Assembly (NCBI GenBank): GCA_003136355.1
Contig: PLED01000060.1
Coordinates: 1 to 32,341 of the forward strand
DNA from: Vulcanimicrobiota bacterium
Lineage (GTDB): Bacteria > Vulcanimicrobiota > Vulcanimicrobiia > Vulcanimicrobiales > Vulcanimicrobiaceae
Length of the DNA stretch: 32,341 bases
Direction of reading: 5' to 3'
Under the pieces are notes generated by a model. That model had not been told where the DNA came from. It did no database searches and worked only from the letters and a program-made list of their open reading frames with translations. Of this stretch, positions 1-32,341 are shown in pieces. Position 1 is the first letter of the stretch, and each line of letters begins with the position of its first letter. The position numbers and the translations under genes are program-made.

Positions 1-248
1 TCGATATCTTCGTGTGGTTCAAAAACCTCCGTTTTTAGAATGTCCACACGCCACGTTTGTGGGCCAGACTCGACATACGTCCACGTAAAGTGGCCGGGAT
101 AGGCATCCGCCAGTTCACGGCGCAGGGGCCGTGGATCGTGATCGTTGATGAGCCGCAGTGTACTCCCCGCATCCAGCTCCTCCAAGCGCAGACGGATAGT
201 GCGGTGCTTCTGTGCGCGCGCAAGGGTGCGGACGTCGAGTTCCACCAT
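1..248 (-). CDS. DUF2249 domain protein (3' end beyond window)
   Basis: The minus strand is open from an ATG at 248 to the window edge, about 82 codons, with no stop reached. The protein begins MVELDVRTLARAQKH and continues with INDHDPRPLRREL, a tract ending WTYVESGP, and TWRVDI. This is the pattern of DUF2249 (short beta-rich domain with a conserved L-x-N-D-H-x-P-x-P motif). The family's biochemical role is not established; such domains are often found beside nitric oxide, hemerythrin-type or terminal oxidase genes. The gene lies 45 bases downstream of the CRP-family gene that itself starts with a DUF2249 domain, on the same strand, so the two are probably co-transcribed. No good ribosome binding site is visible before the ATG; a GTG directly after it could also serve. 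Whether a further domain follows cannot be seen. Confidence 0.8.
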   Translation of the reverse strand, partial: MVELDVRTLARAQKHRTIRLRLEELDAGSTLRLINDHDPRPLRRELADAYPGHFTWTYVESGPQTWRVDILKTEVFEPHEDI

Positions 249-293
249 GGCCGTATTCTATCGCGGTCAACGGCCATATGACAGTGACCCGGG

Positions 294-1229
294 TTATAGA
301 CGCTTTGCGTAAGCCACCAGCTTTTCTCGGTCGGTCTTCACGATATGTCCGCCGCTACGCTCGATTGCGCCGCCGCTTTCGAGCTCCGCGAGCGCTCGGC
401 TGACAACTTCCTTGACTGTGCCAGCCGACGCGGCCAGTTCTGCCTGCGTAAGATTCGCGAGCGGCGCAAGCACCGGCTGCAGGCCGAGGTTCGGTACGGC
501 ATGGGCCAAGAGCGCGGCTGCGACCCGCGCGACGGTTGGGAGGGAAGTCTGGGCGGCGAAGCGCTCGATGATCACGCGCATCCGCTGCGCCAAATGGTCG
601 TTCAACGCTCGAGATAGTGCCAAGTCTGAGTTTGCCGCTAAATGAAAGGCCGACCTTGGGATGAGAAGCACGCGAGCGGAACGGGACGTCGCAACAAACC
701 GGGCGATTGTCGAACCGGAGCCGATGGCGGCGATTTCGCCGAATACCTCGGTCGAAAGAACATCGTAAAGCACGTGCTCGCGACCAAGCCGAGAAGTAAT
801 TATCGCAGCCACCATCCCGCTCCAAACCAATCCCAGATCGTCCCAGTCTGCATCTTGCTCGACGACGGGTTCGTTGTGCGCGAGCGGCTTCTCGATCGCG
901 GCGGCTTCTATCCGGCTGACTGACGCCGCAGAAGCATCTGCAAAAAGCGGACATCGCCGCAGAAAGTCTCCGACTCGTTCAATTCGCGGCGCGGCCACGC
1001 GGCGTAACGTTACTTCCCATTGATCGTGGCTAAGCATGCGTTGCAGCAATACATACTGGCCGGCCCGCGTGCGTTCGAGCTCGCTGCGAAGCGGTCGCGG
1101 TTCATGATCGCTTGTAATTCGTAGCTCAGCGCCCTCGTCGAGGGCATCGAAGGCTGCAAGGACCTTCGGATGGCGCTGTGAGGCCGGAATGGCTCGCACG
1201 TCTAGATCAGTAGCTTGCCGATGCTTCAT
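294..1229 (-). CDS. CRP/FNR-family transcriptional regulator with N-terminal DUF2249 domain
   Basis: A 311-residue protein in three parts. Residues about 5-75 form a DUF2249 domain (LDVRAIPASQRHPKVLAAFD, then ITSDHEPRPLRSEL and WEVTLRR). Residues about 85-215 form a cyclic-nucleotide-binding-like beta roll (FLRRCPLFADAS, VFGEIAAIGSG). The C-terminal ~80 residues form a Crp-type winged helix-turn-helix (LTQAELAASAGTVKEVVSRAL). No N-terminal cysteine cluster of the FNR oxygen-sensing type is present, so the signal is unknown; the DUF2249 part may be the sensor (inference). The frame stays open upstream to 1976, but that stretch lies opposite the superoxide dismutase gene, so I start at the ATG at 1229, just before the DUF2249 homology. 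The gene is divergent from the SOD gene with a 63-base gap, which makes SOD a plausible target. Confidence 0.85.
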   Translation of the reverse strand: MKHRQATDLDVRAIPASQRHPKVLAAFDALDEGAELRITSDHEPRPLRSELERTRAGQYVLLQRMLSHDQWEVTLRRVAAPRIERVGDFLRRCPLFADASAASVSRIEAAAIEKPLAHNEPVVEQDADWDDLGLVWSGMVAAIITSRLGREHVLYDVLSTEVFGEIAAIGSGSTIARFVATSRSARVLLIPRSAFHLAANSDLALSRALNDHLAQRMRVIIERFAAQTSLPTVARVAAALLAHAVPNLGLQPVLAPLANLTQAELAASAGTVKEVVSRALAELESGGAIERSGGHIVKTDREKLVAYAKRL

Positions 1230-1266
1230 ATCTGAGGTTTCTCGTTGACCTGGGTCGTTGCCCCGC

Positions 1267-1272
1267 AGGAGG
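1267..1272 (+). promoter_or_regulatory. Shine-Dalgarno-like AGGAGG upstream of the SOD gene
   Basis: AGGAGG lies 20 bases before the GTG start at 1293. The in-frame GTG at 1275 is followed at once by TGA, so it cannot be the SOD start. The long spacing is unusual. It may serve the GTG at 1293 through local folding, or be a relic of an earlier start. Confidence 0.35.
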
Positions 1273-1292
1273 AAGTGTGAGAAAACAGGCTT

Positions 1293-1898
1293 GTGAAACT
1301 CTATTCGCAGCTCAAAGCCTATTCTCCAAAGAAATGGGACCTCTCGGGATTGCAAGGCATCTCGGACGCGACGCTCGAGATGCATTTCGGCCTGTACGAG
1401 GGCTATGTTAAGAACGTCAATCTCCTCAACGAACGCCTCGAGGAGATTCGAGACGCGGGGAAAGCGGCCGGCGGTAATCCAGCCTTTGCCGAACTCGTGC
1501 GGCGTTTTGGTTTCGAGTACGACGGAATGCGACTGCATGAGTATTACTTCGATAACATGACGCGCCGGCCGGCCGACATCGGAACCGGCAAACTCTACAA
1601 TGCGCTCGGCGATGCCTACGGCGGGTTTGAGGAATGGAAGGCAGACTTCAGCGCCGTGAGCGACATGCGCGGCGTAGGGTGGGCAATGGCCTATTGTGAC
1701 GTTACCAACGGGCAGATCACCAACCATTGGATCAGCGACCATGAGAACGGACATCTCGCCGGTTGCGTGCCGATCGTCGTCCTGGACGTCTGGGAACACG
1801 CGTTTATCAAGGACTTCAAGCCCTCGGAGCGCGACAAATATGTTGAGGCGTTCTTCGCCAATATCGACTGGAAGACGTGCGAAGCGCGCCTCCCATAG
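1293..1898 (+). CDS. Fe/Mn-family superoxide dismutase
   Basis: A 201-residue protein of usual length for iron/manganese superoxide dismutase, which converts superoxide to oxygen and hydrogen peroxide. Four metal ligands can be placed: His31 (LEMHFGLYEGYV), His82 (LHEYYFDNM), and Asp165 and His169 in the signature LDVWEHAF. No signal peptide is visible, so it is cytoplasmic. The motif after the first ligand is unlike the common GKHHxxYV: it reads HFGLYEGYV, so the second histidine of the usual pair, a second-shell residue, is missing, and the helix motif is one residue shorter. Metal preference cannot be read safely. The start is GTG at 1293, the first in-frame start after an in-frame TGA at 1278. 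It is followed 34 bases later by the CDGSH gene and is divergent from the DUF2249-CRP regulator. Confidence 0.93.
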   Translation: MKLYSQLKAYSPKKWDLSGLQGISDATLEMHFGLYEGYVKNVNLLNERLEEIRDAGKAAGGNPAFAELVRRFGFEYDGMRLHEYYFDNMTRRPADIGTGKLYNALGDAYGGFEEWKADFSAVSDMRGVGWAMAYCDVTNGQITNHWISDHENGHLAGCVPIVVLDVWEHAFIKDFKPSERDKYVEAFFANIDWKTCEARLP

Positions 1899-1932
1899 CA
1901 TCCGGTTTAACGACAAAATGAAGGTGGAAGAA

Positions 1933-2166
1933 ATGGCAGGTGTTCGCATCGTACCAACCGCCGACGGACCAAACATGATCGTCGGCGCTGTCGGTTTGGA
2001 ATGGCCCAGCGGTCACTCGATCTCGCAGGAGGGCGAACCCGATGCGAGCGGGGCAATCTATCTGTGCCGTTGCGGTGCCTCTAAGAATAAGCCGTTCTGC
2101 GACAACTCGCATACGCGAATCGGTTTTAAATCGACCGAAGGCGACGCGACGGCGCACCGTAACTGA
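1933..2166 (+). CDS. CDGSH-type iron-sulfur protein
   Basis: A 77-residue protein with one CDGSH motif, CRCGASKNKPFCDNSH, giving the three Cys and one His that bind a 2Fe-2S cluster in this family. The N-terminal half holds the short beta strands usual before the motif (NMIVGAVGLEW). No signal peptide or membrane anchor is seen. The frame is open back to 1696 but overlaps the SOD gene there. I use the ATG at 1933, preceded by AAGGTGGAAG; an ATG at 1918 would add five residues. It ends 18 bases before the flavoprotein gene, whose closest relatives reduce small 2Fe-2S proteins, so this protein is a good candidate for its electron acceptor (inference). Confidence 0.9.
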   Translation: MAGVRIVPTADGPNMIVGAVGLEWPSGHSISQEGEPDASGAIYLCRCGASKNKPFCDNSHTRIGFKSTEGDATAHRN

Positions 2167-2184
2167 CTCGGCGTCGTGTAAGCG

Positions 2185-3414
2185 ATGACGCAACAGACAT
2201 ATGCCATCGTTGGCGCGGGCGTGGCCGGCGCCAGTGCCGCGGAAGCGCTACGCGGTGCAGGCTTCGACGGCCGTATCGTGCTCATCGGGCAAGAGCAAGA
2301 GCAGCCTTATCAGCGTCCGCCGCTTTCCAAACAGCTGCTGCGAGGAGAGGTAACCTCCGCCTTCGCTCTCCTGCGCTCACCTGATTTCTATGTAACGAAC
2401 GCGATCGAGTTGCATTTAGGAGAGAGCGTGCTCCACATCGATCTGCGCGCCCGTCGAGTCAATTACGCGAGCGGCGCGCACGTCGGATACGACAAGCTCT
2501 TGATCGCGACCGGCGGTACACCACGGCATATGCACGCCCCGGGATCAGACCTCCGCGGAGTGCATTACCTGCGCACGTTGCCGCAAGCGCTCGCCCTACG
2601 CGAAGCCTTTGAGCAGCACCCGCGCGTCCTGGTTGTTGGCAGCGGCTTCATCGGCTGCGAAGTGGCCGCGTCGGCTAAACAGCTTGGCTGTGATGTAATA
2701 ATCGCCGGCCGAACGCTTCCGATGGCGCATGCTTTAGGGCCGGAGGTCGGCGCAATCTATGCGAACTACCACCGCCGTCACGGCGTGCAATTGAAGATCG
2801 GCGCTACCGTCACGGAATTTCGCGGCGCAGGTTCGCTCGAAGAAGCGGTCCTCTCCGATGGCAGCAAGCTTGCATGCACGGCTGCGGTCGTCGGCATCGG
2901 CATTGAGCCGTCTCTCGGAATGCTGAGCGATCTCGACACGCAAGATGGCCTGGCCACGGACGAATTTTGCCGAACAAGCGTCGCTAACGTCTTTGCCGCC
3001 GGCGACATCGCGCGCTCGTGGCGGCCCCGGCTGGGTCGTCGCGTGCGCTTGGAACACTTCGACAATGCGCGATTGCAAGGTGCCGCGGCGGCACAGTCCA
3101 TGTGCGGGAAGAGGGTGCCGTACGATCCCATTCCGTTCTTCTGGTCAGATCAATACGAGTTTGGACTCCAATACTACGGAAGCGCAGCCGCATGGGACAA
3201 TGTCGTGGTGCGCGGCCAGCCGAATGAGGGATCGTTTAGCGCGTTCTACCTGCAGAACGGACGCATCGGTGCAGCGTGCACGGTGAATCGTTCGAGGGAT
3301 ATGAGCACCGTTAAGCGCCTTTTAGGGCAGAGCGACGTCCCGGTGCAGAAGCTTGCAGACGATGACATCCCGCTAAACGATCTCGTTGCCGCAGAGTTGC
3401 ACGGCGTTCGATGA
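2185..3414 (+). CDS. FAD-dependent NAD(P)H oxidoreductase, ferredoxin reductase type
   Basis: A 409-residue flavoprotein with the layout of bacterial oxygenase-type ferredoxin reductases. An N-terminal FAD-binding dinucleotide fold (IVGAGVAGASAAEAL, residues about 8-22) is followed by YQRPPLSK, a motif of this family. The second, NAD(P)H-binding fold is at VLVVGSGFIGCEVAA near residue 150. The FAD-closing motif VFAAGDIA is near residue 272, and a C-terminal reductase-type domain contains PFFWSDQYEFGLQYYG. It would pass electrons from NAD(P)H to a small iron-sulfur protein. The CDGSH gene directly upstream is the obvious partner, since no ordinary ferredoxin gene is near. Its stop overlaps the next ATG by four bases, so it is translationally coupled to the SRPBCC gene. 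Confidence 0.92.
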   Translation: MTQQTYAIVGAGVAGASAAEALRGAGFDGRIVLIGQEQEQPYQRPPLSKQLLRGEVTSAFALLRSPDFYVTNAIELHLGESVLHIDLRARRVNYASGAHVGYDKLLIATGGTPRHMHAPGSDLRGVHYLRTLPQALALREAFEQHPRVLVVGSGFIGCEVAASAKQLGCDVIIAGRTLPMAHALGPEVGAIYANYHRRHGVQLKIGATVTEFRGAGSLEEAVLSDGSKLACTAAVVGIGIEPSLGMLSDLDTQDGLATDEFCRTSVANVFAAGDIARSWRPRLGRRVRLEHFDNARLQGAAAAQSMCGKRVPYDPIPFFWSDQYEFGLQYYGSAAAWDNVVVRGQPNEGSFSAFYLQNGRIGAACTVNRSRDMSTVKRLLGQSDVPVQKLADDDIPLNDLVAAELHGVR

Positions 3415-3860
3415 CACGGATGTACGCGAAACGCGATGTGCACTGCCCCTTCAGCGCCACGATCGACATGATCAAGCACCTTCACGACAGTGGCGCGGGA
3501 CATCGTGTCGGCCCGTTCTCGAGCATTCGCACGCACGTCCACTGCGATATCGCGGAAATTCGCGACCTCACCGACGGGACGCGCATTCACGAAGCGCTCA
3601 CGTTTCGGTGGAGAGCACATTCATGGATTCCGTTGCCGGTCATGAGCGGCCTGATCACGGTACGGCCCAATGGCCTCGCGACGGAGCTGCGGATGGAAGG
3701 CACTTATGTGCCGCCACTCGGACCACCGGGGCAATTGTTCGACCGACTCATCGGCCACCGTATCGCGCAGCGTACGGTGAACCGCTTCTTGGATGAGTTG
3801 CGCAATTTTATCGAGCAAGAGCGGCAAAAAGAGCGCCGCGATTACGCGACAACAGCGTGA
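3411..3860 (+). CDS. SRPBCC-superfamily (polyketide cyclase/START-like) protein
   Basis: A 149-residue soluble protein that fits the SRPBCC fold: it starts with a beta strand carrying a VHCPFSATIDMI-like segment. It then has ALTFRWRAHSWIPLP, ITVRPNGLATELRMEGTY and a C-terminal helix AQRTVNRFLDELRNFIEQE. Members bind hydrophobic ligands in a deep pocket or modify them; nothing here names the ligand. The start ATG at 3411 overlaps the TGA of the flavoprotein gene (ATGA), so the two are one translation unit. The stop overlaps a GTG that could open the next gene. The fold call is moderate to good; the function is unknown. Confidence 0.7.
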   Translation: MTRMYAKRDVHCPFSATIDMIKHLHDSGAGHRVGPFSSIRTHVHCDIAEIRDLTDGTRIHEALTFRWRAHSWIPLPVMSGLITVRPNGLATELRMEGTYVPPLGPPGQLFDRLIGHRIAQRTVNRFLDELRNFIEQERQKERRDYATTA

Positions 3861-3868
3861 TTGGCACT

Positions 3869-4255
3869 ATGAAACAGCAGATACAAGTAAAGCGCGCCTA
3901 CGACAAACCAGCCAGAGGAGACGGATTTCGCGTCCTCGTGGATCGCCTCTGGCCGCGGGGCGTAAAGAAAACGGATCTCCAACTCGATACCTGGGCCAAA
4001 GGATTGGCTCCCAGTACCAATCTGCGTAAATGGTTTGGACACGACCCCAATAGATGGCCTGAGTTTCGCAAGCGTTATCGGGAGGAACTTACGGAATCTC
4101 ACGCGACTAAGAGCATCGGCGAAGTTCTAAATGCGGCGAAGCGCACAAAGACGATTACGCTTGTGTACGGCGCGAAGGACACCGAACACAATGAGGCTAT
4201 CGTGCTGCGCAAACTGTTCGAACGGATAGCAGCGCGCCACCATGGTGATCGCTGA
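3869..4255 (+). CDS. DUF488 (YeaO-like) protein
   Basis: A protein of about 128 residues with the signature of DUF488/YeaO-like proteins: VKRAYDKPARGDGFRVLVDR, WPRGVKK, LRKWFGHDP, WPEFRKRYREEL and ITLVYGAKDTEHNEA. The family is cytoplasmic and of unknown biochemical role. The ATG at 3869 gives the usual N-terminus. A GTG at 3857 overlapping the previous stop would add four residues and would fit translational coupling. The gene is packed between the SRPBCC and DNA glycosylase genes on the same strand. Confidence 0.85.
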   Translation: MKQQIQVKRAYDKPARGDGFRVLVDRLWPRGVKKTDLQLDTWAKGLAPSTNLRKWFGHDPNRWPEFRKRYREELTESHATKSIGEVLNAAKRTKTITLVYGAKDTEHNEAIVLRKLFERIAARHHGDR

Positions 4256-4263
4256 GCACGCCC

Positions 4264-5151
4264 TTGCACGCATCACTTCCCGTGCGTCCGCCGTATCGGC
4301 TGGATCTGACGGTGGAAGCGTTACGGCGCGTGCGCGGCAACGTCGTAGACATCATGACACCTGATGGACGCTACCTTCGGGCACTATCCAATTCAGGCGA
4401 CGTCAACGTGGTTGAAGTGCGGCAGATCAGCCGCGACAGGCTTGACGTTCGAATTTCGGGGCGCGCTGCACGAGCTCACGTGCAGACGATTGCAGCAATG
4501 CTCGGAACCGAAGTCGACCTGCGAGATTGGTACAAGCGCGCGAATCATATTCCGTGGCTCAAGCGTCTGGCGACCGAGCTGCGCGGCGTAAAGCCACCGC
4601 GTTATCCGGAGCTCTGGGAGGCGCTGTGCCACGGGATCGTGTTTCAGCAGTTGAGCATCGCTGCGGCCGCCACAATCATGCAGCGCTTCGTCGAACGGTT
4701 TTCCACGCCGGTAAAGCACGGCGTCATCCCACTCTATCCGTTTCCGCGGCCGGAAGCCGTTGCCGACGCGCGTGAAGCCGACTTTCGCGATACAGGGTTG
4801 AGCCGGATGAAAGTGTCATACCTTAGGGCAGCGGCTCACGCAATTCTAAGCGGGACCATTGACCCAGCGCACATCGACCGGCTTTCGAGCGAGGCGGCGA
4901 TCTCCGAACTGCGAACGATACGGGGCATCGGACGATGGAGCGCGGCCGTGGTTCTGCTGCGCGGCTTTGGGCGCCTGGACGTCTTTCCGCCCACGGACTC
5001 CGGTGTCTCGCGGGCCATGAAGTTGCTGTCATCAAACCCGAGGATCGACGAACAAAAAGTACTGGCTGCGCTGGATGGCGCGCGCGGAATGCTGTACTTC
5101 CATTTGCTTCTGGGCAGGCTCCGCGGGATTCGGTCTCTTACGAATGATTGA
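4264..5151 (+). CDS. DNA-3-methyladenine glycosylase, HhH-GPD (AlkA type)
   Basis: A 295-residue base-excision repair enzyme that removes alkylated bases from DNA. The N-terminal ~100 residues resemble the AlkA N-terminal beta domain (YRLDLTVEAL, MTPDGRYLRAL). The helix-hairpin-helix glycosylase domain follows: ALCHGIVFQQLSIAAA, then the hairpin LRTIRGIGRWSAAVV at residues about 217-231, and the catalytic aspartate D245 in FPPTDSGVSRA. There is no C-terminal iron-sulfur cluster, as expected for AlkA. The start is a TTG at 4264, nine bases after the DUF488 gene; a GTG at 4282 would also keep all conserved parts. It ends convergent with the DUF2945 gene. Confidence 0.9.
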   Translation: MHASLPVRPPYRLDLTVEALRRVRGNVVDIMTPDGRYLRALSNSGDVNVVEVRQISRDRLDVRISGRAARAHVQTIAAMLGTEVDLRDWYKRANHIPWLKRLATELRGVKPPRYPELWEALCHGIVFQQLSIAAAATIMQRFVERFSTPVKHGVIPLYPFPRPEAVADAREADFRDTGLSRMKVSYLRAAAHAILSGTIDPAHIDRLSSEAAISELRTIRGIGRWSAAVVLLRGFGRLDVFPPTDSGVSRAMKLLSSNPRIDEQKVLAALDGARGMLYFHLLLGRLRGIRSLTND

Positions 5152-5158
5152 GCGGCCC

Positions 5159-5377
5159 TCAATCCGCGAGTTTCCTCAGTGCCGAACCCTTGTGCATAGC
5201 GATGTGATCGGTCTTATCACTCTTGATCTCGTATTGCGGTTCATCCTCGCTGGCATGAACTGTGTACCCTTTGAACTGGATTCTGGATGTGACCACTCTG
5301 GTGATCCGGCCGCTGACGCGGCCGGCTTCCGAATTCCAGCTCACATGGTCGCCCCTGCGGAATCGCCGCTTCGCCAT
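5159..5377 (-). CDS. DUF2945 (hypervirulence-associated TUDOR-like) protein
   Basis: A 72-residue basic protein beginning MAKRRFRRGDHVSWNSEAG and containing FKGYTVHASEDEPQYEIKSD and TDHIAMHKGSALRKL, the full pattern of the small DUF2945/HVA TUDOR-like family. The role is not established; the SH3/Tudor-like fold suggests binding of nucleic acid or protein. The stop lies seven bases from the end of the AlkA gene on the opposite strand. No clear ribosome binding site precedes the ATG at 5377. Confidence 0.9.
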   Translation of the reverse strand: MAKRRFRRGDHVSWNSEAGRVSGRITRVVTSRIQFKGYTVHASEDEPQYEIKSDKTDHIAMHKGSALRKLAD

Positions 5378-5386
5378 TTTTATCTT

Positions 5387-5409
5387 GTATCGCGCCTTTC
5401 AAGCGATAC
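5387..5409. promoter_or_regulatory. inverted repeat upstream of the DUF2945 gene
   Basis: GTATCGC at 5387-5393 and GCGATAC at 5403-5409 form a perfect 7-base inverted repeat with a 9-base centre. It lies 10-32 bases upstream of the DUF2945 start, where an operator or leader hairpin could act. No regulator can be assigned. Confidence 0.3.
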
Positions 5410-5516
5410 CTCCTGGCCGTCCTAACGCAGGCAGCGAGGTGCGATTGCCCGTCTGGCTAGGTTCCTCATAACGGCCTAACGAATTCAAGAGTTATTCTTT
5501 CGAGTAAGGTAATCAA

Positions 5517-6035
5517 ATGATTACGACAATTCAAGCTTGCGCATCGATTGGCACATTCCTCATCTTTGTCATCACGGCTTTTCTGGCATTACGTCAATTA
5601 CGACTAGCCAACAGAAGTAGTCAGCTCGCCGGACTCCAAGCAGTTTCATCTCATTTCAACGGCGCAGATTTTGAGAAGTGGTTTAAATTTGTTTTGACCG
5701 AATTGCCGATCAAGATGGCCGATCGATCGTTTAGGGAAAGCCTGGGCAGCAATCCAATAGATCGTGATGCGCATCTGGAAATTAGACTCGCAGATCTGTA
5801 TGAAGAAGTGGGCGTTTATGCAAAATATGGTGTCGTTTCCGAGATGCCGTTGATTGAAGTTCTGAGAGGGGGTCCGGATACCGCATGGCAGGCGTTGCGC
5901 GCGACCGTGTCATTGTATCGTGAGATCTGGGGGCCGTCATATTACCGAAATTTTGAGTATCTTGCGAATCGCTCGCGCATGTTTTATGGGAAACTCGATC
6001 CAAAGCGAACCTCGCAGAGACCTGCAGTCACCTGA
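5517..6035 (+). CDS. membrane-anchored protein of unknown function
   Basis: A 172-residue protein with one N-terminal membrane helix (SIGTFLIFVITAFLALRQL, residues about 10-28) followed by a soluble helical part. It resembles the widespread small membrane proteins annotated as DUF4760-like, with a conserved-looking LYEEVGVYAKYG motif, but I cannot name a function. AAGG lies seven bases before the ATG. Base composition is lower in GC than its neighbours, which may indicate recent acquisition. It lies 24 bases upstream of ccoN and may be read through into it. Confidence 0.7.
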   Translation: MITTIQACASIGTFLIFVITAFLALRQLRLANRSSQLAGLQAVSSHFNGADFEKWFKFVLTELPIKMADRSFRESLGSNPIDRDAHLEIRLADLYEEVGVYAKYGVVSEMPLIEVLRGGPDTAWQALRATVSLYREIWGPSYYRNFEYLANRSRMFYGKLDPKRTSQRPAVT

Positions 6036-6059
6036 AAGATTAAGAAGGCACAATTTCTG

Positions 6060-7466
6060 ATGAAGAGCGCATCACTTGCTATCCGCGATAACGCGGAACC
6101 CGAAGACGTTGCGCTCTTTTCGTCTTTCATAACAAGCGCGACGTTTTGGCTGCTCTTTACGACGGCAGTCGGCTTACTTTTGAGCTTCAAGTTCCCATAC
6201 CCCGATTGGGCGACAAGCCCGTTCTTATCGTTTGGGCGTCTTCGCGCAATCCATACGAACGGCACCTTCTACGGCTGGGCTTCGATTGCACTCTCCGGTA
6301 CAGCGATCTATGTGGCGGCGCGCACGTCGGGGATTGGCGTGTCCAACAAGTGGCTCGCATGGCTCTCGCTGGCCTGCTACAACCTGGCAGCAATCTGCGG
6401 CACGATCACCTTGGATCTCGGGATCAACTACGGGGACCAGGAGTACCGCGAATGGGTCTGGTGGGTAAAAATCATCTTCTTGCTTGGGGTACTCCTGAGC
6501 GGGTTGGCGATCGTGCAAACCGTGGCAAATCGAGTGGAGCGCGAAATCTACATCTCCAACTGGTATACGATCGGCGGTTTCGTCTTTACGCCAATCCTCG
6601 CGATCGTCGCCATTATCCCCGCGTATCAGGTCGGCCTTGGCCAGGTCGCCGTGCAGGGTTTTTACATGCACAACGCGGTCGGCATGTGGTTCACATTCCT
6701 GGCGCTTGGAATTACGTACTACGCGCTGCCAAAATTGTTGAATCGACCGATCTACTCGTACGCTTTGGGCGTGCTGGGCTTTTGGACCAACCTCGTATTT
6801 TATCCGGTTATCGGCGCGCACCACTTCGAGTTTTCGCCTTTGCCGTGGTGGTTTCAGACGCTCGCGATCGTCTTCAGCGTCGGCATGCTTGTTCCGGTAT
6901 GGGCGGGCACGGCGAACTTCGCACTTACCATGCGCGCTCGCGGAGAAACGGTGCGCAGGTCATATGCTCTGCCCTTCATTGTGGTCGGCGTTGCGTACTA
7001 CTTCCTTGGATCTACGCAAGGCACGGTCGAAGCATTCCGAAGCCTTCAGACCATATGGCACTTCACGAGTTTTACGATTGGGCATTCACACGCGACGATG
7101 TATGGCTTTATCACCTTCATCGCATGGGGCGGTATCTATGCCCTCCTCCCGCGCGCCACGGGAAAGCAGCCGAGCTTGCTGGCGACTGGGTTACATTTCT
7201 GGTTCGCCACAATCGGCGTCACTGCGTATGTGATCGCATTATCGATTGGGGGGACAATTCAGGGCTTAGCCTGGGCCGCGGGAAACCCGTTTATCGCCTC
7301 CGTGGATGCGGCGGCGCCATTCTGGGTGGCCCGGGCGGTCGCCGGATCGCTCATGTTCCTCGCGCACATCATCTTTGCGTATAACGTCTACCTGATGACG
7401 CTCGCTCCCGGTCCGGAGAGCGATCACTGGGAGCCGCCGAAACGAGGGAAGGCAGCGACGGCATGA
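6060..7466 (+). CDS. ccoN: cbb3-type cytochrome c oxidase subunit I
   Basis: A 468-residue polytopic membrane protein, the catalytic subunit of a cbb3 (C-type) heme-copper oxidase that reduces oxygen to water at low oxygen tension. The visible ligands fit: His65 (RAIHTNGTFYGW) and His344 for low-spin heme b. His342 (GHSHATMYGF) serves the high-spin heme, and His204 (YMHNAVGMW) with His254/His255 (IGAHHFE) serve CuB. The spacing follows the cbb3 subunit rather than the aa3 type. A glutamate-lined NorB-type site is not evident, so NO reductase is less likely. The start ATG at 6060 has a weak AAGG upstream. The stop overlaps the ccoO start (ATGA), and the whole oxidase cluster is coupled in this way. 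Confidence 0.93.
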   Translation: MKSASLAIRDNAEPEDVALFSSFITSATFWLLFTTAVGLLLSFKFPYPDWATSPFLSFGRLRAIHTNGTFYGWASIALSGTAIYVAARTSGIGVSNKWLAWLSLACYNLAAICGTITLDLGINYGDQEYREWVWWVKIIFLLGVLLSGLAIVQTVANRVEREIYISNWYTIGGFVFTPILAIVAIIPAYQVGLGQVAVQGFYMHNAVGMWFTFLALGITYYALPKLLNRPIYSYALGVLGFWTNLVFYPVIGAHHFEFSPLPWWFQTLAIVFSVGMLVPVWAGTANFALTMRARGETVRRSYALPFIVVGVAYYFLGSTQGTVEAFRSLQTIWHFTSFTIGHSHATMYGFITFIAWGGIYALLPRATGKQPSLLATGLHFWFATIGVTAYVIALSIGGTIQGLAWAAGNPFIASVDAAAPFWVARAVAGSLMFLAHIIFAYNVYLMTLAPGPESDHWEPPKRGKAATA

Positions 7467-8047
7467 ACCGCGGCATGAATAACGTATGGTCCTTGGTTCT
7501 CGTAAGCGCGATCATCTACGGAGCGCTTGCGATTCTCATGGGCGTTGTCCCCGGCATGGTGCTCTCGAGGACTCCGCCGACGGTGGGTTCGCAGCCCTAC
7601 ACCGCGCAAGAAGAACGCGGGCGAGATATTTATGTGAGTGAAGGCTGCGAGTATTGTCACACGCAGAACGTTCGGCCGCTTAAACAGGACGAGGTTTTCG
7701 GGCGTCCGTCGACCGCGGGCGATTACGCATACGACACGCCGGAACTGCTGGGCGATCATCGCAATGGGCCCGATCTGACGAACATTGGCGGCCGACAACC
7801 AAGTAAGATCTGGCAATACATCCACCTATGGGAGCCAAGGAGTGTCGTTCACGGGTCGATCATGCCGCGATATACGTGGCTTTTCGCAGTCAAGCCTAAG
7901 GCGGATCCGGGTGACGAAGTCGTGCCTATTCCATCCGGTTTCGGGCCAACGAAAGGCGTGGTGGTTACCACTACGCAAAGTCGCGACTTAGTTTCATATC
8001 TGGAATCGCTCAAACAGGTGTCCCTAACCAAAAGAACCGGTAAATGA
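7463..8047 (+). CDS. ccoO: cbb3-type oxidase monoheme cytochrome c subunit
   Basis: A 194-residue membrane-anchored cytochrome c. One N-terminal helix (VLVSAIIYGALAILMGVVPG, residues about 12-31) is followed by a periplasmic domain with a single heme c motif CEYCH (residues 62-66) and the axial methionine in HGSIMPRYTW. The features EGCEYCHTQNVRP and GPDLTNIGG are typical of CcoO/FixO, which passes electrons from the CcoP-like subunit to CcoN. It overlaps ccoN and the small downstream gene by four bases at each end. Confidence 0.93.
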   Translation: MNRGMNNVWSLVLVSAIIYGALAILMGVVPGMVLSRTPPTVGSQPYTAQEERGRDIYVSEGCEYCHTQNVRPLKQDEVFGRPSTAGDYAYDTPELLGDHRNGPDLTNIGGRQPSKIWQYIHLWEPRSVVHGSIMPRYTWLFAVKPKADPGDEVVPIPSGFGPTKGVVVTTTQSRDLVSYLESLKQVSLTKRTGK

Positions 8048-8217
8048 ACGATATGAATATGAAACCGGCTTCCGGCGATTGGTTGGGATGGCTCATCGTC
8101 GTCGTGGGCGCCTTGGCGACGATCTGGACGATCGGCATATCGATTTACTGGATCGTGCGACCAGGCGAGCGCGATCCCGAGCATCCTAAGAATCTCATCC
8201 TGCGGGGCGATCGATGA
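8044..8217 (+). CDS. small single-helix membrane protein in the cbb3 cluster (CcoQ-like position)
   Basis: A 57-residue frame from the ATG at 8044 (overlapping the ccoO stop) to the TGA at 8215-8217, which overlaps the ATGATG of the next gene. It begins MNDMNMKPASGDWLGWLIVV. It has one membrane helix, about residues 14-39, ending in a charged tail (RPGERDPEHPKNLIL). The place between ccoO and the CcoP-like gene is that of ccoQ, whose product stabilises the cbb3 complex. Sequence likeness to CcoQ is not strong enough to assign the symbol. Start and stop coupling on both sides strongly supports that it is real. Confidence 0.8.
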   Translation: MNDMNMKPASGDWLGWLIVVVGALATIWTIGISIYWIVRPGERDPEHPKNLILRGDR

Positions 8218-9098
8218 TGCCGGGCGATGAAATGCTTCCGAATGAGCCCGAAACCATCAGCGTTTTTCTCGACGACAACACAGAGCCACTATCGGTGTAT
8301 CGCCCGCCGGCAACGTTCAACCTCGATACGACGAAGATAACGGACGGCGAGCACGTCCTACGTATTGAAGCGGTAGATTCTGTCGGCAACGTTGGGATTC
8401 GCCGTGTCCCGTTCATTGTGGAAAATGGTCCCGGCATAACGGTTACGGGATTGCGCCCCGGCTCACGCGTGCGCGGAACGGTCGAACTGAACGTCAATGC
8501 GTTTGGCTCGAACGAGCCGTTCGATCCGGTCCGGGCCGAGTCTGCAGGGCCTGTACCGGTCTGGACATGGGTGTTCTTTGTGATCGTTGTGGGGTGGGCC
8601 GGCTGGTATGGAATGGAGTATTTCAAGACGCCGCCGGAGTTTGCCCGGACGCCGACGTACGCTGCAAATCCGGCATTAGCGGCAGCCAACGCGCCCGCCA
8701 CGGTAACATCTGCGCAAACGCCTGCCGCAGTTGGCCGGAATGCTGCAGCGGGAAGTAAGAACGTTGCCGGCTTTGACTATGCAACCCTCGGGGCACAGGT
8801 CTATAGCCAAAACTGCCAGGCTTGCCATGGCGCCGATGGTGCGGGCGTACCCAGTACGTTTCCGGCGCTAGTCAATGATCCGGTCGTGAACGGCAAGGAT
8901 GCAGACATGCACATCAGGATTGTGCTGCATGGACTTTCGGGCAAAGTCATTAGCGGTGTTCGTTATTCCGCGCAGATGCCCGCGTTCGGCTCGCAACTTA
9001 CCGATGCGCAGATTGCGGCGGTCATAGATCACGAACGGACGTCGTGGGGCAATAACGGGCCAACAGTAACACCGGATGAGGTTCGAGCAAATCATTGA
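8214..9098 (+). CDS. CcoP-like cytochrome c with N-terminal Ig-like region
   Basis: A 294-residue protein with an unusual order of parts. Residues about 13-97 look like a bacterial Ig-like/beta-sandwich region (ISVFLDDNTEPL, TFNLDTTKITDGEHVLRIEA, PFIVENGPGITVTGL). One membrane helix follows at about 116-136 (VWTWVFFVIVVGWAGWYG), then an Ala/Pro-rich linker. A single cytochrome c domain comes last, with CQACHG (heme Cys201, Cys204, His205) and axial Met255 in AQMPAFG. The helix and following cytochrome resemble CcoP, the subunit that receives electrons in cbb3 oxidases, but standard CcoP has two heme domains and no Ig part. No signal peptide is seen, so the Ig-like part would lie in the cytoplasm if topology follows CcoP. 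It is coupled to the small gene upstream and ends the oxidase cluster. Confidence 0.85.
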   Translation: MMPGDEMLPNEPETISVFLDDNTEPLSVYRPPATFNLDTTKITDGEHVLRIEAVDSVGNVGIRRVPFIVENGPGITVTGLRPGSRVRGTVELNVNAFGSNEPFDPVRAESAGPVPVWTWVFFVIVVGWAGWYGMEYFKTPPEFARTPTYAANPALAAANAPATVTSAQTPAAVGRNAAAGSKNVAGFDYATLGAQVYSQNCQACHGADGAGVPSTFPALVNDPVVNGKDADMHIRIVLHGLSGKVISGVRYSAQMPAFGSQLTDAQIAAVIDHERTSWGNNGPTVTPDEVRANH

Positions 9099-9104
9099 CT
9101 CGCC

Positions 9105-9345
9105 GTAAGATGGACGACATCACAACCATTTGAGGCGCTAACAACCGCACAGTCCGCAAAACCGCCGAGGGTTTGGCGGGCGATGATGCGCTCCATCTGC
9201 GGATTTTCTGCCTCGAGTGCTTTAAACGAACGAGATCGCTGGTTTCCAAACCGCCGTACCGGTTGCGCCACATGCGAATCGTATTCGCGTGAACGCCATA
9301 CTTGCGGGCCAGCTCCGTCGCCGGCGTACCGATTAGGCGGCGCCA
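9105..9345 (-). pseudogene. remnant of an IS3-type transposase OrfA
   Basis: The minus strand encodes a helix-turn-helix transposase segment in pieces. One frame gives TPATELARKYGVHANTIRMW and GGLETSDLVRLK. One base is then missing after position ~9226, and the next frame gives ALEAENPQMERIIARQT. A return to the first frame gives a weak AVLRTVRLL match. This is the usual order of IS3-family OrfA (HTH, then leucine-zipper-like segment). No OrfB and no terminal inverted repeats were recognised, so the element is a dead fragment. Confidence 0.7.
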
Positions 9346-9360
9346 GGCCAGATTCCCGAA

Positions 9361-9540
9361 TGACTAAAATCACATGTCGCGCTTGTCTGAAAAATCACTC
9401 ACGGTCAGCGGGCTCGCAGAAGTAAACGACCAGCGGGGAGGCGCCCGGGACCAACCTCGCGCCCTGTCAGTCGAAGCCGGCCTACTTCTGGGAAGCTCGG
9501 GAAAAGGTGTCCGCTGGTTCCTCCGAGCGCTGCCCCTCCA
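9361..9540. other. non-coding stretch between IS remnant and toxin-antitoxin pair
   Basis: No convincing reading frame, tRNA or terminator was recognised. The GC-rich part at 9420-9540 could fold, but I see no known RNA family. Confidence 0.4.
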
Positions 9541-9595
9541 TAGATTTTAACTAATATACTAGTCAGTCTGTCTAGAATTATGCTATAGTGTTGCT
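9541..9595 (+). promoter_or_regulatory. AT-rich promoter/operator region of the toxin-antitoxin pair
   Basis: This short AT-rich stretch contains overlapping -10-like hexamers TATGCT (9579-9584) and TATAGT (9584-9589), and two CTAG sites spaced 9 bases apart (9559-9562 and 9572-9575). The antitoxin ATG at 9596 is only 6-11 bases from these hexamers and has no Shine-Dalgarno, so the transcript may be leaderless. The paired CTAG sites could be an operator for autoregulation (inference). No clear -35 box is visible. Confidence 0.4.
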
Positions 9596-9841
9596 ATGGC
9601 AGACTGGCAGGTCCAAGAAGCGAAAGCCGAACTCAGCGCGCTCCTGAGCGCCGCTCAAGACGCACCGCAGATCATTACCCGGCACGGTCAGCCCTTTGCC
9701 GTTGTCCTCTCCTATACGCAGTACGACAGCCTACGCAAACAGGAAAGTCGGCAGCCGCTGTTTAGTTTTCTGCGCAGCTGGCCCAGCTTTGAGGTCCCGC
9801 TGCGCGACAAAACCGACCATGGCCGCGATGTTGATCTGTAG
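9596..9841 (+). CDS. Phd/YefM-family antitoxin
   Basis: An 81-residue protein with the Phd/YefM N-terminal DNA-binding pattern: WQVQEAKAELSALLSAA, then PQIITRHGQPFAVVLSYTQY. The C-terminal tail (LRSWPSFEVPLR onward) would bind and block the toxin. In the family the antitoxin also represses its own promoter. The stop shares a base with the GTG of the PIN toxin gene, the usual tight coupling of such pairs. Confidence 0.9.
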   Translation: MADWQVQEAKAELSALLSAAQDAPQIITRHGQPFAVVLSYTQYDSLRKQESRQPLFSFLRSWPSFEVPLRDKTDHGRDVDL

Positions 9842-10356
9842 TGGCGAACAAGCTCTCGGATCTCGAGCACTACGACAAAGTGCGCGACGGCTGGCTGCTG
9901 GATACCAACATTATCAGCGCCATCATTGGGGACAAGCCGGTGAACACCGGCGTCGCTCATTTCTTTGAGACGATCCGCGACGAGCGCTTGCGGCTATCGG
10001 TAATCACAATCGGTGAGATCTACAAAGGCATCGAACTGTTGCCGTTTGACTTCAGTTTAGTCCCCGGATCCACATCGCCGAATAACGAAAAGCGTTATGC
10101 GCTTTCGCGGAAACTTGAGGAACTTGAGCTATATTGGTCTGACCGAATCGTCGGGATCGACAATCGCGTCGCCAAATGCTGGGGCGATCTGCTGGCGCAC
10201 TATCAGGGCCGCGGCAACTCCCTCCCGGCTGTGGACGCCCTCATTGCCGCAACGGCGTACGTCCACAATCTAGTTTTAGTCAGTAATGACGCCGTATTTG
10301 CGAGGCTGCGCGAGCGCGTAATCGTATACAATCCGTTCGCGCAAAGCAACCCATGA
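9841..10356 (+). CDS. PIN-domain toxin (VapC/FitB type ribonuclease)
   Basis: A 171-residue PIN-domain protein, probably an RNase acting on RNA and neutralised by the antitoxin encoded just upstream. Acidic residues expected for metal binding are visible: D21 in WLLDTNIISAII, E in VITIGEIYKGIE, D in PAVDALIAATA and D in VLVSNDAVF. The start is a GTG at 9841 overlapping the antitoxin TAG. The N-terminal 17 residues before the PIN core are longer than usual, and an internal insertion (SLVPGSTSPNNEKRYALS) lengthens it by about 20 residues. The gene is followed closely by the secreted protein gene, but the two are unlikely to be functionally linked. Confidence 0.9.
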   Translation: MANKLSDLEHYDKVRDGWLLDTNIISAIIGDKPVNTGVAHFFETIRDERLRLSVITIGEIYKGIELLPFDFSLVPGSTSPNNEKRYALSRKLEELELYWSDRIVGIDNRVAKCWGDLLAHYQGRGNSLPAVDALIAATAYVHNLVLVSNDAVFARLRERVIVYNPFAQSNP

Positions 10357-10393
10357 CAGGAGACCAAAACTGACAAACCGTCTTTCATGGATC

Positions 10394-11332
10394 ATGTGGA
10401 TTGCTGCACTGCTCGCGGTAGCGATGTTCTTGCCCACCGCGCCAGCGGCCGCGGATGATCTCGTGGCAACGGCATGCAGCTCCGATCAGCAAAATCTGTT
10501 CACTCACCTTGTGAATTCGTCATCCAAGATGACTGAGTGCGCTGTCGCCGGGCCCTACGCGCTGATCGGTTTTCAAAATGCCTATGGGGGCGTCACTGCG
10601 CTGCTAACCCGGGACTCCGCGGGACACTGGTATTTCGTAGAGCACTCAGGCGGGCAAATAACGCCGACAGACATGACCAATAACTTGCCGGCAATGCCCG
10701 CAGACACAGCGCTGAGTTTGTACGTCCTGGCTGCCAGCCAAGACAATTCTCAGGTAATTCCAAATACGACATCGCCAGCGGGAACTTATAATGCCCGGTT
10801 CAGCGCGGATCCGAACGTGCGGTTGCACGAGAGCGATCTCATGATCGGTAACCGCGTGCAGAGCTTTAACGGACTCTTTGTAGATCGCCTTATAGGTCAG
10901 GCATCGTTGCCCGCCGCCCGGGCCTGCCTGCGCTCTATTGGTCGCTCCGAAGTTTCAATCAAGACGTACGATTCTGGTGTAGTCCAGATTCTTGGCGGCG
11001 CGCGTCCCTGTTTGAATTCGTTAAGCCTGCGAAGAATCGTTGCAAGCTGGTCCGTTACCGGTGAAGTTTCCATTTCGGCGGAACGTATACTCGGCGCCAT
11101 TCTCGCGCACGAGCGATTTAACGCCGACCCGCGATATGCAAGGAACGATCGCGACTTGTCACACTACGACGTCGTGTTCTGGGACAAAGGCGGGAACATC
11201 CACATAACTTTTCGGCCGGCTGTAAAGCTCACACGGCTGTTTGCAGGCTGTGCTCCGGTCGGTGCGGCGCTCGCGGGCTTCATCATCAATCCGGCAACGT
11301 TTGCATTAACACTCGCTTCCAGTCCCTGTTGA
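10394..11332 (+). CDS. secreted protein of unknown function
   Basis: A 312-residue protein from the ATG at 10394, with a hydrophobic N-terminus (IAALLAVAMFLPTAPAAADD) that looks like a signal peptide cleaved after AAA or ADA, so it is exported. I recognise no domain. Cysteines at the N-terminus, middle and very C-terminus (ending ASSPC) may form disulfides. A better signal peptide results from an in-frame CTG at 10370, eight codons upstream: it adds LTNRLSWI and sits 6 bases after a perfect AGGAGA at 10358-10363, so the true start may be CTG. The C-terminal ~95 residues are repeated as broken copies at 22,120-22,449 and in a ~55-bp piece at 13,629-13,684. Confidence 0.75.
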   Translation: MWIAALLAVAMFLPTAPAAADDLVATACSSDQQNLFTHLVNSSSKMTECAVAGPYALIGFQNAYGGVTALLTRDSAGHWYFVEHSGGQITPTDMTNNLPAMPADTALSLYVLAASQDNSQVIPNTTSPAGTYNARFSADPNVRLHESDLMIGNRVQSFNGLFVDRLIGQASLPAARACLRSIGRSEVSIKTYDSGVVQILGGARPCLNSLSLRRIVASWSVTGEVSISAERILGAILAHERFNADPRYARNDRDLSHYDVVFWDKGGNIHITFRPAVKLTRLFAGCAPVGAALAGFIINPATFALTLASSPC

Positions 11333-11358
11333 CGACCTGCGACCCGAGTTCACTCGTC

Positions 11359-11539
11359 TGACCCCCATGTTTGACCCCCGCCGCATTCCGTCCGACTAAA
11401 CCGCTGTCAAACCGCCGTGTCCACGAGCGATTCAGGACTCTTCGCGGGCGTGCCGGGTTCTGTTAATCAGCGGGCCCGTCATCCTGAGCAGCACATCTTC
11501 GATGTGCGTGTCGAAGGGCGAGTCCAGCATCCGGAGCCA
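11359..11539 (+). repeat. left copy of a direct repeat with tRNA-Asn 3' piece and REP-like insert
   Basis: This block has a related copy at 16,012-16,223. Both begin with a 28-base near-identical stretch (TGACCCCC, then GTTTGACCCCCGCCGCAT) and share CCGGGTTCTGTTAATCAGCG. In this copy the tRNA-Asn-like anticodon loop CTGTTAA (11460-11466) is followed by a REP-like palindrome (11478-11518). The tail CGAGTCCAGCATCCGGAGCC (11519-11538) looks like the T-loop and acceptor 3' strand of the tRNA. A rho-independent terminator follows directly, as expected behind a tRNA gene. Confidence 0.65.
11478..11518. repeat. REP-like palindromic element, copy 1
   Basis: An imperfect palindrome that runs from GTCATCCTGAG through CATCTTCGATG to GTCGAAGGG. 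Elements with this GTCATCCTGAG and GTCGAAGG frame are widespread intergenic repeats in many bacteria. A second copy lies at 16,165-16,205. Here it interrupts the tRNA-like T-arm. Confidence 0.65.
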
Positions 11540-11543
11540 CGTA

Positions 11544-11583
11544 AAAGCCCGCCAAATCAAATGTTTGGCGGGCTTTCTATTTT
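11544..11583 (+). terminator. strong rho-independent terminator
   Basis: AAAGCCCGCCAAA at 11544-11556 pairs perfectly with TTTGGCGGGCTTT at 11564-11576 over 13 bases with a 7-base loop, followed by CTATTTTT. It sits five bases after the tRNA-Asn-like 3' end, so it is probably the terminator of the former tRNA gene. A shorter match to its 3' side (GGGCTTTCTATTT) recurs near 22,042. Confidence 0.8.
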
Positions 11584-11679
11584 TCGCCGATGCCTATGGG
11601 GCGGCGGCGGACAAGTTCATGATGTTCGAGGCCAGCAATTGCACACCAAGGGCAACACCGTCATCCACCACAGACGCAA

Positions 11680-13569
11680 GTGAGTAAGCAGGGGGCCCTT
11701 TTCGGCTCCGGAAAACTGACCGTACCGGGGAAAGGGCTTCTGCTTATTGTGATTGGCGTTCTTTTTGCGTTGGCTTCGCTGCAGAATGCGGCGACGAATG
11801 ACAACCTCGTTGCCGCCGGACATCTCACGCGTTCGGAGCTGCGGGTTTCGCTTGATGCGCGCGTTGCGTTATGGCATCCCGATGACGCCGCGGGTCCCGG
11901 CATCCCGATCGAAACCTTCGCCGAGAACGGTAAAACGCCGCAAATTCCTGGTCCGCTCATCCGCGTTCGTGCGGGAACCATCGTGATCGCCAGCGTGCGC
12001 AATTCGATCCCGAATACGACGCTCACGCTGCACGGAATGATCTCTCGTCCGGCGATTCGCGATCGGGCAATTGCGATTCCGTTCGGGACGACTCGACTCG
12101 TCCGCTTTCGGGCATCCGCACCCGGGACGTACCTGTACTGGGCATCCACCACGGGAAAGGATATCGCCAATCGGTTCGGCGCGGATTCGCAGCTTTCAGG
12201 CGCACTGGTAATCGATCCCGCGGGCACAAAAAACGTTCCAGCCGATCGCATCTTTGTGATCAGCGAGTGGATCAACGTGACCAGTAAACGCGGATCTCCG
12301 AATTTCAACTACGAACTGGACACGATTAACGGCAAATCGTGGCCGTACACGGAACGTCTTTCCTACGCGCAAAATTCAACTGTTCGCTGGCGCTGGCTCA
12401 ACGCAAGTATCGGTACGCACCCGCTGCACTTGCACGGGTTTTATTTTTCCGTCGCGTCGCGAGGCGATGGCGTGATGGACGATCTCTACGCGAGGCGCTC
12501 CGATCCCGAGGTTACCGAGCCGATCGCGCCGGGACAGACATTCACGATGGTCTGGCACGCCGATCGTCCGGGACATTGGCTGTTCCATTGTCACTTTCCA
12601 TATCATGTGATTCGTCACGCGCCGATCGCCGCAATGCTGGCAAAAAGTCCCGTTCACGCGGGCGACAATTTCATGAGCCGCATGGGGATGGGTGGATTAG
12701 TCCTCGCATTGAATGTACAGCCCGCGAAGGAGCTCAGCATTGCCGACCCGCAGGCAAAGCGACATGTTCGCCTCACCGTTGAACGAGCGCCTGACGATCG
12801 AGCCGACACGCCGTCGTTCCGATATGTTGTAAACGAGGACGGCCGCACGCGCACCGAGCCGGGCGCCATCGGTCCCCCGATTTTTTTGACGCGCGGTCAG
12901 GCTGCCTCGATTGATGTTACGAATCTGCTGGGCGAACCCACGAGCGTGCATTGGCACGGCATGGAGTTGCAAGACAGTTACTACGATGGGGTTCCCGGTT
13001 TCAGCGGCTTCGGCAACCACCGTGCGCAGCTCATCGCGCCGGGCGCCACATTTGAAGCCCGGATGACGCCGCCGCGCGCAGGCACGTTCATCTATCACAC
13101 GCACGCGGACGATGTGTGGCAGCTCCAGGGCGGCCTTGTCGGCCCGCTCATCGTGCTCAAGCCAGGCCGCACATTCGATCCGAATACCGATCACATTTTT
13201 TCCATGACCACGACGCATGCGTTCAGCCTCAACATGCTCGTGAACGGATTACCTCAGCCGTCGGCGCTAACGATTCATGCGGGCGTCCTGCAGCGCTTCC
13301 GTTTTCTAAGCATGCTGACGATCTTTCCTGACGCGCTCGTTTCGTTGAGCGCGACGAACCACACGCTGCAATGGAGTCCGCTCGCCGTGGACGGCGCCGA
13401 CGTTGCGTTCGACCATCGCATGCCCGAATCTGCCGTGGAAACGATCACGATTGGCCAAACCAAGGACTTCACGTTCTTGCCGACGCGCCGCGGGGAACTC
13501 GTCCTTCAGTTTTGGCCAGACAAAAGTCTGCCGCGGAACGTCGTGATCGTTCCGGTGCACGTTATTTGA
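11680..13569 (+). CDS. multicopper oxidase with permuted copper-motif order
   Basis: A 629-residue protein with an N-terminal membrane or signal helix (GLLLIVIGVLFALASLQ) and about four cupredoxin-like parts. The copper motifs occur in reversed order. HPLHLHG (247-253) and HCHFPYHV (303-310, with the type 1 copper cysteine C304) come first; HWHG (424-427) and HTH (473-475) come after. In ordinary laccases the HWHG/HxH pair is N-terminal and HPxHxHG/HCHxxxH is C-terminal. The first part (LTLHGM, YLYWAST) and the last part look like cupredoxins without copper ligands. All four motif groups are present, so an active trinuclear site is likely, perhaps oxidising phenols or metals (inference). The start is GTG at 11680 without a clear ribosome binding site. 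The gene lies inside the region bounded by the two tRNA-Asn-like repeats. Confidence 0.88.
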   Translation: MSKQGALFGSGKLTVPGKGLLLIVIGVLFALASLQNAATNDNLVAAGHLTRSELRVSLDARVALWHPDDAAGPGIPIETFAENGKTPQIPGPLIRVRAGTIVIASVRNSIPNTTLTLHGMISRPAIRDRAIAIPFGTTRLVRFRASAPGTYLYWASTTGKDIANRFGADSQLSGALVIDPAGTKNVPADRIFVISEWINVTSKRGSPNFNYELDTINGKSWPYTERLSYAQNSTVRWRWLNASIGTHPLHLHGFYFSVASRGDGVMDDLYARRSDPEVTEPIAPGQTFTMVWHADRPGHWLFHCHFPYHVIRHAPIAAMLAKSPVHAGDNFMSRMGMGGLVLALNVQPAKELSIADPQAKRHVRLTVERAPDDRADTPSFRYVVNEDGRTRTEPGAIGPPIFLTRGQAASIDVTNLLGEPTSVHWHGMELQDSYYDGVPGFSGFGNHRAQLIAPGATFEARMTPPRAGTFIYHTHADDVWQLQGGLVGPLIVLKPGRTFDPNTDHIFSMTTTHAFSLNMLVNGLPQPSALTIHAGVLQRFRFLSMLTIFPDALVSLSATNHTLQWSPLAVDGADVAFDHRMPESAVETITIGQTKDFTFLPTRRGELVLQFWPDKSLPRNVVIVPVHVI

Positions 13570-13916
13570 GACATCGTGATTCCCAGGCGTACAGCCGGGA
13601 TGAAGAAAGCCGTGCCTCAAGTCTACCGTCGTTTTAACGCGCGACCCACGATATGCGAGGAATGACCGCGATCTTTCACACTACATACGGTCATTTGCTT
13701 TCAATCTCGTTCATGCAGGTGTGCCGCGATGCTGGAGCCCATGAAACGGGGTGCAGTCCGGTTCGATGTTTTGATCGGTCTCAGAGAGGCTGCCCCGTGA
13801 CATCTTTGATGCCAAATGCATTTAGGTGGATCGCTAGCGTTTGAGAGTCGGCGCCAACACGGCTTTCAACCAGGCGTATAGGGCTCGCCGTTATGAACTC
13901 GAAAAGATAGGCTATT
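13570..13916. other. intergenic stretch with a relic of the 10.4-kb secreted-protein gene
   Basis: About 55 bases at 13,629-13,684 match the segment of the secreted-protein gene around 11,117-11,168 (shared core CGCGATC, CACACTAC, ACGATATGC-like), but with a frame-breaking indel. The rest has only short unconvincing frames; I see no RNA gene or terminator of note. Confidence 0.5.
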
Positions 13917-15650
13917 ATGACTGGGCGCGTCGCCGCAGTGCTCCTAACGCTGCTCGGGGTTGCGTATGCGTTAACTTCGACATGGGGCATGCTCCACCGC
14001 GGCAGCGACGGGATCACGGCGGATCCCGGTACGGGGCGCATCAGCATCGTTACGCCGGGCAGCTCCGCCGCGCGCGCCGGGGTCGTGGTCGGGGATGTTG
14101 TCACCCCTCTCACGCCACTAGCCACATTGTTCAATAGCAGCATCGCCGGTACGCGGCAGATGTACGTCATCGAGCGCGCTGGCAAAAACAAAACGGTCGT
14201 TTTGCGCCAAACCAAGATGCCAATTGACGCGGTAAGCCCATGGAAGCGTCCGATCAGCATGCTGCTATTGCTTCTCGCGGGCCTCCTGGTCGTATTGCGT
14301 CAGCAACGCGCCACCTGGGCGTTCATGGCGTTTGCGTGGTTGCTCACGATCCAGCTCGATAACCCATATTGGCCTTTTCCGTTTAGCGTTTTTGCGGCAT
14401 GGCTGGTCGCAGCGTCCGGACCGTTCGAATCGGCGGCGCTGCTGTACTTTGCCGTCGCGTTCTTGCAACACGAGCGTCGAGCGTGGCACCGCACGTTCTT
14501 GCTCAGCGCGTTCGGCGGTGCAGCCCTGCTGGGCTTAGCGCGCACGTTTTTACTGGTTCAAGATGTCGTGCAAAAGCGCGTCTTCGACCCCTCACAGTCC
14601 GGGGCGATCGACGTTTTGTACAATGTCGTCGTGTCAGCGATGACGCTGGCGGTGCTGATCGAGGCATACTACACCGGACGGCGTGCAAACCGGGAACGGA
14701 TCGCGTGGGTTGTCTGCGGCATTGCCTTCGCCGTCGTCTTCCGGGTCCTCGTGCCTCTCTTTGTTCAACTTGATGCTTACCACGCAACGAGATATCCGTT
14801 GAACCAGGTCGCGTACGTTCTTTGGGTGATCGCTCCGGTCGTTCTCGGCGGAGCCCTGCTCTATGCAATGACGCAATATCGCGTCATCGATCTGCGTTTT
14901 GCGGTGAGTCGCACACTCGTGTATGCGGTGACGACCGCACTTATCGTGGCGTTCTTCGCTCTTGTAGAATGGGCGGCCGGACGTATGTTCGAGGGAACGA
15001 ACGCAGCGGCGTACGCCGGTATCGCGGCCGCCCTGCTTGTCGGCTTTGGCGTCAACGCGCTGCACAAACGCATCGATGCGCTGGTCGACGCGCTGTTTTT
15101 TCGGCAGCAGCGTCGCGCCGAGGAGCACTTGCGCAATCTTGCCGAGTCGATGCTGCACGCTGATGCAGAAGAGCCTATCGCGAAGTTTCTTGTGGATGAG
15201 CCGGTGCGCACGCTCGATCTCGCCTCGGCGGCGCTGTTTTGCACGTCGCCCGAAGACGGTTCGCTGAGGCTCGTCTCTGCCGTCGGCTGGCATGACTCTG
15301 CAATGAATACGATTAATCGAACCGATGAACTCATTCCCCAGCTACGGGCAACGCACGAACCGCTGTTCTTGCCCGATCTGAACTGGAGAACCGCCGACGT
15401 ACCCGCCGGTATCGAGGCGCCGCTGCTGGCAGCCGGGATTAAGGCGCGCGGCGATCTCTTTGGTGTCGCGTTCTACGGCGCGCATGCGAACGGCGCCGGC
15501 TTAAACGCCGATGAACGCGCGCTCCTGGCGCTGCTCGCGCACAACGCCGGCTCGGCCTACGATCACATCGAAGCAGCACGCGTCCGCGCCGAAATGCAAC
15601 GTATGCGTCTGCAGCTGGAACTCGCTCAGGAGCGCGGAGTTTCTATTTGA
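13917..15650 (+). CDS. membrane protein with PDZ-like and GAF-like domains
   Basis: A 577-residue sensor-like protein. An N-terminal helix (residues about 5-24) is followed by a PDZ-like periplasmic part (about 28-100, with ISIVTPGSSAARAGVVVGD). About seven to eight membrane helices follow between 112 and 378. A coiled, basic segment (RIDALVDALFFRQQRRAEEH) leads to a C-terminal GAF-like domain (about 405-550) and a final coiled coil (RAEMQRMRLQLELAQE). This is the front end found in some bacterial sensor kinases and transcription-factor activators, but no histidine kinase, HATPase, GGDEF or PP2C domain follows before the stop. It may signal through a separate partner, or may have lost an output domain. 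Start ATG at 13917. Confidence 0.8.
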   Translation: MTGRVAAVLLTLLGVAYALTSTWGMLHRGSDGITADPGTGRISIVTPGSSAARAGVVVGDVVTPLTPLATLFNSSIAGTRQMYVIERAGKNKTVVLRQTKMPIDAVSPWKRPISMLLLLLAGLLVVLRQQRATWAFMAFAWLLTIQLDNPYWPFPFSVFAAWLVAASGPFESAALLYFAVAFLQHERRAWHRTFLLSAFGGAALLGLARTFLLVQDVVQKRVFDPSQSGAIDVLYNVVVSAMTLAVLIEAYYTGRRANRERIAWVVCGIAFAVVFRVLVPLFVQLDAYHATRYPLNQVAYVLWVIAPVVLGGALLYAMTQYRVIDLRFAVSRTLVYAVTTALIVAFFALVEWAAGRMFEGTNAAAYAGIAAALLVGFGVNALHKRIDALVDALFFRQQRRAEEHLRNLAESMLHADAEEPIAKFLVDEPVRTLDLASAALFCTSPEDGSLRLVSAVGWHDSAMNTINRTDELIPQLRATHEPLFLPDLNWRTADVPAGIEAPLLAAGIKARGDLFGVAFYGAHANGAGLNADERALLALLAHNAGSAYDHIEAARVRAEMQRMRLQLELAQERGVSI

Positions 15651-15861
15651 CCACGATGCGCTGAGTCGACGAAAACGATCCGGCGCTGGTGGTGGCTGCG
15701 AACAATCGCAAAGTCGTTGACTTGCACGCGATGCAGACCCACCTGACGGGCGAATTCGCGTATCCGAACGGTAGCCGCTGCGCTTAGCGTGTGGTTTGAC
15801 GCACCGAACGAATGCAACGTTTCATCGCAACTGTCTTTGGTGCTGCCGCGACCTCCGGCAT
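15651..15861. other. unassigned stretch with a short open frame
   Basis: A plus-strand frame at about 15,668-15,789 reads with good codon use (for example NNRKVVDLHAMQTHLTGEFA) and ends in TAG, but has no start and no family I recognise. It may be the tail of a lost gene. Confidence 0.3.
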
Positions 15862-15948
15862 TTAGAGCGACTCGACATAGGCGGCGACATCTGCGACGTC
15901 TTGCCGGCTGAGCGGATTGGTCAGGGTTAGCGAACCGCAATATGGACC
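15862..15948 (-). pseudogene. C-terminal fragment of a cytochrome c-like protein
   Basis: The minus strand ending in TAA at 15862 reads LTNPLSRQDVADVAAYVESL, a sequence typical of the last helix of c-type cytochromes. The frame is closed by a stop 28 codons upstream, and no CxxCH is present, so only a relic remains. Confidence 0.4.
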
Positions 15949-16117
15949 GTTTCGCTAACGACGATGGGCGCCGCGTGCCTGAAAAGCCGAATCGGCATTT
16001 TGACCCCATGTTGACCCCCACGTTTGACCCCCGCCGCATCCAGCTGCATACGTCTCAACTGCTCTTAAACCGCCCCATCCACGAGGAATTCTGAACGCGC
16101 CGCAGGAGTGCCGGGTT

Positions 16118-16159
16118 CTGTTAATCAGCGGGTCGTTGGTTCGAGTCCAACATCCGGAG
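16118..16159 (+). tRNA. 3' half of a tRNA-Asn (truncated, attachment-site-like)
   Basis: Anticodon loop CTGTTAA (anticodon GTT, Asn) at 16,118-16,124 is followed by a perfect T-arm, GTTGG-TTCGAGT-CCAAC (16,135-16,151), and the acceptor 3' strand ATCCGGA with discriminator G. The 5' half is missing: the bases before the loop cannot pair with TCAGC after it. Such 3' halves are left at one end of elements that integrate into tRNA genes. It is not a functional tRNA. Confidence 0.65.
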
Positions 16160-16164
16160 CCTTT

Positions 16165-16205
16165 GTCATCCTGAGTAGCGCATCTTCGATGCGCGTGTCG
16201 AAGGG
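16165..16205. repeat. REP-like palindromic element, copy 2
   Basis: This has the same frame as copy 1 (GTCATCCTGAG, then CATCTTCGATG, then GTCGAAGGG) and differs at a few positions, including compensating changes on the two sides of the loop (CGCATC/GATGCG here, CACATC/GATGTG in copy 1). That supports selection for the hairpin. Confidence 0.65.
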
Positions 16206-16392
16206 CGAGTCCAACATCCGGAGTCATAAAAAAGCAAAAAAAAGCCTGGTATAGTCCACAGGATCCGCACGCAGCTGAACTGCGGCGACTCGCGCCTGCA
16301 TAAAAGTGGCCTTACCGAGATCAATTGGCTTTCCGTACCTTTGATATGATTCTCGTTGTTGACTCAAACATTGGTGAAGGGCGGGATCGGCC

Positions 16393-17056
16393 ATGAGCAA
16401 CCCTCGAATACAGGCTGCGCTAATAGCTATCGGACTGGCAATCTTCGTAACGTGCGTTACGCATGCGAATGGCACGCGGGCAGACGCAGCTCCCTTATAC
16501 GGCAGCAATCTTGTCGTAAACGGAGATGCCGAGGCAAGCGCGGGCGCTTCTGACGACACTGAAGTTGTTACGCCGCCGGGCTGGCACACAACAGGGCAAT
16601 TCACAGCCGTAAAATATGGCGCCTCGGGTGGCTTCCCCGATGCATCCTCCCCAGGGCCTCCCGATCGCGGCAATCTCTTCGAAGGCGGGAACACTGCGAC
16701 GTCGACTGCTGCGCAAACAATCGCCTTGAATGCCTACTCCGCGGACATCGATGCCGGTTAAAGTGCGCTATGCCGTCTCGGCGTGGATTGGGGGTTACGC
16801 CGGGCAAGAAGACAACGCGGTTGTGACTGTTTCGTTCTACAATGCGACCAATGCGCCGCTCGGCGCAGTCAAGCTTGGCCCCGTCAACGCGGCACAAAGA
16901 GGCGGAACAACCGGTCTCTTGCAACGCGCGAAATCAGGATCCATCGCCCGAGGTGTTCGCAAAGCGGTTGCTAGAATCGTGATCACTCGGCTGCAAGGAA
17001 CCTACAACGATGGTGCGGTCGATAATATCGAGTTGGTACTAGCAAAGAAACCTTGA
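16393..17056 (+). pseudogene. secreted protein of unknown function, frameshifted
   Basis: Two adjoining frames make one protein of about 220 residues. The first (16393-16761) has a signal peptide (ALIAIGLAIFVTCVTHANG) and NLVVNGDAEA, PPGWHTTGQFTAVKYGASGG and GPPDRGNLFEGG. The second continues with VRYAVSAWIGGYAGQEDNAV, NAAQRGGTTGLL and GTYNDGAVDNIELVL. The pattern is that of an exported beta-sandwich, carbohydrate-binding-like domain. At 16,757-16,764 the sequence GCCGGTTAAAGTG stops the first frame; removing one T gives DAGKVRYAV and joins them. It is either a real inactivating insertion or a sequencing error. The gene lies downstream of the right tRNA-Asn-like repeat. Confidence 0.7.
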
Positions 17057-17092
17057 CTTCCCGGCGGAGCGCTTACGCGACGAGCGCGTCCG

Positions 17093-17656
17093 CTAGGGAG
17101 CGTTAATGCTGATTGGTGCGTTGAACTGCGAATAGCGAAGCGTTATGAGACCACCATTAGACGTTTTAACAACCGCTTGAATAGGTAGATTTTTCGTATT
17201 AATCCACATGTCGACCACCGCCGAGCCGGTCTTCTGCACGAGATGATACGTGTGCGCCTGCGTGCTGCCGATGCTCTTCATGCCCGTGTCCGTGACGGTG
17301 TAGTCGTTCGCGAGATTTCCTTGCAGGCCCAAGGTTCGGATCGATTGCAGACGCGCCTGAAGCGGCGCTGCCATCCCGGCCGCCATCGGCATCGTGCGAC
17401 CGCTGACCGTGAACCACGCATTCGAACCGATGAAAACGGCGACCATGCCGTTCGCAAGCGTTTCTCGGACACGGTCCGGCGATACGAAATCCATCGAGAT
17501 CGACGCATTCGTCATACTGAGGTCTGCGTGAAACGTCTTAAGCGCGTAGAACGTTTTTTCGACCTTCACCAGGTCGGACGTTGGGCTGGCAGCAGCCGCT
17601 AGCGGGATACATGGGATCGCTAGCGCAAGGACGAGCCAGACGAGGCGCTTCTTCAT
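17093..17656 (-). CDS. LolA-like exported protein
   Basis: A 187-residue protein with a clear signal peptide (MKKRLVWLVLALAIPCIPLA, cleaved near AAAAS). It then shows a LolA/RseB-type half-barrel pattern: LVKVEKTFYALKTFHADLSM, MDFVSPDRVRETL, WFTVSGRTM and IQAVVKTSNGGLITLRYSQF. Family members bind lipid or lipoprotein chains in the periplasm. The assignment to LolA itself is not certain, since several related exported families share the fold. I use the ATG at 17656, nine bases after GGGAG; the ATG three codons upstream overlaps that ribosome binding site. It is divergent from the cysteine protease gene. Confidence 0.75.
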   Translation of the reverse strand: MKKRLVWLVLALAIPCIPLAAAASPTSDLVKVEKTFYALKTFHADLSMTNASISMDFVSPDRVRETLANGMVAVFIGSNAWFTVSGRTMPMAAGMAAPLQARLQSIRTLGLQGNLANDYTVTDTGMKSIGSTQAHTYHLVQKTGSAVVDMWINTKNLPIQAVVKTSNGGLITLRYSQFNAPISINAP

Positions 17657-17768
17657 AAAATCCATCTCCCTTTCGATTCAAGACCACGTGTGTGTCGCTT
17701 AGACGAAAGAGAAGCGCAGCCTTTACGCGTCCCGGTGGTATGATAGCTGACGACGGAGACGTATATAA

Positions 17769-19748
17769 ATGAAGAAGGCCACAGCGGTTGCGCTTCTACT
17801 CATAATCGCAGCGTACGTTACCTACGCGGAGGGCCGGAGCGCCGCGCCGAGAGCAGCGAGTTTTACCGGCATCGTTCAAGCGGCGCCAGTCAACGGCGTC
17901 TTCACGTTACGATTCGGCAACAACCGCGTGTTACGAGTGGTGGCGGGGGCCGCGACGCTGGTCATGGGTGCTCGGCCGGCGTTGATGAGTTCCTTTGTCC
18001 CTGGCACGGAAGTTCGCGTGATCGGCCAGCTCAGCGGAAACCAGATCACCGCCACGTATGTGTATTTGCTTCGGGCGGCTAGCGTGATTCTTGGCCGGAC
18101 TCCTTCGTCGATCGCTCCTTGCGTGCCGACGGTGAGTTCCGTGACTCCAGACCGCGCCCCGAATACGGGCGGAGTTGCGGTTACCCTAAGCGGCACGTGT
18201 TTTACCGGGGCCACGCGAGTGACGTTCGGAGGGCGGCCGGCCACAAGTTTCCGAGTGCTTTCCGACATCGAGGCGACGGCGGTTAGCCCAACGTGGTACG
18301 ACAGCCGCTTTCCACAGACGGTGCTGATGTGGGTTTGCAAGCCGCTTCCGCTATATACCCATAACCCTTCGACGGGCGCTGTAAGGTGCAGCCGCCGTAA
18401 TCTTGCGGCAAACTTCACGTTCTTCAAGGCGAGCGGTAAGACGAACGTTTCAGCTCCGCGATCGGCATTTGGCAGAGCTCCATCGCAGAAAACCACGCCC
18501 AAAGCCATGCAGCGACACGCCGCAGGACGCCTAAAGCTCCTCAGCACAGGAGCGAAGCTCAACGTTCCGCTCTACGCGCAACAGACCAACGTCTGGTGCT
18601 GGGACGCATCCAGTCTGATGGTGATCAAATATTATCGCCCCGCATCCCCTCTCCGGCAGTGCGATCTTGCAAATCAGGGCACGCACGTCATTCATCACAA
18701 CTGCTGCAACAATCCGTTCCCGGTGATCTGCGTGCACGCCGGCTGGCAGATGCTGTCGAACAACGGCTTTACATTTAGCGACAGCGCAAACGCACTGAGC
18801 TGGGACGATCTCCGCAAGCAGATCGATTCGAACACGCCGGTCCTCTACGCCTGGGGGTGGTACGGCGGAAATGTGGGGCACATGATGGTCGCCGTGGGCT
18901 ACTACACACTGCTTGGTCAGCCTTACGTGGAAATCAACAATCCCTGGCCTCCGCAAAACCCTCTGCTTTTCAATACCGGCGGGGCGCACGAATCCTACGC
19001 CTATGCCGCTTGGGTGGACGGGCCCGGTTACAATCACGTTACCTGGCACAATTGGTATGACATCGTCGACACGACTCAGCTGATGTCGCATCCCATTTTG
19101 CCGCAGCGTCAGCCCCCTACCCCGCAGTTTTCGATCACGCCGCCCGTACCGATCGGGCCTGAGCCGATAGAGAAAGCCGCGCCAGTTCCTAAGCCGGTCG
19201 TCTTGGAAGCGCAGCGAACCCTCGACGCGCTGCGCAGAGCTCCGAGTGACGTGCAAATGGAGAACGGACTCGGAGAAGGCGCCGCAGCGCACGCTAGGCT
19301 GGGATCGCCGATGCGTGAGTATATCGTCGGTTTGAACTCACTGCGAATGTTCAAACGCGGAATGGATCCCGCGCGTCTGATCCGCGACGGAAGGGAGTTC
19401 TTCTTTCCGATCCTTGTCGACGGCCAGGTAAAGTCATCCGTGCGCGTCATATTGACAAGCGATCAGCGTGCATTAACGGAGAGTATCGGTAGCGTCACGT
19501 TAGCCGAGGATCTTGGTGCCATCGGCCTTAGCGGCCGGCTATCCGAATCGCCCAGTACGGCAACCAATGCCGTGCGCATTCTCGCGCTGGGCCTTTACTT
19601 CGTGGCGCGCACCCAAGAAGGCCAGGTGCAGCTGGCATCGCTCTACGGCGTACCGGCGTACAAATTATCGAAGGGCGCTTATCAAAACGCGGAAGATATC
19701 TTCAGCATCCTCGGCGCGATCGCGCGCAGAGAAAGAGGCGCCATGTAG
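17769..19748 (+). CDS. secreted papain-like cysteine protease with TIG domain
   Basis: A 659-residue exported protein. A signal peptide (residues 1-20) precedes a small beta domain (about 30-105, SFTGIVQAAPVNGVFTLRFG, GTEVRVIGQLSGNQI; DUF5666-like). An IPT/TIG immunoglobulin-type domain follows (about 119-175, VSSVTPDRAPNTGGVAVTLS), then a papain-like domain (about 262-435). Catalytic residues can be placed: C277 in QQTNVWCWDASSLMV, H371 in GNVGHMMVAVGYY and N390 or N391 in YVEINNPWPP. The arrangement resembles papain-like C39/C70-type peptidases; cysteines C298, C312, C313 and C321 may form disulfides. After a Pro-rich linker (445-475) a ~180-residue C-terminal domain of unknown type follows. 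GGAG lies 10 bases before the ATG. The substrate is unknown. Confidence 0.82.
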   Translation: MKKATAVALLLIIAAYVTYAEGRSAAPRAASFTGIVQAAPVNGVFTLRFGNNRVLRVVAGAATLVMGARPALMSSFVPGTEVRVIGQLSGNQITATYVYLLRAASVILGRTPSSIAPCVPTVSSVTPDRAPNTGGVAVTLSGTCFTGATRVTFGGRPATSFRVLSDIEATAVSPTWYDSRFPQTVLMWVCKPLPLYTHNPSTGAVRCSRRNLAANFTFFKASGKTNVSAPRSAFGRAPSQKTTPKAMQRHAAGRLKLLSTGAKLNVPLYAQQTNVWCWDASSLMVIKYYRPASPLRQCDLANQGTHVIHHNCCNNPFPVICVHAGWQMLSNNGFTFSDSANALSWDDLRKQIDSNTPVLYAWGWYGGNVGHMMVAVGYYTLLGQPYVEINNPWPPQNPLLFNTGGAHESYAYAAWVDGPGYNHVTWHNWYDIVDTTQLMSHPILPQRQPPTPQFSITPPVPIGPEPIEKAAPVPKPVVLEAQRTLDALRRAPSDVQMENGLGEGAAAHARLGSPMREYIVGLNSLRMFKRGMDPARLIRDGREFFFPILVDGQVKSSVRVILTSDQRALTESIGSVTLAEDLGAIGLSGRLSESPSTATNAVRILALGLYFVARTQEGQVQLASLYGVPAYKLSKGAYQNAEDIFSILGAIARRERGAM

Positions 19749-19773
19749 CCAGACCTGGTTAAATAACGAGGCG

Positions 19774-21894
19774 TTATGGAACGACTGCGATACCGAAGGC
19801 TCCGTTCAAGCACGTGCAAGAGAGGTGGTTGATGTAGGAACCCGGCGCCGGCGGCGTCGAGCCCGTCACCGGCGCGAACTCGTAGACATCGTTCGAGTTT
19901 CCGGCAGCAACGTACAAGTTCTTGGAAGCGTCGACCGAGATCTGTGATGCTTGAATGATCTTGAACCCTAAGGTCGAGCCAAACAGCGTCGTTTGTACAG
20001 TCGTGCTACCCGGTGCGTAGACCGTGATCGTGTTGGTCGTAGACTGTGCGACGTAAACTCTTCCGTCCGAAGCGACCGCGATGCTAACCGGCGCGGCCAT
20101 GCCCGCGGTGATCGTCAAGACGGAGATGGGCGCGGCGTTCCCGCTGCTGCTTGCAGAGTAGACGGTAACGCTGCCGGCACCGCAAACGCTGCCGATGCCG
20201 CCGCCGCAGTTGTTGACCACGTAGATCAGTCCGGTGCTGTCGCGGCCAACCTGATAGGGGGTGCTGAGCTGAGTGAGGTTTCCTTGGATCTGGATCCCCG
20301 ACATGGCGTTTCCGGTCGCCCCTGAAGCGAAGAAGTCGACGGCATTATTTTTGTAATCCGTCAAGTCGAGAGCGCCGAACGAATCGAGGGCGGGCGCCCA
20401 TACGCTCGTGTCCGTGCTCAGATTCGACGACGGCGTCGCGTTGCCGCTTGCGCCGTAGACGAACGAAAACACGCTCGTGAAGCCAGCGGTGCTACTCGGC
20501 ACATAAACACGGCCGTCGACATCCACCGCTATGCCAGTCGGAGCCGTGTTCGACGTGAAGTTGATCGAATTGATCAGCGAGCCGGAACCGCCGCTTGAGC
20601 CTGGCGGCCAGATGTCGATGCTCCAGATTCCTGAGGAGGCGCCTCCGCTCAGCACAAACATCGTGCCCGCTGCCGCGCTCGGGGGAGTGGGCGTTGGTGG
20701 CGGCGTTGGTGTTGGCGGCGGCGATGGCGTCGGGGTGATGAGGGCGAGGGTATACAAGGCCGCTACTGCATAGGGCGTGGTGCCCGCTGGGAAGGAACCC
20801 GCCGGCGTGAGCGCGCCGGTCGTCGAGTTGATCGTGTAAGCGGAAACGGTTTTGTCGCCTGCATTGGTAACGTACAAGAACGTACCGGGGGGATCGATCG
20901 CCGCTCCAACGGGCGAGTTTCCCGCCGGGGCGGGCGTGCCCACCGCCGTGAGCGCACCATTCCCGCCGATGGCGTAAGTGGAAACGGTGTTGGAGCCTGA
21001 ATTGGTAACGTACAAGTGCACGTTCAAGAAGACGGGCTGAACCGCCACTCCAATGGGCGCGGTGCCCGCCGCGAAGGGCGAACCGCTCACCGGCGCGAGC
21101 ACGCCAGTCGTCGAGTTGATAGTGTAGGCGGAAATGGTGTTGTCGCCCTCATTCGTAACGTACAAGAAGTTGCCATCGCGGCTGAGCGCCACTCCGGTCG
21201 GCGAGTTGCCCGCGGCGAAGGGCGAACCGATAACCTGCCCGAGCGCGCCGGGTGCAATACCGCCGGGGAAGTTATTGATGATGTAGGCGGAAACGTTGTT
21301 GGAGCCAAAATTGGTAACGTAGAGGAACTTGCCGGGATCAACCGCCGCTCCATATGGAAAGCTGCCCGCCCCGAAGGGCGAACCGGTCACTGCCGTGAGT
21401 GCGCCGGTCGCCGTGTTGATACTGTAGGCGGAAACGTTGCTGGAGCCGTTATTGGCAACGAACAAGAGGTTGTCGCTGACATCAATCGCCACTCCTAAGG
21501 GCGACGTGCCCGCCGCGAACGAACCCACCGGCGTGAGCGCGCCGGTCGCCGAGTTGACGGCGTAAGCGGAAACGGCGTTGGAGTTCTCATTGGTAACGTA
21601 TACCTGTCCGATTCCTAGGGAATTGAGATAGGCCGCTATTCCATGGGGCCCGGAGCCCGCTGTGAAGGGCGAACCGGTCACCGGTGTGAGCGCGCCAGTC
21701 CCCAAGGTGATACCGTAAGCGGAAGCGTTGCCGGAGTTGGAATTGACGACGTATGCGTACTCGACATACGTCGTCCCGGGGGGAAGCCCAATACCCGAAC
21801 CGGGGCAACCGACTAGTGCGATCGCCGCAAGTCCTAACAAGATTAAAGCGGACCGCTTCATGAGCAAAATGCGAGCTCTCGAAGACCCAATCAT
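19774..21894 (-). CDS. lipoprotein with seven-bladed beta-propeller and second repeat domain
   Basis: A protein of about 706 residues. A lipoprotein signal ends in the lipobox LVGC, then seven repeats of 40-50 residues follow, of the type LYVTNxGSNTVSAYTINSTTGALTP with SPFAAGTxPxGVAV. This is the YncE/lactonase-like beta-propeller. A Thr/Pro linker (TPTPSPPPTPTPPPTPTPP) leads to a second domain with NHL/SMP-30-like repeats (PTGIAVDVDGRVYVPSS, APVSIAVASDGRVYVAQS). It is an exposed binding or scaffold protein rather than a proven enzyme; no lactonase active site was recognised. I start at the ATG at 21894, which has AAGAAGG eight bases upstream and a -10 box at 21,929-21,934. An ATG at 21861 gives a shorter, more typical lipoprotein signal. 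Confidence 0.82.
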   Translation of the reverse strand: MIGSSRARILLMKRSALILLGLAAIALVGCPGSGIGLPPGTTYVEYAYVVNSNSGNASAYGITLGTGALTPVTGSPFTAGSGPHGIAAYLNSLGIGQVYVTNENSNAVSAYAVNSATGALTPVGSFAAGTSPLGVAIDVSDNLLFVANNGSSNVSAYSINTATGALTAVTGSPFGAGSFPYGAAVDPGKFLYVTNFGSNNVSAYIINNFPGGIAPGALGQVIGSPFAAGNSPTGVALSRDGNFLYVTNEGDNTISAYTINSTTGVLAPVSGSPFAAGTAPIGVAVQPVFLNVHLYVTNSGSNTVSTYAIGGNGALTAVGTPAPAGNSPVGAAIDPPGTFLYVTNAGDKTVSAYTINSTTGALTPAGSFPAGTTPYAVAALYTLALITPTPSPPPTPTPPPTPTPPSAAAGTMFVLSGGASSGIWSIDIWPPGSSGGSGSLINSINFTSNTAPTGIAVDVDGRVYVPSSTAGFTSVFSFVYGASGNATPSSNLSTDTSVWAPALDSFGALDLTDYKNNAVDFFASGATGNAMSGIQIQGNLTQLSTPYQVGRDSTGLIYVVNNCGGGIGSVCGAGSVTVYSASSSGNAAPISVLTITAGMAAPVSIAVASDGRVYVAQSTTNTITVYAPGSTTVQTTLFGSTLGFKIIQASQISVDASKNLYVAAGNSNDVYEFAPVTGSTPPAPGSYINHLSCTCLNGAFGIAVVP

Positions 21895-21928
21895 GTGAAA
21901 AGCCTTCTTTCCACCCGATGAACGGTTC

Positions 21929-21934
21929 ATTATA
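21929..21934 (-). promoter_or_regulatory. -10 box TATAAT upstream of the beta-propeller lipoprotein
   Basis: A perfect TATAAT on the minus strand 34 bases before the ATG at 21894. This predicts a leader of about 28 bases that includes the AAGAAGG ribosome binding site. The -35 region is weak. Confidence 0.45.
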
Positions 21935-22119
21935 CACCCTAAGGAAGAAAAAGGCTGAGAAGACGGGCGTTTCACTTGGGGACACTTGCCTCAGAATGTA
22001 CCGGATTTGAAGGCGCACAGACGTGGCAAGTCGTCAGATTGCCGGGCTTTCTATTTGCAGCCGACGCTGCATGGTGCGACCTTAACCTCATTCCGAACGC
22101 ATTTTGACCGACCCGCTGA

Positions 22120-22449
22120 CAGCGCTCCGTTCATCGATTCGCGCCGCAAGGAATCGTTGCGAGTAGGTCTGTTACCGGCGAAGTATCCATTCCGGCAGAA
22201 CGAATTCTTGCCGTCATTCTCGCGCGCGAGCGATTTAACGCCGACCCACGTTATGCGAAAAATGACCGCGATCTATCGCACTACGACGCCGTGTTCTGGA
22301 ACAAGGACGGGAATATTCACATAACTTACCGGCCGGCCGTGGCGCCGAACCGGCTGGTCGCAGGCTGCGCTTCGGTTGGCGCGACGCCCGCCGGCTTTAT
22401 CGTAAACCCCGCCACGTTTGCGCTAACACTCCCTTCCAGCCCGTGTTGA
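22120..22449 (+). pseudogene. C-terminal fragment related to the secreted protein at 10.4 kb
   Basis: About 99 codons from 22,153 to the TGA at 22,447-22,449 match the C-terminus of the 10,394-11,332 protein almost residue for residue: for example VTGEVSIPAERILAVILARE, ERFNADPRYAKNDRDLSHYD and FIVNPATFALTLPSSPC. The frame has no start codon and meets TGA at 22,117. Differences between the two copies are mostly at third positions, so the fragment seems to have diverged under some constraint or from a live relative. Near its left side (22,042) is a GGGCTTTCTATTT match to the terminator region at 11,570. Confidence 0.75.
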
Positions 22450-22477
22450 CGAGTCGCGTTATGCCGCGCCCTCTTTC

Positions 22478-23094
22478 CTATTGAACCGGCCGCTCCGGTG
22501 ACCGCGTGTACTCCATGAAGTATGCGGTGTTGGCGGCCACATCGTCGCCGTAATAGCGTTCGACCACCCTCAAGGCAAGCTCGATGCCCGACGTCAGACC
22601 GCCGGCGGTGGCGATCCGGTCGTGTTCGACGTAACGCGGCCCGCGCACGAGCTCGACGTTGAGAAACTCCTTGGCGAACTGATCGTAAAAATGGTGATGG
22701 GTCGTGGCCGTGATTCCGTCGAGGAGACCCGTCCTGGCTAACAAGAAGGCGCCGATGCAAACCGACATCGTGAGATCGGGCGTGGCGCCGGCCTTGCGAA
22801 TCCAATCGAGCTTTGCGGGCGTATGTTCGGCTTGCGCCCCATAACGATAACATTGGGCGCTACGGGCAGCATATCGTAGGTAAAGTTGGGCTGAATCACC
22901 AAGCCGCCGCCCACCACAATAGGGTCCGTCGTATCGGAGACAATCTCCGTTACGAAGGCGCGTGCGCGCCCCTCGATGTTTGTATCCTGGAAGACTTCCC
23001 ACGAACCGGCGATATCCATGACGTTGGCGTCGGGTCCGACCACGAATGCGACCCGCACGGGACCGCCGGACGGAGGCGTCAGTGGGCGTTTCAA
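22478..23094 (-). pseudogene. DJ-1/PfpI-family protein, frameshifted
   Basis: Two overlapping frames form one protein of about 205 residues. The first part (23094 to ~22,840) gives VRVAFVVGPDANVMDIAGSW and PIVVGGGLVIQPNF up to APNVIVMG. The second gives AQAEHTPAKLDWIRKAGATP, the nucleophile-elbow region LTMSVCIGAFLLARTGLLDG and a C-terminal GLTSGIELALRVVERYYGDD. The break is in a run of four G (minus strand) at 22,837-22,840; a fifth G would restore the frame, so a homopolymer error or a recent mutation are both possible. The family includes amidase-like and isonitrile hydratase-like enzymes. The start is a TTG four bases after the upstream gene's stop. Unlike the GlxA protein at 25.3 kb there is no AraC-type DNA-binding part. 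Confidence 0.75.
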
Positions 23095-23097
23095 TTG

Positions 23098-23286
23098 CTA
23101 ATGGTCGATAAAGCCGGAGGCTTCTTTCATCGTCGGATCTAGGCGAAGGTCTTCGTTTGCAAATTTGCGTTCTTCGTGACCTTGCGGAGTCGTAACGCGC
23201 ACGATAACTTCATGGGGATGAACTTCCTTGACTGTTCCCTCTTCATTCGTTCCATCGATGTAAACTCTGTCGCCGGCTTTCAACAT
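23098..23286 (-). CDS. small conserved-looking protein, SH3/KOW-like
   Basis: A 62-residue protein beginning MLKAGDRVYIDGTNEEGTVK and continuing with VHPHEVIVRVTTPQGHEERK and FANEDLRLDP. The short beta-strand pattern looks like a small SH3- or KOW-type barrel. The ATG at 23286 has a strong AGGAAGG six bases upstream, better than a start at 23346. It lies four bases upstream of the DJ-1 gene and probably shares its transcript. Function unknown. Confidence 0.75.
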   Translation of the reverse strand: MLKAGDRVYIDGTNEEGTVKEVHPHEVIVRVTTPQGHEERKFANEDLRLDPTMKEASGFIDH

Positions 23287-23399
23287 TTCTTGCCTTCCTG
23301 CAATAACTGGGCCTTCGGATGGCTTCGCGTCACCTTCCCATGGCACCCCGTATGCGTCGTCAACCGGGGAGAGTCGAGAAAAAGAGTAACGTCTGCGCG

Positions 23400-23814
23400 G
23401 TGGAACTCGGCACGCTCGCTGCCATCTGGCGTTATCCGGTCAAGAGTTTGGCAGCCGAGCATTTAGAACACGCGGAATCGAAGCAGACGGCATTCCAGGC
23501 GATCGTGCTTCGGCGCTTTTTGCCGGAGACGGGCACGCACGCGCCGGAAAAACATACGAAGGCATACACGACGATTCGATTTGAGTGAAGAGGATTTGAT
23601 CGGCAAAAACATCATGGTTGGAACGGTCGCCTTGCGGGTCGTCAAACCGATTAAACGCTGCGCCGTTCCAAGTTACGACCTCAATGGCGGTCCGCCCACG
23701 CCTGAAGCGCAGGATTATGTCGTGCGGGAACGCGCGAACATTATGGGAGTGTACTGCGCGGTCGAATCCGCCGGCTACGCGCAAATCGGCGATGCTTTGA
23801 GCGCTGACGCCTAA
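23400..23814 (+). pseudogene. MOSC-domain protein with internal deletion and frameshift
   Basis: The first frame (GTG at 23400 to TGA at 23,586-23,588) begins ELGTLAAIWRYPVKSLAAEH, the N-terminal strand of MOSC proteins. The second frame resumes with LSEEDLIGKNIMVGTVALRV, then VKPIKRCAVPSYDLNGG (containing the conserved cysteine of the MOSC molybdenum-sulfur carrier domain) and NIMGVYCAVESAGYAQIGDA. Roughly 80-100 residues expected between them are missing and the frame changes at ~23,580, so this is a decayed gene. It overlaps the end of the GT39 gene by four bases. Confidence 0.72.
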
Positions 23815-25304
23815 ATGTAGTGCTTCACCGCCGGCCAAATCTGCTGAAGCGGCTTGGTAATGCCGCGGCAGACCATGATCGGCAGATAGTCTTCATAAGG
23901 CATGACGTATGGCGCCATAAACGTTGCAGCTCGCTTAGATTCGCGGAAAATATGCGATGATGCGCCGCAATCGCCTCCTACGTCGATCACGACGTTGCCG
24001 CTATATCCGCGCGTTCCCCAAAGATAATACTGGTTGTGCCCACTGATGACCGGGACGCTGCTGAAAAATTCGATGGCGCTTGCCTCGCCGTAATTTTGAC
24101 CGACGGCAACCGCTTGCGCGCGCTCGCGCGGCGGAAGCGAGTCGTAAACCGATTGCACGGCTGCCGCGAGCTCGGGCCAACCGTGCATGTCGGCCCAGTC
24201 TTGCGTCATCCAGTTTTGTTTGAGGCGTTCGCTGGCCATCGAAGACTGCCCGATTTTCGGTCCCAGGGTTTTGTTGTATGCGATAAACGTTTGTTCCGGA
24301 AGCACCGGTTCGGCATATGGCAGCAGCACGATACCCGCCAAAACCGCTGCCGCCGCCAAAACCGGACGGAGAAAGCGGAAGCGCTGCGTCCATGCCTCAA
24401 TCGCAACGCCGCCGGCTGCAAACAGCGCCGGATAAATATCGGCCGGGTAGTAGTGTTTCGCGCGCGTTGCGATCATCATGGCGATCAGCAGCACGTAGCC
24501 GTAGCCGAGAAAGCGCAGGCGCGGAGTGATGAAGCACCAGATGAGTCCGCACATCCAAACGAGCGCCAGCAGCGGATTGGCGATCAGGATTTGCGCTACG
24601 GCATACATCAGCGGCGATAAGGAGACGTTCTTTCCCGATTGCCCCGCCCGCAGCAGTTCCCACATTGGAAACCCGTTGACGGCTTGCCAGATGAGGTTCG
24701 GCAGCGCGATGGCGACTGCCAGTGCAACTCCAGCCCCAAACCATTTGGAGCGCAAGATGCGCCTCTCAGGTGTCAGCAATAGCCCGATAAGGAGCGCGAG
24801 CGAAAAAAAGATGGCGGTATATTTGCTTTCGAGACTAAAGCCGATCGCAGCGCCGGCGGCTAGCCACAGCCGCGGATTTCCCCCGCGTAAGATGCGCGCG
24901 ACGTACAACACCGCGAGCGGCCAAAGCCACAAACCCACCATATCGGGCCCGGCCTTCATGGCAAAGGCCGCCAACACGAGCGAAAGTGTGGCGCCGATCG
25001 CCGTTAGAATCGCGGCGAACTTCCCGCCGCCCAGTTCCAGGACGAGCAGGCACGCGACATACACCGACGCTCCGCCGAAAATCGCCGGGACAGCGCGCAA
25101 TAAGAACAGCGAATGTCCGAAAAGTTGCGAACCCGCAGCCAGGAGCGGCGTCACCGGAGGCTGATCGACATATCCCCACTGCGGATGAAATCCGCAGATG
25201 ATGAAATAGAGTTCGTCCCGGAAGAAGCCGTAATGCGGATTCGCAGCCAGATGAAAGAGAAATGCGAGCAAGCCCGCGATGGCCGGCAAACTTGGGCGCC
25301 TCAT
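23811..25304 (-). CDS. GT39-family (ArnT/PMT-like) membrane glycosyltransferase
   Basis: A 497-residue protein with about ten or eleven membrane helices and a C-terminal soluble part of ~170 residues. The N-terminal loop FFRDELYF carries the Asp30-Glu31 pair typical of GT39/GT-C enzymes, and DQPPVTPLLAAGSQLFGHS and ESKYTAIFF are further family motifs. Such enzymes move a sugar from a polyprenyl phosphate carrier to lipid or protein outside the inner membrane; the acceptor cannot be predicted. Its ATG overlaps the TGA of the GlxA-type regulator gene by four bases, so the two are co-translated. Confidence 0.88.
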   Translation of the reverse strand: MRRPSLPAIAGLLAFLFHLAANPHYGFFRDELYFIICGFHPQWGYVDQPPVTPLLAAGSQLFGHSLFLLRAVPAIFGGASVYVACLLVLELGGGKFAAILTAIGATLSLVLAAFAMKAGPDMVGLWLWPLAVLYVARILRGGNPRLWLAAGAAIGFSLESKYTAIFFSLALLIGLLLTPERRILRSKWFGAGVALAVAIALPNLIWQAVNGFPMWELLRAGQSGKNVSLSPLMYAVAQILIANPLLALVWMCGLIWCFITPRLRFLGYGYVLLIAMMIATRAKHYYPADIYPALFAAGGVAIEAWTQRFRFLRPVLAAAAVLAGIVLLPYAEPVLPEQTFIAYNKTLGPKIGQSSMASERLKQNWMTQDWADMHGWPELAAAVQSVYDSLPPRERAQAVAVGQNYGEASAIEFFSSVPVISGHNQYYLWGTRGYSGNVVIDVGGDCGASSHIFRESKRAATFMAPYVMPYEDYLPIMVCRGITKPLQQIWPAVKHYI

Positions 25305-26281
25305 GAGACGGCGGCAGCCCCGCTGAAGCGCTTGCGATACTCTCCGGGCGCCACGCCGAACTGCCGTTCGAAGGCGCGCCGGAACGAGTCGTCGCTGCGA
25401 TAACCGACGTCGGCGGCGAGATCGTCCATAGGACTGTCGGAATTCACGAGCAGCCAGCGCGCTTCGTCCAAGCGCAGCTCTTGAACGAACTCCGCCGGCG
25501 TCACTCCGAAAAACGCTTTGAATTTGCGGTTGAACTGGCGCGGGCTCAGGTGCGCGTGTTCCGCTAAGGCTTCGATCGTGAGTTCTTTGTCGAGATTTCC
25601 GCGTATCCAGGACGCGATGTCGCCGAATTTTCCCTTAGCGCGGGTTTGCAGCAGCAGCGGCTGCGAGTATTGGAGTTGGCCTCCGGAACGCTTGAGATAG
25701 ACGACCAGCTCGCGCGCGACCGAAAGGGCAACCTCGCTGCCGTGATCCTCTTCAACGAGCGCGAGCGAAAGATCGATTCCGGCCGTAATACCGGCCGACG
25801 TGTAAAACTTGCCGTCTTTAACGAAAATGGCGTCGGCGTCGACGCGGATCGCTTTCCAGCGTTCCTGCACATCTCGTGCAAAGCGCCAATGCGTGGTCAC
25901 GGTGCGCCCGTCGAGCAGTCCGGACTCCGCAAGTCCGTAAATTCCGGTACAAACGGAAACGACTCGGCGCGCGAGCCGCGCGCGTTCGCGCAGCCAGTTT
26001 GCGACGGCGGTTCGCACCTTCGGCTCCAGCCGCAGCGAGCTTCCTCCCGGAACGATAATCGTGTCGAGCAGTCCCGCTTCGGGTAGCGTGTCGCCGACAT
26101 AATACGATAAACCGGATTCGGTACGCAGCGCGCCTTTGCGCGTGCCCAGAAGCAGCACTTCATACGGCGGTGTCTTGTACTGAAGAATATTGTTCGCGGT
26201 CGTAAAAACGTCGGCCGGCCCGGCGACGTCTAGGGCTTGAACTCCGTCGTAGGCGAGAATGCCGATGCGGCGTACCTTCAT
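25301..26281 (-). CDS. GlxA-type transcriptional regulator (DJ-1/PfpI domain plus AraC HTH)
   Basis: A 326-residue regulator. The N-terminal DJ-1/PfpI-like domain (about 1-190) shows RRIGILAYDGVQALDVAGPA, IIVPGGSS and VVSVCTGIYGLAESGLLDG with the elbow cysteine C111. An AraC-type double helix-turn-helix follows at about 225-318 (ALAEHAHLSPRQFNRKFKAF, AADVGYRSDDSFRRAFERQF). Members act as transcription factors that sense small ligands through the DJ-1-like part. The tight overlap with the GT39 gene suggests that it regulates its own operon (inference). The ATG is at 26281. Confidence 0.92.
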   Translation of the reverse strand: MKVRRIGILAYDGVQALDVAGPADVFTTANNILQYKTPPYEVLLLGTRKGALRTESGLSYYVGDTLPEAGLLDTIIVPGGSSLRLEPKVRTAVANWLRERARLARRVVSVCTGIYGLAESGLLDGRTVTTHWRFARDVQERWKAIRVDADAIFVKDGKFYTSAGITAGIDLSLALVEEDHGSEVALSVARELVVYLKRSGGQLQYSQPLLLQTRAKGKFGDIASWIRGNLDKELTIEALAEHAHLSPRQFNRKFKAFFGVTPAEFVQELRLDEARWLLVNSDSPMDDLAADVGYRSDDSFRRAFERQFGVAPGEYRKRFSGAAAVS

Positions 26282-26357
26282 ACTCGAAGTGTACGCCGCC
26301 GGCGCCTATGGCCGCAATGGTCTAGTTCCGACGAATTAGGACATCCGGCTTAGCGCG

Positions 26358-26831
26358 CTATTTACCGTGCGTGATGACGATCTGCGTCGCGCCGTTTTTC
26401 CCCGTGACCATTACGAGCGTTTGGTTGGGCGTGTTTTCGGCCATCACGAATTCCGCGATCGAACCGCCCCCTTCGTTCACGTTCGTTTTTTCCGAACCTT
26501 TGGGCAGGTGCTTCTTATACCAGGCTTCTACGGCTGGGAATTTGTCGGCGGTTGTAAACGAAGCAATAGTCCCGGAGCCCTTGCTGCTCGTCACGCTGAA
26601 CGAGCTGTTCTGCTCCGTCTGCGCCGCGCCCGGATAGAGCGGGGCACCGAGCTTCGAGGGGTCGACGGCGCCGACAGTGATTTTGCCTTCCTTTGATTCA
26701 TAGGTCGTGCTGCTGCCGTTCTTGGTCACCGTTGCGGTGCCGTTTGAGGTGGTATAGGTAGTCTTCTGACCTCCGCCGCACGCCGCTAGCGCAGCGACCG
26801 AAAGCAAACAAACGACGATTGAAATACGCAT
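26358..26831 (-). CDS. predicted lipoprotein of unknown function
   Basis: A 157-residue protein whose signal MRISIVVCLLSVAALAAC ends in a lipobox (LAAC) at Cys18. It is followed by a Gly/Thr/Ser-rich stretch (TTYTTSNGTATVTKNGSSTT) and a globular part with APLYPGAAQTEQNSSF, TADKFPAVEAWYKKHLPKGS and a C-terminal TLVMVTGKNGATQIVI. I know no function. GGAAGG lies eight bases before the ATG at 26831. An ATG at 26855, directly after the dioxygenase stop and preceded by GAGG, would lengthen the signal by eight residues. It is last in a three-gene run with the dioxygenase and cyclodeaminase genes. Confidence 0.75.
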   Translation of the reverse strand: MRISIVVCLLSVAALAACGGGQKTTYTTSNGTATVTKNGSSTTYESKEGKITVGAVDPSKLGAPLYPGAAQTEQNSSFSVTSSKGSGTIASFTTADKFPAVEAWYKKHLPKGSEKTNVNEGGGSIAEFVMAENTPNQTLVMVTGKNGATQIVITHGK

Positions 26832-26855
26832 GCCCCATGCCTTCCAAGCGGGCAT

Positions 26856-27632
26856 CTAAAAACCTCGCAGCGGCAAACCCGGCCGCTGCAGCCAGTTGTC
26901 GGACGCGTATGCGGCGCGCGCATCAACCGCGTGCAGCGTGTACGCGTGACGCGGCCGCTCCGAAGTGTTCGGCGCGCTGTAATGCGGAAGCAAACCGTTG
27001 AAGACGACGAGCGTGCCGCCTTCGACCTCGACCGGAACTGCTTGCGTGAGATCGGGCCACGGCGTCGCATCGAGCGTTTGGAGTTCGGCCTTTCCGTCGC
27101 GTACGACGAATTGGCTGCGCAGCGGCGACTGGTGGCCGCCGGGCTGCACCCACAAACACCCGTTGGTGCGATCGGCGTCGTCGAGCGCAAACCAGAACGC
27201 TGTAACGCTGACCGGATCCGTGCGCAGAAACGCGGCATCTTGATGCCAATCGACCACGCCGCCGACGCGCGGCTGTTTGAAGATGTACATCGATTGATAG
27301 ACTGCCGGTTCCGTAAGTCCGGCGCGTGCCGCAATCTCCGCCAGGCGCGCGTCGTGCGAGAAGCGTTCGAACTCCCGATCGAGATCGTGCATCGCGTGTC
27401 CGATTTTGTTGACCGTCGTGCCGTCCTCTTCAAAGAAACAGCGAATCTTATCGCCGGAGGTCAGGAAATACTCGTCCGATTTGCGCGCCTGATCGTTGGT
27501 GCTAAAAATAGAGACCGGCTCCGCGCTGCTCTCGCGCGCGATCGCCTCGGCACGGGCACGCAGAGCGGCGAGATCGTGTTGCGACTTGAAGCCGGGAAAG
27601 ACGGCGTAGCCGTCTTCGGTGAAGCGGTCCAT
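26856..27632 (-). CDS. phytanoyl-CoA dioxygenase (PhyH) family Fe(II)/2-oxoglutarate oxygenase
   Basis: A 258-residue protein. The facial triad is visible: His130 and Asp132 in VVDWHQDAAFL and His217 in NGLLPHYSAPNTSERPRHAY, where the following Arg would bind 2-oxoglutarate. Other family patterns are FTEDGYAVFPGF at the N-terminus and NGCLWVQPGGHQ. It would hydroxylate a small molecule using oxygen, iron and 2-oxoglutarate; the substrate is not known. The ATG at 27632 is used; a TTG at 27641 overlapping the cyclodeaminase stop would add three residues. The coupling to an ornithine cyclodeaminase-like gene suggests an amino-acid-derived metabolite (inference). Confidence 0.88.
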   Translation of the reverse strand: MDRFTEDGYAVFPGFKSQHDLAALRARAEAIARESSAEPVSIFSTNDQARKSDEYFLTSGDKIRCFFEEDGTTVNKIGHAMHDLDREFERFSHDARLAEIAARAGLTEPAVYQSMYIFKQPRVGGVVDWHQDAAFLRTDPVSVTAFWFALDDADRTNGCLWVQPGGHQSPLRSQFVVRDGKAELQTLDATPWPDLTQAVPVEVEGGTLVVFNGLLPHYSAPNTSERPRHAYTLHAVDARAAYASDNWLQRPGLPLRGF

Positions 27633-27637
27633 GGCGA

Positions 27638-28621
27638 TCAATATTCGCCGCGCGTGCCGCGCCCCCGGGTCTGCGCTCGCGCATAGAGCTCGCGCGCGGT
27701 CGCGACGTCTTCGACCGCCATTCCCACCGACTTAAAGAGTGTGACGTCGTCCGGCGACGTGCGTCCAGAGACTTTGGCCGTCACGAGCTCGCCAAGATCC
27801 CCGAGAATGTGTTTCGCGGTGATCGCACCTTCGGCGATGGGAACGCGCAGATCGTCGGCTTCGCTCAGCACGCAGTCGCGGTTGTCGACGAAGAGGCGCG
27901 CGCGCTTCACAGCCTCGGCATCGAGCTCGCGAAATGGCGGCACCGAAGATCCCGCGGCGCTGACGTGCATGCCCGGTTCGAGCCACGCGCCCTCGAAAAC
28001 CGGAGCCGTCGCGGCGGTCAGCGTGCAGATGATGTCGCAGCCGCTTACGGCATCGCTTGCAGATTGCACGACCTCGATGTTAGTGCCGTGGCGGGCCGAT
28101 TCCTCACGCGCGAATGCCCGCGCGTGATCCGCTGTGCGGCTCCATACTATTACGCGCTCGATCGGGCGGATCGCGCGCATCGCTTCAAGGTGCGTGCGCG
28201 CCTGCGTTCCCGAGCCCAGCAGCGCGAGGCGCGAGGCTTGAGGGTTGGAAAGAATGCGCGCGGCGAGCGCGCTGACGGCGGCCGTACGAATCGCGGTTAC
28301 CGCGCCGGCATGAACGATTGCCAGCGGGCGTCCGGTCTGTGTTTCGTGCAGAAGCACCGAGCCTTGGTGGCTTTCCAATCCGGCGGCGCGATTTTCCGGA
28401 AAAACTGTGATCACCTTAACGGCCAGGGCATCCGGGTCGCCCAGATAGGCGGGCATCGATCCGATCGCGCCGTGTCCATCGGGCAGCCACGCGATCAGAC
28501 GCGCAGGCTGGGCGAAATTCCCGGCGGCGACCGTCCGGAACGCGTCTTCCATCACGGCGATGCAATCGGCAATCGGAAGCAGATCGTAAACGTCGCGCTC
28601 GCCGAGGACGATTAATTTCAT
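27638..28621 (-). CDS. ornithine cyclodeaminase/mu-crystallin family NAD(P)-dependent enzyme
   Basis: A 327-residue protein of usual length for the family, which includes ornithine cyclodeaminase, alanine dehydrogenase and imine reductases. The Rossmann fold starts at LALLGSGTQARTHLEAMRAI (about 133-152). Substrate-site patterns are ALAVKVITVFPEN (Lys near 69), AGAVTAIRTAAVSALAA and GRTSPDDVTLFKSVGMAVED near the C-terminus. The exact substrate cannot be told apart from sequence alone. The gene opens a three-gene minus-strand run with the dioxygenase and a lipoprotein, and its stop overlaps the next possible start. Confidence 0.9.
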   Translation of the reverse strand: MKLIVLGERDVYDLLPIADCIAVMEDAFRTVAAGNFAQPARLIAWLPDGHGAIGSMPAYLGDPDALAVKVITVFPENRAAGLESHQGSVLLHETQTGRPLAIVHAGAVTAIRTAAVSALAARILSNPQASRLALLGSGTQARTHLEAMRAIRPIERVIVWSRTADHARAFAREESARHGTNIEVVQSASDAVSGCDIICTLTAATAPVFEGAWLEPGMHVSAAGSSVPPFRELDAEAVKRARLFVDNRDCVLSEADDLRVPIAEGAITAKHILGDLGELVTAKVSGRTSPDDVTLFKSVGMAVEDVATARELYARAQTRGRGTRGEY

Positions 28622-28642
28622 CGCTCCACATGTGTTAAATGG

Positions 28643-28671
28643 AAGAGCGGCCGTTTCCGGCCGCTCTTTTA
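28643..28671 (-). terminator. hairpin terminator after the histone-like gene
   Basis: AAGAGCGGCCG (28,643-28,653) and CGGCCGCTCTT (28,658-28,668) form a perfect 11-base stem with a TTTC loop. It lies 17 bases beyond the end of the minus-strand histone-like gene. The T-run is better on the plus strand, so it may act in both directions. Confidence 0.65.
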
Positions 28672-28687
28672 TCGCTTTGGGGAGCGC

Positions 28688-29026
28688 TTAACGTTTCTTG
28701 CCTCGTGCGCTCTTTCTGCGTCCGGCTTTCTTGCGTCCGCCCGTTTTCCGAGCGGCCTTTTTGCGTCCGCCCGTCTTGCGTCCGGCTTTCTTGCGTCCGC
28801 CTTTTTTGCGTCCGACGGCCTTCTTGCGACCACCGGCCTTCTTGCGTCCGCCGGTCTTTTTACGGCCGCCGGCCTTTTTGCGCCCGGCTTTTTTGCGTCC
28901 CGCACTCTTGCGCGCGGTCTTACGTCCGCCGGCCTTTTTGCGCCGGCCGCCGCGGCGTTTGCCGAGTCCTGAAGACTCGGATTCTTCGCCCATCGTGCCG
29001 CCGTTTTGCATCAGATCGGAATCCAT
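28688..29026 (-). CDS. histone H1/Hc1-like Lys-Arg-Gly repeat protein
   Basis: A 112-residue protein whose last ~90 residues are nearly all Lys, Arg, Gly and Ala in short repeats (GRKKAGGRKK, GRKTGGRKKA). The N-terminus is acidic (MDSDLMQNGG, EESESSG). Such tails bind DNA or RNA without sequence preference, as in H1-like and chlamydial Hc-type proteins. A strong GGGAGGA lies before the ATG at 29026. It is divergent from topA, which would pair two chromosome-topology genes on a shared ~130-base control region. Repeat number is likely to vary by slippage. Confidence 0.82.
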   Translation of the reverse strand: MDSDLMQNGGTMGEESESSGLGKRRGGRRKKAGGRKTARKSAGRKKAGRKKAGGRKKTGGRKKAGGRKKAVGRKKGGRKKAGRKTGGRKKAARKTGGRKKAGRRKSARGKKR

Positions 29027-29121
29027 TATTCCTCCCTATTGTACTGGCGCTTTTTTATGCGCTCGTGCTGCATCATAGAATGTTTTTTTGCAAAAAGCAA
29101 ATGCTCGAAAACGGCAAGGAT

Positions 29122-29151
29122 TTGGCGCGAGCTTGACCGGGGCGGTATACT
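29122..29151 (+). promoter_or_regulatory. topA promoter, predicted leaderless transcript
   Basis: TTGGCG (29,122-29,127) and TATACT (29,146-29,151) are 18 bases apart. The expected transcription start falls at about 29,158-29,159, the first base of the GTG start of topA, so the message would have little or no leader. No normal Shine-Dalgarno precedes the GTG. Confidence 0.5.
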
Positions 29152-29158
29152 AAGGCCC

Positions 29159-31648
29159 GTGAAAAAGCCCTTGATTATCGTGGAGTCGCCGACCAAGGCG
29201 CGTACGATCAAGAAGTTTCTTCCCGCCCGCTATGTCGTCAAGGCTTCGGTCGGGCACGTCCGCGATTTGCCCAAAAGCACCCTGGGAGTGGACGTCGAGC
29301 ACGGATTCACGCCCAAGTATCTGACGATCAAGGGCAAGGGCGACGTGATCAAGGAGCTCAAGTCAGCGGTCAAAGCCGCGAGCGAGGTCTATCTCGCCAC
29401 CGACCCCGACCGTGAAGGCGAGGCGATCGCCTGGCATTTGGCCGAGCTGCTCAAACTCGATCATCCCAAGCGCATCGAACTCCATGAAATAACGAAGGAC
29501 GCCGCAATGGCGGCCATCCGGAATCCGCATCCGATCGACATCGATCGTGTGAACGCGCAACAGGCGCGGCGCATTCTCGACCGCCTGGTCGGATACAAAA
29601 TTTCTCCGCTGCTCTGGGCCAAAGTGCGCGGCGGACTCTCCGCCGGACGCGTGCAGTCCGTAGCCGTCCGGCTGATCGTCGATCGCGAGCGCGAGATTCT
29701 CGCGTTTATACCGCGCGAGTATTGGTCGGTCGCCGCACTGCTCTCCGGCCGCAGCGAACCCGAGTTCGTCTTCCCAGCCGAGCTCTTTGCGCGAGACGGC
29801 GAGAAGATCGACGTTGAAACGGAAGCCGAGGCGAACCGCGTCGTTGCCGACCTCGAGGGCGCGGAGTACCGCGTCGCTTCCATCAAACAGCGCGAAGGCC
29901 GCCGCAATTCGCCGGCGCCGTTCACGACTTCAACGCTGCAGCAAGAAGCATCCCGGAAATTGCGCCTGCGCGTGCGGCGTACGATGCAGATCGCGCAAGG
30001 CCTCTACGAAGGCGTCGACCTCGGAGCCGAAGGCACCGTCGGTCTGATCACGTACATGCGAACCGATTCCACGCGCATCTCGGACCAAGCTCGCGAGGCG
30101 GCCAAAGAGTTCATCACCGGCACGTTCGGCGAAGCGTATTACGGCGGCCGCGAGCATCGCGTGCGCGAAGGCGCGCAGGATGCTCACGAAGCGATCCGTC
30201 CGACGCTCGCCCATCACACGCCCGAAAAAGTTGCACCATTTCTCAAGCGGGACGATCTGCGGCTCTACACGCTGATCTGGGAACGCTTCATCGCCTCGCA
30301 GATGTCCGCCGCGGTCTTCGATCAAACGTCGGTCGATATTTCTGCCAAAGCCTACACGTTCCGCGCTTCGGGCAGCGTTATGAAATTCGCCGGCTACACC
30401 AAGCTGTATGAAGAGAGCCGCGATGAAGCGGCCGTGACGGCCGATACGAAACGGTTGCCGAAGTTGGAGCAAGACGAAACGCTCGCCTTCCGCGGTCTCG
30501 ATCCCAAACAGCATTTCACCGAGCCGCCGCCGCGCTTTACAGAAGCGTCGCTCGTCAAGTCGCTCGAGGACAACGGCATCGGGCGTCCGTCGACCTACGC
30601 GGCGGTGATCGAGACGATCCAGGCCCGGTCGTACGTGTGGCGCAAGGGAACGGCGCTGGTTCCCGCGTGGACTGCGTTCGCGGTCACGAACCTCCTGGAG
30701 CGTCACTTCGGTCATCTCGTCGACTACTCGTTCACGGCGACGATGGAGGAGGCGCTCGACGCGATCGCCCGCGGGGAGGGCGAGGCCGAGAAATGGCTCC
30801 ACGCCTTCTGGTTCGGGAACGGCCAGGTCGGGCTCAAGGATCTCGTCAACGAGGAGCACCTCGCCACGATCGACCCGGCCGAGGTCAACGCCGTCCCGAT
30901 CGGCCAGGACGCCGAAGGGCGCGAGATCATCGTGCGGGTCTGGAACAACGGTGCCAGCGTCGTGCGCGGCGAGGAGCGGGCCCCGGTCCCCGTCGACCTG
31001 GCCCCCGACGAGCTCACCATCGAGAAGGCCAACGAGCTGCTCGAGAAGGGCGCGGCCGGTCCCCGCGTCCTCGGCGTCGACCCCGAGCAGCAGCTTCCCG
31101 TCCTCGCCCTGACCGGCCGGTACGGGCCGTTCGTGCAGCTCGGCGAGATGGAGGACGGCTCCAAGGAGAAACCCAAGCGCGCGTCGCTGTTCTCGAGCAT
31201 GGAGGTCGACACCGTCACCCTCGACGACGCGCTGGCGCTGCTGTCGCTGCCCCGCACCGTCGGTGTCACCCCGGAGGGAGTCGAGGTCACCGCCCAGAAC
31301 GGGCGCTACGGCCCGTACCTCAAGAAGGGGACGGACAGCCGCAGCCTCGAGACCGAGGGTGAGCTGTTCACGATCACCCTGGACGGCGCCGAGGTGCTGT
31401 TCGCGCAGCCCAAACGGCGGGGCCGGCGCACCAAGCCGCCGATCGCCGAGCTCGGCCCGCACCCCGAGAGCGGCGCCCAGGTGCGCGTCCTCGACGGCCG
31501 CTACGGCCCGTACGTCACCGACGGCGAGACGAACGCGAGCCTCCGCGCCGATGACCAGGTCGAGTCGCTGACGCTCGAGCGGGCCGTCGAGCTGATGGCC
31601 GCCCGGCGCGAGCGCGGGCCCACAAAACCCCGCCGCAAGCGCTCTTAG
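29159..31648 (+). CDS. topA: DNA topoisomerase I, with a change of lineage style inside the gene
   Basis: An 829-residue type IA topoisomerase that relaxes negative supercoils. The Toprim domain starts KKPLIIVESPTKARTIKKFL and carries TDPDREGEAIAWH; the catalytic Tyr299 is in GLITYMRTDSTRI. LSAGRVQSVAVRL and NGIGRPSTYAAVIETI are further core motifs. The C-terminal third has GRYGPYxxxG repeats and no zinc fingers, the actinobacterial type. From 29,159 to ~30,545 Glu is often GAA (at least 15) and Leu sometimes TTG (at least five). From ~30,650 to the stop there is one GAA and no TTG, and the protein reads as actinobacterial (VWRKGTALVPAWTAFAV). The start is the GTG at 29159; the frame upstream to 29006 runs into the control region and is not used. 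Confidence 0.9.
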   Translation: MKKPLIIVESPTKARTIKKFLPARYVVKASVGHVRDLPKSTLGVDVEHGFTPKYLTIKGKGDVIKELKSAVKAASEVYLATDPDREGEAIAWHLAELLKLDHPKRIELHEITKDAAMAAIRNPHPIDIDRVNAQQARRILDRLVGYKISPLLWAKVRGGLSAGRVQSVAVRLIVDREREILAFIPREYWSVAALLSGRSEPEFVFPAELFARDGEKIDVETEAEANRVVADLEGAEYRVASIKQREGRRNSPAPFTTSTLQQEASRKLRLRVRRTMQIAQGLYEGVDLGAEGTVGLITYMRTDSTRISDQAREAAKEFITGTFGEAYYGGREHRVREGAQDAHEAIRPTLAHHTPEKVAPFLKRDDLRLYTLIWERFIASQMSAAVFDQTSVDISAKAYTFRASGSVMKFAGYTKLYEESRDEAAVTADTKRLPKLEQDETLAFRGLDPKQHFTEPPPRFTEASLVKSLEDNGIGRPSTYAAVIETIQARSYVWRKGTALVPAWTAFAVTNLLERHFGHLVDYSFTATMEEALDAIARGEGEAEKWLHAFWFGNGQVGLKDLVNEEHLATIDPAEVNAVPIGQDAEGREIIVRVWNNGASVVRGEERAPVPVDLAPDELTIEKANELLEKGAAGPRVLGVDPEQQLPVLALTGRYGPFVQLGEMEDGSKEKPKRASLFSSMEVDTVTLDDALALLSLPRTVGVTPEGVEVTAQNGRYGPYLKKGTDSRSLETEGELFTITLDGAEVLFAQPKRRGRRTKPPIAELGPHPESGAQVRVLDGRYGPYVTDGETNASLRADDQVESLTLERAVELMAARRERGPTKPRRKRS

Positions 31649-31907
31649 ACAAAACGCCTTACGGTTTCTTCACACTTCGCCACCCAGTTCCACTGGTTCT
31701 CTCGTCGAAGATCCGCGATACTTCAACCTGAGGAAGCCGGGTCGGCCCCTCGTCCGCTACCGTGGGAGCGTCATTCCGAGTGCGCGACGGCGGCCGCTCG
31801 GGCGGGAAAGGGCAAAAGCGGATCGCAAGTTTCAACGAATCCTCTCGTTTTGCTGGAAATCAGAGGACAAATACCGTACGGTGCGAAGCGGCGTGGAGCG
31901 TAGGGCG

Positions 31908-32341
31908 ATGAAAGGCGTGGGAGAACCGGTGACGCAGAACCAATTGACTGAGTTGCTCGAGAGCGAGCCCGCAAAGGCCATGCTCGAAACGGGCGAGGAG
32001 CGCGGCTGGATCGAACCTGCCGAGCTGGAGGCGTTCGCGCTCGAGCATGAGCTCGTCGACGCCGATGTCGAGGACCTCACCCGCGAGCTCGAACGGATCG
32101 GGCTCGAGGTGCGCGAGGCGAAGCCCGAGGAGAAGGCGTCCAAGGCCGAGGAGGTCGTCTACGAAGCCGACCAGCCCTCCGGCGCCGGCGATTCGTTGCA
32201 GCTCTTCCTTGCCGACGTCGGTCGCCACAAGCTGCTGACCGCGGCGCAGGAGGTCATCCTCGCGAAGAAGATCGAGCGCGGCGACCTGGTCGCGAAGCGC
32301 CAGATGATCGAGTCGAACCTGCGGCTCGTCGTCTCGATCGC
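31908..32341 (+). CDS. primary sigma factor, N-terminal part (cut by window end)
   Basis: The frame runs from the ATG at 31908 to the window edge, 144 codons. Residues about 10-75 form a region 1.1-like helical part (LTELLESEPAKAMLETGEER). Region 1.2 and the start of region 2 follow: SLQLFLADVGRHKLLTAAQE, then AKKIERGDL and RQMIESNLRLVVSIA, the signature of group 1/2 sigma-70 factors. It would direct RNA polymerase to housekeeping promoters. Codon use (GAG, CTC, GTC, AAG) and wording match actinobacterial, Thermoleophilia-like sigma factors and the foreign-looking half of topA, not the rest of the window. GTG codons at 31,917 and 31,929 are other possible starts. Confidence 0.82.
   Translation, partial: MKGVGEPVTQNQLTELLESEPAKAMLETGEERGWIEPAELEAFALEHELVDADVEDLTRELERIGLEVREAKPEEKASKAEEVVYEADQPSGAGDSLQLFLADVGRHKLLTAAQEVILAKKIERGDLVAKRQMIESNLRLVVSI

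Follow-up and report, generated by a model that had tools for sequence, protein, structure and literature searches.

The topA gene at the end of a metagenomic contig begins as the topoisomerase gene of its host and ends as that of an actinomycete, and the sequences on either side of the join point with high confidence to an inter-species assembly chimera at the contig end. The window, meaning the whole stretch of DNA that was analyzed, is the entire contig C90 (32,341 bases), which belongs to a metagenome-assembled genome of 111 contigs. This bin is reported at 97% completeness and 1.3% contamination. Foreign DNA occupies the final 1,743 bases of C90 and extends to the contig terminus. The relevant features are as follows.

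29159..30598, + strand: host part of topA, residues 1-480, with a GTG start, the Toprim domain and most of Topoisom_bac.
30574..30598, + strand: junction 1, CGGCATCGGGCGTCCGTCGACCTAC, part of the GIGRPSTY coding stretch; 25 bases in which host and foreign sequence are indistinguishable.
30599..31513, + strand: foreign segment 1, actinobacterial topA, with the end of Topoisom_bac and Toprim_C_rpt repeats, nearest to L031.
31504..31546, + strand: probable junction 2, motif GRYGPYVTDGETNASL; the best change point is residue 786 (base 31,514).
31514..31648, + strand: foreign segment 2, a topA 3′ end resembling the topA of an order with adjacent topA and rpoD.
31908..32341, + strand: foreign segment 2, start of rpoD, a housekeeping sigma factor gene (Sigma70_r1_2) severed by the contig end.

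The topA frame runs from 29,159 to 31,648, encodes 829 residues and is unbroken through the switch, as the original prediction had stated. The fused protein matches TIGR01051 with 746 bits (cut-off 456) and so qualifies as a bacterial type I DNA topoisomerase, which means that annotation alone would not reveal the fusion. Codon counts agree with the earlier observation that GAA, TTG and AAA are used freely upstream, while only one GAA and no TTG occur downstream. Specifically, positions 29,159-30,544 hold 19 GAA, 6 TTG and 14 AAA codons at a GC3 of 0.749, with GAA making up 19 of 40 glutamate codons. Positions 30,653-31,645 hold one GAA versus 34 GAG (1 of 35 glutamate codons), no TTG and four AAA, at a GC3 of 0.940. 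When pooled, 15 other open reading frames of the window have a GC3 of 0.685, and half of their glutamate codons are GAA; the upstream part of topA is therefore host-like in style, and its downstream part foreign.

The lineage switch in the topA sequence is real, and the two parts of the gene fall in different phyla. A whole-protein search of 60 genomes, comprising the window's own and 59 relatives, gave matches in 56 of them. Congener alignments in this search, at 82-91%, cover no more than residues 1 to about 551, and none of the 59 relatives matches TopA past residue 599. Over residues 1-463 the protein shares 98.2% amino acid identity with the congener locus L002 (the same place as L112), 87.6-94.6% with four further congeners and about 40-46% with Actinomycetota. 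The N-terminus had been described as Firmicutes-like; it is instead the TopA of the host genus itself. For residues 499-829 the best relatives are the Actinomycetota metagenome-assembled genomes L031 (72% amino acid identity) and L032 (64%), and the N-terminal parts of these two proteins are only 43-44% identical to that of the window. The downstream part does have the zinc-finger-free actinobacterial form that was proposed for it, with Pfam Toprim_C_rpt replacing the Zn_ribbon_Top1 of the host.

The change between these two ancestries is abrupt. In bins of 40 residues, congener identity drops from 0.96 at residues 441-480 to 0.40 at residues 481-520, and over the range of congeners, values of 0.88-0.97 give way at residue 481 to values of at most 0.40. 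In the same bins, identity to L031 climbs to 0.72 at the switch and then stays at 0.68-0.82 up to residue 800. The separate phylogenies suggested for the two halves were built, and the halves place in different phyla. In the tree of residues 1-460 the window lies within the congeners (SH-aLRT 99-100), and in the tree of residues 481-575 it joins L031 (SH-aLRT 96) inside the actinobacterial clade (SH-aLRT 100).

Two genomes of the host genus stood out in these comparisons for other reasons. G005, which is 95% complete, has no topA match at all, perhaps because its assembly, too, has a gap at this gene. The congener bin G002 (7% contamination) carries two different host-type topA copies, at C18:10222-11862 and C3:314836-316488, and probably mixes two species.

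The site of the first switch was mapped base by base with diagnostic positions that distinguish five congeneric loci from ten Actinomycetota loci. Host-type diagnostic bases end at 30,572-30,573, and from 30,599 a first series of actinobacterial type sets in. The 38 bases from 30,561 to 30,598 are matched exactly in G022, a genome of the host family. Together, these observations confine the switch to 25 bases coding for GIGRPSTY. The GIGRPSTYA motif named in the original prediction is thus the correct site, and the interval proposed there (30545-30660) narrows to 30,574-30,598.

A shared bridging word at this junction is plausible. The 25-base word itself occurs in 2 of 148 other genomes of the host phylum and in none of 396 Actinomycetota genomes, and the longest word at the junction in common with any compared actinobacterial locus is 15 bases. 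The motif had been singled out as the stretch most likely to be shared between distant genomes, which the counts do not support. Among 928 host-actinobacterial gene pairs, 21-base words common to both lineages are found at residues 460-480 in 21 pairs, behind residues 300-320 (79 pairs) and residues 80-100 (51 pairs), so that the motif ranks third.

What should follow topA in the host is evident from its congeners. In the congeneric locus L112, a topA gene with zinc fingers (Zn_ribbon_Top1) is followed by three genes that we take, from their sequences, to be trmFO, hslV and hslU, and in each of the five congeneric loci that were read, DNA of the trmFO side comes after topA. Another contig of the same genome, C100, opens at base 1 within trmFO, at codon 50, and its sequence is collinear with what lies directly downstream of topA in all five of these loci. 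By L112 coordinates, the gap between the switch and C100 is about 0.86 kb, mostly topA 3′ end. A host-type topA C-terminus was not found elsewhere in the genome, and a search for an end overlap between C90 and C100 found none. Given the start of C100 at trmFO codon 50, its synteny with the congeners and the missing topA 3′ end, C100 is likely the expected neighbor of C90, with the actinobacterial tail occupying the place of the missing piece.

Several other features of the window and its relatives were noted. A divergent gene at 28639-29136, upstream of topA, is repetitive, rich in lysine and arginine, and histone-H1-like. Contigs of several relatives begin just before topA (for example G019:C128:417, G007:C16:176 and G038:C71:239), and this histone-H1-like repeat may therefore itself break assemblies. 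At 16118-16225 there is a piece resembling a tRNA 3′ end, GGTTCGAGTCCAACATCCGGAGCC, with another, incomplete copy, GAGTCCAACATCCGGAGTC, after it; ARAGORN predicts no tRNA in the window, and the two copies may be scars left at the attachment site of an integrated element. At 16163-16212 lies a palindrome of about 45 bases, CTTTGTCATCCTGAGTAGCGCATCTTCGATGCGCGTGTCGAAGGGCGA, which recurs at dozens of sites in this genome and in congeners and is a dispersed repeat family. The reverse strand at 19774-21975 encodes a large, secreted-looking beta-propeller protein with Lactonase and NHL repeats, in repetitive DNA that has no GAA codons.

The foreign tail itself probably has two parts, namely an L031-like topA segment followed by the topA end and rpoD start of another actinomycete order. 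The rpoD fragment comprises the first 144 codons and encodes a product with 84% amino acid identity to L159 (residues 2-144) and 88% to L175 (residues 61-144). In many genomes of the matching actinomycete order, which is presumably Thermoleophilia-like, topA adjoins rpoD, and this is the native gene order there. A literature search for topA-rpoD in Thermoleophilia returned nothing relevant. The genomes behind L031 and L032 contain no close match to the rpoD of the tail, and a search of the window's own genome for the rest of rpoD or a second piece of the foreign topA turned up nothing but the sigma factor of the host itself, on C93. Within TopA, residues 741-775 show 69-71% identity to L031 and L032 and 37-54% to others, but residues 796-829 show 35% to L031, 29% to L032 and up to 71% (L160) to the order with adjacent topA and rpoD. 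In a change-point test the best break is residue 786 (base 31,514), with a statistic of 2.40 and a site-shuffle p of 0.0005, and the six other rows that served as controls showed no significant change point. The probable second switch again coincides with a conserved motif, GRYGPYVTDGETNASL, in which a word of 43 bases (31,504-31,546) is identical in the distant Actinomycetota L161 and L106, the latter an Actinomadura locus.

A single donor is a less likely source of the tail. In that case all of 30,599-32,341 would derive from a single, unsampled actinomycete with an L031-like topA that nevertheless has the ending, and the neighboring rpoD, of the other order. Such a donor would fit with the native adjacency of topA and rpoD in that order and with the variable type of TopA found beside rpoD there (L159, L165 and L171 give weak TopA matches only), but not with the abrupt shift of affinity that the test places at residue 786, and that is not significant in the six control rows, or with the absence of a close rpoD match from the L031 and L032 genomes. 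The verdict on the host junction is the same for one donor or two. In L159, L165, L171, L176 and L178 the place beside rpoD is kept, matches to the TopA core are weak and none extends to the repeat-type C-terminus, which suggests that topA has been replaced in place in these loci.

It might be supposed that composition and domain type simply vary along TopA and that the switch is only apparent, given that bacterial TopA C-termini differ widely. However, congeners are 82-91% identical over the matched stretch and wholly divergent beyond it, the fully read congener retains a zinc-finger C-terminus, and the two parts of the gene place in different phyla. Natural variation of TopA was rejected on the identity profile, the 60-genome search and the separate trees, and its probability is negligible. 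The alternative offered in the original prediction is homologous recombination, in which the host would have gained an actinomycete topA 3′ half and rpoD start within GIGRPSTYA, yielding a mosaic topoisomerase. The fusion is indeed in frame and at a conserved motif, and both domain architectures occur in functional type IA topoisomerases. However, the foreign DNA is confined to the contig end, shows no codon amelioration and is absent from all congeners and other relatives examined. Moreover, recombination must insert a truncated rpoD between topA and trmFO, needs a further probable join, of one actinomycete lineage to another, and leaves the first part of trmFO, as far as codon 50, either interrupted or not assembled. 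Host sequence was not found on both flanks, since the contig terminates within the foreign tract, and the tract was neither present in sister genomes nor seen independently. We consider recombination very improbable. There is a correspondingly slight chance that the gene encodes a genuine inter-phylum topoisomerase I, with the Toprim domain and catalytic core of the host and an actinobacterial repeat-type C-terminus, in an uncultured bacterium; if true, an important enzyme would here combine parts from two phyla.

Several observations argue for an assembly chimera, which was the other reading of the original prediction. The two sides of the join differ in ancestry, both in the identity profile and in the separate trees. 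The likely true continuation of one side lies elsewhere in the assembly, on C100 from trmFO codon 50, and the fusion is absent from independent genomes of the lineage (56 of 60 have a topA match, none past residue 599 except the window's own). An assembly chimera is strongly favored over recombination because the foreign DNA continues to the very end of the contig while the host continuation begins another. It is also favored because a truncated rpoD would be rare in a recombinant, a second inter-lineage join within 1 kb (the probable second jump comes 0.9 kb on) would be rarer, and no relative examined shares the foreign tract. Counted against a chimera are the intact fused frame, the low bin contamination (1.3%) and the occurrence of the junction-1 word in 0 of 396 Actinomycetota genomes, the true foreign parent being outside the genome collection.

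De Bruijn graph assembly is known to fail where a sequence conserved among species acts as a chimeric node, which gives rise to chimeric contigs (PMC8171044). As in the chimeric nodes described for the MetaVelvet family (PMC8171044), a conserved stretch here appears to link the incoming path of one species with the outgoing path of another, at a contig end and with the true continuation elsewhere. Unlike that case, the assembly probably jumped twice here, inside 1 kb of a single gene and once across phyla, and the bridging word at junction 1 is only putative. A search of the available papers for misassembled inter-species contigs found none. Residues 1-480 of the window protein are the zinc-ribbon TopA of the host genus, as in L112 and other congeners, although the congener gene goes on to Zn_ribbon_Top1 fingers and trmFO whereas that of the window goes on to Toprim_C_rpt repeats. 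Residues 481-829 share sequence and the Toprim_C_rpt repeat architecture with the actinobacterial zinc-finger-free TopA, although the window has only the 3′ part of such a gene, without its own N-terminal part.

We infer that the join was made in assembly (or library preparation) rather than in the cell, and that shared words were its cause. A short-read metagenome assembler, walking along the host topA, probably reached GIGRPSTYA, left the host path and would then have entered an actinomycete topA. A second crossing, probably at GRYGPYVTDGETNASL, would have led into the topA-rpoD block of another actinomycete, where the contig stopped. The true host continuation, consisting of about 0.86 kb of topA 3′ end and the trmFO start, would have been lost, with the host resuming at base 1 of C100. 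A chimeric DNA molecule formed during library preparation would give an identical picture and identical advice.

That advice is to cut C90 at about 30,573, to regard C100 as the likely adjoining contig, and to draw no biology from the hybrid gene, which is almost certainly absent from the organism itself. The fused reading frame may pass ordinary quality checks, with a topA score above the cut-off in a bin that is 97% complete and 1.3% contaminated, and such genomes could mislead readings of domain swaps or horizontal transfer. The value of this case is low as biology, and it is useful for quality control.
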